A DNA stretch of 64,000 nt from Caballeronia turbans. GTDB taxonomy: Bacteria; Pseudomonadota; Gammaproteobacteria; Burkholderiales; Burkholderiaceae. The DNA is taken from assembly GCA_001544655.2 (NCBI GenBank), contig FCOD02000016.1, positions 1-64,000 on the forward strand. The letters are read 5' to 3'. Position 1 is the first letter of the stretch; the number at the start of each line of letters is the position of its first letter. A model generated the notes under the pieces. It ran no database searches. It saw only the letters and a list, made by a program, of their open reading frames with translations, and was not told where the DNA came from. The translations under genes and the position numbers were made by a program. Positions 1-64,000 of the stretch are shown here, in pieces.

Positions 1-200
1 ATTTACTCCATCCAAAGATGGAAAAACCTTCCTCTGATACTTCGTGTGAGACTCTTGATACTTTCGCTATATCCAGCCCCGAAGAACCAGACCGCACTCA
101 ACATCAAGCGCCCACACTTATCGGCTGTTAGTTTTTAAAGAGCACATCGCAAGACCCCTACCTCACCTTCTGTCTTGCGTCGCTGCATCAGCAGCATAGA
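1..200 (-). promoter_or_regulatory. rRNA operon leader (upstream of a 16S gene outside the window)
   Basis: Read on the minus strand, this is the transcribed leader of a ribosomal RNA operon. It has a boxA antitermination element (TGCTCTTTAAAAA, 132-144) followed about 16 nt later by a boxC-like element (GTGTGGGCGC, about 107-116), the same order and spacing as in E. coli rrn leaders. The 16S gene itself would start to the left of base 1, so no rRNA is annotated. It is known that boxA loads the Nus antitermination complex; that it does so here is inferred from sequence similarity. Confidence 0.75.
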
Positions 201-206
201 AACGAG

Positions 207-235
207 ATTATGAACAACATTTCGGTTCGTGTCAA
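207..235 (-). promoter_or_regulatory. strong sigma-70 rRNA promoter
   Basis: Minus strand: a perfect -35 TTGACA (230-235), a 17-bp spacer and a -10 CATAAT (207-212). Transcription should start near 200 and run left through the boxA/boxC leader. A perfect 10-bp inverted repeat (TTCCTTCGCG, 328-337 and 348-357) lies about 100 bp upstream. The rest of 236-528 shows no gene. Confidence 0.75.
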
Positions 236-528
236 CAAGAATTCGACGCTTTCCGTTCTTGCCAACCGCGCTCAGAGCCTTCTACCGCTTACTCCGAGCA
301 CACCACCGATACCGCCTCTACTCTCGCTTCCTTCGCGTTCATCGAATCGCGAAGGAACGGAATTCTAGTGAGTGAACCTCAGCTTCGCAAGAGGAATGCG
401 AAAAAATAGTTCGACCGCTCCGAATGCCTCGCCGCGCGTGAATCGACCTACTGCAACGTCGCACGATAAAAGCATCGTCCGAGCGACTACAATTAAAGGT
501 TCACCGCACCAATTACTCTTGTATCCAT

Positions 529-1743
529 ATGCGCTCGCGAATCGCAAAACGTATTCCCCCGGATGCCGACAAGCTCGTCAGCCTCTCCCTCGCGCTCTTC
601 GCGTCCGGTAGCCGTGTCGAGGATCGATTCTGGGAAGCTCGCCTCGACAGCCTCATCGTCAAACTCGTGCGTAACGGCAATCAGACGACGCTCGACGCCG
701 CGCTCGACCATCTGCAGCAAAACCATCCGGACGCCTATGGAGCGCTCGCCGATATGGCCGAGACGCATAGCGAGTCATTCAAGGTCGACATCGACGGCGC
801 ACCCCACGAAGCATTGCTTATTTCCGCGCCGGTGCTCGCGTGGACGCGCTACGCGATTCCGTCGGGGGCGCTGAAAGGCGAAGCCGTCGATGCCCTGCGC
901 ACGCAAATGCAGGCGCATGTCCTCGCAGCAGACGCGCGCGTCGCTGTCGCGCCCTATCTCTATAGCATCGATCAATTACCGCGACACCACGTGGATACCG
1001 CGCGCCTCGCGCAACAGTTGTTGCAGACGGTTTTGAACGGTAGCGTCGCGCGTCTGAACCTGTCCGATCTTCCGGAAACCTCGCCGATTCTCGCCGACCC
1101 GCGATTCCTGCTGGCGCTAGTCGTCGTACCGGCCGGCACGGCGTTCTTCCGCTGGCAAGAGGACGAAAACGGCAGCCGCGTCGAACGCGGTCAATGCCTC
1201 GAGCAGTGGGCCGCTCAAGGCGGACCGAGTTTCGCCGCCATCCTGCCTGGTTGCGAATTCGAGTGCCTGCTTCCCGACGCCTACTACTCGGCCTGCCGCG
1301 ATGCCGACGAGCAGGTTCGTCCGCACACCGTGCGCACCGCCGTCCGGTATCTGTTCGACACACTCGGCACCGCGCCTCAGGATTTACGGGCGGTCATCGC
1401 GGGCTTCGGCGAGCGCCGTATCGACGAATACCGCATTGGTTTCACGCGGCGCGGCAGCAACGATGTGATCTACGGGGTCGTATGGCCACTCTACGGACGC
1501 GAAAACGGAGAGCTGGGGATGGACGAGGACGCGGTCGATCTCGAGGGCGCCAATGGCCCGGTCGAGGAAATTGTCGAGTTGCTGAAGAAAACGGGCGTCT
1601 CGGACGTTCGCCGCCACGCGGGACGCTTCGAGCCGGAGTTTTGCGACGACTGCGGTGTGCCACTCTACGCGGATCCGCTCGGTGAAATCGTTCATGCCGA
1701 GATGCCGGAGGATGCGGAGCCGGCGCAGCCTCATTTCCACTGA
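529..1743 (+). CDS. DUF2863 family protein
   Basis: 404-residue soluble protein that I recognise as DUF2863, a family of unknown function largely confined to Burkholderiales. There is no signal peptide or membrane segment. The acidic C-terminal part carries a CDDC pair followed by GVPLYADP (about residues 371-384) and ends in a short His-containing tail (PHFH), so metal binding is possible but unproven. The ATG at 529 has no clear Shine-Dalgarno; it is chosen because it is the first start in the frame and gives a natural N-terminus. A TACAAT -10-like hexamer sits at 488-493. An intrinsic terminator follows directly. The gene is transcribed away from the rRNA operon to its left. Confidence 0.8.
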   Translation: MRSRIAKRIPPDADKLVSLSLALFASGSRVEDRFWEARLDSLIVKLVRNGNQTTLDAALDHLQQNHPDAYGALADMAETHSESFKVDIDGAPHEALLISAPVLAWTRYAIPSGALKGEAVDALRTQMQAHVLAADARVAVAPYLYSIDQLPRHHVDTARLAQQLLQTVLNGSVARLNLSDLPETSPILADPRFLLALVVVPAGTAFFRWQEDENGSRVERGQCLEQWAAQGGPSFAAILPGCEFECLLPDAYYSACRDADEQVRPHTVRTAVRYLFDTLGTAPQDLRAVIAGFGERRIDEYRIGFTRRGSNDVIYGVVWPLYGRENGELGMDEDAVDLEGANGPVEEIVELLKKTGVSDVRRHAGRFEPEFCDDCGVPLYADPLGEIVHAEMPEDAEPAQPHFH

Positions 1744-1776
1744 AAGCCGGCGAAAGAGCCGTTTTCGGCCAGGACG

Positions 1777-1799
1777 AACCCCGCTCCGTGCGGGGTTTT
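1777..1799 (+). terminator. intrinsic terminator after the DUF2863 gene
   Basis: A 6-bp G+C stem (CCCCGC 1779-1784, GCGGGG 1790-1795) with a 5-nt loop is followed by TTTT. It lies 34 nt after the stop of the DUF2863 gene. Confidence 0.75.
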
Positions 1800-1935
1800 G
1801 TGTATTTAGGCCTATGCCATTCGGATAGGGGGCCAAATCAGCGCAAATTTGTCAATATAGCCACTGACGCCAACGTGTAAGCCGGCGTCGAGTCCCGAAG
1901 CTGAGGGCGACGGGTGTATTGACATGAGGTAAAGC

Positions 1936-2745
1936 ATGATAATCAACATTATTGGTTCCGACGCGGAGCGCCGGGCGGGCCTTAAAACATTGCTGCGCCG
2001 TGTTGCGCGCCATGCGCAATTCACCGAGGCGAAGGATTGGAGGCAAGCCCGTTCCGCCTTGAAACGCTCCGAACCCGACATGACCGTGATCGACTGGGCG
2101 CCCGACCTGCGTACCAGCGACCTACGGATTCTGCTGGACGAAGCGCCCCGCGTGCCCGCGGCGATCATGGTCGATCGCTGCGGTGCCGCGCTGGTCTACG
2201 CGCTAATGAGCGTCGGCGCAATGGGCGTGATCCCGCGCGCGCTCGATCCAATCCTGATCCTGCGCGCGCTGGAGATGGTGCTCGTCGGCGGCCATTACAT
2301 TCCGCCCGACGTAGTCGACCCCGAACTGACGCTCGAGTTCACCGCTCGCCGTGCTCGGGACGTCGCCACACTGCCGCACAGGATCCGCCACCATCCGGCT
2401 CTGTCGCCCCGACAGCAGCAGATCATGCGCTGCGTGCACATGGGCAGCACGAACAAGATGATCGCGAAGACGCTCGGCATCAGCGAAGGCACGGTGAAGA
2501 TCCACCTTGCAAGCATCTTCCAGCAACTAGGCGCGACGAACCGCGCCGCCGCAGTCGCGATCTACAACGGCGTGCAGAACTCGCATCTCGAAATCCTGCG
2601 CAGCGGAAGCGAGAAACCCGTGCGTGCCGTCGCAGGGCAGCCAGGCGTTATCCCGCTACGCCGGCCACGGACGCGCTATCCGTCGCTTCTCGACAATGAC
2701 GCGGCCGCGCTCCCGATGGCCGCCGAGCCTGAATCGACGTTCTAG
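1936..2745 (+). CDS. LuxR-type response regulator with degenerate receiver
   Basis: 269 residues. The N-terminal 115 residues have the layout of a receiver domain, with a candidate phosphoacceptor Asp53 in VIDW. The usual acidic pair is reduced to one Asp (D9), and the conserved Lys of the fifth strand is replaced (VIPRALDP, R101). A LuxR/NarL helix-turn-helix covers about 155-212 (LSPRQQQIM, NKMIAKTLGISEGTVKIH). The roughly 55-residue basic tail is of unknown role. The start is supported by GAGG 10 nt upstream of the ATG. No histidine kinase is adjacent, so this is an orphan. DNA binding follows from the family; control by phosphorylation is doubtful on the residues seen. Confidence 0.8.
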   Translation: MIINIIGSDAERRAGLKTLLRRVARHAQFTEAKDWRQARSALKRSEPDMTVIDWAPDLRTSDLRILLDEAPRVPAAIMVDRCGAALVYALMSVGAMGVIPRALDPILILRALEMVLVGGHYIPPDVVDPELTLEFTARRARDVATLPHRIRHHPALSPRQQQIMRCVHMGSTNKMIAKTLGISEGTVKIHLASIFQQLGATNRAAAVAIYNGVQNSHLEILRSGSEKPVRAVAGQPGVIPLRRPRTRYPSLLDNDAAALPMAAEPESTF

Positions 2746-2804
2746 CAACAATCCAGGCAAACGGGTTCGTCCTTTGCGCACACGTTTTACGCGCAACGAG
2801 TAAT

Positions 2805-3488
2805 ATGCAAGGCATGGGGTTCTTCTACACACCGCTCCCGCTTTGGCTTACCGTCGGCGGCTGGATCGTCGCCACGGGAGTGCTCGCGCTCGCGCTGCTG
2901 CAGCGACCTTTCGCTCGTCTGCAAGACGCCACGCTGCAGAACGTGTGGCTCGGCATCATCGTCGCGGTGTCGGTGCTGTGGGCATGTAATGCATGGTTCG
3001 ATGACGGACCCGTCATCCATCTCTTGGGCGCAACGCTGATGGTCACGTTGTTCGACTGGCGCCTCGCGCTCATCGGAACAGCAGCGACCACGGGCCTCGC
3101 CGCGGTCGTTCTCGATGCGTCGTGGCTCTCGGTGGCGACCACCTATCTTCTCTTCGGGGCACTGCCGGTCGCGGTATCGACCCTGCTGCAGCGTCTGAGC
3201 AACGCCTGGTTGCCGCGCAATCTTTTCACCTTCATCGCCGGGCACGGATTCATCACTTCGGGTGCGGCGGTCGCGGCGGCATGCGGCGCGACCGTACTGC
3301 TCGAGATGGCGCTCGCCAGCGGGCCGTTCGTCGTACCTCCGGCGTTCACGCGAGGCTCGCTGCTGCTCGTTGCAGGAGAAGCGCTCTTCACCGGTCTGCT
3401 CACCATCCTGATTGCTGTTTACAAACCAGCGTGGATCACCACATATGACGTGCGCCGCTATCGCCTCGATCGCGGTCCGCGCGTCTGA
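2805..3488 (+). CDS. multi-pass membrane protein (COG3235 / CbiM-like)
   Basis: 227 residues with about six hydrophobic segments, beginning at WLTVGGWIVATG near the N-terminus and ending near residue 210. It resembles the predicted membrane proteins annotated in Burkholderia as energy-coupling-factor ABC transporter permease (CbiM-like, COG3235). No ATPase or binding subunit is near, so transport of cobalt or nickel cannot be claimed. A second in-frame ATG at 2814 is an alternative start. The gene follows the LuxR regulator on the same strand after 59 bp and may be co-transcribed with it. Confidence 0.65.
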   Translation: MQGMGFFYTPLPLWLTVGGWIVATGVLALALLQRPFARLQDATLQNVWLGIIVAVSVLWACNAWFDDGPVIHLLGATLMVTLFDWRLALIGTAATTGLAAVVLDASWLSVATTYLLFGALPVAVSTLLQRLSNAWLPRNLFTFIAGHGFITSGAAVAAACGATVLLEMALASGPFVVPPAFTRGSLLLVAGEALFTGLLTILIAVYKPAWITTYDVRRYRLDRGPRV

Positions 3489-3635
3489 GTCTCGCGAACC
3501 CTACCTGCCTCGTGCAATGCAGAACCCCGGATATCGGATTCCGGGCGATGGGCGCGCGCACAAAGTACGATAAGATTGAACTCCTTCCCCACACGGCGCA
3601 TCTTACTTGCCCGTGTCTTCTTAGCGCCAGACTTG

Positions 3636-4220
3636 ATGGAACGTAACTACGCACCGCGCCGGCTCCTGCGGCTCGTCGGCCGGTTGGCGGTATGCGCATC
3701 ACTAACATGCGCGGTGTCCGCTTTTGCCGATTCGCTCGACGAGCGCAACGAACTGATTCACCACTTCGTCACCGACTTCAAGGCCAACCCGCTTGTCGCG
3801 GATTGCGCCGCGCATGGCAACTTCATCGCCAGCACGTCTTCGGCATTCGATCACGTCGAATTCCCGCCCAACTCGTTCGATGCCGCGCATTCCGCGATCG
3901 AGCCATGGAACGATTCGTTCGACGAAAAGAAGCAGCGAATCAAAGTGGACAACGTGGTGACCGTCGAAGGTCAGGGCATGCCGAAGAACGGCGAGCGCGA
4001 TCCCACTCCGCTCAAGTTCCGCTGCGGCTACGTCGGCAGCCAGATGCTTGCCTTTGGCTGGAACGATCCGGTGCCCGCGTTGCGCCCGCGCGCCGAGCCG
4101 CACTCGACGCAAAGCGCGAAGGGTAAGCACGGCGCGAAAACAAAGGCGAGCGCGGGCAAGACGAAGAGCACGTCGAAGTCTTCGGGCAAGTCGACGAAGA
4201 AGACGACCAAGAAGCACTAG
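3636..4220 (+). CDS. exported protein with Lys-rich tail, function unknown
   Basis: 194 residues from the ATG at 3636; an in-frame TTG at 3576 would add 20 residues ahead of the signal peptide and is less likely. A basic N-terminus (NYAPRRLLRLVGR) and a hydrophobic stretch ending SAFADS give a Sec signal peptide of about 31 residues. The mature middle part (about 35-140) has two well-separated cysteines (ADCAAHGN, KFRCGY), which could form a disulfide. The last about 45 residues are low-complexity Lys/Ser/Thr, a tail often seen on proteins that touch nucleic acid or anionic envelope polymers. I do not recognise the family securely; it resembles Burkholderia proteins called BspC-domain. Confidence 0.65.
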   Translation: MERNYAPRRLLRLVGRLAVCASLTCAVSAFADSLDERNELIHHFVTDFKANPLVADCAAHGNFIASTSSAFDHVEFPPNSFDAAHSAIEPWNDSFDEKKQRIKVDNVVTVEGQGMPKNGERDPTPLKFRCGYVGSQMLAFGWNDPVPALRPRAEPHSTQSAKGKHGAKTKASAGKTKSTSKSSGKSTKKTTKKH

Positions 4221-4251
4221 CCGATACCTTCACTGCGAAGAAGACACCATC

Positions 4252-4290
4252 AAAAAGGGCGTGGCCGCTTCATGCGGCCACGCCCTTTTT
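4252..4290. terminator. bidirectional intrinsic terminator
   Basis: A perfect stem (GGGCGTGGCCGC with its complement) has an A-run before it and a T-run after it, so it works on both strands. It lies between the convergent ends of the exported-protein gene (stop 4220) and the M14 carboxypeptidase gene (stop 4315). Confidence 0.9.
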
Positions 4291-4314
4291 ACATCAGCGT
4301 CAGATCGCCGGCCG

Positions 4315-5475
4315 TCAGGCGGCAAACGACTGCAGATGCCACAGAATCGCCTGAAGCATCGATGCACCGAGCGCCGCGCTACGCGCGCCGTTCCAGCCGA
4401 CGCTCTCATCCGGCAAGTTCACGTTGTCCTTGAACGGCATTTCCAGCGTGAGCGACAGACATTTGTACTCGTTGCCGATGTACTTCGACGCGAGCTTGAG
4501 CGCATCCGACTGATACTTGCTCGACTCGTAGCCGTACACGTCCTGGAAATCGGGGCTCGCCTGCTTGAAGAATTCGACGAATGCCTTCTGCTCCTCTGCC
4601 TGTTGCGCGGTGAAGCCCGGCAGCATCTCCGATCCAGCGACGAACACATAGGGAATGGCTTCGTCGCCGTGGATATCGAAGAACAGATCGCAGCCCGTCT
4701 CCGCAATGGCCTCGCGCACGGCGAGCACCTCCGGGCTGCGTTCCGCGCTCGGCTCCATCCATTCGCGATTCAGGTTCGCGCCCGCGGCGTTCGTGCGCAG
4801 GTTGCCGAGCACGCTGCCGTCGGGATTCATGTTCGGCACGATATGAAAGATGGCCCGCTCGAAGAGCGCGCGTGCGACCGGATCGCCCGCCCAGTCGCCG
4901 AAGCCCGCGAGACGCTTCACGAGCCCTTCGACGAACCATTCCGCCATCGTCTCGCCCGGATGCTGGCGCGCGATGATCCAGACTTTTTTCTTCGGCTCGG
5001 CGTCACCGAAGTCCGGGATGCCGAGCGAGAGCACCGACATCGGGCGGCCCTGCACGGTGCTGCCGAGCTCGGTCAGCGTTGCGAGCGGCATCTGCTGAAC
5101 CGCGCCGAGAAATTCCGAGTGGCGCTCCTCGCTGTACGGCTCGAAGTACGCGTAGTAGATACGGTCGAAGTCCGGCGTGTGATCGATCTTCATCACCTGG
5201 CCGTCGTACTCCGTCGACACGCGGAACCAGTTCACGCGGTCATAGCTCGCGACGGCTTCATAGTTGCGCCAGCCTTCCGGGAACGCGCACTGCGCCGCAT
5301 TCTCGAAAGTCATCACGAGACGCTCGCCGCGCGCGCCGGATACGCGAAAGTAGAACCATTGCGCGAAATCGGCATGCGAGTCGGGCCGGATGCGCAGCCG
5401 AATGTCCGCGGGATCGTCGGCGTTGAGGACTTCGATCGCACCCGCGTCGAAGTTGCTTGAAATGGAAAGTGTCAT
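4315..5475 (-). CDS. M14 family zinc carboxypeptidase (cytosolic type)
   Basis: 386 residues, no signal peptide. The N-terminal 120 residues match the beta-sandwich that precedes the peptidase domain in cytosolic M14 carboxypeptidases. The zinc ligands are visible: H172 and E175 in RQHPGET and H269 in FFDIHGDE, with the catalytic Glu at E345 in LTLEMPF. The substrate-binding Asn/Arg cluster is at 215-238 (NMNPDG, NLNREW). The family removes C-terminal residues; the substrate here is unknown. The ATG at 5475 is chosen because AAGGAAA lies 5 nt upstream and no family sequence lies before it. The gene starts 32 bp after the yaaA stop, so the two probably form an operon. Confidence 0.85.
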   Translation of the reverse strand: MTLSISSNFDAGAIEVLNADDPADIRLRIRPDSHADFAQWFYFRVSGARGERLVMTFENAAQCAFPEGWRNYEAVASYDRVNWFRVSTEYDGQVMKIDHTPDFDRIYYAYFEPYSEERHSEFLGAVQQMPLATLTELGSTVQGRPMSVLSLGIPDFGDAEPKKKVWIIARQHPGETMAEWFVEGLVKRLAGFGDWAGDPVARALFERAIFHIVPNMNPDGSVLGNLRTNAAGANLNREWMEPSAERSPEVLAVREAIAETGCDLFFDIHGDEAIPYVFVAGSEMLPGFTAQQAEEQKAFVEFFKQASPDFQDVYGYESSKYQSDALKLASKYIGNEYKCLSLTLEMPFKDNVNLPDESVGWNGARSAALGASMLQAILWHLQSFAA

Positions 5476-5507
5476 CTGCGTTTCCTTGCGTGCTTGCCGC
5501 GCGGGCC

Positions 5508-6287
5508 TCATTCCCCGGTGCGGCGACGAAATACGTATGTCGTGTCGTTCGACGCCTTCGGGTCGAACTTGTAGCCTTCGCTGTCGAAGCTTTTCAGCGC
5601 GTCCGGCTCGTCGATGCGGTTCTCGACCGCATAGCGCGCCATCAGACCGCGCGCGCGCTTCGCGTGAAAGCTGATGATCTTGTAGCGGCCGCCCTTCCAG
5701 TCTTCGAAAACGGGCGAGATAACGGGAGCCGTGAGCAGTTTCGGCCTGACCGACCTGAAGTATTCTTCCGACGCGCAATTCACCAGCACGCGCGCGCCGC
5801 GCTGCTTTTTCAGGTGTTCGTTGAGCGCCGCGGTAATGCGATCGCCCCAGAAAGCGTAGAGATCCTTGCCGCGCGCATTGGGGAATTTCGTGCCCATCTC
5901 CAGACGATACGGCTGCAGCAGGTCGAGCGGGCGCAGCAAGCCGTACAGCCCCGACAGCACGCGCACGTGGTTCTGCGCGAAGTCGAGATCGCCCGCCGAG
6001 AGCGTCTTCGCGGCGAAACCTTCGTAGACGTCGCCGTTGAACGCGAGCACCGCCTGCTTCGAATTGCGCGTATCGAAAGTCGTCGACCAGTCTGCGTAGC
6101 GCTGAAAATTCAGCGCCGCGAGCTGATCCGAAATGCCCATCATGCCGCCGATCTGCTGCGGCGAGAGTTCGCGCAGTCCGTCGATCAACTCGGCGGCGTC
6201 ATCGACGAACTGGGGCAGCGTGTGCTTCCTGATATGGGCAGGCGTCTCGTAGTCGAGCGATTTGGCGGGAGAGAGAACGATTATCAT
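5508..6287 (-). CDS. yaaA: peroxide stress protein YaaA (UPF0246)
   Basis: 259 residues, full length for the family. It opens with the hallmark [16 protein letters not shown] and contains NGDVYEGF (about 84-91) and the conserved [23 protein letters not shown] block (about 111-133, quoted in part), then FHAKRARG near residue 208. In E. coli, YaaA lowers free iron and limits DNA damage during peroxide stress and binds DNA. It acts in the cytosol. It is the first gene of a probable two-gene unit with the M14 peptidase and is divergent from the PIN-domain gene. An 8-bp inverted repeat (TCGCCGGC, 6294-6301 and 6307-6314) lies in the divergent gap. Confidence 0.93.
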
Positions 6288-6343
6288 GGAGGCTCGCCGG
6301 CACCCCGCCGGCGATCATTGGCATAAACCCCAGATTGTATCGA

Positions 6344-6829
6344 ATGGACAATTCCGCCGCGCCGTTGCCATTGTCGCCGCCGATGCGCGTCGTGCTCGAT
6401 TCGAATGTGTGGATCGACATCCTCGTATTCGACGACCCCGCTACGCGTCCCATCCACGCGGCCCTCGAAGCCCGCACGCTCGAAGCGCTGATCGACGCGC
6501 GCTGCCTGCGCGAGCTCACGCGCGTGCTCGACTATCCGCAGTTCGTGCGCATGGAGATCGACAAGGCAGCCGCGCTCGCGACCGTCACGCGACTGTCGAC
6601 GCTCGTCGCCGCGACCATCGAAGAAGGCGAGCGAGCGCTGCCCAAATGCCGCGACCGCGACGACCAGAAATTTCTCGAGCTCGCGCACGCGTCGGGCGCC
6701 GAATGGCTCGTCTCGAAAGATCGCGCGGTGCTGAAGCTCGCACGCCGCATCGCGCGCGACTTCGCCTTTCGCATCGCCGAACCGAAACCCTTCGTGCTCG
6801 AGTTAGAAGCACAGACGGCCATCGGCTGA
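6344..6829 (+). CDS. PIN-domain protein (putative toxin component, TIGR00305-like)
   Basis: 161 residues from the ATG at 6344; a further ATG at 6383 (MRVVLDSN) would give the bare domain. PIN acidic residues are visible: Asp in VVLDSNVWID, Glu in LRELTRVLDYP and the Asp cluster in CRDRDDQKF. The strand motif EWLVSKDRAVL fits the C-terminal part of the fold. The family are Mg-dependent ribonucleases and often toxins. No antitoxin gene is adjacent on either side: yaaA is divergent and the next gene downstream is an aminotransferase. So a toxin role is only a family inference. Confidence 0.78.
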   Translation: MDNSAAPLPLSPPMRVVLDSNVWIDILVFDDPATRPIHAALEARTLEALIDARCLRELTRVLDYPQFVRMEIDKAAALATVTRLSTLVAATIEEGERALPKCRDRDDQKFLELAHASGAEWLVSKDRAVLKLARRIARDFAFRIAEPKPFVLELEAQTAIG

Positions 6830-6875
6830 TGCTGTCTTAAAATAGCCGCGAGCCCTCTTCCACGTCCATATCATC

Positions 6876-8057
6876 ATGAACGCCACGCACGAATTGCCGC
6901 CGACACCGCCCGAGCTTTCTTTCCCGTCGCGTCTGCCCAATGTGGGCACGACCATCTTCACCGTGATGAGCGCGCTCGCGACGCAAAAAGGCGCGGTGAA
7001 TCTCGGTCAGGGTTTCCCCGATTTCGACTGCGATGCGCGCATCGTCGATGCGGTCGCCGGCGCGATGCGCGACGGCCACAATCAATATCCGCCGATGGCG
7101 GGCGCCGCGCCCTTGCGGCAGGCGATCGCGCGCAAGATCGACGCGCTCTACGGCCGCGCCTATGACCCGGACACGGAGATCACCGTGACCGCCGGCGCGA
7201 CGCAGGCGCTGCTCACGGCCATCCTGTGCTGCGTGCATCCGGGCGATGAAGTCATCGTCATCGAGCCGATGTACGACAGCTATGTGCCGTCGATCGAGCT
7301 CGCGGGCGGCAAGCCGGTGTTCGTGTCGCTCGAAGCGCCCGACTACGCGCTGCCCTTCGACAAGATCGCCGCCGCGATCACGCCGAAGACGCGGCTGCTG
7401 ATGATCAACACGCCGCACAACCCGACCGGTCGCGTGTGGCGCGCCGAGGACATGAAAAAGCTCGAGGAGATCGTGCGCGACACCAACGTGCTGATCGTCT
7501 CCGACGAAGTCTACGAGCACATGGTCTACGACGGCGCACCGCACGAAAGCGTGTCGCGCTACCCGGAACTGGCCAAGCGCAGCTTCGTCGTGTCGAGCTT
7601 CGGCAAGACCTTTCACGTGACCGGCTGGAAAGTGGGCTACGTGGCCGCGCCCGCCGCGCTCACCGCCGAATTCCGCAAGGTGCACCAGTTCAACGTGTTC
7701 ACGGTGAACACGCCGATGCAGATCGGCCTCGCGCACTATCTCGAAGATCCGAAGCCGTACCTCGAACTGCCGTCCTTCTATCAGAAGAAGCGCGACTTCT
7801 TCCGCGCGGGACTTGCGAACACGCGCTTCTCGCTTCTGCCTTGCGACGGCACGTACTTCCAGTGCGTCGATTACTCGAAGATCAGCGACTTGCCCGAAGC
7901 CGAGTTTTCGCAATGGCTCACGAGCGAAATCGGCGTGGCCGCGATTCCCGTGTCGGCGTTCTATCACGAGAGCCACGAATCGGGCGTCGTGCGCTTTTGC
8001 TTCGCGAAGAAAGAAGAAACGCTCGCGCTTGCGCTCGAACGTCTCGCCAGACTCTGA
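6876..8057 (+). CDS. PLP-dependent aminotransferase (methionine aminotransferase-like)
   Basis: 393 residues, class I/II aminotransferase of the YbdL/kynurenine aminotransferase group. Visible features are the N-terminal NLGQGFPDFD substrate loop, the NTPHNPTG motif, VSDEVYEHM, and the PLP-binding lysine in SSFGKTFHVTGWK. It is close to proteins annotated as methionine aminotransferase; the actual amino donor cannot be read from sequence. The cytosolic enzyme would make a 2-oxoacid. It precedes the 3-hydroxyacyl-CoA dehydrogenase gene by 75 bp on the same strand, which may be part of the same transcription unit. Confidence 0.87.
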   Translation: MNATHELPPTPPELSFPSRLPNVGTTIFTVMSALATQKGAVNLGQGFPDFDCDARIVDAVAGAMRDGHNQYPPMAGAAPLRQAIARKIDALYGRAYDPDTEITVTAGATQALLTAILCCVHPGDEVIVIEPMYDSYVPSIELAGGKPVFVSLEAPDYALPFDKIAAAITPKTRLLMINTPHNPTGRVWRAEDMKKLEEIVRDTNVLIVSDEVYEHMVYDGAPHESVSRYPELAKRSFVVSSFGKTFHVTGWKVGYVAAPAALTAEFRKVHQFNVFTVNTPMQIGLAHYLEDPKPYLELPSFYQKKRDFFRAGLANTRFSLLPCDGTYFQCVDYSKISDLPEAEFSQWLTSEIGVAAIPVSAFYHESHESGVVRFCFAKKEETLALALERLARL

Positions 8058-8132
8058 GCGACGGCGCCCCTGCCGAGCCGCATCGAACCCGACGCCACGC
8101 GCGTTCCCATCCCCGAGGAGCAGAACCGCATC

Positions 8133-9674
8133 ATGAGCCAGCACGCATACAGGATCGAGACGCTCGGCATCGTCGGCAGCGGCGCGATGGGGCGCGGCAT
8201 CGCGCAGATCGCGGCGCTCGGCGGGCTGAACGTGCATATCTACGACACGAATCCGAAAGCGCTCGCCGCCGCGCGCGAATATCTGTCGGAGACGTTCGCG
8301 AAGCTCACCGCCAAGGGCAAGCTCAAGGAAGCCGACGCGCACGCGGCGCTCGCGCGCATCCGCGATGCGGGCGACACGAGCGAGCTGTCCGATTGCGACG
8401 CCATCGTCGAGGCGATCGTCGAGAACTTGGACATCAAGCGCGAATTATTCCGCGAACTCGAAGCCGTGGTCGGCGAGCATTGCATTCTCGCGTCGAATAC
8501 CTCGTCGCTGTCGATCACCGCGATCGCCGCCGGCTGCGCGCATCCCGGGCGGGTCGCGGGCTTTCACTTCTTCAACCCCGTGCCGCTGATGCGTGTCGTG
8601 GAAGTCATCGACGGCCTGCGCGGCGATCCGCGCGCCGGCGATGCACTCATGGACCTCGCGCGCCGCGTGGGACACACGCCGGTGCGCGCGAAGGACATGC
8701 CGGGCTTCATCGTCAATCATGCCGGGCGCGGCATGAACACCGAGGGCCTGCGCGTGGCGAGCGAAGGCGTCGCGAGCTTCGCGGATATTGACCGCATCAT
8801 GCGCGAGCAGGCGGGCTTTCGCCTCGGGCCGTTCGAGTTGCTCGATCTCACCGCGCTCGACGTCTCGCATCCGGTGATGGAATCGATCTATCACCAGTTC
8901 TATGAAGAGCCGCGCTTCAGGCCCTCGCCGATCACCGGCACGCGGCTCGCCGGCGGCCTCATCGGGCGCAAGGCGGGCGAAGGGTTTTATCGCTATGTCG
9001 ACGGCAAGCAGGACATGCCGCCGGAACCCGCCGCGCCCACGCAACTGCCAACGCGCGTCTGGATAAGCCGGGCGTCGCACGCCGGACGCGAGGACGTGCT
9101 CAAGCTGATCGCCCGATGCGATTGCTCCGTGCATATAGACGCGGGCCACACGCCCGAGCCGGATTCGCTGATCCTCGTGACGCCGCTCGGCTTCGATGCG
9201 ACGACCGCGGCCGTCAACGAACATCTCGATGCAACACGCGTCGTGGCCGTCGATACGCTTTTCCCGCTCGATACCGTCGCGCGCCGCACGATCATGACGA
9301 CGCCCGCGACCGCGCCCGCCATGCGCGACGCCGCGCACGCCCTCTTCTCCTTCGACGGCGTGCCCGTCACCGTGATCCGCGATTCGACGGGCTTCGTCGC
9401 GCAGCGCGTCGTGGCGACAATCGTAAACATCGGCTGCGATATCGCGCAGCAAGGCATCGCCACGCCCGAGGACATCGATCTCGCGGTGATGCTGGGCCTC
9501 GGTTATCCGCGCGGCCCGCTCGCGCTCGGCGATGCCATCGGCGCGACGACCATCCTGACGATCCTGCGCAACATCCACGCCGTGCTCGGCGACCCGCGCT
9601 ACCGGCCGGCGCCCTGGCTCACGCGGCGGGCGCAGCTCGGACTTTCGCTTACCCATATCGAGGAGCTCAGATGA
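8133..9674 (+). CDS. 3-hydroxyacyl-CoA dehydrogenase (PaaH/PaaC-like, two C-domains)
   Basis: 513 residues. The Rossmann NAD-binding fingerprint GIVGSGAMGRGIAQ is at residues 12-25, and the catalytic His region FHFFNPVPLMRVVEV near 147. A first C-terminal dimerisation domain (about 190-285) is followed by a second divergent copy (about 310-513, VTVIRDSTGFVAQRV), the architecture of phenylacetate-type PaaH rather than short fatty-acid HAD. It oxidises 3-hydroxyacyl-CoA to 3-oxoacyl-CoA. The stop overlaps the next start by 4 bp (ATGA), so translation is coupled to the hydratase gene. The wider cluster suggests an aromatic, cyclic or hydroxy-acid substrate. Confidence 0.9.
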   Translation: MSQHAYRIETLGIVGSGAMGRGIAQIAALGGLNVHIYDTNPKALAAAREYLSETFAKLTAKGKLKEADAHAALARIRDAGDTSELSDCDAIVEAIVENLDIKRELFRELEAVVGEHCILASNTSSLSITAIAAGCAHPGRVAGFHFFNPVPLMRVVEVIDGLRGDPRAGDALMDLARRVGHTPVRAKDMPGFIVNHAGRGMNTEGLRVASEGVASFADIDRIMREQAGFRLGPFELLDLTALDVSHPVMESIYHQFYEEPRFRPSPITGTRLAGGLIGRKAGEGFYRYVDGKQDMPPEPAAPTQLPTRVWISRASHAGREDVLKLIARCDCSVHIDAGHTPEPDSLILVTPLGFDATTAAVNEHLDATRVVAVDTLFPLDTVARRTIMTTPATAPAMRDAAHALFSFDGVPVTVIRDSTGFVAQRVVATIVNIGCDIAQQGIATPEDIDLAVMLGLGYPRGPLALGDAIGATTILTILRNIHAVLGDPRYRPAPWLTRRAQLGLSLTHIEELR

Positions 9675-10459
9675 GCGCCGAACTACTGACCGACCGTCCC
9701 GCGGGCAGCGACACCACGCTCGTGCTCATGTTGTCCAATCCCGGCGCGCGCAACGCGCTGCATCCGGACATGTACGCCGCCGGCATCGAGGCGTTGAATA
9801 CGGCGGAGCGCGACAACACCGTGCGCGCGATCGTGCTGACCGGCGCCGACAACTTCTTCTGCGCGGGCGGCAATCTGAATCGCCTGCTCGAGAACCGTGC
9901 GCAGGATCCGTCGGTGCAAGGCGCGAGCATCGACATGCTGGCGGAATGGATCAGCGCGCTGCGTGCATCGACAAAACCGGTGATCGCGGCGGTAGAAGGC
10001 GCGGCGGCGGGCGCGGGCTTTTCGCTTGCGCTCGCGTGCGATCTGATCGTCGCCGCCGACGACGCCAGGTTCGTCATGTCGTATGCGCGCGTCGGCCTCA
10101 CGCCTGACGGCGGCGCTTCGTGGTTCCTGTCGCGCGCGCTGCCGCGCACGCTCGCGAGCGAAGTGCTGCTCGAAGCGAAGCCGATCGGCGCGGCGCGGCT
10201 GCATGAAGTCGGCGTCGTGAACCGGCTGACGAAAAAAGGCATCGCGCTCGATGCGGCCATCGCCTGGGCCGACGATCTCGGCAGCGTGTCGCCCAAAGCG
10301 ATGGCGCGCATCAAGTCGCTGATCAACGCCGCCGACGTGCAGCCGCTCGACGCGCATCTCGACATGGAACGCGACAGCTTCGTCGATGCGCTCCATCACG
10401 GCGACGCGCTCGAAGGCATCACCGCGTTCCTCGAAAAGCGCCAGCCGAATTATCGTTAA
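9671..10459 (+). CDS. enoyl-CoA hydratase/isomerase family (oxepin-CoA hydrolase-like)
   Basis: 262 residues, crotonase fold. The oxyanion-hole segments are FFCAGGNLNRL (about 56-66) and VEGAAAGAGFSLALACD (about 108-124), and the catalytic-region GLTPDGGASWFL follows near 145. It belongs to the group annotated as oxepin-CoA hydrolase alternative type or enoyl-CoA hydratase in Burkholderia. The reaction is probably hydration of a 2-enoyl-CoA upstream of the overlapping dehydrogenase. The start at 9671 is fixed by the ATGA overlap and AGGAG 5 nt upstream. The histidine phosphatase gene starts 4 nt after the stop, indicating a tight operon. Confidence 0.87.
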   Translation: MSAELLTDRPAGSDTTLVLMLSNPGARNALHPDMYAAGIEALNTAERDNTVRAIVLTGADNFFCAGGNLNRLLENRAQDPSVQGASIDMLAEWISALRASTKPVIAAVEGAAAGAGFSLALACDLIVAADDARFVMSYARVGLTPDGGASWFLSRALPRTLASEVLLEAKPIGAARLHEVGVVNRLTKKGIALDAAIAWADDLGSVSPKAMARIKSLINAADVQPLDAHLDMERDSFVDALHHGDALEGITAFLEKRQPNYR

Positions 10460-10463
10460 GCCC

Positions 10464-11189
10464 ATGGCTCATTACGAATTGCCCAGGCGCCGCCGCATCT
10501 TCCTGATGCGTCATGGCGACGTCACGTACTTCGACGACAGCGGCCGCGCGATCGATCCCGAAAGCGTCCCGCTCAACGAACGCGGACGCGAGGAAGCGAG
10601 CGCGGCGGGCCGCGAGTTCGCCGCGCAAAAGATTCGCTTCGATCGCGTGATCGTGAGCGGATTGCCGCGCACGGTGGAAACGGCGCGGCGGGTGCTCGCG
10701 GAAACGGGTCAATCGATCGACCCGGAAATCTGGCCCGAGTGGCAGGAAATTCGCGGCGGCAAACTCAAGGACCTCACGACGTCGGACATCGAGCGCGCGT
10801 TTCTTTCCGTGTTCGATGGCGTCGTGCCCGAAGAGACACGATTTCTCGGCGGCGAGACGATCGGCGAGTTGCTCGATCGCGCGCTGCCTGCGGTTGCGCG
10901 CCTGCGCGAGGACCGCTCGTGGGACACGGTGCTGCTCGTGCTGCATGGCGGCGTCAATCGCGCGCTGCTCTCGCACGCGATCACCGCCGGCGGCCGCGCG
11001 TTCTTCGGACATCTGTCGCAGGCGACGGGCTGTATCAACGCGCTCGACGTCGGCGACAAGTCCGGCGACTGGGTCGTGCACGCGATCAATCATTCGCCGC
11101 CGTCGCCGCTGCACGCCGACGTGCGCAACACGACGATGGAACTGCTCTATGCGCAGTTCGTTCGCTACAAGCCCGGCGACATGGACTGA
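10464..11189 (+). CDS. histidine phosphatase family protein
   Basis: 241 residues. The phosphohistidine motif is LMRHGDV (R16, H17, G18); SGLPRTVETA supplies the second Arg, and the second catalytic His is in LVLHGGVNR near 176. The fold is phosphoglycerate-mutase-like and the substrate is unknown. Its position inside a beta-oxidation-type operon, four bases after an enoyl-CoA hydratase and directly before an APH-fold kinase, is unusual and suggests it dephosphorylates an intermediate or by-product of the pathway. No signal peptide, so cytosolic. Confidence 0.85.
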   Translation: MAHYELPRRRRIFLMRHGDVTYFDDSGRAIDPESVPLNERGREEASAAGREFAAQKIRFDRVIVSGLPRTVETARRVLAETGQSIDPEIWPEWQEIRGGKLKDLTTSDIERAFLSVFDGVVPEETRFLGGETIGELLDRALPAVARLREDRSWDTVLLVLHGGVNRALLSHAITAGGRAFFGHLSQATGCINALDVGDKSGDWVVHAINHSPPSPLHADVRNTTMELLYAQFVRYKPGDMD

Positions 11190-11217
11190 CGGCGCCGCGC
11201 AAAAACGGGAGGAGACG

Positions 11218-12315
11218 ATGCAGGACGAACAACAGAAGAAGCACTCCGATTTCTCCGCGTTCGAAGGAACGCGCCCGGTGCAGGACAACCAGCGTTTCGA
11301 TGCCCATGCCCTTTCGACATGGCTCGCAGCGCATGTCGACGGCTTCGGCGGTCCGTTGACCGTCGAGCAATTCGCGGGCGGTCAGTCGAACCCGACGTTC
11401 AAGCTCGTCACGCCCGCCCGCAGCTATGTGATGCGCGCGAAGCCGGGACCCGCGGCGAAACTTTTGCCTTCCGCGCATGCAATCGAGCGCGAGTATCGCG
11501 TGATGGACGCGCTCGCATCCACCGATGTCCCCGTCGCGCGCATGCTCGCGCTGTGCGAGGACGAGAGCGTGATCGGCCGCGCGTTCTACGTGATGGAGTT
11601 CGTGCAGGGCCGCGTCCTCTGGGACCAGTCGCTGCCGGGCATGACGCCCGCCGAACGCGCCGCGATCTATGACGAAACGAATCGCGTGATCGCAGCACTT
11701 CATACGGTCGATGTCGAAGCCGCCGGGCTGTCGAGCTACGGCAAGCCGGGCAATTACTTCGAGCGGCAAATCGGGCGGTGGAGCAAGCAGTACGTCGCGT
11801 CGGAAACCGGGAAGATCGAGGCGATGAATCGCCTGATCGAATGGCTGCCGCAGCAGATTCCGCAGATGCAAGGCGCGCGCGTCAGTGTCGTGCATGGCGA
11901 CTATCGGCTCGACAATCTCATCTTTCATCCGAGCGAGCCGCGCGTGCTTGCCGTGCTCGACTGGGAATTGTCGACGCTCGGCGATCCCCTCGCCGACTTC
12001 GCGTATCACTGCATGGCATGGCATGTCGATCCGTCGCAGTTTCGCGGCATCGCCGGGCTCGACTGGGCCGCGCTCGGCATCCCTGATGAAACCGCCTACG
12101 TGAAGCGCTACTGCGAACGCACGGGCTTCACGATCGAAGGCGACTGGAACTTCTATCTCGCCTACAACATGTTCCGCATCGCCGCGATCCTGCAAGGCAT
12201 CATGAAGCGCGTCGTCGATGGCACGGCCGCGAGCGCGCAAGCCGTCGATGCGGGCAAGCGCGCGCGGCCGATGGCCGAACTTGCGTGGCAATACGCGCAG
12301 AAAGTCGGCCGATAA
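11218..12315 (+). CDS. APH-fold kinase, ACAD10/11 N-domain type
   Basis: 365 residues of the aminoglycoside/choline kinase superfamily. After a 40-residue lead comes the nucleotide-binding region ([30 protein letters not shown]). The catalytic loop [14 protein letters not shown] (about 222-235) and the metal-binding [19 protein letters not shown] follow. This signature is that of kinase domains fused to acyl-CoA dehydrogenase in ACAD10/ACAD11, and of LvaA, which phosphorylates 4-hydroxyacyl-CoA in Pseudomonas levulinate catabolism. Drug resistance is therefore unlikely. GGGAGGAG lies 4 nt before the ATG, and the matching dehydrogenase gene follows 20 bp downstream. The substrate is inferred, not shown. 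Confidence 0.85.
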
Positions 12316-12335
12316 AAGCCAGGGAGACGAAAGGC

Positions 12336-13556
12336 ATGAACTTCGACTACACGCCCAACGTGCAAGCATTGCGCGAAAGGCTGCTCGCGTTCTTCGATGC
12401 GCACATCTATCCGAACGAACGCGCTTACGCCGACGAAATCGCGACGAATCGCGCGGCGGGCAATGCATGGACGCCGACGCGACTGATCGAAGGCCTGAAG
12501 GAGAAGGCACGCGCCGAAGGACTCTGGAATCTCTTTCTGCCTGCATCGGAACGCGGCGCAGGCCTGACGAATCTCGAATACGCGCCGCTCTGCGAAATCA
12601 TGGGCCGCGTGCCGTGGGCGCCGGAAGTGTTCAACTGCAGCGCGCCCGACACGGGCAACATGGAAACCATCGAGCGCTACGGCAGCGACGCGCAGAAGGC
12701 CCAATGGCTCGAACCGCTGTTGCGCGGCGAAATCCGCTCGGCGTTTCTGATGACCGAGCCGGAAGTCGCCTCGTCGGATGCGACCAACATCCGGTGCAGC
12801 ATCGTGCGCGACGGCGACAGCTATGTCATCGACGGCCACAAGTGGTGGTCATCGGGCGCGGGCGATCCGCGCTGCAAGGTGTATATCGTGATGGGCAAGA
12901 CCGACCCGCAAGCGCCCAGGCACACGCAACAGTCGATGATTCTCGTGCCCGCCGATGCGACCGGCATCACGGTGCATCGGCCGCTGAATGTCTTCGGTTA
13001 CGACGATGCCCCGCACGGCCACATGGACATCACGCTCGATAACGTGCGCGTGCCGTCGACGAACATGCTGCTGGGCGTTGGGCGCGGCTTCGAAATCGCG
13101 CAAGGCCGTCTCGGGCCGGGGCGCATTCATCATTGCATGCGCCTGATCGGACTCGCGGAACGCGCGCTGGAGCTGATGACGAAGCGCACGCTCGGGCGCG
13201 TCGCGTTCGGCAAGCCGATCGCGCACCACGGCGTGACGCAAGAGCGCATCGCCGAGGCGCGCATCATGATCGAGCAGGCTCGGCTTCTGACGCTCAAGGC
13301 CGCATACATGATGGACACCGTCGGCAACAAGGGCGCGCGCGGCGAGATCGCGATGATCAAGGTCGTGGCGCCGAACGTCGCGTGTCAGGTCATCGACTGG
13401 GCGATCCAGGCGCATGGCGCTGGCGGCGTCTGCGACGACTTTCCGCTCGCATATGCGTATGCGTCGGCCCGCACGCTGCGGCTCGCCGACGGCCCCGACG
13501 AAGTGCATCGCAACGCCATCGCGAAACTGGAGTTCGGCAGATACGCCGACGTCTGA
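12336..13556 (+). CDS. acyl-CoA dehydrogenase, ACAD10/11 type
   Basis: 406 residues. It carries segments I associate with the ACAD10/ACAD11 clade: [16 protein letters not shown] (about 106-121), [57 protein letters not shown] and the C-terminal [10 protein letters not shown]. It is an FAD enzyme of the cytosol. In the mammalian fusion and in the bacterial Lva pathway this dehydrogenase partner works with the kinase on 4-hydroxyacyl-CoA, giving a 2-enoyl-CoA after phosphate loss. The gene follows the kinase gene by 20 bp with AGGGAGA upstream. Its stop lies 5 bp from the stop of the convergent MaoC gene. Confidence 0.9.
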
Positions 13557-13561
13557 AGAAC

Positions 13562-14023
13562 TTAGAACGCGTGCCGCGTGATGAACTCCGCGACGCACGC
13601 GGGCTTAGCGGCGCCTTCGCATTCGACCGTGACGAGCCAGGTCACCTGCACGCTGCCCGCTTCGACTTCGACCGCCTGGTCGATCGCAAAGACCGCGCGC
13701 AGACGTACGCCGACGCGCACGGGCGAGATGAAGCGCACCAGATTCATGCCGTAGTTCACGCTGATGCGCGCGGCGAGCGGCACGCATTGCAGAAGCCACA
13801 TCGGTACGAGCGAGAGCGTGAGAAAGCCGTGCGCGACGGTGCCGCCGAACGGCGACTCCCGCCCGGCGCGTTCTGCATCGACGTGGATCCATTGATGATC
13901 GTCGGTGGCGTCGGCGAAGCGGTTCACGCGCGCCTGATCGATCGTCGTCCATTCGCGTTCGTAGCGTGCGACGCCCGCCGCCGCGAACACGTCCGCGACG
14001 CTCTTCAGCGACGCGACACTCAT
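13562..14023 (-). CDS. MaoC family dehydratase
   Basis: 153 residues, a single hot-dog fold. The hydratase-2-like motif is DDHQWIHVD (D42 and H47 as catalytic candidates) followed by SPFGGTVAHGFLTLSL. This pattern fits R-specific enoyl-CoA hydratases. It is the last gene of a four-gene minus-strand set and its start overlaps the end of the second MaoC gene by 4 bp, so the two may form a heteromer, as MaoC pairs do in steroid-ring and side-chain degradation (inference from that arrangement). Confidence 0.88.
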   Translation of the reverse strand: MSVASLKSVADVFAAAGVARYEREWTTIDQARVNRFADATDDHQWIHVDAERAGRESPFGGTVAHGFLTLSLVPMWLLQCVPLAARISVNYGMNLVRFISPVRVGVRLRAVFAIDQAVEVEAGSVQVTWLVTVECEGAAKPACVAEFITRHAF

Positions 14024-14478
14024 GCCTGCGCACCCGGATTGCGCAGGCCGAAGAGCGCGGCCGAATCCACCGTGAGCACGAGTTCGCCGTGCTGGTTGTG
14101 GGCTTCCCAGCGCGTCTGCACGATACCGCGATCCGGCTTGCTCTTCGACACGCGCTTGTCGAGCACGCGCACGGTGAGCCGTACCGTATCGCCGACGCGC
14201 ACGGGCTTGATCCAGCGGATGTTATCGAGGCCGGGCGAGCCCATCGAGGTCGAATCGGCGATCATGTCGCGCACGAGGATGCCCATCATCGCGGAACACG
14301 TGTTCCAGCCGCTCGCGACGAGTCCGCCGAAATGCGACGCTTCGCCCGCCGCTTCCGACAGGTGAAAAGGCTGCGGATCGTAACGCTCGGCGAATCCGAC
14401 GATCTCTTCTCTCGTGAACGTATGCGCGCTCAGCTGAACGGCGCTGCCGATATCGAAATCCTCATAAGCGTATGTCAT
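14020..14478 (-). CDS. MaoC family dehydratase (second copy)
   Basis: 152 residues, hot-dog fold. The catalytic motif ERYDPQPFHL (D34, H39) is followed by FGGLVASGWNTCSAMMG, the usual start of the hydratase overhang. The C-terminal part (RVGDTVRLTVRVLDKR) matches MaoC acyl-dehydratases. It is clearly different in sequence from its neighbour at 13562-14023, so it is a paralogue rather than a recent duplicate. It overlaps that gene by 4 bp and follows the 376-residue acyl-CoA dehydrogenase by 21 bp. Confidence 0.88.
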   Translation of the reverse strand: MTYAYEDFDIGSAVQLSAHTFTREEIVGFAERYDPQPFHLSEAAGEASHFGGLVASGWNTCSAMMGILVRDMIADSTSMGSPGLDNIRWIKPVRVGDTVRLTVRVLDKRVSKSKPDRGIVQTRWEAHNQHGELVLTVDSAALFGLRNPGAQA

Positions 14479-14499
14479 GCAAAAGCTCCTCGATGGGCG

Positions 14500-15630
14500 T
14501 CAGTCTTCGGTAACGGAAAAAGTGGGAAGCGCTGCGAAGCGCGCGAGATGATGATCGACATCGCCGAGCGTCGTCTCGATGATCGACAGGCGCTTGAACC
14601 AGTGCGCCGCGGGCAGTTCGTTGGTCATGCCCATGCCGCCGTGCAACTGCACCGCCTGTTGCCCGACGAAGCGCGCGGCCTGACCGACGCGCGCCTTCGC
14701 CGCCGAGACGGCTTGCGCGCGTGTCACGGCATCGTCGCTCGCGTAACGCGCGGCGGCCAGATAGGTGATCGAGCGCGCTTGCTCCGTGTGGATCAGCATG
14801 TCGACCATGCGATGCTGCAGCGCCTGAAAGCGCGCGATCGGCATGCCGAACTGCTGGCGCGCCTTCGTATAGTCGACGGTCGCGCGATTGAGCGCATCGA
14901 GTGCGCCGAGCGCTTCCGCGCAGAGCAGAAACGTCGCGTAGTCGGCGATGCGCCCGAAAGTCGCGGCGCCCGTATCGCGGCCAGCAAGGCGCGTCGCGGG
15001 TGTTGCGTCGAAGGTGAGCGTCGCGGCGCGTTGCCCGTCGATCGTGCGGTACTCGGTGATGCCGACGTTCGCCGCATCCTTCCCGACGATGAACAGCGCC
15101 ACTTCGCCTTCCACGCGCGCCGGCACGATCCAGTAATCGGCCTGCGCGCCGTGCTGGACCATCGACTTCGTGCCAGCCAGCGTGAAGCGCTCGCCTTCGC
15201 CGCTCGCGATCGTGCGCAGATCGAAGAGATCGTATCGCGCATGCGGCTCGTGGAACGCGACCGAAAGACGTATCTCGCCGCGCGCGGCGCGTTCGAGCAA
15301 CTCCCCCGCGATCGCACTGCCCTTGTGCTCACCGAGCCGCAGCGCTTCGATACCCGCGGCCGTCGCCCAATACGGTTCGACGACGAGTGCACGTCCGAGC
15401 TCCTGCATCACGACGAGCATGTCGACCGGACCGCCGTCGAAGCCGCCGTGCGCTTCCGGAACGGGCAGCGCGAGCAAACCGAGTTCGGCGAACGCGCGCC
15501 AATGTTTTTCATCGGCGCCCGCCTCCGACGCGACGATCTTCTGCCGCGCATCGAACGCATATTCCTTGTCAAGATAACGGCGCAGCGCATCGCGGAACTG
15601 TTGCTGTTCATCGCTGAAAGTGAAGTCCAT
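14500..15630 (-). CDS. acyl-CoA dehydrogenase (short subunit type)
   Basis: 376 residues with the three-part acyl-CoA dehydrogenase layout: helical N-domain from MDFTFSDEQQQFRDALRRY, a beta middle domain (about 120-230), and a C-terminal helical domain containing ARQQFGMPIARFQALQHRMVD and QLHGGMGMTNELPAAHWFKR. It ends without the NEIQ-type segment carried by its neighbour. A pair of unequal dehydrogenases transcribed together is typical of the heterotetrameric FadE/ChsE-type enzymes, so the two may act as one complex. The substrate is unknown. It starts 9 bp after the stop of the upstream dehydrogenase. Confidence 0.87.
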   Translation of the reverse strand: MDFTFSDEQQQFRDALRRYLDKEYAFDARQKIVASEAGADEKHWRAFAELGLLALPVPEAHGGFDGGPVDMLVVMQELGRALVVEPYWATAAGIEALRLGEHKGSAIAGELLERAARGEIRLSVAFHEPHARYDLFDLRTIASGEGERFTLAGTKSMVQHGAQADYWIVPARVEGEVALFIVGKDAANVGITEYRTIDGQRAATLTFDATPATRLAGRDTGAATFGRIADYATFLLCAEALGALDALNRATVDYTKARQQFGMPIARFQALQHRMVDMLIHTEQARSITYLAAARYASDDAVTRAQAVSAAKARVGQAARFVGQQAVQLHGGMGMTNELPAAHWFKRLSIIETTLGDVDHHLARFAALPTFSVTED

Positions 15631-15639
15631 GCGCGCTCC

Positions 15640-16836
15640 TCAAAGTCCCAGAATCATCTGCGCGATGATGTTCTTTTGAATCTCGTTCGAGCCGCCGTAG
15701 ATCGATGTCTTGCGGAAGTTGAAGTAGTACGCTGCGAGCGGCGCGGCATCGTCGTCGCCCGTGACGCTATGCGGACGCTCGCCTTCGAGGAATGCGGGAT
15801 CGAAAGCGGCTGCCTGCGGGCCGATTGCTTCAACCATCAGCTCGGTCAGCGCCTGCTGCACTTCGGTGCCCTTGATCTTCAGCATGGACGCTTCCGGACC
15901 CGGACCTTGGCCGCCCGCCTCGCTCGCGACCACGCGTTGAACCGTCACTTCGAGCGCCATTAATTCGATGTCGAGCGCGGCGATTTTCGCGGCGAAGAGC
16001 GGATCGTGCAGGAGCGGCTTGCCGCCTTTGTTGCGGTTCAACGCGAGTCGCTTGAGAAACAGCAACTCGCGCTTGGACTGCCCGACACGCGCGATGCCCG
16101 TGCGCTCGTGTCCGAGCAGATACTTTGCATAGGTCCAGCCGCGATTTTCCTCACCGACGAGATTGTCCGCCGGCACTTCGACGTCCTCGAAGAAGACCTC
16201 GTTGACTTCGTGATCCTCGTCGAGCGTGATGATGGGCCGCACGGTGATGCCCGGCGTCTTCATGTCGATCAGAAGGAACGAGATGCCTTCCTGCTTCTTC
16301 GCTTCAGGGTCGGTGCGCACGAGGCAGAACATCATGTCGGCATGCTGGCCGAGCGTGGTCCAGGTCTTCTGCCCGTTCACGATGTAGTGCTCGCCGCGCC
16401 GCTCGGCGCGTGTGCGCAGCGAGGCGAGATCGGAACCCGAGCCGGGTTCCGAGTAGCCTTGGCACCACCAGTCGGTGCCGTCAAGGATGCGCGGGAGATA
16501 GCGGGATTTCTGAACAGCGCTGCCGTACTTCATCAGCACCGGCGCGACCATCGATACGCCGAAGGGCAGGACCATCGGCGCGCCGGCGCGGGCGCACTCC
16601 TCGTCCCAGATGTGTTGTTGCGTCACGTCCCAGCCGGGGCCGCCATATTCCTTCGGCCACGCGACCGCCGACCAGCCGCGCGCCGCGAGCAGCTTGTGCC
16701 AGCTCGTGTAATCGTCGCGGGTCAGACGCTTGTGATGGAGAACTTTTTCGCGCAGCGCGCCTGGGAGGCTGGCTTCGAGCCAGATGCGGACATCAGCGCG
16801 AAAGGCGTCGTCGGCGGGGGAATAACTGAGGTTCAT
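15640..16836 (-). CDS. acyl-CoA dehydrogenase (long subunit type)
   Basis: 398 residues, first gene of the minus-strand catabolic set. Landmarks are PKEYGGPGWDVTQQHIWDEE (about 62-81), CQGYSEPGSGSDLASLRT with flavin-contacting residues, NGQKTWTT, VGEENRGWTYAKYLLGHER, and the C-terminal SIYGGSNEIQKNIIAQ. It oxidises an acyl-CoA to the 2-enoyl-CoA using FAD and passes electrons to ETF. With the adjacent smaller dehydrogenase and two MaoC hydratases it forms the first two steps of a beta-oxidation round. The ATG has GGGAGAC a few nt upstream. Confidence 0.9.
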   Translation of the reverse strand: MNLSYSPADDAFRADVRIWLEASLPGALREKVLHHKRLTRDDYTSWHKLLAARGWSAVAWPKEYGGPGWDVTQQHIWDEECARAGAPMVLPFGVSMVAPVLMKYGSAVQKSRYLPRILDGTDWWCQGYSEPGSGSDLASLRTRAERRGEHYIVNGQKTWTTLGQHADMMFCLVRTDPEAKKQEGISFLLIDMKTPGITVRPIITLDEDHEVNEVFFEDVEVPADNLVGEENRGWTYAKYLLGHERTGIARVGQSKRELLFLKRLALNRNKGGKPLLHDPLFAAKIAALDIELMALEVTVQRVVASEAGGQGPGPEASMLKIKGTEVQQALTELMVEAIGPQAAAFDPAFLEGERPHSVTGDDDAAPLAAYYFNFRKTSIYGGSNEIQKNIIAQMILGL

Positions 16837-16891
16837 GCGCGGTGTCTCCCTTATGGCCCGTTCAGGAGCCAGAAGACGCCGCGCTCAAGCC

Positions 16892-17341
16892 TTACTGCAG
16901 CGGCTCTTTTAAAGCTTCCGGAACAGGCAACGGCATCACGTCGATCCCTTCCTCGAGCAAGGCATGCGCGTCTTCGGGCGTCGTGATGCCGCGAATGTTG
17001 CGCGCCGGCGCCTCGTTGTAATGAATGCGCCGCGCCTCCTCGGCAAACCGCTCGCCCACGTTTTCGGTCTTCTCGATCAACTCACGCATGAACTTCAAAG
17101 CGCGTGCCTGAAGTGCCGCCGCCTCGGGCGCGGCTTGCGCCTGCGTACGCTGCGGCGCCGCCTCGCCTCGCGCCGACGAAAGATTCAGGCGCGGCGCGGA
17201 CGGCATGCGGCTCACGTCCGTCTCCGAGCAAACCGGACACGCAACCAGTTTGCGCGACAACTGCGACTCGAAGTCCTCGGTCGAGGCGAACCAGCCTTCG
17301 AACCGATGTTCGCGCGAGCACTTTAAATCGAGGACCTTCAT
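16892..17341 (-). CDS. DUF1178 family protein
   Basis: 149 residues, recognised as DUF1178. The N-terminus MKVLDLKCSREHRFEGWFAS and the zinc-ribbon-like CPVCSETDVSRMPSAP (about 36-51) are diagnostic, with C8, C36 and C39 as possible metal ligands. A variable Ala/Gln linker separates this from a C-terminal helical part containing ARRIHYNEAPARNIRG. The function is unknown. It lies downstream of the NUDIX gene on the same strand, but an intrinsic terminator separates them, so it has its own transcript. Confidence 0.85.
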   Translation of the reverse strand: MKVLDLKCSREHRFEGWFASTEDFESQLSRKLVACPVCSETDVSRMPSAPRLNLSSARGEAAPQRTQAQAAPEAAALQARALKFMRELIEKTENVGERFAEEARRIHYNEAPARNIRGITTPEDAHALLEEGIDVMPLPVPEALKEPLQ

Positions 17342-17492
17342 GCTGATGGGGCTTCGTTGAAGTTTATCTCAAAGTCGCGATTTATGAACGATCGTTCCAA
17401 AATTCGGGCGAATGAGAACGATCGCCGGGCGACGAAATACCCATTCTAGCCGGTCAGCTCACTCGACGCTCTTGCTGACGCAAAAACGACAA

Positions 17493-17513
17493 AAGCGGCC
17501 CTCGGGGCCGCTT
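17493..17513 (-). terminator. intrinsic terminator after the NUDIX gene
   Basis: On the minus strand a 9-bp stem (AAGCGGCCC with GGGCCGCTT) with a 3-nt loop is followed by TTTTGTCGTTTTT. It lies 25 nt past the NUDIX stop and probably ends the long nuo transcript. Confidence 0.8.
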
Positions 17514-17537
17514 CTGCATGGATCAATCAGGCAACGC

Positions 17538-18137
17538 TCAGTCCGTGATCGTCTCGCCCAGCTTCCACTCGCCCGAACGGAGCTTCTCCAGCCAGAAGAC
17601 GCCGATTATCGTCTTCACGTCGCTGATGCTGCCGTCCTTCACCCAGTTCAACAGTTGAACTTCATCGGCGATGAAGGTTTCGAGGAACTCGCCTTCGTCG
17701 AGCCTGGCATCGCCCGCTTGCAGGCCGCGCGCGAGATAGATGTCGATGAACTCGGTCGAATACGAAATCACCGGATGGATGCGCGTGAGGAACGTCCACT
17801 CCCGCGCGGTGTAGCCCGTCTCTTCCTGCAGCTCGCGCTTTGCGCACGTCAGTTCGTCTTCGTTGGGATCGAGCTTGCCCGCCGGAAATTCGAGCAGCAC
17901 GCGGCCCACGGGATAACGGAACTGGCGTTCGAGCAGCACGCGGCCGTCGTCGAAGACCGGCAGGATCACCACGGCACCCGGATGCTCGACGAATTCGCGC
18001 GTCGCGTGCTTGCCGTCGGGCAATTCCACGGTATCGCGCTTCAACGTGAGGAATTTGCCCTCGTGCAACGTGACGCTTTCGACCTTCCTTTCGATGAGGC
18101 CGTCATCGTTGCCGGGAATCGAGGATTGATCTGCCAT
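17538..18137 (-). CDS. NUDIX hydrolase, ADP-ribose pyrophosphatase-like
   Basis: 199 residues from the ATG at 18137; a longer frame exists but carries no family sequence before MADQSS. The complete Nudix box lies at residues 87-109 (GKLDPNE, then RELQEETGY), giving the Mg-binding Glu residues. The preceding VILPVFDDGRVLLERQFRYPVG and following HPVISYSTEFIDIYLA fit the ADP-ribose pyrophosphatase subgroup, which splits ADP-ribose to AMP and ribose 5-phosphate. It is the last gene after nuoN and the DUF2818 gene; a nucleotide clean-up enzyme next to an NADH-using complex is common in beta-proteobacteria. Confidence 0.88.
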   Translation of the reverse strand: MADQSSIPGNDDGLIERKVESVTLHEGKFLTLKRDTVELPDGKHATREFVEHPGAVVILPVFDDGRVLLERQFRYPVGRVLLEFPAGKLDPNEDELTCAKRELQEETGYTAREWTFLTRIHPVISYSTEFIDIYLARGLQAGDARLDEGEFLETFIADEVQLLNWVKDGSISDVKTIIGVFWLEKLRSGEWKLGETITD

Positions 18138-18165
18138 CTTGAGCCCTGTGCTTTCAAAGCAAACA

Positions 18166-18196
18166 CGCCGCTGACGGCGAAAAACCGTCAGCGGCG
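18166..18196. repeat. inverted repeat between the DUF2818 gene and the NUDIX gene
   Basis: A perfect 12-bp inverted repeat (CGCCGCTGACGG 18166-18177, CCGTCAGCGGCG 18185-18196) has a 7-nt loop containing an A-run. Its right arm includes the last codons of the DUF2818 gene. On the minus strand it is not followed by a T-run, so it may be an RNA processing or stability element rather than a terminator. Confidence 0.7.
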
Positions 18197-18508
18197 TTTG
18201 ACGAGATACTGATACGTGAAGCCCGGGAAGGCCAGCACGATGAAGAGACTGAAGGTAACGGCATAAAACTGCCATCCCTGATCGAATCGGTTGCCGGCGC
18301 GCGCTTCGAGCATGAAGCCAAGCGCGCCCACCACGAAGTAGAGAACGATCAGCTCGCCGATGCGAATCCACGCGCTCTTCTTCGCCGCCTTGCCTCCCGT
18401 CGACGCCGCAAGGCGCAACGGGGCGACGGCAAAGAGACGCTGATTCAGGAACGGCACATTCGCGAGAACGATCGCCAACAGGACGATGAACCAGCCTGCC
18501 GCCGACAT
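18188..18508 (-). CDS. DUF2818 family membrane protein
   Basis: 106 residues with an N-terminal hydrophobic segment (GWFIVLLAIVLANVPFLNQR) and at least two more (LIVLYFVVGALGFML and YAVTFSLFIVLAFPGF). This is the DUF2818 protein found right after nuoN in Burkholderiales; its role is unknown, but the constant position suggests assembly or support of Complex I (inference). Its ATG shares one base with the nuoN stop (TAATG), so translation is coupled. A longer in-frame start inside nuoN is rejected because the added sequence is a nuoN shadow. Confidence 0.85.
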   Translation of the reverse strand: MSAAGWFIVLLAIVLANVPFLNQRLFAVAPLRLAASTGGKAAKKSAWIRIGELIVLYFVVGALGFMLEARAGNRFDQGWQFYAVTFSLFIVLAFPGFTYQYLVKRR

Positions 18509-19980
18509 TACAGGGGCAGCGTATGCGAGATCGCCGTCAGGCACGCCGTCATCAGCGGACCCGGCACGAGGCCGAGCACCAGCACGGCGAGACCGTTGAA
18601 CGCGAGCAGCGAGCGGTTCAGGCCGCCGGCAACGATCGGCGATGCGTCTTGCGGCGCGTCGAAGTACATCAGCTTCACGACACGCAAGTAGTAGAACGCG
18701 CCCACGAGCGAGGTCATCACGGCGAGGACGGCGAGCCACGTGAGGCCGGCGTTCATCGTCGCTTCGAGCACGGCGAGCTTCGCGTAGAAACCGACCGTCG
18801 GCGGAATGCCGGCGAGCGAGAACATCATGATCATCATGACGAACGCGAATACCGGGCTGCGCTGGTTCAGACCTTTGAAGTCCTCGAGCATTTCGGCTTC
18901 GAAGTCGCGGCGCGCGAGCAGCATCACCACGCCGAACGTGCCGAGCGTCGTCACGAGATAGATGATGCTGTAGAACATCGCCGAGCTATACGCGCCGGCC
19001 GCGCCCGCCACCTTGCCGTCGACCACGCCAGCGAGCAAGCCGAGCAGCACGAAACCCATGTTGGAGATGGCTGAGTAAGCCAGCATCCGCTTGATGTTCT
19101 TCTGCACGATACCCGTGATGTTGCCGACGATAAGCGACAACGCCGCGAGAATCACGAGCATTTCTTGCCAGTCCACCGCGAACGGCAGCAGGCCCATCAC
19201 GAGGAAGCGCAGGCCCCACGCGAAGGCTGCGACCTTCGGGCCGCCGCCGGTGAGCAGCGTCATCGCGGTCGGTGCGCCTTGATACACGTCAGGCACCCAC
19301 ATGTGGAACGGCACGGCGCCCATCTTGAAGGCGACACCCGCCACGACGAAGATCACGCCGAACAGCAGAACGGCATCGTTGATACGGCCCGAAGCGACGG
19401 CCTTCAGCACTTCGTTCAGCTCGAGCGAGCCGGTTGCGCCGTACAGCATCGAGATGCCGTACAGCAGGAAACCGGATGCGAGCGCGCCGAGCACGTAGTA
19501 CTTCATCGCCGATTCATTTGCCTGCGGCGAATCCTTGCGCAGCGCGATGACCGCGTACAGCGACAGCGACATCAGTTCGAGGCCGAGATACAGCGTAAGG
19601 AAGTTGTTGCCCGAAATCATCACGCACTGCCCGAGCAGCGAGAACATGCCAAGCAGGAAGAAGTCGCCGCGGAACAGGCCGCGGTCTTCCAGATACTTCT
19701 TCGAATAGATGATCGACACCGCGTAGCCGAGACAGACCACCGCCTTCATCGCGCTCGCGAACGGATCGACGATATACATGCGCGTGAAGAAGTAATGCGG
19801 CGTCGGATCGAGCGCCGTGACGGCGAACCACACGCCGACGACGATCGTCGAGACGAGCGCGATCAGATACGTCGTGCCGCGGCTCTTCTCGCCGAACATC
19901 GTGTCGTTCAGCCAGGCCAGCACGACCGCGGCCATCAGGATCGCGTCAGGCCAAAGGGTACTCATAGAGGCGTTTTGCAT
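18508..19980 (-). CDS. nuoN: NADH-quinone oxidoreductase subunit N
   Basis: 490 residues, full length, polytopic inner-membrane subunit with about 14 hydrophobic segments. The antiporter-like core is visible: the conserved Glu region LYLGLELMSLSLYAVIAL (about 129-146), KMGAVPFHMWVPDVYQGAP (about 239-257), and lysine-containing KRMLAYSAISNMGF (about 311-324). It forms one of the three proton channels of Complex I. It follows nuoM by 25 bp. A second Met at residue 6 is an alternative start. Confidence 0.97.
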   Translation of the reverse strand: MQNASMSTLWPDAILMAAVVLAWLNDTMFGEKSRGTTYLIALVSTIVVGVWFAVTALDPTPHYFFTRMYIVDPFASAMKAVVCLGYAVSIIYSKKYLEDRGLFRGDFFLLGMFSLLGQCVMISGNNFLTLYLGLELMSLSLYAVIALRKDSPQANESAMKYYVLGALASGFLLYGISMLYGATGSLELNEVLKAVASGRINDAVLLFGVIFVVAGVAFKMGAVPFHMWVPDVYQGAPTAMTLLTGGGPKVAAFAWGLRFLVMGLLPFAVDWQEMLVILAALSLIVGNITGIVQKNIKRMLAYSAISNMGFVLLGLLAGVVDGKVAGAAGAYSSAMFYSIIYLVTTLGTFGVVMLLARRDFEAEMLEDFKGLNQRSPVFAFVMMIMMFSLAGIPPTVGFYAKLAVLEATMNAGLTWLAVLAVMTSLVGAFYYLRVVKLMYFDAPQDASPIVAGGLNRSLLAFNGLAVLVLGLVPGPLMTACLTAISHTLPL

Positions 19981-20005
19981 GATCTTTTAGTTCCTCCGCA
20001 CGACG

Positions 20006-21505
20006 TTACTGAGCCAGCGGCAGCTTGGACTGCGCGACGTGGGAGAGCAGGTTTGCCACCGATTCGTGCATCACATCGGTAAAGGGCTTCGGATGCAGGC
20101 CCATATACAGCGTGAAGAGTGCGAGCACGGCGAGCATCAGGAATTCGCGCTTGTTGATGTCCTTGAGCTTCGCGACGTGGTCGTTCGCAACCGCGCCGAA
20201 GTACACGCGCTTGTACATCCACAGCGTGTAGGCCGCGCCCAGAATCAGCGTGAACGTGGCGAGGAAGGCAATCCAGAAGTTGTACTTCACGGCCGCCAGA
20301 ATCACCATGAATTCACCGACGAAACCCGAGGTGCCCGGCAGACCGCAGTTGGCCATCGCGAAGAGCATCGCGAACGCGGCGAACTTCGGCATCGTGTTGA
20401 CGACACCGCCGTAATCCGCGATCTGACGTGAGTGGACGCGGTCATAGAGCACGCCGATCGAAAGGAACATCGCGCCGGAGATGAAGCCGTGCGAGATCAT
20501 CTGGATGATCGCGCCTTCGACGGCGAGCTGGCTCGACGGCCCGAACATGAAAAAGCCGAGCGTGACGAAGCCCATGTGCGCAATCGACGAATACGCGACG
20601 AGCTTCTTCATGTCAGCCTGCACCAATGCGACGAGACCGATGTAGATCACCGCGATCAGCGACAGCGTGATGACGACAGGAGCCAGGAAGTGGCTCGCGT
20701 CGGGCGCGATCGGCAGCGAGAAGCGCAGGAAACCGTACGCGCCGAGCTTCAGCATGATCGCGGCCAGCACGACCGAGCCGCCTGTCGGCGCTTCCACGTG
20801 CGCGTCCGGCAACCACGTGTGCACCGGCCACATCGGCACCTTCACGGCGAACGCCAGGAAGAACGCGATGAAGAGCAGCACCTGCGGCGTCATGTCGAGC
20901 TTCGCGGCTTGCCACGTAGCGAGATCGAACGTATGCGTCTGCGTGTAGAGGTACAGCAACGCAACCAGCATCAGCAGCGAGCCGGCCAGCGTGTACAGGA
21001 AGAACTTGAACGCCGCATACACGCGATTCGGGCCGCCCCAGACGCCAATGATGATGTACATCGGGATCAGCGTGGCTTCGAAGAACACGTAGAACAGCAG
21101 GCCGTCCGCAGTCGAAAACACGCCGATCATGATGCCCGAGAGAATCAGGAACGCGGCCATGTACTGCGACACGCGTTCCGTGATCACTTCCCAACCGGCG
21201 ATCACGACGATCACCGTGATGAGCGCGGTCAGCACGACGAACCACATCGAGATGCCATCGACACCGAGGTGGTACGTGATGTTGAAGCGTTCGATCCAGT
21301 TCGACTGCTCGACGAACTGCAGCGCGGCCGTGGACGTATCGAAGCCGGTGATGAGCGGAATCGTGACGATCAGGCCGAGCACCGAGCCGATCAGCGCCAC
21401 CCAGCGCGCGGGCGCCGGGTTCTGATCGTTACCAACTGCGAGTACCAGCAGGCCGAAAATGATCGGCAGCCAGATCGCGACACTGAGAATCGGAAAAGAG
21501 TGCAT
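20006..21505 (-). CDS. nuoM: NADH-quinone oxidoreductase subunit M
   Basis: 499 residues, full length, about 14 membrane segments. Landmarks are GVDGISMWFVVLTALI (about 79-94), YVFFEATLIPMYIIIGVWGG (about 138-157) with the conserved Glu, FAVKVPMWPVHTWLPDAHVE (about 228-247) with the pumping Lys, and KKLVAYSSIAHMGFVTLG (about 305-322). It is an antiporter-like proton channel of Complex I in the inner membrane. It sits between nuoL (13 bp) and nuoN (25 bp) in the operon. Confidence 0.97.
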   Translation of the reverse strand: MHSFPILSVAIWLPIIFGLLVLAVGNDQNPAPARWVALIGSVLGLIVTIPLITGFDTSTAALQFVEQSNWIERFNITYHLGVDGISMWFVVLTALITVIVVIAGWEVITERVSQYMAAFLILSGIMIGVFSTADGLLFYVFFEATLIPMYIIIGVWGGPNRVYAAFKFFLYTLAGSLLMLVALLYLYTQTHTFDLATWQAAKLDMTPQVLLFIAFFLAFAVKVPMWPVHTWLPDAHVEAPTGGSVVLAAIMLKLGAYGFLRFSLPIAPDASHFLAPVVITLSLIAVIYIGLVALVQADMKKLVAYSSIAHMGFVTLGFFMFGPSSQLAVEGAIIQMISHGFISGAMFLSIGVLYDRVHSRQIADYGGVVNTMPKFAAFAMLFAMANCGLPGTSGFVGEFMVILAAVKYNFWIAFLATFTLILGAAYTLWMYKRVYFGAVANDHVAKLKDINKREFLMLAVLALFTLYMGLHPKPFTDVMHESVANLLSHVAQSKLPLAQ

Positions 21506-21518
21506 AGGATCCCTCGCC

Positions 21519-23585
<2,067 letters not shown>

Positions 23586-23602
23586 AACAGCCTAGCCTGA
23601 AA

Positions 23603-23908
23603 TTAACCTTTGAGCTGATCGAGGTCCTCGACGTTGATCGTGTCGAGGCTACGGAACAGGGTCACGAGAATCGCGAGACCGATTGCGGCTTCAGCCGCCG
23701 CCACGGTCAGCACGAAGAACACGAAAATCTGGCCGTGTACGTCGCCCAGATAATGCGAGAAGGCGACGAAATTGGTGTTCACCGCGAGCAGCATCAATTC
23801 GATGGCCATCAGGATGATGATGACGTTGCGCCGGTTCAGGAAGATGCCGACGATGCTGATCGCAAAAAGGATCGCGCCGAGCACGAGGTAATGGGCAAGA
23901 CTCAACAT
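23603..23908 (-). CDS. nuoK: NADH-quinone oxidoreductase subunit K
   Basis: 101 residues, the usual size, with three membrane segments. It opens [20 protein letters not shown] and contains the two buried conserved glutamates, in [14 protein letters not shown] (about 34-47) and [17 protein letters not shown] (about 70-86). It is part of the E-channel/antiporter interface of Complex I. It lies 17 bp upstream of nuoL and 20 bp after nuoJ. Confidence 0.97.
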
Positions 23909-23928
23909 ATTCGATTTCTCCTTCGCGC

Positions 23929-24618
23929 TCAGCCCTTGTTGTCGACCGTGCCCGCGCCGATGTTGCCGGTCACGGCGGGTTCCGTATTGGCGTCCGGCGC
24001 CTCTGTTTCCGACTTCATCTTCACGATGCGCACGCGGTCTTGCGCGCGCACCTTGACTTGCTGGCTGACGGTTTGCGTCTTCTTGTCCTTCTTGTCGCGG
24101 ATCGTGAGCGAGATCGCCGCGATGATCGCGACCAGCAGCACGAGGCCTGCAATTTCAAACGCAAAGATGTAGTCGGTGTAGATGACCTTGCCGATCAGCT
24201 GCGTGTTCGGCATCAGTGCCGCGCCGGAAACACCCGCGCCGGCCGAAGCATCGCGCAGCGGCGTCGTCGTCGCGCCATAGCCGTGCCACAGGATCAGCGC
24301 CGTCTCGATCACGATGATTGCGCCGACGATGCTCGCGAGCGGCACGAAGCGCTTGAAGTCTCGCCGCAGGACATCGATGTTGATGTCGAGCATCATCACG
24401 ACGAAGAGGAACAGCACCATCACGGCGCCTACGTACACGAGAACCAGCAGAATCGCGAGGAATTCGGCTTGCAGCAACATCCAGATCGCGGCCGCGTTGA
24501 AGAACGAGAGCACGAGGAAGAGCGCGGATGACACCGGGTTGCGCGAGGTGATCACCTTCAGCGCCGACACGGTCAGCATCAGCGCGAAGATATAGAACAG
24601 TACGGTTGTGAATTCCAT
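23929..24618 (-). CDS. nuoJ: NADH-quinone oxidoreductase subunit J
   Basis: 229 residues with five membrane segments in the first 165 ([56 protein letters not shown] quoted in part, and two more). [17 protein letters not shown] contains the pi-bulge segment of the family. The C-terminal about 60 residues are a Lys-rich cytoplasmic tail ([11 protein letters not shown]) longer than in E. coli, typical of Burkholderia. The ATG at 24618 has only a weak GGTAA upstream. The 174-bp gap before it, after nuoI, is the largest in the operon. Confidence 0.95.
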
Positions 24619-24792
24619 GATTACCGGTTCATCGTTAGGCCATCATCAGGCATGGTGTGTCGGCACTCGTGGCGTGCTCTTCCTTTGAACGGACAGAACA
24701 CGGCCTCGGCGCGCGCCGCAGTGTGCCAAACAGCAACAACAAAATCGCTCTGGCGCGATGCCGAAACGCAGGGTTCCGGCATCGAACTCGTA

Positions 24793-25281
24793 TCAACGAT
24801 AAGGCGCGTCCGCCGCCTTCGCAGCGGCGATTTCCGTTTCGTAACGATCGCCCACCGCAAGCAGCATGTCCTTCGTGAAGTACAGATCGCCGCGCTTTTC
24901 GCCGTGATATTCGAGGATATGCGTCTCGACGATCGAATCGACCGGGCAGCTCTCTTCGCAGAAACCGCAGAAAATGCACTTGGTCAGGTCGATGTCATAA
25001 CGCGTCGTGCGACGGGTGTTGTCCGCGCGCGTTTCCGATTCGATCGTGATCGCCATCGCCGGGCACACCGCTTCGCACAGCTTGCAGGCGATGCAGCGCT
25101 CTTCGCCGTTCTCGTACCGGCGCAGCGCATGCAAACCGCGAAATCGCGGCGAGATCGGGGTCTTCTCTTCCGGGAACTGCACCGTGATCTTGCGCTGGAA
25201 CGTGTAACGGCCCGTCAGCGCCAGACCCTTCAGCAGTTCGGTCAGGAAGAAAGTTTTGAAGAAGTTCTGAATTGCGTTCAT
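24793..25281 (-). CDS. nuoI: NADH-quinone oxidoreductase subunit I
   Basis: 162 residues, full length. Two [4Fe-4S] motifs are intact: [12 protein letters not shown] (about 63-74) and [12 protein letters not shown] (about 102-113), the N6a and N6b clusters that carry electrons to NuoB. The N-terminal amphipathic part ([17 protein letters not shown]) anchors the subunit to the membrane arm. It starts 24 bp after nuoH. Confidence 0.97.
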
Positions 25282-25305
25282 GATGATTTCGTCCGCTCTT
25301 GTCTC

Positions 25306-26370
25306 TTACTTCCAGATGTTGAGCGGCGACATGATCCAGAAGCCGACAACGACCACCCAAATCACCGACACCGGCAGAAACACCTTCCAGCCGAGGCGCA
25401 TGATCTGGTCGTAGCGGTAACGCGGGAAAGTCGCACGCGCCCAGATGAACACCGACAGCAGCAGGAAAACCTTGAAAACGAACCAGAATACGCCTGGAAT
25501 GAACGACAGGAAGCCGAACGGCGCATCCCAACCGCCGAGGAACAGCGTCGTCGCGATCGCGGAGATCACGATCATGTTGATGTACTCGGCGAGGAAGAAC
25601 AGCGCGAACGCCATGCCCGAGTAATCGATCATGTGACCCGCGACGATTTCCGATTCGCCTTCCACCACGTCGAACGGGTGACGGTTGGTTTCAGCGATGC
25701 CCGAAATGAAGTACACGACGAACATCGGCAGGAGCGGCAGCCAGTTCCACGACAGGAAGTTGACGCCCCAGCCCGCGAACATACCGCGTTGCTGCGAGTG
25801 CACGATGTCGGACATGTTCAGCGTGCCTGCGACCATCAACACCACGACGAGCGCGAAGCCCATCGAAATTTCGTAGGACACCATCTGCGCCGCGGCGCGC
25901 ATCGCACCGAGGAACGCGTACTTCGAGTTCGACGCCCAGCCCGCGAGAATCACGCCGTACACGCCGATCGACGAGATGGCCATGACGTACAGCAGACCCG
26001 CGTTGACGTCCCCGAGCACCGCCTGCGCCTGGAACGGAATGACCGCCCAGACCGCGAACGCGGGCACCACGGTCATGATCGGCGCGATCACGTAGATCCA
26101 TTTGCTCGCCTGCGTCGGCTGAATGACTTCCTTGAGCAGAAGCTTCAGCACGTCGGCGATCGGCTGCAGCAGACCTGCGGGACCGACGCGGTTCGGGCCG
26201 AGACGCACGTGCATCCAGCCGATGAGCTTGCGTTCCCAAAGAATCAGGTACGCCACGCACAGCAGGATGACCACCGAAACCACGAGGATGCGGACGACCG
26301 CCCACACCGTCGGCCATGCGACGCCAAGAAGCTGCGTGCCGCCTGCGTTGATCGTATCGAACAAGCCCAT
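25306..26370 (-). CDS. nuoH: NADH-quinone oxidoreductase subunit H
   Basis: 354 residues, eight membrane segments. The quinone-site signature [20 protein letters not shown] (about 45-64) is intact, followed by [16 protein letters not shown], then [17 protein letters not shown] and the acidic loop [17 protein letters not shown] that faces the quinone cavity. The subunit links the hydrophilic and membrane arms of Complex I. Two bases separate it from the nuoG stop. Confidence 0.97.
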
Positions 26371-26372
26371 TT

Positions 26373-28712
26373 TTACGCCTTCTCCACTACCAGTTCACCG
26401 AACAGGCCGCCGAGCGCGGCGCCAGCCATCGTGCCCGCCGACACGCGGACCACCGACTCTGCGAGATTCGCGTCGCGGACCGCGGGCAACGTCACCGACA
26501 GATTGCCTTGCTTGATACGCACTGCTTCGCCGTCCTTCAGGCCGAGCTTGTCGAAGAGTGCGGTCGGCAAACCGGCGACATTCGCGTCGCGTGCGGCGGC
26601 CGTCAGATGCAGCGACGGCGCGCGGCGCACGAGCGCATCGGCGTGATAGATCGGCACATCGGCGAGACGCTGCAGGCCGCTTCCGTTCAGCGCGACATTC
26701 GATGCGGCGCGCCTGGCGCCTACCGTGGTCTTGTTCGACAGACGCGCGGTCAGTTCGCCCGTGCCGAGCGCCGCGATACGCACTTCTTCAGCCGTGTCGA
26801 ACTCGAAACCCGGCAAGCCGAGGATCGTGCCCAGCACGCGCAGCACCTTCCAGCCCGGACGCGTGTCGCCCAGCGCGCGCACGACGCCATTGAACGACTG
26901 CGCCGTACCTTCCGCGTTGACGAACGTGCCCGACGTTTCCGTGAACGGGGCGATCGGCAGCAGCACGTCCGCGTAATCCATGCCGTGCCGGAACGGCGAC
27001 ATCACCACAACCATTTCCGCAGCCTTCAGCGCGGCGATGGCCTGGGCCGGATTGGCCGTGTCGAATTCGGGTTCCGCGTTCAGGAGCACATAGCCCTTGC
27101 GCGGCTGCTCGAACACTTCGCGTGCGTTGAGACCGCCTTCGCCCGGCAATGCATCGACGAGATGCGCGCCGACCGAGTTCGCGCCTTCCGTGAGGAAGCC
27201 GAGCGTAGCGCCGGTATTGTCGGCGATCCATTGGGCCGCCGCCTGAATCTGTGCAAAGTCCGGATGCTGAACCGCGAGATTGCCGAGCAGCACCACGCGC
27301 TTCTCACCCGCGGACAGCGATGCCGCGACATCCTTCGCCGCCGCCGACACTTCGCGGCCCGAGAACGCCTCCGGAACCGTAACGCCACGCGTTTCGGCAA
27401 CCGCCGCCGCGATGCTCGCGAGCTGGTCGAGCCACGCGGACGGTGCGGCGACCAGACGGTGTGCGGTCGGGATCAGCGAATCGTCGTTGCTGGCGTTGAG
27501 GAACGTGATCTTCGCGCCGTTTTTCGCTGCCTGACGCAGACGCGCGGCGAACAGCGGATGATCGCGGCGCAGGAACGAGCCGATCACGAACGCGGTGTCG
27601 ATGATCGAGAGATCCGCGATCATCGTGCCGAGCCACGGCGCTCCGATGCCGACCGGTGCCGAGAAATCGTGCTGACGCAGACGAAAGTCGATGTTCGGCG
27701 TGCCGACGCCCTCAGCCAGTTGCTTCAGCAGATGCAGTTCTTCGACCGTGCTATGCGGCGTGGCCAGTGCGGCGATGGCGTTCGCGCCATGATCCGCCTT
27801 GATGCCCTTCAGACCCTTCGCCACGTATTCGAGCGCGGTCTGCCAGTCGGTCTCGATCCAGTTGCCGCCCTGCTTGAGCATCGGCGTGGTGAGACGTTCG
27901 TCGCTGTTCAGCCCTTCGTACGAGAAGCGGTCCTTGTCGGAAATCCAGCATTCGTTGATGGCTTCGTTTTCCATCGGCAGAACGCGCATCACACGATTGT
28001 TCTTCACCTGCACGACGAGGTTCGCGCCGACGGAATCGTGCGGGCTCACCGACTTGCGGCGCGACAGTTCCCACGTCCGCGCGCTGTAGCGGAACGGCTT
28101 GCTCGTCAACGCGCCGACCGGGCACAGATCGATCATGTTGCCCGAGAGTTCCGAGTCCACCGTCTTCCCGACGAACGACGTGATCTCCGAATGCTCGCCG
28201 CGGCCCAGCATCCCGAGTTCCATCACGCCAGCGATTTCCTGGCCGAAGCGCACGCAGCGCGTGCAATGGATGCAGCGCGACATCTCTTCCATCGAGATGA
28301 GCGGACCGACGTTCTTGTGGAACACCACGCGCTTTTCTTCGCTGTAGCGCGACTGCGACTTGCCGTAACCGACGGCCAGATCTTGCAACTGGCACTCGCC
28401 GCCCTGATCGCAGATGGGGCAATCCAGCGGGTGATTGATGAGCAGGAATTCCATCACCGACTGTTGCGCCTTCACGGCCTTGTCGGAGGTGGTGCGTACG
28501 ACCATGCCGGCCGAAACCGGCGTCGCGCAGGCGGGGACGGCCTTCGGCATCTTTTCGACTTCGACGAGGCACATCCGGCAATTCGCCGCAATCGACAGCT
28601 TCTTGTGATAGCAGAAGTGAGGAATGTAAGTATCGACCTTATGCGCAGCCTGGATCACCATGCTGCCTTCAGGCACCTCGACCGTCTTGCCGTCAATTTC
28701 TAGTTCAACCAT
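26373..28712 (-). CDS. nuoG: NADH-quinone oxidoreductase subunit G
   Basis: 779 residues. The N-terminal ferredoxin-like domain has the [2Fe-2S] cysteines ([15 protein letters not shown], about 34-48, and VPACATPV). Then comes the His-ligated cluster motif [18 protein letters not shown] (about 94-111), the [16 protein letters not shown] motif and the distal CPVGAL. The molybdopterin-oxidoreductase-like C-terminal part (from about residue 220) has no visible cofactor cysteine pattern and is structural in this family. It is the largest subunit of the peripheral arm. It starts 51 bp after nuoF. Confidence 0.97.
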
Positions 28713-28763
28713 GATGGATAGAGATCCTCAACCCTTGTCTCGCGCATCTGACTGCGCGCCTGA

Positions 28764-30086
28764 TTACGCGGTAAGCGCTTCGGACGGCGCGTGATGCGCG
28801 TGCCCGCCGACGAGACAATGCTTGTGCTCGACGTGATATTCGAATTCGTCCCAGAAGTGCTTGAGCATGCCGCGCACGGGCATCGCCGCTGCATCGCCCA
28901 GCGCGCAGATCGTGCGACCCATGATGTTCTCGGCCACCGAGTTGAGCAGATCCAGATCTTCCTTGCGGCCGAGACCATGCTCGATACGGTGCACCACGCG
29001 ATACAACCAGCCGGTACCCTCGCGGCAAGGCGTGCACTGGCCGCACGACTCTTCATAGTAGAAGTACGACAGGCGCAGCAGCGAGCGCACCATGCAGCGG
29101 GTTTCGTTCATCACGATCACCGCGCCCGAACCCAGCATCGAGCCGGCCTTGGCGATCGAATCGTAGTCCATGTCGGTCGCGAGCATCATGTCGCCCGGCA
29201 CGACCGGTGCGGACGAGCCGCCCGGAATCACGGCCTTGATGGACTTGCCGCGCACGCCGCCCGCCAGTTCCATCAGCTTTGAGAACGGCGTGCCGAGCGG
29301 AATCTCGTAGTTGCCCGGACGATTGACGTCGCCGGACACGGAGAAGATTTTCGTGCCGCCGTTGTTCGGCTTGCCGAGCTCGAGATAATTCTGCGGGCCG
29401 ATTTCAAGCAGAAACGGCACGGCCGCGAAAGTCTCGGTGTTGTTGATGGTGGTCGGCTTGCCGTACACGCCGAAGCTCGCCGGGAACGGCGGCTTGAAGC
29501 GCGGCTGACCCTTCTTGCCTTCCAGCGATTCGAGCAGCGCGGTTTCTTCGCCGCAGATATACGCGCCGTAACCATGATGCGCATACAACTCGAACGAAAA
29601 GCCTGACCCGAGAATGTTCGCGCCGAGATAGCCTGCCGCGCGCGCTTCTTCGAGCGCCGCTTCGAACACCCGATAGACTTCGAAAATCTCGCCGTGGATG
29701 TAGTTGTAGCCGACGGTGATGCCCATCGCGTACGCGCCGATGGCCATGCCTTCGATCAGCGCGTGCGGATTCCAGCGCAGGATGTCGCGATCCTTGAACG
29801 TGCCCGGCTCGCCTTCGTCCGAGTTGCAGACGAGATACTTTTGTCCCGGGAACTGACGCGGCATGAAGCTCCACTTCAGGCCAGTCGGGAAGCCCGCGCC
29901 GCCGCGGCCGCGCAGACCCGATGCTTTGACGTCGGCGATCACCTGCTCGGGCGGAATCTTCTCCTCGAGAATACGGCGCAGCTGCTTGTAGCCGCCGCGT
30001 GCAACGTAGTCCTCGAGATGCCAGTTCTCGCCGGTAAGGCCCGCGAGGATCAGCGGCTTGATGTGACGATCGTGGAGTGACGTCAT
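28764..30086 (-). CDS. nuoF: NADH-quinone oxidoreductase subunit F
   Basis: 440 residues from the ATG at 30086; the frame is open 18 codons further but that sequence belongs to the end of nuoE. NADH- and FMN-binding glycine-rich loops are [16 protein letters not shown] (about 56-71) and [20 protein letters not shown] (about 166-185). The [4Fe-4S] N3 cluster motif [12 protein letters not shown] is near residue 350. It is the NADH-oxidising subunit. Its start overlaps the nuoE stop by 4 bp (30083-30086), coupling the two products that form the NADH dehydrogenase tip. Confidence 0.97.
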
Positions 30087-30568
30087 TTCGAAAGTTCCTC
30101 GATCAACTGGTCGATCTTCTCGCGGCTCATGAAGCTGCACATGCGATGGTTGTTCACGAGCATCACAGGTGCGTCACCGCATGCGCCGAAGCACTCGCCT
30201 TCCTTCAGCGTGAACTTGCCGTCCGGGGTCGTCTCGCCGAAATCGATTCCAAGTTTCTGCTTGAGATACTCGGCAGCGCTGTCCGAACCGCCGTCCGGCC
30301 CGAGCTGGCAAGGCAGGTTCGTGCAGAGCGTGATCTTGTGCTTACCGACCGGCTTCAGCTCGTACATCGTGTAGAACGTGGCGACTTCCTGCACCGCGAC
30401 CGGCGGCATGCTCAGGTAATCGGCCACGAACTGCATGACTTCGGGCGAGAGCCAACCATGCTCTTCCTGAGCGACAGCGAGCGCCGCCATCACCGCCGAT
30501 TGCTTTTGCTCGGCGGGATACTTCGCGACCGCGCGATCGATTTCTTTCAGGCCTTCAGCTGAGATCAT
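30083..30568 (-). CDS. nuoE: NADH-quinone oxidoreductase subunit E
   Basis: 161 residues from the ATG at 30568 ([13 protein letters not shown]), the start used in related genomes; a TTG 21 bp upstream would add seven residues. The [2Fe-2S] N1a cysteines are in [10 protein letters not shown] (about 83-92) and CFGACGDAP (about 125-133). Thioredoxin-like fold, partner of NuoF. It is separated from nuoD by 151 bp, which hold a stem-loop followed by TTTT. Confidence 0.95.
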
Positions 30569-30602
30569 TTTCAGACACGACTCTTTCAATTCCTACCGAA
30601 CG

Positions 30603-30633
30603 AAAACCTGCCGCGCCCTTCGTGTTGCGGCAG
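30603..30633 (-). terminator. weak intra-operon stem-loop between nuoD and nuoE
   Basis: On the minus strand a 7-bp stem (CTGCCGC with GCGGCAG, loop 12 nt, 30608-30633) is followed by G and TTTT. It looks like a partial terminator or processing site within the nuo transcript that could lower expression of nuoE onward. The stem is short, so this is a tentative call. Confidence 0.4.
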
Positions 30634-30719
30634 ACCTGGCGTTCCTGCGGGTTCCTGTTATTGCTTTCGCGAATCCGGAACGGCGGCTCGACGAGCGCGC
30701 CGTGCAGGCGGCGATGAAA

Positions 30720-31973
30720 TCAGCGATCGATCTCGCCGAACACGATGTCTTGCGTACCGATGATCGTCACAGCGTCGGCGATCATGTGGCCGCGCGCCAT
30801 TTCGTCGAGCGATGCGAGGTGCGCATAGCCCGGCGCGCGAATCTTCAGGCGATACGGCTTGTTCGCGCCATCCGAAATCAGGTAGATGCCAAACTCGCCC
30901 TTCGGATGCTCGACCGCCGCGTACGTTTCGCCTTCCGGCACGTGGAAGCCTTCCGTGAAGAGCTTGAAATGGTGAATCAGCTCTTCCATGTTGCTCTTCA
31001 TGCCGACGCGCGAAGGCGGTGCAACCTTGTGATTATCGACCATCACAGGGCCGGGATTCTTGCGCAGCCACGCAATGCACTGTTTGGCGATGCGGGTCGA
31101 CTGGCGCATTTCTTCCACGCGCACGAGATAACGGTCGTAGCAATCGCCGTTCACGCCGACCGGGATATCGAAGTCGAGCTGGTCGTACACTTCGTACGGC
31201 TGCTTCTTGCGCAAGTCCCACTCGATGCCCGAGCCACGCAGCATTGCGCCGGAAAGACCCATCTGCAACGCGCGCTCCGGGCTGACCACGCCGATACCCA
31301 CGAGACGCTGCTTCCAGATGCGGTTGTCGGTGAGCAGCGTTTCGTACTCGTCGACACAACGCGGGAAACGATTGAAGAAGTCCTCGATGAAGTCGAGCAA
31401 CGAACCTTGACGGTTCTCGTTCATCTTGTCGAGCGCCTTCGCGTTGCGGATCTTGGATGCCTTGTATTGCGGCATTGCGTCCGGCAGATCGCGATAAACG
31501 CCACCCGGACGATAGTACGCCGCGTGCATGCGCGCGCCCGACACCGCCTCGTACACGTCCATCAGATCTTCGCGCTCGCGGAACGCGTAGAGGAAAACAG
31601 CCATCGCGCCGACGTCGAGCGCGTGCGAGCCGATCCACATCAGGTGGTTCAGCACGCGCGTAATTTCGTCGAACAGCACGCGAATGTACTTCGCGCGCAC
31701 CGGCACGTCGATGCCGAGCAGCTTTTCGATGGCGAGCACATAGCCGTGCTCGTTGACCATCATCGACACGTAGTCGAGGCGGTCCATGTAGGGCACGGAT
31801 TGGAGGAAGGTCTTCGTCTCGGCCAGCTTCTCGGTTGCGCGATGCAGCAGGCCGATGTGCGGGTCGGCGCGCTGGATCACTTCGCCGTCGAGTTCCAGCA
31901 CAAGACGCAGCACACCGTGCGCTGCCGGGTGCTGCGGGCCAAAGTTCAGCGTGTAATTCTTGATCTCTGCCAT
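30720..31973 (-). CDS. nuoD: NADH-quinone oxidoreductase subunit D
   Basis: 417 residues, the 49-kDa subunit, here a separate gene and not fused to nuoC as in E. coli. Landmarks are [20 protein letters not shown] (about 8-27) with the quinone-site His, [23 protein letters not shown], and DPVFGEIDR-like ending [10 protein letters not shown]. It is related to the large subunit of NiFe hydrogenases without the metal cysteines. It forms the quinone pocket with NuoB. It starts 9 bp after the nuoC stop. Confidence 0.97.
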
Positions 31974-31982
31974 GGCGTTCTC

Positions 31983-32585
31983 TTAATGTTTCAGACCGCC
32001 ATAGCGATCTTCGCGGATCACGCGCGGCGTGATTTCGCGCGGTTCGATCGTCACGGGCTGATAGACCACGCGCTTCTCTTCCGGGTCGTAGCGCATTTCC
32101 ACATAGCCTGAGACCGGGAAGTCCTTGCGGAACGGATGGCCGATGAAGCCGTAGTCCGTGAGAATGCGGCGCAGGTCGGGATGGCCTTCGAACACGATGC
32201 CGTAGAGGTCGAACGCTTCACGCTCGTACCAGTTCGCCGACGTCCAGATATCGACTACCGAAGGCACGATGGGCACTTCGTCGTCCGGAGCGAACACGCG
32301 CACACGCACGCGCCAGTTGTTCGTGATCGAGAGAAGATGGCTGACGGCCGCGAAACGCGGACCGTCGTAGGCACCGTCACCATAGGTCGAATAGTCGACG
32401 CCGGCGAGATCCATGAGCTGCTCGAAGCGCAGCGACGGGTCATCGCGCAGCTGCTTGCAGACGTCCAGATAGTCGACCGCCTTGACGACGACCGTCACCT
32501 GACCCAGCGACTCCGTGATGCTCTGGAGACGGCCGCCAAACGCCGTCTCGAGGTTCGCTTTGAGGGTCTCGAGTTTGCTTGCCAT
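31983..32585 (-). CDS. nuoC: NADH-quinone oxidoreductase subunit C
   Basis: 200 residues, the 30-kDa subunit as a separate gene. It contains [25 protein letters not shown], and the family signature [20 protein letters not shown] (about 121-140) followed by [19 protein letters not shown]. No cofactor; a structural subunit of the peripheral arm. It starts 21 bp after nuoB. Confidence 0.97.
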
Positions 32586-32606
32586 AGTTTGGGGAGACTC
32601 AGGCCC

Positions 32607-33086
32607 TTACTGACGGGCGATGGTGTTGGTGCGGCGAATCTTCGCCTGCAACTGGATCACGCCGTAGACCAGCGCTTCGGCGGTCGGAGGACAACCAGGA
32701 ACGTACACGTCGACCGGCACGATCCGGTCGCAACCGCGCACGACGGAATATGAATAGTGGTAATAGCCACCGCCGTTCGCGCACGAACCCATCGAGATGA
32801 CCCAGCGCGGCTCGGCCATCTGGTCGTACACCTTACGAAGCGCGGGCGCCATCTTGTTGCACAGCGTTCCGGCGACGATCATCACGTCGGACTGGCGCGG
32901 ACTTGGACGAAACACCACGCCGAAACGGTCCAGGTCGTAACGGGCAGCACCCGCGTGCATCATCTCGACCGCACAGCACGCGAGACCGAACGTCATCGGC
33001 CACAGGGAGCCAGTGCGCGTCCAGTTGATGAGCTTGTCAGCCGTAGTGGTGACAAAGCCTTCCTTCAAGACCCCTTCGATACTCAT
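32607..33086 (-). CDS. nuoB: NADH-quinone oxidoreductase subunit B
   Basis: 159 residues from the ATG at 33086 ([11 protein letters not shown]); the upstream in-frame extension has no family similarity. The N2 [4Fe-4S] cluster ligands are intact: the tandem CC in [10 protein letters not shown], Cys in MGSCANGGG and Cys in [11 protein letters not shown]. It passes electrons to quinone. The gap to nuoA is 61 bp, which is longer than most in the operon. Confidence 0.97.
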
Positions 33087-33147
33087 TTGTTTTCCACTCC
33101 AGATGAGCAGCCAGCCAAAGCCGCCCATGAATCCGGTGATCTAACTG

Positions 33148-33507
33148 TCATTCCCAGTCGAGTCCGCCCTTTCTCCAGATGTAGGCGAAACCGAGCAAAA
33201 ATTCGAGCAGAAAAATCATCATCGCGATGAAGCCGGGCCAGCCGATATCGCGCAGGGACACACCCCACGGGAACAGGAACGCCGTCTCAAGGTCGAAAAT
33301 GATGAAAAGAATCGCGACGAGATAGTAACGCACATCGAACTTCATACGCGCGTCTTCGAAGGCTTCGAAGCCGCACTCGTAAGGCGCGTTCTTCTCCGTG
33401 TCGGGCTTGTTCGGACCGAGGATCTTGCCGATGCTGACCAACGCAATACCTAAACCAAGGCCCACTAGAAGAAACAAGAAGACGGGGTAATAGGGTGCGA
33501 GGTTCAA
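33148..33507 (-). CDS. nuoA: NADH-quinone oxidoreductase subunit A
   Basis: 119 residues, three membrane segments. It opens [20 protein letters not shown], carries the conserved [20 protein letters not shown] loop (about 43-62, a cysteine-containing loop near the quinone site) and ends KGGLDWE. It starts with TTG (33505-33507) and is preceded by GAGGA 5 nt upstream, which fixes that start. First gene of the 14-gene nuo operon. The 214 bp upstream contain two inverted repeats and no obvious consensus promoter. Confidence 0.95.
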
Positions 33508-33556
33508 GGCTATCCTCTGATCGGTAGATGTGGTCTGTTATTGATTGGGGCCTTCA

Positions 33557-33576
33557 GCCGGGACGGACCACCCGGC
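33557..33576. repeat. inverted repeat in the nuoA leader region
   Basis: GCCGGG (33557-33562) and CCCGGC (33571-33576) with an 8-nt loop, 50 bp upstream of the nuoA start. It may form a leader hairpin in the nuo mRNA; no T-run follows. Confidence 0.4.
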
Positions 33577-33677
33577 GGGAGAATTCACTTGGGACCGCTC
33601 ACGATATCAGCACACTGTGACAACCGCTTTGACGCTGTCGATGCTGCCGCGAAACCGTAAGGGTACTCCAGAAGTGA

Positions 33678-33713
33678 CAATGCCAGCCGAAGCGATGCAA
33701 GCGGCTGGCATTG
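33678..33713. repeat. perfect 12-bp inverted repeat after tRNA-Leu
   Basis: CAATGCCAGCCG (33678-33689) and CGGCTGGCATTG (33702-33713), loop 12 nt, 9 bp downstream of the tRNA-Leu 3' end on the minus strand. It probably ends or processes the secG-tRNA transcript; there is no T-run, so it is not a classical intrinsic terminator. Confidence 0.6.
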
Positions 33714-33721
33714 GATAACTT

Positions 33722-33806
33722 TGGTGCCGACGGCGAGACTCGAACTCGCACAGCTTTCGCCACTACCCCCTCAAGATAGCGTGTCTACCAATTTCACCAC
33801 GTCGGC
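33722..33806 (-). tRNA. tRNA-Leu (GAG)
   Basis: 85 nt with the 3' CCA encoded (complement at 33722-33724). The acceptor stem GCCGACG pairs with CGTCGGC. The anticodon stem is CTATC/GGTAG, with loop TTGAGGG giving anticodon GAG, which reads CTC and CTT. A long variable arm as expected for leucine tRNAs, and the T-arm GTTCGAGTC, are present. It lies between secG and nuoA on the same strand, a conserved position in Burkholderia. Confidence 0.95.
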
Positions 33807-33933
33807 ACTGTACTGCAATCCGGGAAAACTACTTCTAAATTGCCGCGAATCGCTTCAAGACTTGAATTATAACTGGGCCCTACGAATTGTTCAACGCACA
33901 AAATGCAAATTCTGCGAAAAATTCGTTCTGTCG

Positions 33934-34311
33934 TTATTTGGGCACGTCAGCGCCCGGCGCGGACGACGCGACAGGTGCAGAAGCCGGCGCGGAAGCCGCC
34001 GATGCCGCCGCCGCTGGAGCCGATGCCGGCACGGATGCGGCGCCACCGAGCACGCCGGCCGACGTTTGCGGCTTATAGCTGCCGAGATATGTCAGCGTCA
34101 GCGTCGTGATGAAGAAGACCGCGGCGAGAACAGCCGTGGTGCGCGACAAAAAGTTGGCCGAGCCCGTCGCACCGAACAGACTGCCCGATGCGCCACTGCC
34201 GAACGCCGCGCCCATGTCCGCGCCCTTGCCATGCTGAAGCAGCACGAGGCCAATAACGCCCAGCGCCGACAGCAACTGGACTACGATAATCAATGTCTTC
34301 AAATACAGCAT
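33934..34311 (-). CDS. secG: preprotein translocase subunit SecG
   Basis: 125 residues. Two membrane segments (LIIVVQLLSALGVIGLVLLQ and TTAVLAAVFFITTLTLTYL) are joined by the glycine-rich loop GKGADMGAAFGSGASGSLFG (about 29-48) typical of SecG. The last 45 residues are a low-complexity Ala/Ser/Pro tail (ASAPAAAASAASAPASAPV), common in beta-proteobacterial SecG. The protein supports SecYEG in moving proteins across the inner membrane. The gene follows tpiA by 88 bp. Confidence 0.95.
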   Translation of the reverse strand: MLYLKTLIIVVQLLSALGVIGLVLLQHGKGADMGAAFGSGASGSLFGATGSANFLSRTTAVLAAVFFITTLTLTYLGSYKPQTSAGVLGGAASVPASAPAAAASAASAPASAPVASSAPGADVPK

Positions 34312-34399
34312 TTCAACTCACCCGATCCCTGATGTTTCCGCGACACCTTCGTGTCGCACTATGCCCGTTCGCCTGCCCTGCCCGCCTGCCGTTCGACGC

Positions 34400-35173
34400 T
34401 CAATGCGTCACGGTTTGCGCCGCCCGGCAGATCGCCAGAAAATCCTTCGACTTCAACGACGCGCCGCCGATCAGCCCGCCGTCGATGTCCTTTTGCCCGA
34501 ACAGCTCTTCCGCGTTTTCAGGCTTTACGCTGCCGCCATACAAAAGCGGCACGTTTGCTACCGACGCACCCTTCTCCAGCAGCTTGCGACGCAGGAATGC
34601 GTGAACGTCCTGCGCCTGGCCGGGGCGCGCGGTCTTGCCCGTGCCGATTGCCCAGACCGGTTCGTACGCGACCACGATGCCCGCCGCCTGTTCTTCGGTC
34701 AGAATCTGCAGCACGGCTTCGAGCTGCGTACCGATGATCTGCTCGGTCGTACCCGCTTGCCGCTCTTCGAGCGTCTCGCCGACACAGACGATCGGCGTGA
34801 GTCCTGCTTCGATCGCGCGCTGAGCTTTCGACGCGACGAGTTCCGGACTTTCGCGATGATACGCACGTCGCTCCGAATGCCCGACGATTGCATACGTGAC
34901 GCCGAAGTCCGCCGCCATTTCCGCCGCGACTTCGCCGGTAAACGCGCCGCCCGCATGCGCCGACACGTCCTGAATGCCCCATTGCACGACCGAGCCGCTC
35001 AGAAGCGCCTGCGATTGTGCGAGATAAGGACACGGCACGCACACTCCGACGCGCACGCCCTTTTGCAAAGCCGATGCCCCTGCGGCGACTTCGGTCAGCA
35101 AGGTCGCGTTGTCACCGATGCGACCGTGCATCTTCCAGTTGCCCACCACCAGTTTCGCTCGTTCTCTGGACAT
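34400..35173 (-). CDS. tpiA: triose-phosphate isomerase
   Basis: 257 residues from the ATG at 35173 (MSRERAKLVVGNWKMHG); an ATG 12 bp upstream is an alternative. Active-site residues are visible: Lys in GNWKMHG (residue 14), His in IVGHSERR, and Glu in VVAYEPVWAIGTGKTA. The phosphate loop LLYGGSVKPEN is followed by GGLIGGASL. It interconverts glyceraldehyde 3-phosphate and dihydroxyacetone phosphate in the cytosol. A good promoter lies about 90 bp upstream. Confidence 0.96.
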   Translation of the reverse strand: MSRERAKLVVGNWKMHGRIGDNATLLTEVAAGASALQKGVRVGVCVPCPYLAQSQALLSGSVVQWGIQDVSAHAGGAFTGEVAAEMAADFGVTYAIVGHSERRAYHRESPELVASKAQRAIEAGLTPIVCVGETLEERQAGTTEQIIGTQLEAVLQILTEEQAAGIVVAYEPVWAIGTGKTARPGQAQDVHAFLRRKLLEKGASVANVPLLYGGSVKPENAEELFGQKDIDGGLIGGASLKSKDFLAICRAAQTVTH

Positions 35174-35261
35174 ATGTCTCGTCATTCGGCGGCGGCTTGC
35201 AAGAGCCGCCCTGTTATAAAAATGAACCGCCACGAACCGCAAACTGCTTGCAAAACAGGCG

Positions 35262-35291
35262 ATTTTACTGTGTTACGACGAAACCGGTCAA
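35262..35291 (-). promoter_or_regulatory. sigma-70 promoter for tpiA
   Basis: Minus strand: -35 TTGACC (35286-35291), 18-bp spacer, -10 TAAAAT (35262-35267). The predicted start is near 35255, about 80 nt before the tpiA ATG. Confidence 0.6.
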
Positions 35292-35340
35292 ACCGCAAAA
35301 GCGCGCCGCAACGTGAAACGCTGCAAGCCGGATGAAAACG

Positions 35341-36357
35341 TCACGCGTCCTCACGCCAGTCGAGCACGATCTTGCCGACGTGCGTGCTGCTTTCCATCAA
35401 CGTATGCGCGGCGGCGGCATCGTGCGCCGGGAAAACCTGGTGGATCACCGGCTTGATGCGTCCCGCCTCGATTTCCGGCCAGACGCGCTCTTTCAGTTTC
35501 GCCGCGAGCTTCGCCTTGAACGCGACGGGACGCGGACGCAAGGTTGAGCCGGTGATGACGAGGCGCCGGCGCAGCACGTCGTTCAGGTTGATCTCCGCCT
35601 TGGCGCCGCCCAGCAGCGCGATCACGCAGATGCGCCCGCCGTCCGCGAGCGCCTTGAGTTCGCGCGGCAGATAGTCGCCGGCGACCATGTCCAGAATCAC
35701 GTCGACGCCGCGGTCATTCGTCAGCGACTTCACCACTTCGACGAAATCTTCCGTCTTATAGTTGATCGCGCGCTCCGCACCGAGCGCTTCGCACGCGCGG
35801 CATTTTTCGTCGGTGCCGGCCGTGGCGAACACGCGAAAGCCGAGCGCCTTCGCGATCTGGATTGCCGTCACACCGATGCCGCTCGATCCGCCCTGCACGA
35901 GCAGCGTTTCTTCCGCGCCGTTCTCACCCGCGCCCAACTGAGCGCGCTCGAACACGTTGCTCCAGACCGTGAAGAACGTCTCCGGCAACGATGCCGCTTC
36001 GATCTCCGACAGGCCCTTCGGCACCGGCAGACATTGCTCGAGCGGGGCGACCGCATACTCGGCATATCCGCCGCCCGCGAGCAACGCGCACACGCGATCG
36101 CCTTTTTTCAGACCAAACGGGTTGTGCTTGGGATCGAAATCGCCATCGACGATTTCACCGGCCACCTCGAGCCCCGGCAGATCCGAAGCGCCGGGCGGCG
36201 GCGCGTAGGCGCCCTTCCGCTGAAACACGTCCGGCCGGTTCACGCCGGAAGCGGCCACCTTGATCAAGACTTCGCACTTGCCTGGCGCAGGCGTCGGACG
36301 TTCGCCCAGTTTCAGGACGTCGGGTGCGCCAAACTCGGTGATTTCGATGGCCTTCAT
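35341..36357 (-). CDS. NAD(P)H-quinone oxidoreductase (PIG3/QOR family)
   Basis: 338 residues, zinc-free medium-chain dehydrogenase. The N-terminal GroES-like domain has SGVNRPDVFQRKGAYAPPPG (about 37-56) and GLEVAGEIV. The Rossmann part carries LLVQGGSSGIGVTAIQIAKALG (quoted in part, about 152-172) and GSTLRPRPVAFKA. This is the PIG3-type quinone oxidoreductase family, which reduces quinones with NADPH and is linked to redox stress. The gene lies after the pnp terminator; the gap contains paired GACGCGTC palindromes that may be an operator. Confidence 0.88.
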   Translation of the reverse strand: MKAIEITEFGAPDVLKLGERPTPAPGKCEVLIKVAASGVNRPDVFQRKGAYAPPPGASDLPGLEVAGEIVDGDFDPKHNPFGLKKGDRVCALLAGGGYAEYAVAPLEQCLPVPKGLSEIEAASLPETFFTVWSNVFERAQLGAGENGAEETLLVQGGSSGIGVTAIQIAKALGFRVFATAGTDEKCRACEALGAERAINYKTEDFVEVVKSLTNDRGVDVILDMVAGDYLPRELKALADGGRICVIALLGGAKAEINLNDVLRRRLVITGSTLRPRPVAFKAKLAAKLKERVWPEIEAGRIKPVIHQVFPAHDAAAAHTLMESSTHVGKIVLDWREDA

Positions 36358-36454
36358 ATCCTCTCCCTGTGACGACCGGAGTCAGTGTGCATTCGGACCG
36401 GATGGCACTGCGCGCGCCTGACGCAATTACGCTCCACACTGCCATCGAGTCCGA

Positions 36455-36490
36455 TGACGCGTCGGACAATGCATAGCATCCGACGCGTCA
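36455..36490. promoter_or_regulatory. paired GACGCGTC palindromes, operator-like
   Basis: A perfect 12-bp inverted repeat (TGACGCGTCGGA 36455-36466, TCCGACGCGTCA 36479-36490). Each arm holds the self-complementary octamer GACGCGTC, with centres 26 bp apart, about 100 bp upstream of the quinone oxidoreductase start. Two palindromes with this spacing fit a dimeric regulator binding in tandem; no T-run, so not a terminator. Confidence 0.45.
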
Positions 36491-36495
36491 TACAT

Positions 36496-36528
36496 GAAAA
36501 CGGCCGGCTCGCATCAGCGGCCGGCCGT
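36496..36528 (-). terminator. intrinsic terminator after pnp
   Basis: Minus strand: stem ACGGCCGGC (36520-36528) with GCCGGCCGT (36500-36508), loop 11 nt, followed by TTT. It begins 16 nt after the pnp stop. Confidence 0.75.
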
Positions 36529-36543
36529 CTACACATTACCGCA

Positions 36544-38667
36544 TTACTGCTGCGGGTGCGTGGGCTCTACCTGTTGCGCCGCTTCGTTCAGAAGCGCCTT
36601 CGCCGACAGACGCACACGACCCTTTTCGTCCGTCTGGATGACCTTGACCTTCACGATCTGGCCTTCCTTCAGATAGTCGTTGATGTCCTTCACGCGCTCG
36701 TTGACGATCTCCGAGATGTGCAGCAAACCGTCCTTGCCCGGCAGGATGTTCACGATGGCGCCGAAGTCGAGCAGCTTGAGCACCGGGCCTTCGTAGACCT
36801 GGCCGACTTCCACTTCGGCCGTGATGTTCTCGATGCGCTTCTTCGCGTCGGCCATGCCTTCCGCGCTCGTGCTCGCGATCGTCACGACGCCGTCGTCCGA
36901 AATGTCGATGGTCGTGCCCGTCTCTTCCGTCAGCGCGCGGATCACCGAGCCGCCCTTGCCGATCACGTCCCGGATCTTCTCCGGATTGATCTTGATGGTG
37001 ATCATGCGCGGCGCGTAGTCGGACAGTTCCGTGTTCGTGTGCGGTACCGCGGCCGTCATCTTGCCGAGGATGTGCATGCGGCCTTCCTTCGCCTGCGCGA
37101 GCGCGACCTGCATGATTTCCTTCGTGATGCCCTGGATCTTGATGTCCATCTGCAGCGCGGTCACGCCTTGCGCCGTGCCGGCCACCTTGAAGTCCATGTC
37201 GCCGAGGTGATCTTCGTCGCCGAGGATGTCGGTCAGAACCGCGAATTTGTTGCCTTCGAGGATCAGGCCCATCGCGATGCCCGCGACGTGCGCCTTCATC
37301 GGCACGCCGGCGTCCATCAGCGCGAGGCAGCCGCCGCAGACCGAAGCCATCGACGACGAACCGTTCGATTCCGTGATTTCCGACACGACGCGGATCGAGT
37401 AGCCGAATTCATCGGCGCTCGGCAGGCACGCGACCAGCGCGCGCTTGGCCAGTCGGCCGTGACCGATTTCACGGCGCTTCGGCGAACCGACGCGGCCGGT
37501 CTCGCCCGTTGCGAACGGGGGCATGTTGTAGTGGAGCATGAAGCGCTCACGGTATTCGCCTTCGAGCGCGTCGATGTTCTGCTCATCGCCCTTGGTGCCG
37601 AGCGTCGCGACGACGAGCGCCTGCGTTTCGCCGCGCGTGAAGAGCGCCGAACCGTGCGTGCGCGGCAATACGCCCGTGCGGATTTCGATCGGACGCACCG
37701 TGCGCGTGTCACGGCCGTCGATGCGCGGCTCGCCGTTCAGGATCTGCGAGCGGACGATCTTCGCTTCGATATCGAACAACACGTTGCCGATGGTTGCAGC
37801 ATCGGCCGCCACGGCTTCCTCGGCGAGCTTCGCCGAAGTCGCCGCGTACACTTCCTTCAGCTTGGCGGAACGCGCCTGCTTGTTGCGCAACTGGTAAGCC
37901 GCTTCGAGTTCCGGCTTGGCGATTTCCGTGACGCGCGAAATGAGCGCTTCGTTCTTCGGCGCCGGCTGCCAGTCCCACTCGGGCTTGCCGCCCTCGCGAA
38001 CGAGTTCATGAATTGCGTCGATGGCCGTCTGCATCTGCTCGTGGCCGAACACGACCGCGCCGAGCATCACTTCTTCGGAGAGTTGCTGCGCTTCCGATTC
38101 CACCATCAGCACCGCGCGCTCCGTGCCGGCGACGACGAGATCGAGCGCCGATTCCTTCATTTGCGGGCGCGTGGGGTTAAGCACGTACTCATTGTTGATG
38201 TACGCGACGCGCGCGGCACCGACCGGACCGTTGAACGGCAAGCCCGACACGGCGAGCGCCGCCGATGCGCCGATCAGCGCGGGAATATCCGCCGGGACGT
38301 CCGGGTTCAGCGACAGGACGTGGATGACGACCTGCACTTCGTTATAGAAGCCTTCCGGGAAGAGAGGACGCAGCGGACGGTCGATCAGGCGCGAGATCAG
38401 CGTCTCGCCTTCCGACGGGCGGCCTTCGCGGCGGAAGAAGCCACCGGGGATCTTGCCTGCGGCGTAGGTCTTTTCGAGGTAATCGACAGTCAGCGGGAAA
38501 AAGTCCTGGCCCGGCTTGGCGGTCTTCGCGCCGACGACGGTCGCGAGCACGACGGTGTCTTCGACATCGACGATCACCGCGCCGCTTGCCTGACGGGCGA
38601 TTTCACCCGTTTCCAGGCGGACATTGTGTTGTCCCCACTTAAATTCTTTGACGATTTTATTGAACAT
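36544..38667 (-). CDS. pnp: polyribonucleotide nucleotidyltransferase (PNPase)
   Basis: 707 residues from the ATG at 38667, which has AAGGAG 6 nt upstream; the frame is open further but the extra sequence is the non-coding leader. Two RNase PH-like domains ([20 protein letters not shown] at the start, and the second from about 310 with [13 protein letters not shown]) flank a helical domain. Then a KH domain ([19 protein letters not shown], about 562-580) and a C-terminal S1 domain ([20 protein letters not shown], about 625-644). It degrades RNA by phosphorolysis in the degradosome. rpsO is upstream on the same strand; the leader contains a long stem-loop. Confidence 0.97.
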
Positions 38668-38750
38668 TGTCACTCCTTCTAGTTGCGCCGCGCCGGCTGT
38701 CGGGCGCTGGCTGGAGCGGTCGCGAGCCACGCTTGGGAGGTGTGTTATGC

Positions 38751-38802
38751 CATTCCAGCGCGGCGCCTGGCCGGATGTGCGCGCAGGCGCCGCGCTGGAA
38801 TG
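38751..38802. repeat. perfect 19-bp inverted repeat in the pnp leader
   Basis: CATTCCAGCGCGGCGCCTG (38751-38769) and its exact complement (38784-38802), loop 14 nt, 84-135 bp upstream of the pnp start. In the RNA this is a long double-stranded stem, the kind of substrate RNase III cuts in the E. coli pnp leader. A REP-like repeat is the alternative reading. A second smaller perfect hairpin (CCGGATG arms, 38841-38857) lies next to it. Confidence 0.75.
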
Positions 38803-38943
38803 ACACAAAGCTCTGCCGCGAGGCCGGACCGGGTGTCGAACCGGATGATGCATCCGGGTAAAGCCATGAACTGCCGAATTACCTACTACGACGGGTCGAT
38901 CGATGAAAAATGCGATCAGGCACCGCTTCACGGCCGGAACGTA

Positions 38944-38985
38944 TAAAAACAAAGTGCCTGTATCAGCGGACTGACACAGGCACTT
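38944..38985 (-). terminator. intrinsic terminator/attenuator between rpsO and pnp
   Basis: Minus strand: 15-bp stem (38971-38985 with 38952-38966) whose one mismatch in DNA becomes a G-U pair in RNA, a 4-nt loop, and then TTGTTTTTA. It lies 28 nt after the rpsO stop. Some transcripts must pass it, or pnp needs its own promoter in the 346-bp gap, since no other gene is there. Confidence 0.85.
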
Positions 38986-39013
38986 CGTTCTAACGGCGGC
39001 CGTTTGACGCCAA

Positions 39014-39283
39014 TTACTTGCGCAGACCCAGCTTCTCGATCAACGAGCGGTAACGATCCGCATCCTTGCCCTTCAGGTAGTCGAGCAGCTTGCGACGGCG
39101 GCTCACCATGCGCAGCAGACCGCGGCGGCTGTGATGATCCTTCGAGTGCGACTTGAAGTGGAGGGTGAGTTCGTTGATGCGGCTCGTGAGAAGTGCAACT
39201 TGCACTTCGGGGGAGCCGGTGTCGTTGGCGCCGCGCGCATATTCTGCGACGATGTCGGACTTCTTGATTTCTGCTACGGACAT
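39014..39283 (-). CDS. rpsO: 30S ribosomal protein S15
   Basis: 89 residues, exact family length. It carries [17 protein letters not shown] (about 20-36), [19 protein letters not shown] (about 39-57) and [11 protein letters not shown], the residues that bind 16S rRNA and bridge to 23S. S15 is known to repress its own mRNA in several bacteria; the about 97-nt leader here (39284-39380) could hold such a site. It is followed by a terminator and then pnp, the conserved rpsO-pnp order. Confidence 0.98.
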
Positions 39284-39386
39284 TTGCTTTTCCTTTGATA
39301 CAGACAGGCGGTCACGGAAGAAAGGCCGTGCCGTGGGTTTGCCAATTTCGGATATCGGCTCGGTCGAAACCGGAGACGAAGCGCAG

Positions 39387-39395
39387 AGTATAGCA
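39387..39395 (-). promoter_or_regulatory. extended -10 promoter for rpsO
   Basis: Minus strand: TGCTATACT, a TATACT hexamer (39387-39392) with the TGn extension; the -35 region is weak. The predicted start near 39380 gives a leader of about 97 nt. Confidence 0.5.
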
Positions 39396-39440
39396 TACGG
39401 CCCGCCGCCCGAGGCACGGTTCCGACAGGCACCGACGACC

Positions 39441-40724
39441 CTACCGTGCCGGACGCGACATTCTGCAAGTCGTCGGCGGGACGGTTTTTCCCGCGGGAAC
39501 GGCGAGCAGCGTGCGAAAGCCGTAGCCGGAACCTTCGTTATCGAGCGCGACGCCCTTCGCTCCCGCCCTGTCCATTTCCATGACGTAAAGGGGCTGGATC
39601 ACCTGGTGATCGTCCGCGCGCACGGTCATCGCGTGGAAGCCTTCGCCGTCGAACTTCATGCCTTCCAGCGCGCGCGCCACCGTGAACGGATTGGCGCTGC
39701 CCGCACGGGTCATCGCGGACGCAAGCATTTCGACCATCAGCGGCATGCGTGCCACGAGGTAGTCGTCCGCGGCGTTCGGATAGCGGGCGCGGAACGCGCG
39801 GTAGTAAGCGTCCGAGGCCGCGCCGCCCACGTTCGGATGCCAGTCGGCCACGGCGATCACGCGCTTCACGCCAGCGTCGCCGAGCGCGGCCGGCGCGCCC
39901 AGACTGTTTCCGTAGAACGTGTAGAACTTTGCGTCGAGCCCCTGCTCGCGCGCCGCTTTCACCAGCAGCGTCAGATCGTTGCCCCAGTTGCCGGTGATCA
40001 CGGCGTCCGCCCCGCTCGAACGGATCTTGGCAATGTAAGGCGCGAAGTCCTTCACGCGGCCGATCGGATGAAACTCGTCGCCAGCGATCACGATATCCGG
40101 CCGCTGCTCCTTGAGCGCGCGCTGCGCCTCACGGCTCACGTCGTGACCAAAGCTGTAATCCTGATTCAGCAGATACACCTTCTTGACAGCGCGATCGTCC
40201 TTCAACGCGTCGGCGAGCGCGTCCATGCGCATGCCAGCGTGCGCGTCGAAGCGGAAATGCCAGAAGCTGCACGCGTCGTTGGTGAGCGCGGGATCGTCGG
40301 CGGAATAATTGAGGAAGAGCACGCGGCGGTCCGGTTCGCGCGCATTCTGCTTGTCGATCGCCGCGACGAGCGCCGCCGCCACCGCCGAACTGTTGCCCTG
40401 CATGACGAAGCCGATCCCGTCGTCGATCGCCGCGCGCAGTTGCACGAGACTCGCCTCGCTGCTGCCCTTGCCGTCGAGCACGACGAGTTGCAGCGGATGC
40501 ATGCCGTCGGCGAGCTTTACGCCGCCCTGCGCGTTCACGCGCTCGACGCCGAAGCGCAAGTTGCGCTCGACCATCGCGCCGGCGTTCGCGAACGGGCCGG
40601 ACATGCCTTCGATCAGCCCAAGCTTGATGGGCGGCAAATCGGCCGCATGCGCCGTCAAAGACAACGCGAAGCACGCCGATGCCACAATGCGACGCCAACG
40701 CGTCGCGCTGATTTCTTTCTCCAT
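39441..40724 (-). CDS. branched-chain amino-acid ABC transporter substrate-binding protein (orphan)
   Basis: 427 residues. The signal peptide ([17 protein letters not shown]) ends near residue 28. The mature protein is a type I periplasmic binding protein of the LivJ class: [18 protein letters not shown] at the start, [36 protein letters not shown] and [18 protein letters not shown]. It should bind an amino acid or related solute and deliver it to an ABC permease. No permease or ATPase gene is adjacent, so its partner is elsewhere or it acts as a sensor component. It is divergent from the lipoprotein gene. Confidence 0.85.
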
Positions 40725-40920
40725 GCCGTTCCGCCGATCCGCCGAAAGCGCGGATCATAGGCCGCACCGGGCGGGCCGCGCAAGTCCGGCATTGCCGACA
40801 CATCCGCCCGAATACCGCGGCGTACCGGAGAATCGTTTGCCGCGCGCGCGTGTCAAAATCACGGGAAACATCGAATAAACGCTGCTCGCCGCCGCGAGGA
40901 GCAAGCACGTGGAGGCTTCA

Positions 40921-41436
40921 ATGCTGCACAAACTCAACCGCATGCGCGCGTCGCTTGCATGCGCGAGCGTCGCGCTCCTTCTGTCGGCCTGCGCGCAGCC
41001 GTGGCAGAACTATCAGACGGGCGCCGATGCATCGACGATCGTCGCCCGCCTCGGTCCGCCGCGCGAAGTCTACGATCTGCCCGACGGCGGCAAGCGCCTG
41101 ATGTGGCCGACGCAACCGCTCGGCGAATTCACCACCGCCGCCGACATCGACGCATCCGGCAAGATCGTCAACGTCAGACAGGTGCTCGACGAGAACGAGT
41201 TCTACAAGGCGCAGATCGGCACGTGGACGAGAAAGGATGTGCTCGTGAACTTCGGCCGGCCCGTGGAGACATCCTATTTTCCGCTGATGAAGCGCGAAGT
41301 CTGGACCTATCGGTATATGGAAGCGAACATCTGGTATCTGATGTACAACTTCTATTTTGACGATCAGGGCATTTTGCGCATGACGCAGAAGACGCCCGAT
41401 CCGCTCCACGATCCCGACCGACGCAATTTGTTCTGA
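40921..41436 (+). CDS. lipoprotein with BamE/SmpA-like repeats
   Basis: 171 residues from the ATG at 40921, preceded by GGAGG 5 nt upstream; an in-frame GTG at 40909 overlaps that site. The signal peptide ends in the lipobox LSAC with C24 as the lipidated residue. The mature protein shows two similar segments (IVARLGPPREVYDLPDGGKR and VLVNFGRPVETSYFPLMKRE), each resembling the BamE/SmpA fold, in which a GxP turn precedes a strand pair. It probably sits at the outer membrane. The true BamE gene is normally next to fur, so this is a paralogue of unknown role. Confidence 0.75.
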   Translation: MLHKLNRMRASLACASVALLLSACAQPWQNYQTGADASTIVARLGPPREVYDLPDGGKRLMWPTQPLGEFTTAADIDASGKIVNVRQVLDENEFYKAQIGTWTRKDVLVNFGRPVETSYFPLMKREVWTYRYMEANIWYLMYNFYFDDQGILRMTQKTPDPLHDPDRRNLF

Positions 41437-41460
41437 GCGCATCCGCGCCGCGCCAAGCGA

Positions 41461-41485
41461 AAAGCCCTCTCGCGAGGGCTTTTTC
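41461..41485. terminator. bidirectional intrinsic terminator
   Basis: AAAAGCCCTC and its complement with a short TCGC loop and a T-run on either strand, between the convergent ends of the lipoprotein gene (41436) and leuA (41514). Confidence 0.85.
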
Positions 41486-41513
41486 CATTTCAGACCAGAC
41501 TGCGCCCCGAGAA

Positions 41514-43058
41514 TCAAAGCTGCGGATTGAGCTTCTCGACCTTCGAATGCAGCTTGTTCAACGCGGCGATATAGGCCTTCGCCGACGCCGCGACGATATC
41601 CGGATCGGTGCCGACGCCGTTCACGATGCGCCCGCTCTTCGACAGACGCACCGTCACTTCGCCTTGCGCCTGCGTGCCGGTGGTGATCGCGTTCACCGAG
41701 TACAGCACGAGTTCCGCGCCGCTGCCGACCTTCGATTCGATCGCGTGCAGCGTCGCATCGACGGGACCGTTGCCGCCCGCCTCGCCCGTGACTTCGCTGC
41801 CTTCCACCGCGAAGACGACCTTCGCCTGCGGCTGCTCGCCGGTTTCCGAATGCTGCTTCATCGAGACGAAGCGGAAGTGTTCCTTCGCCTGCGCCTCCGC
41901 CGATTCCTCGGAGACGATCTGCATGATGTCTTCGTCGAAGATTTCGGCCTTGCGATCGGCGAGTTCCTTGAAGCGCGCGAATGCGGCGTTCACGTCGGCT
42001 TCGGATTCGAGCGTCACGCCGAGCTCTTCCAGACGCTGCTTGAACGCGTTACGGCCCGACAGCTTGCCGAGCACGATCTTGTTCGCGCTCCAGCCCACGT
42101 CTTCCGCGCGCATGATTTCGTAAGTGTCGCGCGCCTTCAGCACGCCGTCCTGGTGGATGCCCGACGCGTGCGCGAACGCATTTGCGCCGACGACCGCCTT
42201 GTTCGGCTGCACGACGAAACCGGTGATCTGCGAGACGAGCTTGGAGGTGGGAACGATCTGCGTCGTGTCGATGCCGACATCGAGCCCGAAATAGTCCTTG
42301 CGCGTCTTCACGGCCATCACGATTTCTTCGAGCGACGTATTGCCTGCACGCTCGCCGAGACCGTTGATCGTGCATTCGACCTGACGCGCGCCGCCGATCT
42401 GCACGCCCGCGAGCGAATTCGCGACCGCGAGACCAAGGTCGTCGTGGCAGTGAACCGACCAGATAGCCTTATCGGAATTGGGCACGCGCTCGCGCAACGT
42501 CTTGACGAGGTTGCCGTAGTGCTCCGGAATGCCGTAGCCGACCGTATCCGTGATGTTGATCGTGCGTGCGCCTTCGTCGATGACCCCTTCGAGCACGCGG
42601 CAGAGGAAGTCGATGTCCGATCGGCTGCCGTCTTCCGGCGAGAACTCGACGTCATCGGTGAACTTGCGCGCGAAGCGCACTGCGAGGCGCGCCTGATCGT
42701 AGACCTGCTCCGGCGTCATGCGCAGCTTCTTTTCCATGTGCAGCGCAGACGTGGCGATGAACGTGTGAATGCGGAATTGATTCGCGGGCTTCAACGCATC
42801 GGCGGCGCGCTGGATGTCCTTGTCGTTCGCGCGTGCGAGCGAGCAGACGGTGCTGTCCTTCACGAGCGATGCGATGGTGTTGATCGCGTCGAAATCGCCG
42901 TTCGAACTGGCCGCGAAACCCGCCTCGATCACATCCACCTTCATGCGCTCCAGTTGCTTCGCGATGCGGATCTTCTCTTCCTTCGTCATCGACGCGCCGG
43001 GGGACTGCTCGCCATCGCGCAAGGTCGTGTCGAAAATGATCAACTTGTCTGCTGCCAT
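41514..43058 (-). CDS. leuA: 2-isopropylmalate synthase
   Basis: 514 residues, the LeuA type 1 length. The catalytic barrel has [15 protein letters not shown] (about 10-24) with the metal-binding Asp, ETVGY-like [30 protein letters not shown] with the HxH-type metal ligands, and [14 protein letters not shown]. The C-terminal regulatory domain (about 395-514) binds leucine for feedback inhibition. It condenses acetyl-CoA and 2-oxoisovalerate, the first committed step to leucine. AGGAG lies 6 nt before the ATG. A CTA-rich leader peptide is encoded upstream and probably links expression to leucine supply. Confidence 0.97.
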
Positions 43059-43185
43059 GCTGGGCTCCTGTGGGGAGATTTATCGATTGTTGGGTGAAAA
43101 ACGATAAGGCAAAAGGGAATTCGGGTGTTCGCGCCACCGCTGGCGTCGAAAACCTGAAAGACGAGCAGACGGGAGGCGAGACGAA

Positions 43186-43272
43186 TCAGCGCGGTAGGCG
43201 CGCTAGCAGCGATAGTGCGTGTAGCGACGCACCAGCCGGGAATAGCGAGGAGGGGAACGGGAAAAAGTTCAT
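43186..43272 (-). CDS. leucine-rich leader peptide of leuA (predicted)
   Basis: A 28-codon reading frame, ATG at 43270-43272, TGA at 43186-43188, 127 bp before leuA. It contains six leucines at codons 10, 17, 20, 22, 23 and 26; five use CTA and one CTG. CTA is normally the least used leucine codon in such GC-rich genomes, and E. coli leu leaders also use CUA codons to sense charged tRNA-Leu. The predicted transcription start falls at or within a few bases of this ATG, so the peptide may be translated from a leaderless mRNA. After the stop comes a C/T-rich, G-poor stretch but no classical terminator, so Rho-dependent attenuation is one possibility. Too short to be found by usual gene callers. 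Confidence 0.7.
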   Translation of the reverse strand: MNFFPFPSSLFPAGASLHALSLLARLPR

Positions 43273-43278
43273 TCAAAA

Positions 43279-43307
43279 ACTATAACGGCTTTTAGAGGCG
43301 CGTGCAA
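43279..43307 (-). promoter_or_regulatory. sigma-70 promoter for the leuA leader and leuA
   Basis: Minus strand: -35 TTGCAC (43302-43307), 17-bp spacer, -10 TATAGT (43279-43284). The start should lie near 43272. The 407-bp interval 43059-43465 holds this promoter, the leader peptide, a small CGCCA/TGGCG hairpin at about 43130-43145, and the terminator of the NlpC/P60 gene. Confidence 0.65.
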
Positions 43308-43411
43308 TGAGGCTTTCCGATGGCGCCGTTTGACGTTCCCGGTGACGGGTCCTCGGTATGCCCTGACCGCTTCACACTTGCCGCGCCATTGCGCTGAACC
43401 TGGCGGAAAAC

Positions 43412-43448
43412 AAAAAAAGCCTGCGTCCCTGAAGGAGGCAGGCTTTTT
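43412..43448 (-). terminator. intrinsic terminator after the NlpC/P60 gene
   Basis: AAAAAAGCCTGC and GCAGGCTTTTT arms around a loop of about 12 nt, so a T-run follows on either strand. It begins 18 nt past the hydrolase stop at 43466. Confidence 0.8.
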
Positions 43449-43465
43449 CATATGCTTGATGACGA

Positions 43466-44122
43466 TCAGTAACCGCCGATCGACGCGCTCACACGCTGGC
43501 GCAGTTCCGAGCCATCGCCGACCGGCGCATTCTCGATCCGGCGCGCGCCCTGAAAGCGCTTCTCCCAATAGCCGTCTTCCATGTCGTCGACACGGATCGT
43601 GCTGCCGGTGGACGGCGAATGCACGAACTTGTTGTCGCCGATATAAATACCGACGTGCGAGAACGAGCGGCGCATCGTGTTGAAAAACACGAGATCGCCC
43701 GGCTTGAGATCGGAAACGGTCACCTTTTCTCCGACACGGCTCATTTCCTCCGCGCGGCGCGGCAAGGTCATGCCCAGCGTGTCCTGGAAGACGTAGCGCA
43801 CGAAGCCGCTGCAGTCGAGGCCGGAATCCGGCGTGTTGCCGCCCCAGCGATAGCGCACGCCGATCATGTTGAGCGCGCCGACGACGACGTCGCCCGCTTT
43901 GCTCGCCACGCCGGACAGAAATGACTTTGCACCGCCCGGAGTGCGGGCGGCGTCTGCGCTTGCGTCACTGGATTTACTGGACGAAAAAATGCCGTTGTTG
44001 GCATTTTGGCTACTACTGCTGACTTCATCGGCGAATGCGCCGGAAGTTGTTGTCATCAGAAGGCCGATTAACATACCCGCGGCGGCGCGCGCGCATGTTT
44101 GAGTCAACGTTAGTGGTTGCAT
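43466..44122 (-). CDS. NlpC/P60 (C40) peptidoglycan endopeptidase, exported
   Basis: 218 residues from the ATG at 44122; the frame extends upstream through the promoter, so the longer start is rejected. A signal peptide (AAAGMLIGLLMTTTSGAFAD) ends near residue 31. A Ser/Asn/Ala linker (about 34-66) leads to the NlpC/P60 domain with Cys104 (DCSGFVRY), His156 (FSHVGIYIG) and His168 (FVHSPSTG) as the catalytic triad. The family cuts D-Glu to diamino-acid bonds in murein. It acts in the periplasm during cell-wall turnover. Confidence 0.9.
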   Translation of the reverse strand: MQPLTLTQTCARAAAGMLIGLLMTTTSGAFADEVSSSSQNANNGIFSSSKSSDASADAARTPGGAKSFLSGVASKAGDVVVGALNMIGVRYRWGGNTPDSGLDCSGFVRYVFQDTLGMTLPRRAEEMSRVGEKVTVSDLKPGDLVFFNTMRRSFSHVGIYIGDNKFVHSPSTGSTIRVDDMEDGYWEKRFQGARRIENAPVGDGSELRQRVSASIGGY

Positions 44123-44184
44123 CGGTCGGTAGGTTTTACAATTAAAAGCTGCGAAATCAGGGAGATACGAGAAAGTTTGGAGGG

Positions 44185-44213
44185 ATACTAGCCACAAAGT
44201 ATTTAACTGTCAA
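44185..44213 (-). promoter_or_regulatory. sigma-70 promoter for the NlpC/P60 gene
   Basis: Minus strand: perfect -35 TTGACA (44208-44213), 17-bp spacer, -10 TAGTAT (44185-44190), in an A+T-rich gap that stands out from the surrounding DNA. The predicted leader is about 55 nt. Confidence 0.65.
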
Positions 44214-44269
44214 AAGAAATAGAAAAATACAATTAAGACGGGCACCCAATTGGTGAAAAAGAAAGATTT

Positions 44270-45868
44270 TTAGGAATTCAGGGCTGCTCTCAGTAGCTTT
44301 CTTGTGTATTCGTCAGAAGGGTTCGCAAAAATCTTCTCTACTTCGCCCGACTCGACGACAAATCCATTCCGCATGACCGCGACGCGATGCGCCATCGCGC
44401 CGATCACCTGCAGGTCATGGCTGATGAAAACGTAACCGAGGTTGTGCTTCTTCTGAATGTCGGCCAGGAGCGCAAGTACTTGAGCCTGAATGGAAACATC
44501 GAGTGCGCTCGTCGGTTCGTCGAGGATCAGGATGCTCGGTTCGAGCACCAGCGCGCGCGCGATCGCGATGCGCTGCCGCTGCCCGCCGGAAAATTCGTGC
44601 GGATAGCGATCGAGCGCCGCACGCTCCATGCCGACTTCGCGCAGCACCGCGATCACCTTCGCGCGCCGCGCGGCGGCATCGAGTTCCGGACGATGCAGCG
44701 CGAGCCCTTCCCCGACGATTCTCTCCACCGTCTGCCGCGGCGACAGCGAACTGAACGGGTCCTGAAAGACCACCTGGAGATTCGAGCGCAGCACGGCTTT
44801 TTCGCGTCCGCGAAAATCGCCGATTGCGCGCCCCTGAAACTGCACCGTGCCGGTCGAGGTCCGCTGCAGCCCGAGCAGCGCCATCGCGAGCGTGGACTTG
44901 CCCGAACCCGATTCGCCGACGATGCCGAGCGTCTCGCCCTGCCGCACCGTCAGCGTGACGTCATCGACGGCCCTGAAGCGGCCGCGCCGGAACCAGCCCG
45001 CGAAACCGGTCAGGCGCGTCGGATAATCGACGGACACATCCTTCGCGTCGAGCAGCACCGGCGCGATCGGCAGCACCGGCAGCACGTTGCGCTTCGGTTT
45101 GCTCTGCATCAGCCGCTTCGTGTACGGATGCTGCGGCGACGTGAAAATTTCCTCCACGCTGGCGCTTTCGACGAGCACGCCCTTCTCCATCACCGCGACG
45201 CGCTGCGCGAAGCGCCGCACGAGGTTCAGGTCGTGCGTGATGAGCAGCACGGCCATGCCGCGTTTCTCGGCTTCGTCGCGCTGAAGCTCCAGCAGCAATT
45301 CGACGATCTGCGCGCGGATCGTCACGTCGAGCGCCGTGGTCGGTTCGTCGGCAAGAAGAAGGCGCGGCCGGCATGCGAGCGCCATCGCGATCATCACGCG
45401 CTGGCGCTGCCCGCCCGAAAGCTGATGCGGATAGCTGTCCACACGCCTTTCCGGCTCGGTGATGCCGGTGCGCGCGAGCAGCGCAATCGCGCGTTGCCGG
45501 GCCTCGCGCGGACTCGTGCCGTCGTGTAGCTGGATCGTCTCGCCGATCTGGTCGCCCACCGTGTAGAGCGGATTGAGCGCCGTCATCGGCTCCTGGAAGA
45601 TCATCGCGATATCGGAGCCGCGCAAACCGCGCATCGCGAGCTCGCTCTTCGACAGCAATTCCTCGCCGGCGAAGCGGACCGAGCCGGCCACCTCGGCGTC
45701 GGGCAGCAGGCGCAGGATCGACAGCGCCGTCACGCTCTTGCCCGAGCCCGATTCGCCGACGAGCGCCACACGCTCGCCCGCGCGGATATCGAGATTCGCG
45801 CCGTCGACGGCGAGCGTGTCACCGAAGCGCACGCGCAGGTCGCGAATCGAAAGAAGTGGCTCGCTCAC
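44270..45868 (-). CDS. yejF: peptide ABC transporter, double ATP-binding protein YejF
   Basis: 532 residues with two complete ABC ATPase domains. First: Walker A GESGSGKS (about 37-44), signature [12 protein letters not shown], Walker [13 protein letters not shown]. Second: GESGSGKST (about 320-328), [15 protein letters not shown] and [11 protein letters not shown]. It powers the Yej importer. The start is GTG at 45868, fixed by a 4-bp GTGA overlap with the yejE stop; upstream in-frame sequence is yejE shadow. Last gene of the yejABEF operon. Confidence 0.93.
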
Positions 45869-46986
45869 TGCCCGCCTCCCGCTTTCACTGCATCGGCGAT
45901 GCGCGTGTCGAGCGCGTTGCGCAAGGCATCGCCCATGAAGGTCAGCAAGAGCAGCGTGGCGACGAGCACGCCGAAGGTCGAAAGCGAAATCCACCAGGCG
46001 TCGAGATTGGCCTTGCCCTGCGCGAGCAGCTCGCCGAGCGAGGGCGTCGGCGACGGCACGCCCAGACCGAGAAAATCGAGGCTCGTCAGCGCGAGAATCG
46101 CGCCGCTCATGCGAAACGGCAGGAACGTGATGACAGGCGTGAGGCTATTGGGCAGCACGTGCCGCCAGATGATCTGCCAGTTCGACAGGCCCATTGCGCG
46201 CGCCGCGCGCACATAGTCCTGCGTGCGATTGCGCAGAAACTCCGCGCGCACGTAATCCGACAAGCCGATCCATCCGAACAGCGACAGCAGGATGATCAGC
46301 AGGATCAGGCTCGGCTCGAAGATCGACGCGAAGATGATGAGCAGATAGAGCTCCGGCAGCGCGCTCCATATCTCGATAAGCCGCTGCCCGGTGATATCGA
46401 TCCGTCCTCCGAAGTAGCCCTGAACCGCGCCCGCGACGACACCGAGGATCGTGCCGATCACCGTCAGCACGAGGGCAAACAGCACCGACACGCGAAAGCC
46501 GTACACGAGCCGCGCAAACACGTCGCGGCCGCGGTCGTCGGTGCCGAGCCAGTTTTCGCGCGAAGGCGGCGCCGGGTTCGAGCCTTTCGAGAAATAGTTG
46601 AGCGTGTCGTAGTAGTAGTGATTCGGCGGATAGATCGCGAAGTTGCCGGGCGCGCTGAAACGGTCGCGCACGAAGGGATCGAGATAATCGGCGGGCGTCG
46701 GGAAATCGCCGCCGAAAGTCGTCTCCGCATAGGTCTTCACGAGCGGAAAGTACATGTGCCCCTGGTACCGGACGACGAGCGGCTTGTCGTTCGACCAGAG
46801 CGGGCCCGCGAGGCTGATGACGAACGCCGCGATGAACACGACGAGGCTCCAGTACCCGAGGCGGTTGCGCTTGAAGCGCAGCCAGACGCGCCGCCCCGGC
46901 GGCACCGATGCCTCGCCGCGCAACGGTTGCGCGTCGCTGCCGTTGGGCTCGCGCCGTGACGATTCCGATGAAGCGGCTCGATTCAA
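45865..46986 (-). CDS. yejE: peptide ABC transporter permease YejE
   Basis: 373 residues. The N-terminal 45 residues are polar, then a membrane segment (YWSLVVFIAAFVISLAGPLW), a large periplasmic loop including PPNHYYYDTLNYFSKGSNPA (about 119-138) and ENWLGTDDRGRDVFARLVYG, and five more membrane segments. The EAA-type loop near residue 255 (ARAMGLSNWQIIWRHVLPNS) contacts the ATPase. The long periplasmic loop is typical of YejE. One base separates it from the yejB stop and it overlaps yejF by 4 bp. Confidence 0.93.
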   Translation of the reverse strand: MNRAASSESSRREPNGSDAQPLRGEASVPPGRRVWLRFKRNRLGYWSLVVFIAAFVISLAGPLWSNDKPLVVRYQGHMYFPLVKTYAETTFGGDFPTPADYLDPFVRDRFSAPGNFAIYPPNHYYYDTLNYFSKGSNPAPPSRENWLGTDDRGRDVFARLVYGFRVSVLFALVLTVIGTILGVVAGAVQGYFGGRIDITGQRLIEIWSALPELYLLIIFASIFEPSLILLIILLSLFGWIGLSDYVRAEFLRNRTQDYVRAARAMGLSNWQIIWRHVLPNSLTPVITFLPFRMSGAILALTSLDFLGLGVPSPTPSLGELLAQGKANLDAWWISLSTFGVLVATLLLLTFMGDALRNALDTRIADAVKAGGGQ

Positions 46987-46987
46987 A

Positions 46988-48031
46988 TCAGCGCTCCAGT
47001 TGTTCGAATTGAATGCGCGGATCGACCCAGACGTAACAAAGATCCGAGACGAGCTTCGTCGCGAGGCCGATCAGCGTGAAGAGATAGAGCGTGCCGAGCA
47101 CGACCGGATAGTCGCGCCGCACGACGGATTCGTACGAAAGCAGGCCCAGCCCGTCGAGCGAGAACAGCGTCTCGATCAGCAGGCTGCCCGTGAAGAACGC
47201 GCCGATGAACGCCGCCGGAAAGCCGACGATCAGCGGCAGGAGCGCATTGCGAAACACGTGTTTCCACAGCACGCGGCGCTCGCCCAGGCCTTTCGCGCGC
47301 GCGGTCAGCACATACTGCTTGCGAATCTCGTCGAGAAACGCGTTCTTCGTGAGCATCGTGATGATGGCGAAGCTGCCCACCACCGACGCCGTCACCGGCA
47401 ACGTGATGTGCCACAGATAGTCGAGAATCTTGCCGCCGAGAGAAAGCGCCGCCCAGTTGTCGGACGTGAGATTGCGCAGCGGGAACAGTTGCCAGAACGA
47501 TCCGCCGCCGAAGAGCACGAGCAGCAGCACGCCCAGCACGAAGCCCGGAATAGCGAAACCAACGAGCACGACGAGACTCGTCGCGACATCGAACTTCGAG
47601 CCATTCCTGACGGCCTTCGCGATGCCGAGCGGCACCGATATCAGATACGTGATGAAAAAGGTCCACAAGCCGATGCTGATCGACACCGGCAGCTTCGACA
47701 CGATCAGCGACCACACGCTCTGATGCCTGAAGTAGCTCTCGCCGAGATCGAAGCGCGCGAACTTGCCGAGCATCAGAACATAGCGTTGCAGCGGCGGCTT
47801 GTCGAAGCCATAGAGCTTCTTGAGCTGCTCGACCTGCTGCGCATCGACGCCCGTATGCGTGCGCAGGCCGAAACCGCCGCCACCGCCCTCCGACTGACCG
47901 CGCCGCAGATCGTGCACGGCCTGCTCGACGGGACCGCCCGGCACGAACTGGATCACGACGAACGTGAGCGTCAGCACGCCGATGAGCGTCGGGATCATCA
48001 GGAGAATGCGTTTAAGGATGTAGCTCCACAT
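46988..48031 (-). CDS. yejB: peptide ABC transporter permease YejB
   Basis: 347 residues from the ATG at 48031 (MWSYILKRILLMIPTLIGVL); upstream in-frame sequence overlaps yejA and is rejected. Six membrane segments are visible, with the YejB-type insert (GFGLRTHTGVDAQQVEQLK, about 56-74) after the first one. The ATPase-contact loop is TARAKGLGERRVLWKHVFRN (about 237-256). It pairs with YejE to form the channel for oligopeptides and microcin C-like compounds. It starts 13 bp after yejA. Confidence 0.93.
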   Translation of the reverse strand: MWSYILKRILLMIPTLIGVLTLTFVVIQFVPGGPVEQAVHDLRRGQSEGGGGGFGLRTHTGVDAQQVEQLKKLYGFDKPPLQRYVLMLGKFARFDLGESYFRHQSVWSLIVSKLPVSISIGLWTFFITYLISVPLGIAKAVRNGSKFDVATSLVVLVGFAIPGFVLGVLLLVLFGGGSFWQLFPLRNLTSDNWAALSLGGKILDYLWHITLPVTASVVGSFAIITMLTKNAFLDEIRKQYVLTARAKGLGERRVLWKHVFRNALLPLIVGFPAAFIGAFFTGSLLIETLFSLDGLGLLSYESVVRRDYPVVLGTLYLFTLIGLATKLVSDLCYVWVDPRIQFEQLER

Positions 48032-48044
48032 GGCGCACCGTTCT

Positions 48045-49913
48045 TTATTTCGCCGCGGGCGCGGACTTGGCCCACCACGTCGATATGACCCATTCCTCGG
48101 CGCCGTAATACAGCGGCAACGTCGACGGAAAGCCAAGCGTATTGCGATACGCCACGCGATGCGTCGCCGAGTACCAGTGCGGCACCACATAGTAGCCGTT
48201 CATCAGCACGCGATCGAGCGCGTGCGTCGCGTCGACAAGCTGCTCGCGCGTCTGTGCGGAAATCACTTTCTGCAGGATCGCATCGACGGCCTTCGACTTC
48301 ACGCCCGCGAGATTGTCCGAGCCCTGTTCGTCGGCGGACTTGCTGCCGAAGCGCGAGACCTGCTCGGTGCCCGGCACCTGCACGTCTGGCATGCGCACGC
48401 TCGTCATGTCGAAATCGAAGGCATCGAGCCGCTTCTGGATGAGCGCGTAGTCGACGGTGCGAAAGTTCATCGTGATGCCGAGCTTCTGCAGATTGCGCCC
48501 GAACGCGGCCGCGACCGGCTCCATCGATGCGCCGCCGCCCGTGTCGTCGAGAATCTCGAAGACGAAGGGCTCGCCCTTCGCGTTGCGCAGCGCGCCGTCG
48601 CGATATGTCCAGCCGGCTTCACGGAGCAATTCGCGCGCCTTGATGAGATTCGCGCGGAGCGAGCCGGGCGGATCGGTGTCCGGCTGACGCGGCATCTCGC
48701 CGAACACGGCCGGATCGAGTTGGCTCTTCAGCGGGTTCAGGATCGCGAGTTCGCCTTCGCTCGGCGTGGCCCTCGCTTGCAGATCGGTATTGACGAAAAA
48801 GCTGTCGATGCGCTTGTACTGATTGAAGAAAAGCTGCCGGTTGAGCCACTCGAAATCGAGCGCGAGATCGAGCGCCTGGCGCACGCGCACGTCCTTGAAG
48901 AGTGGCTTGCGCGTGTTGATGAAAAATCCCTGCATGCCCGTGCCGTTGTGCTGCGGGAACTCGCGCTTGATGAGTTCGCCGCTGTCGAAACGCTTGCCGA
49001 TATCGCGCCGCACCCAGCTTCGCGCGACATATTCGACGAGCACGTCATACTCGCCCGCCTTGAAGGCTTCTAGACGCGCGGTGGGATCGCCGTAGAGCTT
49101 GTAGTCGATGTGCGCGAAATTGAACATGCCGACGCGCACCGGGAGCGACGCGCCCCAGTACTCCGGATTGCGCCTGTATGAGATCGTGCGGCCGTTGTCG
49201 TAGCGGTCGATCAGATACGGCCCGCTGCCGATCGGCTTCTGAAACGCAATTCGATCGAACGCAATGCGCGTACCGTCCGGCTTCATCCCCCACTTGCGCG
49301 AGAACACGGGAATGCCGCCCGCGAGCAGCGGCATTTCGCGCGTCGCGGTCTTGAACTCGAAGCGGATCGTGAGCGGATCGACGACGACCGCGCGCGCGAT
49401 CTGCCCGAAGTAGACGGAGAACTGCGGCGCGGCCAGCGGACTTTTGAGCGTCTCGAACGAGAATTTGACGTCCTCGGCCGTGACCGGATCGCCGTTCGAG
49501 AAGCGCGCTTTCGGATTGATGTGAAAGGTCGTCGACATGCCGTCCGGCGCGACCGAGATATCGTCGGCGAGCAGGCCATACGCGGTCGATACTTCGTCGG
49601 AGCTGCCCGTCGTCAGGCTTTCGAACATCAGCGAAAGACCGGGCGCCGGGTTGCCGCGCAACGTGAACGGATTGAACTTGTCGAAGCTCGTCAGCCGGCT
49701 CGGATTCGCGAGCACGAGCGTGCCGTCGCGCGGGGCGCCGGGGTTGACGTAATCGAAGTGCTTGAAACCCGCGGGATATTTCGGCTCGCCGTATTGCGCG
49801 ATCGCGTGAACCGCATGCGCCGGGCTCGCGAACGATGCGATCGATCCGGCCAATGCAAGCGCGAAGAAACGGGATGAGGCGCGAAATGGGCGGATCGTCG
49901 TACGGGTCGTCAT
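48045..49913 (-). CDS. yejA: peptide ABC transporter substrate-binding protein YejA
   Basis: 622 residues, SBP family 5. The signal peptide is RFFALALAGSIASFASPAHA, ending about residue 34. Landmarks: QYGEPKYPAGFKHFDYVNPG, LMFESLTTGSSDEVSTAYGL, IAFQKPIGSGPYLIDRYDNG, YRRNPEYWG, and the C-terminal YWYSATHRVAYRNTLGFP-like segment. It binds peptides in the periplasm and delivers them to YejBEF. First gene of the operon; the related E. coli system takes up microcin C and needs inner-membrane peptidases afterwards. Confidence 0.93.
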   Translation of the reverse strand: MTTRTTIRPFRASSRFFALALAGSIASFASPAHAVHAIAQYGEPKYPAGFKHFDYVNPGAPRDGTLVLANPSRLTSFDKFNPFTLRGNPAPGLSLMFESLTTGSSDEVSTAYGLLADDISVAPDGMSTTFHINPKARFSNGDPVTAEDVKFSFETLKSPLAAPQFSVYFGQIARAVVVDPLTIRFEFKTATREMPLLAGGIPVFSRKWGMKPDGTRIAFDRIAFQKPIGSGPYLIDRYDNGRTISYRRNPEYWGASLPVRVGMFNFAHIDYKLYGDPTARLEAFKAGEYDVLVEYVARSWVRRDIGKRFDSGELIKREFPQHNGTGMQGFFINTRKPLFKDVRVRQALDLALDFEWLNRQLFFNQYKRIDSFFVNTDLQARATPSEGELAILNPLKSQLDPAVFGEMPRQPDTDPPGSLRANLIKARELLREAGWTYRDGALRNAKGEPFVFEILDDTGGGASMEPVAAAFGRNLQKLGITMNFRTVDYALIQKRLDAFDFDMTSVRMPDVQVPGTEQVSRFGSKSADEQGSDNLAGVKSKAVDAILQKVISAQTREQLVDATHALDRVLMNGYYVVPHWYSATHRVAYRNTLGFPSTLPLYYGAEEWVISTWWAKSAPAAK

Positions 49914-50003
49914 GTGCCTCTTGGCGCGATATGAGGGTGTGATGCGTTTGAGTGACCCGGGCAGACGCCCGAAGCGAACGCCGCGAGAATCCTTGGCGGG
50001 GCA

Positions 50004-50032
50004 TTGCGATGTGAGAGAATTCTACCCAAAAT
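50004..50032 (+). promoter_or_regulatory. possible promoter for fabI
   Basis: -35 TTGCGA (50004-50009), 17-bp spacer, -10 CAAAAT (50027-50032), about 130 bp upstream of the fabI ATG. Both hexamers match the consensus only in part, so this is tentative. Confidence 0.35.
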
Positions 50033-50164
50033 CACGCACCGTTCGGCCCGGCATCCAGGCGTCCCGATGCAGGCCGATCGCACGACGCACGCTACGCGCG
50101 GCATCCGCGGCTTTCGTTCACCCCGGCGCCCGCGCGCGACACTGACATCAAAGAAGGAGCATTC

Positions 50165-50962
50165 ATGGGCTTTCTCGCTGGAAAACGAATTCTGCTGACA
50201 GGCCTGCTGTCGAACCGCTCGATCGCTTACGGCATTGCCGCGGCCTGCAAGCGCGAAGGCGCGGAACTGGCGTTCACGTATGTCGGCGAGCGATTCAAGG
50301 AGCGCATCACCGAATTCGCGACCGAGTTCGGCAGCGACATGGTCTATCCCTGCGACGTCGCCGACGATGCGCAGATCGAAGGGCTCTTCGCATCGCTTAT
50401 GGAACGCTGGGACACGCTCGATGGCCTCGTGCATTCCATCGGCTTCGCGCCGCGCGAGGCGATCGCGGGAGACTTTCTCGACGGCATGACGCGCGAGAAC
50501 TTCCGCGTTGCCCACGACATCTCCGCATACAGCTTCCCCGCGCTTGCGAAGGCCGCCCTGCCGATGCTGAAGGACGGCTCGTCGCTGCTCACGCTGAGCT
50601 ATCTCGGCGCCGAGCGCGCGCTGCCGAACTACAACACGATGGGTCTCGCGAAGGCATCGCTCGAGGCGAGCGTGCGTTATATGGCGGCAGCGCCGTCGCT
50701 CGGCGGCAAGGGCGTGCGCGTCAACGCCATTTCGGCCGGCCCGATCAAGACGCTCGCGGCGAGCGGCATCAAGGGCTTCGGCAAGATCCTGAACTTCGTC
50801 GAAGAGAACGCGCCGCTCAAGCGCAACGTGACGATCGAGCAAGTGGGCAATGTCGCGGCGTTCCTGCTGTCGGATCTGTCGGGCGGCGTGAGCGCGGAAG
50901 TCGTTCACGTCGATGCCGGGTTCCATGCGGTCGTCGGCGGAATGGGCGGCGAAGCGGAATAA
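50165..50962 (+). CDS. fabI: enoyl-[acyl-carrier-protein] reductase (NADH), FabI
   Basis: 265 residues, a short-chain dehydrogenase-like enzyme of the FabI class. The NADH-binding N-terminus is [20 protein letters not shown]; the active-site pair Y156-x6-K163 is in NYNTMGLAK, with Y146 in [21 protein letters not shown] follows (about 190-203). It carries out the last reduction in each fatty-acid elongation cycle in the cytosol and is the family targeted by triclosan. AAGGAG lies 5 nt before the ATG. A strong terminator follows. Confidence 0.96.
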
Positions 50963-50981
50963 CCGCTTGTTCCCTGCATCA

Positions 50982-51019
50982 AAAAAAGCGCCGCTCACCT
51001 TGCGTGAGCGGCGCTTTTT
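50982..51019. terminator. bidirectional intrinsic terminator after fabI
   Basis: AAAGCGCCGCTCAC with its exact complement, a 5-nt loop and A/T-runs on both sides. It lies between the convergent fabI (stop 50962) and PXPV-protein (stop 51049) genes. Confidence 0.9.
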
Positions 51020-51048
51020 GCTGGCTGCGGCCGATTCGCGCCCGGCCT

Positions 51049-51423
51049 TCAGCGATGCCCGTGCGGACCGCCGTGACCGTGACCGTGCCCGTTTCCATGA
51101 CCGTGTCCTGGCGGCGGACCATGATGCGGCCCGCGCCCATGCCCGTGATAGCGATCCCAGTCGCCGCGGCTCCAGTAGCGCCGGCCGTCCCAATACCGAT
51201 TGCCGTGCCAGCCGATGAACACTGGCGGCGCATACATCGGCGCGGGCTGATAGACGACCGGCGGCGGAGGCGGCGCATAGACCGGCGTAGGCGCGACATA
51301 CACCGGTGCCGGAATGCCGATGTTCACGCCCACGTGCACGTCGGCGCGTGCCGCGCCCGTCGCGCTCACCGCCGCAATCGCCAGCACACTCGCCACGAAT
51401 CGACCCGAGAATTTCCTGTTCAT
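51049..51423 (-). CDS. exported PXPV-repeat protein with His/Gly-rich tail (copy 1)
   Basis: 124 residues. A signal peptide ends at SATGAARA (about residue 27). The mature protein starts DVHVGVNIGIPAPVYVAPTP, with repeated PxPV/PPPPPVVY motifs (about 39-66), a conserved core GWHGNRYWDGRRYWSRGDWD (about 71-90) and a low-complexity tail of His, Gly and Pro (GHGHGNGHGHGHGGPHGHR). The tail could bind divalent metals. The ATG has GAGG 11 nt upstream; a TTG two codons earlier is 5 nt from the same GAGG and is an alternative start. The function of PXPV proteins is unknown. It has a paralogue 270 bp upstream. Confidence 0.8.
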   Translation of the reverse strand: MNRKFSGRFVASVLAIAAVSATGAARADVHVGVNIGIPAPVYVAPTPVYAPPPPPVVYQPAPMYAPPVFIGWHGNRYWDGRRYWSRGDWDRYHGHGRGPHHGPPPGHGHGNGHGHGHGGPHGHR

Positions 51424-51633
51424 CTGCAATCCGACCTCGCTTTTATGCTTGTTCGCTTGGCCGAAATATAACGGAAAGCTTTCAACGCAATATTTCAGCT
51501 TTGTAAGTTCCTCTGCGCTCCGGCCAAATGTCAGGAGAAAGCTTACCTTTTGTTACATTGCGTCGAGGCGGCATATTGCCTGAGGCTGATGCTTTATCGG
51601 CGAAGCTGCCCTGGTCAGGTAGCGCCGCAACAA

Positions 51634-51662
51634 AAAAGCCACCCGCCAGAACGGGTGGCTTT
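51634..51662 (-). terminator. intrinsic terminator after PXPV copy 2
   Basis: AAAGCCACCCG with CGGGTGGCTTT, loop of about 6 nt. On the minus strand the following bases are the A/T-run complement TTTTTTG. It lies 30 nt past the stop at 51692, so copies 1 and 2 are transcribed separately. Confidence 0.8.
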
Positions 51663-51691
51663 CGGGGCCGTTTGCCTGCAATGCGCGACGC

Positions 51692-52042
51692 TCAATGCCA
51701 GCCGTTGTGACGGCCGTTGTCGTGTCCATGACCGTGGCCGTGATCATGACCGTGATCGTAATGGCGATAGTAGTCGTCTCGATCCCAATAGCGACGGCCA
51801 TCCCAGTAACGATCGCCATGCCAGCCGACCACGATTGTGGGCTGCGCATAGACCGGCGGAGGCGGCGCGTACACGACGGGCGGCGGAGGCGGCGCATAGA
51901 CCGGCGCAGGCGCGACGTACACGGGCGCGGGCACCCCGATGTTGACGCCCACGGATACGCCTGCATTGGCAGCGCCGGACAGCATCAGACCGCCGATCAT
52001 CACGGCGCCCGCCAGCACGGAAGCCTTCGATACCTTGTTCAT
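51692..52042 (-). CDS. exported PXPV-repeat protein with His-rich tail (copy 2)
   Basis: 116 residues, paralogue of the gene at 51049-51423. The signal peptide (ASVLAGAVMIGGLMLSGAANA) ends near residue 27. Then GVSVGVNIGVPAPVYVAPAP, three further proline-rich PPPPPVVYAPPPPVYA units, the shared GWHGDRYWDGRRYWDRDDYY core, and a tail of HD/HG repeats (HGHDHGHGHGHDNGRHNGWH). The ATG has GAGG 11 nt upstream, the same spacing as in copy 1. Likely periplasmic or surface-exposed; metal binding is inferred from the tail. Confidence 0.82.
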   Translation of the reverse strand: MNKVSKASVLAGAVMIGGLMLSGAANAGVSVGVNIGVPAPVYVAPAPVYAPPPPPVVYAPPPPVYAQPTIVVGWHGDRYWDGRRYWDRDDYYRHYDHGHDHGHGHGHDNGRHNGWH

Positions 52043-52251
52043 GTGATGCCCCACCTCGATGGGTTGTTTGTTGTGTTGACGGGACTATATCGGACGGATG
52101 CGGCTTCAAGTGTTCGACTTCGTAACCTGCTATTACCGAAGAAAAACTTACGAAAACGTAAGCTCGCGTCTATAGAAAAGCGGTCTTCGAATCACGAAGG
52201 CCGCAGTCCGCGCACGGGCTTTACGTCACTCAGTTCGGCAGCTCCTGCCCT

Positions 52252-52765
52252 TTGGTCTCCGGCGGCGCCGATGCCTACATCGGCAATCTGAACGCGCCGC
52301 GCCAGATCGTCGTATCGGGCAGCGACGCCGCGCTCGCGCAGGTCCGCGAGATCGCACTGTCGCGCGGCGCGCGCAAGGCCGAACGGCTCTGCGTGAGCGT
52401 GCCGTCGCATTGCGTGCTGCTCGAAAGCGCCGCCGAACGTCTGATCGAAGCGGCGAGCACGGTGCGCATCGACACGCCGCGCATCGCGTAATGTCGGCAA
52501 TCGCGGTGCGCGCGTGCTGCGCCGCGCCGACGCCATCCGGGAATACCTCGCCGCCAATCTCCCCTATCCGGTGCGCTGGCACGATTCGACGATTGCGCTC
52601 CCCGAGCTCGGCGCGAATGTTTTCGTCGAGATGCCGCCGGGACAGACGCTGACCTCCCTGCTCGCCGACGCCCTGCCCGGCGCGCCCGCCCAGGCCATCG
52701 ACGCATCGCCGATCGGCTCGATTGCCGCGCGCGTGCGCATCGCACGAAACCGCGCGAACGATTGA
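52252..52765 (+). pseudogene. mdcH remnant (malonate decarboxylase acyltransferase), frameshifted
   Basis: Two adjacent frames read as one broken C-terminal half of an MdcH malonyl-CoA:ACP transacylase. The first (52252-52491) has YIGNLNAPRQIVVSGSDAAL and VPSHCVLLESAAERL; the second, in another frame from about 52490 (VGNRGARVLRRADAI onward), has YPVRWHDSTIALPELGANVF and VEMPPGQTLTSLLADALP. The frame changes at the TAA ending the first part, consistent with a one-base insertion or two-base loss near 52489. The N-terminal acyltransferase domain with the active-site Ser is missing: upstream sequence shows no similarity and no start or ribosome site. No other mdc gene is near. It is probably a decayed relic. 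Confidence 0.72.
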
Positions 52766-52934
52766 TTCGCTTCGCATGCGCGACTGATTCGCGCTTGGCG
52801 CTGGATTTTCCATCCGTTCTGCCAGCAAAATCGGATTTTTCGTGTTGCTTACAAGTCGCCTGTCATTAGCATTGCGCCGGCGTCCGCGCATCCGCGCGCA
52901 ACGACAACCACAATGACATTCCAAAGGTAAAACT

Positions 52935-53693
52935 ATGACGATCTTCCGCATCGCGCTGGCGGCATCCGCCGTGTTCACCCTTGCGTCGTGCAGCAGCATG
53001 AGCAGCATGGATCCGAACCAATTGTTGCAATCCGGGCAATTGGCGACGCAGGCACTGTCGCTCAGCGATTCCGACGTGCGCACGATCTCCGACAAGTCGT
53101 GCGCGCAACTCGACAGCGAGAACAAGGTCGCGCCCGCGTCGAGCCAATACACGCAGCGCCTGAACAAGATCTTGAAGCAACTCGGCGACAACATCAACGG
53201 CGTGCCCGTCAACTACAAGGTGTACATCACGAAGGACGTCAACGCGTGGGCGATGGCCAACGGTTGCGTGCGCGTCTACAGCGGCCTCATGGACCTGATG
53301 AACGATGACGAAGTGCGCGGCGTCGTCGGCCACGAAATGGGTCACGTCGCGCTCGGCCACACCAAGAAGGCGATGCAGGTCGCGTATGCGACGTCGGCGG
53401 CACGCTCGGTGGCGTCGTCGGCAGGCGGCGTCGTCGGAAACCTGTCGGCGTCGCAGCTCGGCGATCTGTCGGAGAAGTTCGTGAATGCGCAGTTCTCGCA
53501 GTCGCAGGAATCCGCCGCCGACGACTACTCGTTCGACATGCAGAAGAAGAAGGGATACAACCCGGCGGGACTCGTGACGGCGTTCCAGAAGCTCGCATCG
53601 ATCGATGGCGGCAAATCGAGCATGCTCGACTCGCATCCGTCGTCGCCGGCGCGGGCGAAGCATATTCAGGATCGGATCGCGTCGGGAAAGTAA
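52935..53693 (+). CDS. M48 family metalloprotease, lipoprotein (LoiP-like)
   Basis: 252 residues. The lipobox LASC gives lipidated C19, and the next residues are Ser/Met-rich. The zinc motif is HEMGH (H133, E134, H137), followed by the third-ligand region SQESAADDYSFD (about 195-206). VYITKDVNAWAMANGCVRVY (about 97-116) is the usual edge strand with a cysteine. It resembles E. coli LoiP (YggG), an outer-membrane-associated protease that works on envelope proteins under low osmolarity. Monocistronic; AAAGGTAAA lies upstream of the ATG. Confidence 0.88.
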   Translation: MTIFRIALAASAVFTLASCSSMSSMDPNQLLQSGQLATQALSLSDSDVRTISDKSCAQLDSENKVAPASSQYTQRLNKILKQLGDNINGVPVNYKVYITKDVNAWAMANGCVRVYSGLMDLMNDDEVRGVVGHEMGHVALGHTKKAMQVAYATSAARSVASSAGGVVGNLSASQLGDLSEKFVNAQFSQSQESAADDYSFDMQKKKGYNPAGLVTAFQKLASIDGGKSSMLDSHPSSPARAKHIQDRIASGK

Positions 53694-53744
53694 CGGGTAG
53701 TTGAGCGCAACGCGCGCGGTGACGCGCGTGTCGGCAGGAACCGA

Positions 53745-54296
53745 TCAGAAGAAGTAGTAGTGCACGCCCACGGTCAGGCTATCGTTGCGGCGATGACCGC
53801 CCTGGTAGCTCGACGTATCGCCGGTGTATTCGGCGGCCACGCTCCAGTTTTTTTCGAATTTGTATTCGACGCCGCCGCCGTAATGCAGGCGCGTATCGGG
53901 CCACGTACCCGTGAAGCCGATGCGTGCGTACGGCAAGATGTTCTCGTTGACCGGCATGCCGAACCTCACGTCGATGCCACCGTCCTTCTTGGTCGTCGAG
54001 CCGCCGTGGAAATCCATGAATCCCTCGAAACCAACCACGAAACGGTCGACGTCGTAATTGACGCCAGCCACGAGGCCCGGAAATAACGTCGTATGCGTGG
54101 TCTTCTGATTCGGACCCGTGATGTCCGACCAGTTGGCACCGAACTTGGCGCCGACATAAGGACCGGCGAACTGGCTATGCGGGCCCTGTACGCCCATCAG
54201 TTTGAGAAGAGTCGGATCGAGCGATTCCGAATGCGCCTGTGCTGCGCAAAGCAGCGACATGAGCGCTGGAGCAATGAGCTTCCTGATAGATACCAT
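53745..54296 (-). CDS. outer-membrane beta-barrel protein (OmpA-like/porin family)
   Basis: 183 residues from the ATG at 54296 (MVSIRKLIAPAL); the frame is open 20 codons further into the repeat-rich upstream region, which is rejected. The signal peptide ends at CAAQAHS. The mature protein alternates polar and aromatic residues in strands (FAGPYVGAKFGANWSD, FVVGFEGFMDFHGG, ILPYARIGFTGTWPD, YKFEKNWSVAAEYTGD) and ends SLTVGVHYYFF, with the terminal Phe used by the BAM machine. Size suggests an eight-stranded barrel. The ligand and role are unknown. Confidence 0.8.
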   Translation of the reverse strand: MVSIRKLIAPALMSLLCAAQAHSESLDPTLLKLMGVQGPHSQFAGPYVGAKFGANWSDITGPNQKTTHTTLFPGLVAGVNYDVDRFVVGFEGFMDFHGGSTTKKDGGIDVRFGMPVNENILPYARIGFTGTWPDTRLHYGGGVEYKFEKNWSVAAEYTGDTSSYQGGHRRNDSLTVGVHYYFF

Positions 54297-54369
54297 GACT
54301 GAACTGGCGAACCTTGAAATGGTGTTGCCTGATGCCGACTGCGCATTGGGCAACAACCGTCAATCGGGA

Positions 54370-54422
54370 CAACGAACGCGTACGTTGCGTACGTTGCACT
54401 TTGCTTGCCCAAGGACAAGCAA
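54370..54422. repeat. repeat-rich operator-like region upstream of the barrel gene
   Basis: Three overlapping elements: an inverted repeat CAACG/CGTTG (54370-54374, 54383-54387), a 9-bp tandem repeat CGTACGTTG x2 (54379-54396), and an inverted repeat TTGCTTG/CAAGCAA (54401-54407, 54416-54422). They sit 75-125 bp before the barrel-gene ATG. The 306-bp interval 54297-54602 holds these, the tRNA-Ser terminator and nothing else that I can support. Confidence 0.5.
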
Positions 54423-54560
54423 CCCGCGAGGTTAGTTACCTACGGTCACCATAGAAAGCGGACATTTCCTAAAGCTAGAGTGTCTCTTGTCGCATGCGAT
54501 TCGTGCAGGATGACGAAATAATGGAGAGCCACGAAGGCAGATCGCAGCGCAAAAAGAAAA

Positions 54561-54588
54561 AGCCCCGCAAGTTTTAAGCTTGCGGGGC
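54561..54588 (-). terminator. intrinsic terminator after tRNA-Ser
   Basis: Minus strand: GCCCCGCAAG with CTTGCGGGGC, loop 7 nt, followed by TTTTTCTTTTT. It lies 14 nt past the tRNA 3' end. Confidence 0.88.
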
Positions 54589-54602
54589 CTTTCTACGACA
54601 AC

Positions 54603-54695
54603 TGGCGGAGACGGAGGGATTCGAACCCTCGATCCAGTTTTTAGCCAGATGCTCCCTTAGCAGGGGAGTGCCTTCGACCTCTCGGCCACGTCTCC
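54603..54695 (-). tRNA. tRNA-Ser (GCT)
   Basis: 93 nt with encoded CCA (complement at 54603-54605). The acceptor stem GGAGACG pairs with CGTCTCC; the anticodon stem is CTCCC/GGGAG with loop CTGCTAA, giving anticodon GCT, which reads AGC and AGT. A long variable arm (about 20 nt, CATCTGGCTAAAAACTGGAT) and the T-loop GGTTCGAATCC are present, as expected for a serine tRNA. Confidence 0.95.
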
Positions 54696-54881
54696 CAAAC
54701 TTTTCGTTGCACCGGGAGTGCAGTGCAACGAGATCGAGATAATAGCGTGTTCGCAGGCGCGGGTCAAATTCGCATGATTATTTTTTTCAAAACGGTCAAT
54801 ACCGAATCGCCGGGTCCGCAAACCGCAACGGCGTGAATGACTCGAAACGCCTGCGAGCCTTCACACGCGTGTCACACGCAA

Positions 54882-56132
54882 TTACGCACGGTCGAGTTCG
54901 AATGCCTTGTGCAGCGCGCGCACGGCGAGCTCGGTGTACTTCTCGTCGATCAGCACCGAAATCTTGATTTCCGAAGTGGAGATCATCTGGATGTTGATGC
55001 CCTCTTCCGACAGCGTGCGGAACATCGTGCTCGCGATGCCAACGTGCGAGCGCATGCCGACGCCCACCACCGACACCTTCGACACCTTCGGGTCGCCCAG
55101 AACGGTTTCCGCCTGAACGTGGCCCTTCACCTGGTTGTTCAGGATTTCGAGCGCGCGGTGGTAATCGCCGCGGCCAACCGTGAACGTGAAGTCGGTCTTT
55201 CCGTTCACGCTCTGGTTCTGAATGATCATGTCGATGTCGATATTCGCATCGGCGACCGGCCCGAGAATCTGATACGCGACGCCCGGCTTGTCGGGCACGC
55301 CCATGACCGCGATGCGCGCTTCGTCGCGCTGGAACGCGATGCCAGAAATCACTGCTTTTTCCATGTTCTCGTCTTCTTCAAAAGTAATCAGGGTGCCGGA
55401 GTGCATCTCATCGGCGAGCGGCATCAGCGGATCGGTCAGGCTGGAGAGCACGCGCGTCTTCACCTGATACTTGCCGGCGAATTCCACCGAGCGGATCTGC
55501 AGCACCTTCGAGCCGAGGCTCGCCATTTCCAGCATTTCCTCGAAGGTCACGCGGTCCAGACGGCGGGCTTCTTCGACGACGCGAGGGTCGGTCGTGTAGA
55601 CGCCGTCGACGTCGGTGTAGATCAGGCACTCGTCCGCCTTCATGGCCGCCGCGATCGCCACCGCCGACGTGTCCGAGCCGCCGCGGCCGAGCGTCGCGAT
55701 ATGGCCTTCGGGATCGACGCCCTGGAAGCCGGTGATGACCACGACCTTGCCCGCGTCGAGATCCTTCAGCACGCGCTCGCCGTCGATCTCGCTGATGCGC
55801 GCCTTCGTGAACGCGCTGTCCGTCTTGATCGGCACTTGCCAGCCGGCGTAGCTCACGGCGTCGAGACCTTCGGCGTGCAGCGCGATGGCGAGAAGCCCCA
55901 CGCTCACCTGCTCGCCGGTCGAGGCAATCATGTCGAGTTCGCGCGGGTCCGGGTCGGCCTTGATGTCTCTTGCGAGACCGAGCAGGCGATTGGTTTCGCC
56001 GGACATCGCCGAGGGCACGACGACCATCTTGTGGCCGGCCTTGTGCCATTTGGCGACGCGCTTGGCGACGTTCTTGATGCGCTCGACCGAGCCCATCGAA
56101 GTGCCGCCGTATTTGTGTACGATGAGTGCCAT
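54882..56132 (-). CDS. lysC: aspartate kinase
   Basis: 416 residues, monofunctional aspartokinase. The catalytic domain has HKYGGTSMGSVERIKNVA (about 6-23), VVVPSAMSGETNRLLGL (about 37-53) and TDVDGVYTTDPRVVEEARRL (about 172-191). Two ACT domains follow (from about 265: ISGIAFQRDEARIAVMGVPD, and VVGVGMRSHVGIASTMFRTL). It phosphorylates aspartate, the first step to lysine, threonine and methionine; lysine and threonine feedback through the ACT domains is known for this type. No Shine-Dalgarno is clear. The 324-bp interval to tilS (56133-56456) holds a possible TTGTAA-17-TACGGT promoter (minus strand) and no lysine riboswitch or leader peptide that I can see. Confidence 0.96.
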   Translation of the reverse strand: MALIVHKYGGTSMGSVERIKNVAKRVAKWHKAGHKMVVVPSAMSGETNRLLGLARDIKADPDPRELDMIASTGEQVSVGLLAIALHAEGLDAVSYAGWQVPIKTDSAFTKARISEIDGERVLKDLDAGKVVVITGFQGVDPEGHIATLGRGGSDTSAVAIAAAMKADECLIYTDVDGVYTTDPRVVEEARRLDRVTFEEMLEMASLGSKVLQIRSVEFAGKYQVKTRVLSSLTDPLMPLADEMHSGTLITFEEDENMEKAVISGIAFQRDEARIAVMGVPDKPGVAYQILGPVADANIDIDMIIQNQSVNGKTDFTFTVGRGDYHRALEILNNQVKGHVQAETVLGDPKVSKVSVVGVGMRSHVGIASTMFRTLSEEGINIQMISTSEIKISVLIDEKYTELAVRALHKAFELDRA

Positions 56133-56456
56133 TGTCGTTTTGAACTGGAGGGAAAACCGCGCTTCACGCGCGTTGGCGCGAGAGCGCTTGAGACTCGCGC
56201 TCGATTTGCTTCAGGGGATGTCGAAGCCTACGAGCAGCGGGCGCTGCCGCACGCCCGTCGCGCGCTCGCACGAATGTTGTATGCGGCGCACGGATGCGTC
56301 GTTGCGGGCGAAATCGAGTCTTTTGAACGGAGATGCCGCGCAAACACGCGCTTGGGCGAAAACGAGTTACCGTACCCGATCGAGGCTGAAATTACAAGAT
56401 GGAGCGACCGTGGCGGCGATTTTACCGACTTCGGCTCAACGCCTGCCTCAAGCGCC

Positions 56457-57884
56457 CTACGCCAGCAGTAAATCCGGCCGCCATGAAATGCGGCGCAGCG
56501 GGCCGTGCGCCGCACTCGGCGCCGCGTCGCGATTCACGCCCACATGCGGCACGAAGAGCAACGCCTCGCCGACGAAAAGCATCGGCACATCGCGCTTCCA
56601 CGCCGGCACGCCGCGCTCCTGAAACAGGTTCTTGAGCGTGCGGCTCGGCGCTTCGGACGCCACGCGCATGCGTTCCCCGCCCACCCGCGAGCGCGCGGCG
56701 AGCGGCGCGGCGCGCAACACGCCTTCCCCGACGACGTCGTCGCCGGGCGCATCGACAGGTTCGAACACGAACGAGCCGCGCCATTGCGGCAGGCGCCACA
56801 CCTCCTCGTCCCGCCATTGCAGTTCCACAACGGCTTTGAACGGGGCCGCGCCGTCGTCGAGATCGGGCGCGTCAGCGCTGTCGCCCGGTTCCCAGAACAG
56901 CACATTGCGATAGACGCGCAGGCTATGCCCCGCATGATCGACGCGCAGCGCATGGCCATCGCGCGCGGCAGCCACATCGCGCAACTGGCGCAGCATGTCG
57001 GCGATACGCGCCGTCGATGCCGCCAGCAGGCCGCGCGAGCGAATCCAGAAACGCATGAGGTTGATCGCGCGATCGTCGTCGAGTGCGAGGAACGCGTCGA
57101 GCATGAGCGCGCCCTCTTCGCTCGTGCTTCGCACATGCACGAGATCGATGCGCGCGAGCTGATCCAGAAGCCGCTGCGCCGACGCCGCATGCGATGCCGT
57201 GCGCGCGAGCGCGTCGCGAAAACCGGGGAAATGCACCGCGAGCACGGGGAGCACGTCATGCCGAAGCGCGTTGCGCGAGTAGCGCGTGTCGCCGTTGGAT
57301 TCGTCGTCGATCCAGCTCAGATCGCGCTCGTGCGCGTATTGCTCGAGTTGCGCGCGCAGCAATCGCAGAAGCGGACGCAGACGCGGCACCGCGCCGTCCG
57401 CCCGCTGCGGCGCCATCGCCGCCAGACCCGCGACGCCCGCGCCGCGCAGCAATTGCAGCAGCACGGTTTCGGCCTGATCGTCGGCGTGATGCGCGATCAG
57501 GAGCGCGTTCGCGCCGTGCTCGTCGCAGAGGTCGTCGAGCGCGCGGTAACGCGCGTCGCGCGCCGCCGCTTCGAGGCTCTCGCCGCCCGCGCGCGCGACA
57601 TCGACATGACGCGCGGCGTAACGCACGTCGAGCGACGCCGCGAAGCGCTCGCAATGCGCGGCCCACGCGTTCGCATTGGGACTCAGGCCATGATGAATAT
57701 GCAGCGCGACGATGCGCCGCGCGCCGAAGCAGCGCACGGCGGCATCGAGCAGCACGGTGGAGTCGAGCCCGCCGCTCAAGGCGACCGCGAGAAGCGCATC
57801 GGAGGAAAGGTCCGCGTCCGAAACCGACGCGCGCACCGCCTCGAAGACGAGGCGGCCGGCTGGGGTTTCGTTATCGGATGTCAC
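56457..57884 (-). CDS. tilS: tRNA(Ile)-lysidine synthetase
   Basis: 475 residues. The PP-loop ATPase motif SGGLDSTVLL is at 37-46, then VALHIHHGLSPNANAWAAHC (about 60-79) and ALLIAHHADDQAETVLLQLL (about 129-148). The central domain (about 215-330) and a C-terminal domain with SRTLKNLFQERGVPAWKRD (about 420-438) complete the full-length form. It changes C34 of tRNA-Ile(CAU) to lysidine so that it reads AUA. It follows accA by 39 bp on the same strand, the usual accA-tilS-lysC order in Burkholderia. Confidence 0.95.
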   Translation of the reverse strand: MTSDNETPAGRLVFEAVRASVSDADLSSDALLAVALSGGLDSTVLLDAAVRCFGARRIVALHIHHGLSPNANAWAAHCERFAASLDVRYAARHVDVARAGGESLEAAARDARYRALDDLCDEHGANALLIAHHADDQAETVLLQLLRGAGVAGLAAMAPQRADGAVPRLRPLLRLLRAQLEQYAHERDLSWIDDESNGDTRYSRNALRHDVLPVLAVHFPGFRDALARTASHAASAQRLLDQLARIDLVHVRSTSEEGALMLDAFLALDDDRAINLMRFWIRSRGLLAASTARIADMLRQLRDVAAARDGHALRVDHAGHSLRVYRNVLFWEPGDSADAPDLDDGAAPFKAVVELQWRDEEVWRLPQWRGSFVFEPVDAPGDDVVGEGVLRAAPLAARSRVGGERMRVASEAPSRTLKNLFQERGVPAWKRDVPMLFVGEALLFVPHVGVNRDAAPSAAHGPLRRISWRPDLLLA

Positions 57885-57923
57885 GAGAGTTCGTGAAAGA
57901 TGAGATGACGAACGATGGCGGGA

Positions 57924-58895
57924 TTACGCGCCCGGCAGCGATTCCTTGTACTTGCCGTACGCCATCAGCTTCTCGAAGCGACGCTCGCGCAAGTCGTTGA
58001 CGCTCATGCCCTGGAACTGACGCAGCGAATCGGCGAGCGCGCGGCGCAGGAGCGCGGCCATACCCTTCGCATCGCGGTGCGCGCCGCCGAGCGGCTCGTT
58101 CACGATCTTGTCGATCAGACCGAGCGCCTTCAGGCGATGCGCCGTGAGGCCGAGTGCCTCGGCCGCCTCGGGCGCCTTCGCCGCGCTCTTCCACAGAATC
58201 GACGCGCAGCCTTCGGGCGAAATCACCGAATAGGTTGAGAACTGCAGCATCATCACGGTATCGGCGACTGCGATCGCGAGCGCGCCGCCCGAGCCGCCCT
58301 CGCCGATGATCGTCGTGATGATCGGCGTTTTGAGCTCGGCCATCACATACAGATTGCGTCCGATGGCTTCGGACTGTCCGCGCTCTTCCGCGCCGATGCC
58401 CGGATAGGCGCCCGGCGTATCGACGAACGTGAAGATCGGCAGGCTGAACTTCTCGGCCGTGCGCATCAGACGCTCGGCCTTGCGATAACCTTCCGGACGC
58501 GGCATGCCGAAGTTGCGCAGCGCGCGTTCCTTCGTATCGCGGCCCTTCTGATGGCCGATCACCATGCACGGCTGACCGTTGAAACGCGCGAAACCGCCGA
58601 CGATCGCGAGGTCGTCCGCGAAGGCGCGGTCGCCATGCAATTCGTGGAAATCGGTGAAAAGCTCGCTCACATAGTCGAGCGTGTACGGACGCTGCGGGTG
58701 ACGCGCAATCTGCGAAACTTGCCAGGGCGACAGGTTCGCGTAGAGATCCTTCGTGAGCTGCTGGCTCTTTTTCGACAGCCGCTCGATTTCTTCCGAAATA
58801 TCGACAGCGGAATCGTCCTGAACGAAGCGGAGTTCTTCGATCTTCGCTTCGAGTTCAGCGATCGGCTGCTCGAAATCCAGAAACGTGGTCTTCAT
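57924..58895 (-). CDS. accA: acetyl-CoA carboxylase carboxyltransferase subunit alpha
   Basis: 323 residues, full length. Landmarks are [20 protein letters not shown] at the start, [20 protein letters not shown] (about 66-85), [19 protein letters not shown] (about 113-131), [18 protein letters not shown] and [17 protein letters not shown]. With AccD it moves the carboxyl group from biotin to acetyl-CoA, giving malonyl-CoA for fatty-acid synthesis. The upstream gap contains a perfect TATAAT flanked by an inverted repeat. Confidence 0.97.
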
Positions 58896-58967
58896 ATGTT
58901 CGAGTCCTAGAACATCGGGCAGCGCGTATTCTAACCGCGTCCGTCCCTCAAAAATTCGCGCGGGAAC

Positions 58968-58990
58968 TATCGATTATAAATCAACGATAG
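58968..58990 (-). promoter_or_regulatory. accA promoter -10 inside an inverted repeat
   Basis: Minus strand TATAAT (58973-58978), flanked by CTATCG (58968-58973) and CGATAG (58985-58990). The -35 is poor. A protein bound to the repeat would cover the core promoter, so this may be an operator. The predicted leader is about 70 nt. Confidence 0.45.
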
Positions 58991-59024
58991 GTCGCGAAAT
59001 TCGCGCGCCCCGCGCGTGTGTATT

Positions 59025-60071
59025 TTAGTGATCCGCCGGAATCGGATTGAGACTGCGCCACATGTACCAGGTCGCGACCGTGCGCCATGGTTCCCAGTTC
59101 GCCGCCACTTCGCGCGCCTCGCTGCGCGTCACCGGCTCCCCGCTGAAGTAGTTGACGCTGATTGCCTGAATCAGGCCGAGATCGTCGAGCGGCAAAACGT
59201 CCGGGCGCGACAGATTGAAGATGAGGAACATCTCGGCCGTCCATCGGCCGATGCCGCGAATCTGCGTGAGCTCGGCGATCACGGCTTCGTCGTCCATCGA
59301 TGTCCATGCATCGACATGCAGCGCGCCGGATTCGAAATGCTGCGCGAGATCGAGAATGTATTCGGCCTTGCGTCTGGACAAACCGCACGCCTGCAGCTTC
59401 TCGTGGCCGAGACGGATGAAATGCGCGGGATGGACCTCCGGGCATGCGCCTTTCACGCGCTCCCAGATCGCTTGCGCCGCCTTCACTGAAATCTGCTGAC
59501 CGGCCACCGAGCGCGCGAGCGTCGAGAATGGATCGCCGAGATTGACGAGATGGATCTCGCCGAACTTCGGGATCAGCTTCTTGAGGATGCGGTCGCGCTT
59601 CATGAGATCGGCGCACGCACGATCCCAGTAGTCGGGACGAACGATTTCGCGCGTGAGCCCGCCGATCTGCACCGGCACCGCCGCGTCGGCCGTGACGACG
59701 CGCGACTTGCGCACGACTTCGCCCCGCTCCGCGACGAGCGCCTGCGCGCTCGCGCCATCGCCCGCAACCGCGCGGCCGTTGCCCTTCGCGGGCGACGCTT
59801 CGGCTTCTTCCGTGCCTGCGTTGGATGGGCGTGCGGCCCCGTTCAGGCGCGCCGCCGTCTCGGGCTTCGCCGCCTTGAGCGCGGCGCTTCTCGCCGGCTT
59901 CGCGCCGGCGGGGCCGCGCTTGAGCGCCGTCTTGCGGCCGCCCGTCGCACCTGCGCCATCAATCTGCTGCGTGTCCGCTTTCGTTTGCGCGCCGCGCGTG
60001 CGCTTTGCCGCGCCCGACGCATCGCTGACAGACGCGGGTCGTTTGACCGGCGTCTTCCTGGCCGTTGCCAT
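59025..60071 (-). CDS. DNA-3-methyladenine glycosylase II-like (AlkA, HhH-GPD) with basic N-terminal tail
   Basis: 348 residues. The catalytic HhH-GPD domain starts near residue 135. It includes DPFSTLARSVAGQQISVKAA (about 179-198), the helix-hairpin-helix LTQIRGIGRWTAEMFLIFNL (about 266-285) and the catalytic Asp region DVLPLDDLGL (about 289-298). The family removes alkylated bases from DNA. Residues 1-120 form a low-complexity Lys/Arg/Ala/Thr tail with no fold signal (ARKTPVKRPAS, KTALKRGPAGAKPARSAALK), like the basic tails that hold proteins to DNA. It lies between cysS and accA. Confidence 0.87.
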   Translation of the reverse strand: MATARKTPVKRPASVSDASGAAKRTRGAQTKADTQQIDGAGATGGRKTALKRGPAGAKPARSAALKAAKPETAARLNGAARPSNAGTEEAEASPAKGNGRAVAGDGASAQALVAERGEVVRKSRVVTADAAVPVQIGGLTREIVRPDYWDRACADLMKRDRILKKLIPKFGEIHLVNLGDPFSTLARSVAGQQISVKAAQAIWERVKGACPEVHPAHFIRLGHEKLQACGLSRRKAEYILDLAQHFESGALHVDAWTSMDDEAVIAELTQIRGIGRWTAEMFLIFNLSRPDVLPLDDLGLIQAISVNYFSGEPVTRSEAREVAANWEPWRTVATWYMWRSLNPIPADH

Positions 60072-60118
60072 CTTGCCTCCTGCCTGGTGAGTCGATCAGA
60101 GGGTTCGAATGGTCGCGC

Positions 60119-61516
60119 TCACACGCGGCGCCATTCGGTCGACCCACCCGGTTTGTCTTCAAGCGCAATACCGGCTTCGAGCAATTCGGCACGAATCCGG
60201 TCTGCTTCGGCGTAGTTCTTCGCCTGCTTCGCGGCAATGCGTCCGGCGATCTTCGCTTCGATCTCCTGCGGCGAAAGTCGCGGCTCCGAACCCGTGCCGC
60301 TCGCCTGCTGCAGGAACACACGCGGCTCGCGCCCGAGTAGACCGAGCACGCCCGCGAGACCCTTGAGCTGACGAGCGAGCGCGGGCTCGCGCGTACGATT
60401 CACTTCGCTCGCGAGATCGAACAACACTGATACGGCCACCGGCGTGTTGAAGTCGTCGTTCATCGCAGACTGGAAACGCTGCGCGTTCGCCTCGTTCCAG
60501 TCAAGTTGCTGATTGTCCGGCTCGACATCCTTCAACGCCGTATATAGGCGCGTCAACGCGTTCTTCGCATCGTCGATATGCACGTCGCTGTAATTCAGCG
60601 GCGACCGGTAGTGTGCCCGCGCAATAAAGAAGCGCACCACTTCGGCATCAAATTTTTCAAGGACTTCGCGGATCGTGAAGAAGTTGCCGAGCGACTTCGA
60701 CATCTTCTCGTTGTCGATCTGCACGTAGCCGTTGTGCATCCAGTAGTTCACGAACGTCTTGCCGGTCGCGCCTTCGCTCTGCGCGATTTCGTTCTCGTGA
60801 TGCGGGAACTGCAGGTCCTGCCCGCCGCCGTGAATGTCGAAGTGATCGCCGAGCAGCGTGCAGCCCATCGCGGAACATTCGATGTGCCAGCCCGGACGCC
60901 CGCGGCCCCACTTCGAATCCCAGCCGGAGTCGGCGGGCTCGCCGGCCTTCGCCCGCTTCCACAGCACGAAGTCGAGCGGATCTTCCTTCGCATCGTTCGC
61001 GGCGACGCGCTCGCCCGCGCGCAGGTCTTCGATCGACTTGCCCGACAGCTTGCCGTAGTCGGCGAACTTGCGCACCGCGTAGTTCACGTCGCCGTCCTTC
61101 GCCTGATACGCGTAGCCGTTCGCCTCCAATGCATCGATCATGCCGAGCATCTGCGGGATGAAGTCGGTCGCGCGCGGCTCGATGTCCGGGCGCGCGACGC
61201 CGAGCGCGGCCGCGTCTTCATGCATCGCCGTGATGAAGCGATGCGTGAGCGACTTGATCGGCTCGTTGTTCTCGACTGCGCGGCGGATGATCTTGTCGTC
61301 GATGTCCGTGATGTTCTGCACATACGTGACCTTGTAGCCGAGCGTGCGCAGCCATCGTTGCACGATATCGAAGACCACCATCACGCGCGCATGGCCGATG
61401 TGACAATAGTCATACACCGTCATTCCGCAGACATACATGCGTACCTCGCCGGCTTTGAGCGGCGTGAAGGGTTGCTTGTCACGGGCGAGCGTGTTGTAGA
61501 TGCGCAGCGAGTTCAT
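60119..61516 (-). CDS. cysS: cysteinyl-tRNA synthetase
   Basis: 465 residues from the ATG at 61516 ([17 protein letters not shown]); in-frame codons before it carry no family sequence. The zinc/active-site Cys is in [18 protein letters not shown] (HIGH at 39-42), the second Cys in WHIECSAMG, then [10 protein letters not shown] and the KMSKS loop in [11 protein letters not shown] (about 263-273). The C-terminal helical part (from about 380) is complete. It charges tRNA-Cys. The mRNA should have a leader of about 230 nt from the promoter at 61752-61780. Confidence 0.96.
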
Positions 61517-61751
61517 AGAAGGCGAAGCATGGACCGGAGTCGACCGTATGCCGGGCAGCAGGCGGCGTGTTCGAAGCGCGCGGGAGCAAACGAGACCCAC
61601 ACGCGAGCACGAACACGACGGTCATGCGACCAGGACGGAGGCGGCCACGAGTGGCGAAAGATAGTCTGGCGTCGGCGCGGCATGCGTGCCCGGAGAACCA
61701 GGCGCAAGACACGTGCGCGGGACGTGCAGACCTTTTGTTAGAATGGGTCGG

Positions 61752-61780
61752 AGTATAACACCGGGACTTGAGCCTATGAA
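61752..61780 (-). promoter_or_regulatory. sigma-70 promoter for cysS
   Basis: Minus strand: -35 TTCATA (61775-61780), 17-bp spacer, -10 TATACT (61752-61757) with a TGn extension. The 460-bp interval 61517-61976 holds this promoter and the cysS leader; an open plus-strand frame runs through part of it but has no signal of coding or ribosome binding. Confidence 0.55.
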
Positions 61781-61976
61781 ATGTCGAAGCGGCCGCGCGG
61801 CGGGCTTTGCAAGCCGCGCTCCGGGCCAGGCCGAAAGCCTTGCCGGACAGTGCGCCGCATCGGGCAAATCTGCTCGCTCTCCGATCCTCGCGATCGTTCA
61901 CGCCCTCACGCGCTCGCGGTCTCTTTCGCCGCTTTCGTGGCTTCTTTCGCTGCAACCTTCATTGACTCGATTCCAA

Positions 61977-62777
61977 GTGACTCATCGCAAAGCGCGCACG
62001 TCTCTGCAACTCTCTTGCCGGTTCGCTTCCCGGACGCTCGGCACATTCGCCGCCCGGACGCTCGCCATCGCGACGCTCGGCTTCGCCGCATGCGTCGGCA
62101 TGTCCGGGGCCGCGCTCGCGCAGACCTCGACCGCCACGCGCGACGACACGCCGCAAGTCGATTCGGCCATCGCGAACAAGGACTGGAGCGCCGCACTCAC
62201 GCAACTCGATGCGCGCATCGCGGCCAATCCGCGCGACGTGCAGGCGAAGTTCAAGCGCGCAACCGTGCTCGCGCGCCTGAACCGCGACGACGAAGCCATC
62301 ACCGCCTTCACCGAGCTCACGCAGGCCTATCCAGAACTGCCCGAGCCATACAACAATCTCGCCGCTCTCTACGCGAAGAAGGGCCGCTACGAAGACGCGC
62401 GCGCCGCGCTCGAAACGGCGGTCAAGGCGAACCCCGGCTATGCGCTCGCATACGACAATCTGGGCGATCTTTATCTTCGTCTCGCGAGCGAGTCGTACAA
62501 GCGCGCGCAATCGCTCGGCTCGAAGAGCCCGATCACGAGCCAGCGCATCACGGCGATCCAGAACATCTACACGCCTCCGAAGAAGCGCGCGGGCGCGGCG
62601 GAAGGCGCATCCGGCGCGGGTGCGGCAATCGCGCCGCGCACGGCCGCCGACGAATGGGCGCCTGCGTCCGACACCGGCTCGCCGGCCATGCCAGCGCCCG
62701 ACGAGTATTCGCCGTTCGGCGGGCCGACCGGCCCGCTGCCGACCACGCCCTATGTCGCGCCGAAGGCGCAACCGTAA
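61977..62777 (+). CDS. TPR-repeat exported protein
   Basis: 266 residues from a GTG at 61977; an ATG at 61776 would add 67 residues before the signal peptide and lies in the cysS promoter, so it is less likely. The signal segment TLAIATLGFAACVGMSGAALA ends near residue 48. Three to four tetratricopeptide units follow (SAALTQLDARIAANPRDVQA, DEAITAFTELTQAYPELPEP, EDARAALETAVKANPGYALA). The last 80 residues are Pro/Ala-rich. TPR units bind other proteins; the partner is unknown. Two cyclophilins follow on the same strand, so a role in envelope protein handling is plausible. Confidence 0.8.
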   Translation: MTHRKARTSLQLSCRFASRTLGTFAARTLAIATLGFAACVGMSGAALAQTSTATRDDTPQVDSAIANKDWSAALTQLDARIAANPRDVQAKFKRATVLARLNRDDEAITAFTELTQAYPELPEPYNNLAALYAKKGRYEDARAALETAVKANPGYALAYDNLGDLYLRLASESYKRAQSLGSKSPITSQRITAIQNIYTPPKKRAGAAEGASGAGAAIAPRTAADEWAPASDTGSPAMPAPDEYSPFGGPTGPLPTTPYVAPKAQP

Positions 62778-62828
62778 GCGCCCTTCGCGCTCGACTGTCT
62801 GCATTCACCACACGAGGATCCATCCTTC

Positions 62829-63410
62829 ATGAAATTCCTGATGTTGGCGCTTTCGAGCGCTGCCCTGATTGCGAGCGCACCGGCGTTCGCCCAGCCGACT
62901 GCGCAGGCTGCGCACCCCACCGTGCTCTTCAAGACCACGCAAGGCGACATCAAGGTCGAGCTGTATCCCGAGAAGGCGCCGAAGACAGTCGCGAACTTTC
63001 TCGACTATGTGAAGTCCGGTCAGTACAGCGGCACGATCTTTCACCGCGTGATTCCGGGCTTCATGATCCAGGGCGGCGGCTTCAGCACGAGCTTCGCCGA
63101 GAAGCCGACGCGGGCGCCGATTCCGCTCGAAAGCAAGAACGGTCTGAAGAACGCAACGGGCACGATCGCGATGGCGCGCACGAGCGACCCGAACTCGGCC
63201 ACCGCCCAGTTCTTCATCAATACGGTCGATAATGCGGGTCTCGACTATCCGAGCCCTGACGGCAACGGCTATGCCGTGTTCGGCAAGGTCGTCGCGGGCA
63301 TGGACGTCGTGAAGAAGATCGAGGGCAGCCCGACCACCACGCGCGGCCCGATGCAGGACGTGCCGCAAAAGCCGACCGTGATCGAGTCGGCCACCGTGGT
63401 CTCGCAGTAA
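62829..63410 (+). CDS. ppiA: periplasmic peptidyl-prolyl cis-trans isomerase (cyclophilin)
   Basis: 193 residues. The signal peptide (KFLMLALSSAALIASAPAFA) is followed by the cyclophilin domain: [35 protein letters not shown] with the catalytic Arg (about 77-91), [20 protein letters not shown] and the C-terminal FGKVVAGMDVVKKI. It speeds proline isomerisation during folding in the periplasm. It starts 51 bp after the TPR gene and is followed by a cytosolic cyclophilin, its close paralogue. Confidence 0.92.
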   Translation: MKFLMLALSSAALIASAPAFAQPTAQAAHPTVLFKTTQGDIKVELYPEKAPKTVANFLDYVKSGQYSGTIFHRVIPGFMIQGGGFSTSFAEKPTRAPIPLESKNGLKNATGTIAMARTSDPNSATAQFFINTVDNAGLDYPSPDGNGYAVFGKVVAGMDVVKKIEGSPTTTRGPMQDVPQKPTVIESATVVSQ

Positions 63411-63485
63411 TCCGAAGCGCATGTCGCTGACCTCGCGCGCAGGCCGCGTCGGGGCTCAATCAAACACATTGGAGAAAACACCATC

Positions 63486-63977
63486 ATGGTCGAACTACAT
63501 ACGAACCACGGCGTCATCAAGCTGGAACTGGACGCCGAGAAGGCGCCGAAGACCGTCGAGAACTTCCTCAACTACGTGAAGAAGGGTCATTACGACAACA
63601 CCGTGTTCCACCGCGTGATCGACGGCTTCATGATCCAGGGCGGCGGCTTCGAGCCGGGCATGAACCAGAAGCCGACCGATGCGCCGGTCAACAACGAAGC
63701 CAACAACGGTCTCAAGAACGACACCGGCACGATCGCGATGGCGCGCACGAACGATCCGCATTCGGCAACCGCGCAGTTCTTCATCAACGTGAAGGACAAC
63801 GACTTCCTGAACCACTCGTCGCCGACGCCGCAAGGTTGGGGCTATACCGTGTTCGGCCGTGTCGTCGAAGGCATGGACGTGGTCGAGAAGATCAAAAAGG
63901 TCAAGACGGGTTCGAAGGGCTTCCACCAGGACGTGCCGGTCGACGACGTGGTGATCGAGAAGGCCGTCGTGGTCTGA
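63486..63977 (+). CDS. ppiB: cytosolic peptidyl-prolyl cis-trans isomerase B (cyclophilin)
   Basis: 163 residues, no signal peptide, full-length cyclophilin. Landmarks: [41 protein letters not shown] with catalytic Arg (quoted in part, [15 protein letters not shown] about 41-55), [20 protein letters not shown] and [15 protein letters not shown]. It folds cytosolic proteins. It is closely related to the preceding ppiA but lacks its signal peptide, so the pair probably arose by tandem duplication with one copy exported. The window ends 23 bp later. Confidence 0.95.
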
Positions 63978-64000
63978 TCCCGGTCATTGCATGATCGATA

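Follow-up and report, generated by a model that had tools for sequence, protein, structure and literature searches.

What controls leuA in this genome, and can the short frame in front of the gene sense leucine? Within the window, by which we mean the whole 64,000-nucleotide stretch of Caballeronia turbans DNA that was analysed, a small open reading frame rich in the leucine codon CTA lies between a promoter and leuA, and the locus raises the question of how ribosomes reading such a frame could affect the gene behind it. Comparison of this locus with its relatives leads us to think it likely that the frame belongs to a leaderless leucine leader-peptide attenuator whose output in the window's clade is proposed to be Rho-dependent.

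The leader frame, its codons and its start

All features of the locus lie on the minus strand. The gene itself, leuA (41514..43058), encodes a 2-isopropylmalate synthase of 514 amino acids that scores above cut-off for NCBIfam TIGR00973 and NF002087, and by eye its Shine-Dalgarno sequence is AGGAG (43065..43069). The original prediction placed a 28-codon frame with six leucine codons, five of them CTA, between a promoter and this gene, and the open reading frame listing, the codon count and the alignment all confirm such a frame at 43272..43186 (MNFFPFPSSLFPAGASLHALSLLARLPR). Codons 10, 17, 20, 23 and 26 are CTA and the remaining leucine codon is CTG. The promoter that had been proposed, TTGCAC-17-TATAGT, proved exact in its 17-nt spacer and in its coordinates. 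Its -35 box, TTGCAC (43302..43307), is read from the sequence, and TTGC stands at the matching place, by eye, in most of 40 promoters compared; its -10 box, TATAGT (43279..43284), ends 6 nt before the leader ATG and recurs as TATAGT in 84 of 139 family leaders. A consensus promoter scan requiring at least 9 of 12 matches found none at the leader and did not list TTGCAC-17-TATAGT, so the case for this promoter is made by its conservation in relatives. Further upstream, a strong GC-rich hairpin with a T run (43411-43447, minus strand; GCCTGCCTCCTTCAGGGACGCAGGCTTTTTTT) lies 3' of a gene at 44197..43466, which by eye is NlpC/P60 enzyme-like, and divides that gene from the leader promoter.

CTA had been taken for the rarest leucine codon of this DNA. 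Rare it is, with 16 of the 1494 leucine codons in the 34 window open reading frames picked as genes and none of the 35 in this leuA, but it is only the second rarest, because TTA occurs 12 times.

To compare relatives we assembled 190 leuA upstreams, made up of 80 named loci (the best 80 of 581 relatives) and 110 of the 129 places in 150 family genomes, with the other 19 left out. The two sets overlap, and since near relatives, some of them identical, are among them, the upstreams are not independent. Our leader detector, which requires at least one CTA, at least three leucine codons and a -10-like hexamer 6-8 nt before an ATG or GTG, fires in 140 of the 190, compared with 49 of 3800 dinucleotide shuffles. 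CTA accounts for 444 of 880 leucine codons in the leaders versus 21 of 4096 in 110 whole leuA genes. When the 150 family genomes were searched with a CTA-type pattern, 39 matches were obtained, all 39 located 130-177 nt before leuA, and the reversed control gave one. The frame and its CTA codons are conserved in relatives, and the idea that they form a leader survives this check; the leader is missing or CTA-free in 51 of the 190 family upstreams.

Some lineages merit separate mention. In Paraburkholderia of the P. fungorum group (L014, L016, L017, L121, L123, L125, L126 and L128) the leuA leader has decayed, with loss of the start and of the CTA codons; the hairpin described below persists in some of these loci, and five of the genomes bear a CTA-rich leader at long-type LeuA. 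Decay is also seen in part of g10 and g8. Pandoraea-like genomes (L168, L169 and other g10 loci; L022) retain the promoter, the spacing and the open reading frame, with few leucine codons and mostly no CTA.

Evidence that the frame is translated comes from an alignment of 59 distinct Burkholderia, Paraburkholderia and Caballeronia sequences (Burkholderia s.l., the window's clade). All 59 share an aligned leader start and leader stop, and all four distinct gap runs within the frame are divisible by three, versus 8 of 41 after it. Two leader codons are CTA almost throughout: aligned codon 17, which is codon 17 of the window's leader (43222..43224), in 58 of 59 sequences, and aligned codon 23, which is codon 20 of that leader (43213..43215), in 57 of 59. 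Column entropy within the frame is 0.77 at third codon positions versus 0.56 and 0.54 at the others. An amino-acid substitution test for coding was uninformative: the true frame scored 0.22, lower than frame +2 with 0.49 and the other strand, where scores reached 0.96, as may be expected if only the leucine codons matter. Because of this outcome, we base the coding evidence on the start, the stop, the gaps, the leucine codons and the third-position entropy. These support the CTA-rich leader peptide that had been proposed, both as a translated leader and in the conservation of its rare codon.

The distance between promoter and start codon is similarly constrained. Among the 139 leaders returned by our first script, the gap from the -10 box to the start is 7 nt in 82, 6 nt in 52, 8 nt in 3 and 4 nt in 2, so that it is 6 or 7 nt in 134 of 139 family leaders; the same holds for 25 of 33 leaders from deep families of the order. 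Transcription usually starts about 7 nt after the -10 box, and the predicted transcription start therefore falls on the ATG or one base before it. So short a 5' end would leave no room for a Shine-Dalgarno sequence of the leader. The unusual geometry pointed out originally, in which the message would begin with its own start codon, is in this way supported by the spacing. Leaderless messages are reported from start-site mapping in excerpts of studies on B. cenocepacia (PMC4603805) and Cupriavidus metallidurans (PMC7563307); the main text of the B. cenocepacia paper does not mention leuA.

Two kinds of output region

In the region between the leader stop and leuA the relatives fall into two groups. 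A hairpin followed by a U-tract lies between the leader stop and leuA in 34 of 35 Comamonad-like, 20 of 20 Cupriavidus/Ralstonia and 8 of 8 g12 sequences (62 of 63 in total). The same search found such an element in only 1 of 61 Burkholderia s.l., 0 of 9 Oxalobacteraceae-like, 0 of 4 g10 and 0 of 2 other sequences; shuffles gave 46 of 305 for Burkholderia s.l. and 10 of 175 for the Comamonad-like group. In deep families it accompanies 4 of 33 leaders, one of them of Comamonad type. The window has none between its leader and leuA, as had been noted at the outset. On the LeuA tree, where the Comamonad-like rows were labelled as one clade though 1 of the 35 is without a U-tract match, the U-tract label requires nine changes, at least four of them forced by well-supported branches. 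One contig in this tree, L033, is labelled Polynucleobacter sp. (MAG); its LeuA and leader group with Oxalobacteraceae, and it may be mislabelled.

In clades with a U-tract, the leader end complements the terminator's 5' arm; it lies a median of 7-10 nt beyond the first base of the last CTA, and the pairs are CAGGTCGGG/CCCGGCCTG, ACGGGC/GCCCGT and TTGGGGC/GCCCCAG. Taken one by one against shuffles, the complementarity reaches p<=0.05 in 15 of 20, 2 of 34 and 8 of 8 leaders of these clades. A pairing is argued for more strongly by the fact that the two partners vary together from clade to clade. These relatives appear to possess a minimal classical attenuator, in which the leader end just after the CTA run would pair with the terminator 5' arm.

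The window's clade is arranged differently. Directly after the leader stop lies a pyrimidine-rich, G-poor stretch (43152..43185; the first 40 nt after the stop comprise C14 G8 T16 A2), which we regard, jointly with the C-rich leader frame, as a candidate Rho-loading region. It is followed by a hairpin without a U-tract, TTCG-A-CGCCA-GCGG-TGGCG-CGAA (43128..43150), conserved in the alignment and in folding. When Burkholderia s.l. sequences were folded without a ribosome, with one on CTA and with one at the stop, the hairpin near leuA formed in 44, 52 and 51 of 59. No ribosome-dependent RNA switch was predicted in Burkholderia s.l.: in none of the three states did any of the 59 sequences form four pairs between the leader end and the hairpin. 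An antiterminator formed by the leader end and the pre-leuA hairpin, which can be drawn by eye in Burkholderia s.l., is unsupported by folding. Sequestration of the leuA Shine-Dalgarno sequence was rejected as well, its unpaired probability being 0.50-0.53 in all three ribosome states (59 sequences, with pseudoknots outside the folding model). A third candidate, a hairpin at the leader end (GCGC..GCGC) acting as a conserved switch, was dropped because its folding energy does not beat that of shuffles in deep families (mean z -0.01) and reaches a mean z of only -0.49 in Burkholderia s.l.; the GCGCGC stretch at the leader end is retained even where the stop codon moves.

Base composition distinguishes this region from its surroundings. 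In Burkholderia s.l. the C-over-G skew is 0.24 within the leader frame and 0.24 after it, compared with 0.01 upstream of the promoter, and ranked by C excess over G the best 78-nt stretch of the window stands at the 99.8th percentile of 9836 window 78-mers. The mean best 60-nt value of C minus G is 14.5-15.4 in clades without a U-tract versus 7.8-11.9 in clades with one, a comparison that ignores relatedness and in which 3 of 32 deep sequences of the no-U-tract group had U-tract matches. In two U-tract clades, too, C outweighs G over the 40 nt that follow the stop (0.32 in the Comamonad-like group, 0.28 in g12). The window's clade thus has both a C-rich, G-poor transcript stretch and no intrinsic terminator. 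The C excess of the no-U-tract clades fits Rho without proving it, which lends indirect support to the Rho-dependent attenuation suggested originally as a possibility; C-richness is weak evidence for this factor.

Proposed mechanism and alternatives

Sequence comparison establishes the leader with its codons and start geometry, two types of output region and the link to 2-isopropylmalate synthase genes; from these we infer a leucine response, a transcription start and the involvement of Rho and of ribosome masking. Transcription would begin on the leader ATG, or at most two bases away from it, and a ribosome would load on the 5' end of the leaderless message. The speed of translation through the CTA codons would then report charged tRNA-Leu: with sufficient leucine the leader would be finished and transcription would end before leuA, and with leucine short ribosomes would stall on CTA and transcription would proceed into leuA. 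We are highly confident of the leucine-sensor part of this scheme.

The output is proposed more cautiously. Because the window's clade has neither a terminator nor a predicted switch, we suggest that Rho ends transcription there, loading on the C-rich leader and the pyrimidine stretch after its stop, and we give Rho termination in Burkholderia s.l. slightly less than an even chance. Fast transit and weak leaderless initiation would leave the Rho-loading region naked, and ribosomes parked on CTA codons would mask it. Since the stretch after the stop lies outside the reach of a ribosome on CTA, masking would have to involve the C-rich frame itself, and we put this step forward more tentatively than Rho termination.

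One alternative is a classical attenuator with a weak, non-canonical terminator, in which the hairpin at 43150-43128 would terminate without a U-tract, aided by pausing factors, and the leader end would pair with it upon stalling. The hairpin is indeed conserved, it decays by eye in the leader-less Paraburkholderia group, and relatives have true terminators at the same place. We nevertheless find this reading unlikely, since U-tract matches in the clade (1 of 61) fall below those in shuffles (46 of 305), no competing pairing is predicted, and the mean folding z of the post-leader region is only -0.90.

Leader-dependent control of translation is known for other operons, and the leader might govern translation or stability of the leuA mRNA rather than termination. 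The absence of a terminator in the window's clade would suit such a role, as would the proposal, in excerpts of PMC1262725, that Actinobacterial leuA leaders pair with the leuA Shine-Dalgarno sequence. Two results make it quite improbable in our view: the predicted accessibility of that sequence is equal in the three ribosome states, and the closest architecture in relatives is a transcription terminator. That the CTA-rich frame is a product of chance or a relic without present function is very hard to credit, even with the leader decayed in several lineages (among them the P. fungorum group and some of g10 and g8), given the 140 of 190 detector hits against 49 of 3800 shuffles, the retention of CTA in 58 and 57 of 59 sequences with gaps in frame only, and the presence of the same device before a second LeuA gene.

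How does the proposed leaderless leucine attenuator compare with known systems? The textbook case of attenuation is the enteric leader, with its Shine-Dalgarno sequence and hairpin switch, and enteric leu leaders use CUA codons. Like the leader studied here, enteric leuL of the leuABCD operon (Rfam RF00512, Leu_leader) is a short open reading frame of 28 codons with leucine codons, located before leuA; the part of PMC6123439 on E. coli leuL gives 28 amino acids with four leucines. Our leader differs in its leaderless geometry, in the spread of CTA over the frame and in having no Rfam match, and the window's clade differs in having no U-tract terminator or predicted hairpin switch. We describe the leader as one that would work like a leucine attenuator and do not place it in the leuL family, because a U-tract terminator and an antiterminator were sought and not found in the clade. 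Rfam, including RF00512, gave no match at the window leader or at the leaders of 40 relatives' loci; the few sub-threshold matches lie elsewhere, save one to mir-324 on the opposite strand after the L232 leader. NCBIfam and Pfam returned no leader-peptide family for six leaders, and plasmid records no match to the 261-bp region.

Leaderless short-frame attenuators have reportedly been described by Canestrari in 2020 for the polycysteine open reading frames of mycobacteria. Those frames concern cysteine in Actinobacteria, whereas the present leader concerns leucine. In the Rho-dependent tna operon of E. coli, the leader peptide tnaC responds to free tryptophan and stalls at its own stop codon; on our leader, ribosomes are expected to stall at leucine codons upstream of the stop. 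The two are alike in that a leader stop is followed by a candidate Rho-loading site, and excerpts of PMC1262725, which suggest Rho for the Actinobacterial cys leaders, name the tna operon as a model. The LEU element of Actinobacteria, as given in the same excerpts (PMC1262725), is likewise a leader with leucine codons before leuA and no obvious terminator; its leucine codons are proposed to pair with the leuA Shine-Dalgarno sequence in a pseudoknot, whereas at our locus the accessibility of that sequence is constant across ribosome positions. The leaderless trpL of Sinorhizobium meliloti (PMC7298713) shares an attenuator RNA that begins with the leader ATG, and differs in its tryptophan codons, in its alphaproteobacterial host and in the small RNA released by transcription attenuation; ours is a leucine leader in a clade without a U-tract. 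We found no description of this leader in the literature searched; an earlier mention is possible, for example in the most relevant review of attenuators in proteobacteria (Vitreschak 2004).

The comparison points to a leucine leader whose translation begins on the first base of the message, in which a single rare codon stays at set positions and for which no switch can be recognized in several lineages. Sister clades with and without a U-tract terminator share the same sensor, which permits a direct comparison of output change under a constant sensor. Many genomes also gain an unannotated small open reading frame, with a further copy ahead of another LeuA gene. Should Rho be shown to provide the output, amino-acid attenuation would here work without competing hairpins.

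Distribution in Burkholderiales and a second leader

To see how far the leader reaches, we sampled 60 upstreams from 132 genomes of the order with a LeuA match, representing 43 families. Leaders are present in 36 of the 60, 33 from script candidates (including L235, counted although the script found no -10 box) and three recognized by eye (L221, L245 and L262); no leader was found in the other 24, of which L254 is only 95 bases long. The deep-family peptides end in LLLRxAR or a variant, and most of their leucine codons are CTG, which means that the rare CTA is not used universally. At the DNA level these leaders read GCTGCTGCGC..CGCGCGCTAA, followed by a C-rich tract; C makes up 41% and G 12% of the first 30 nt after the stop in 40 deep-family sequences.

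The pattern CTGCTGCGCNNNGCGCGCTRA gave 22 matches in 160 order genomes, one per genome, and one match in the reversed control. All 22 precede a 2-isopropylmalate synthase gene: 17 a leuA matched in the survey of the order, one (G272) a leuA recognized by eye, and four, all in family f36, a long-type LeuA (G184; G257, recognized by eye; and, from their coordinates, G285 and G222).

Long-type LeuA genes (TIGR00970) were found at 18 loci in 15 of 20 genomes looked at. At 14 of these 18 loci an open reading frame with at least three CTA codons lies upstream, versus 25 of 900 shuffles, and in 8 of the 14 a -10-like box additionally stands 7 nt ahead of the start. Among 15 genomes picked for having no leader at the short leuA, 10 carry a frame with at least three CTA codons before long-type LeuA; no replacement leader was found in the other five, of which G202 has a long-type LeuA without such a frame and four have no long-type match. 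No CTA-rich leader was found within 500 nt at six ilvB-, leuC- and ilvD-like loci of the window's own genome.

That genome does carry a second leader, at G000:C48:426494..426417 on the minus strand (locus L288; MSFTQPASLRIIPGRLARPLSLRLA), with four CTA among five leucine codons and the promoter TTGACA-18-TAAAGT-7-ATG, about 300 nt before its long-type LeuA. It is an internal replicate of the original prediction. A broader history can be sketched, in which the leaderless leucine leader is the ancestral control of 2-isopropylmalate synthase in Burkholderiales (in the GTDB sense), acting through Rho and masking without an alternative RNA structure; U-tract attenuators would have been added at least twice, and the device would have moved to long-type LeuA where that gene took over, leaving some genomes, including this one, running two gauges. 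We offer this history as a conjecture that could be right and that we rate as somewhat doubtful.

Two further arrangements were seen before long-type LeuA. In L285, L286 and L287 (g16), two CTA-containing frames stand in tandem. The first, preceded at 7 nt by TATAGT or TATATT, has five or six CTA codons, and the second, which lies closer to the gene, has three; these are perhaps two gauges in series. In L274, a 15-codon frame in which seven of eight leucine codons are CTA lies 404 to 356 nt before the gene; it has no -10 box close to its start, and a second frame with three CTA codons lies after it.
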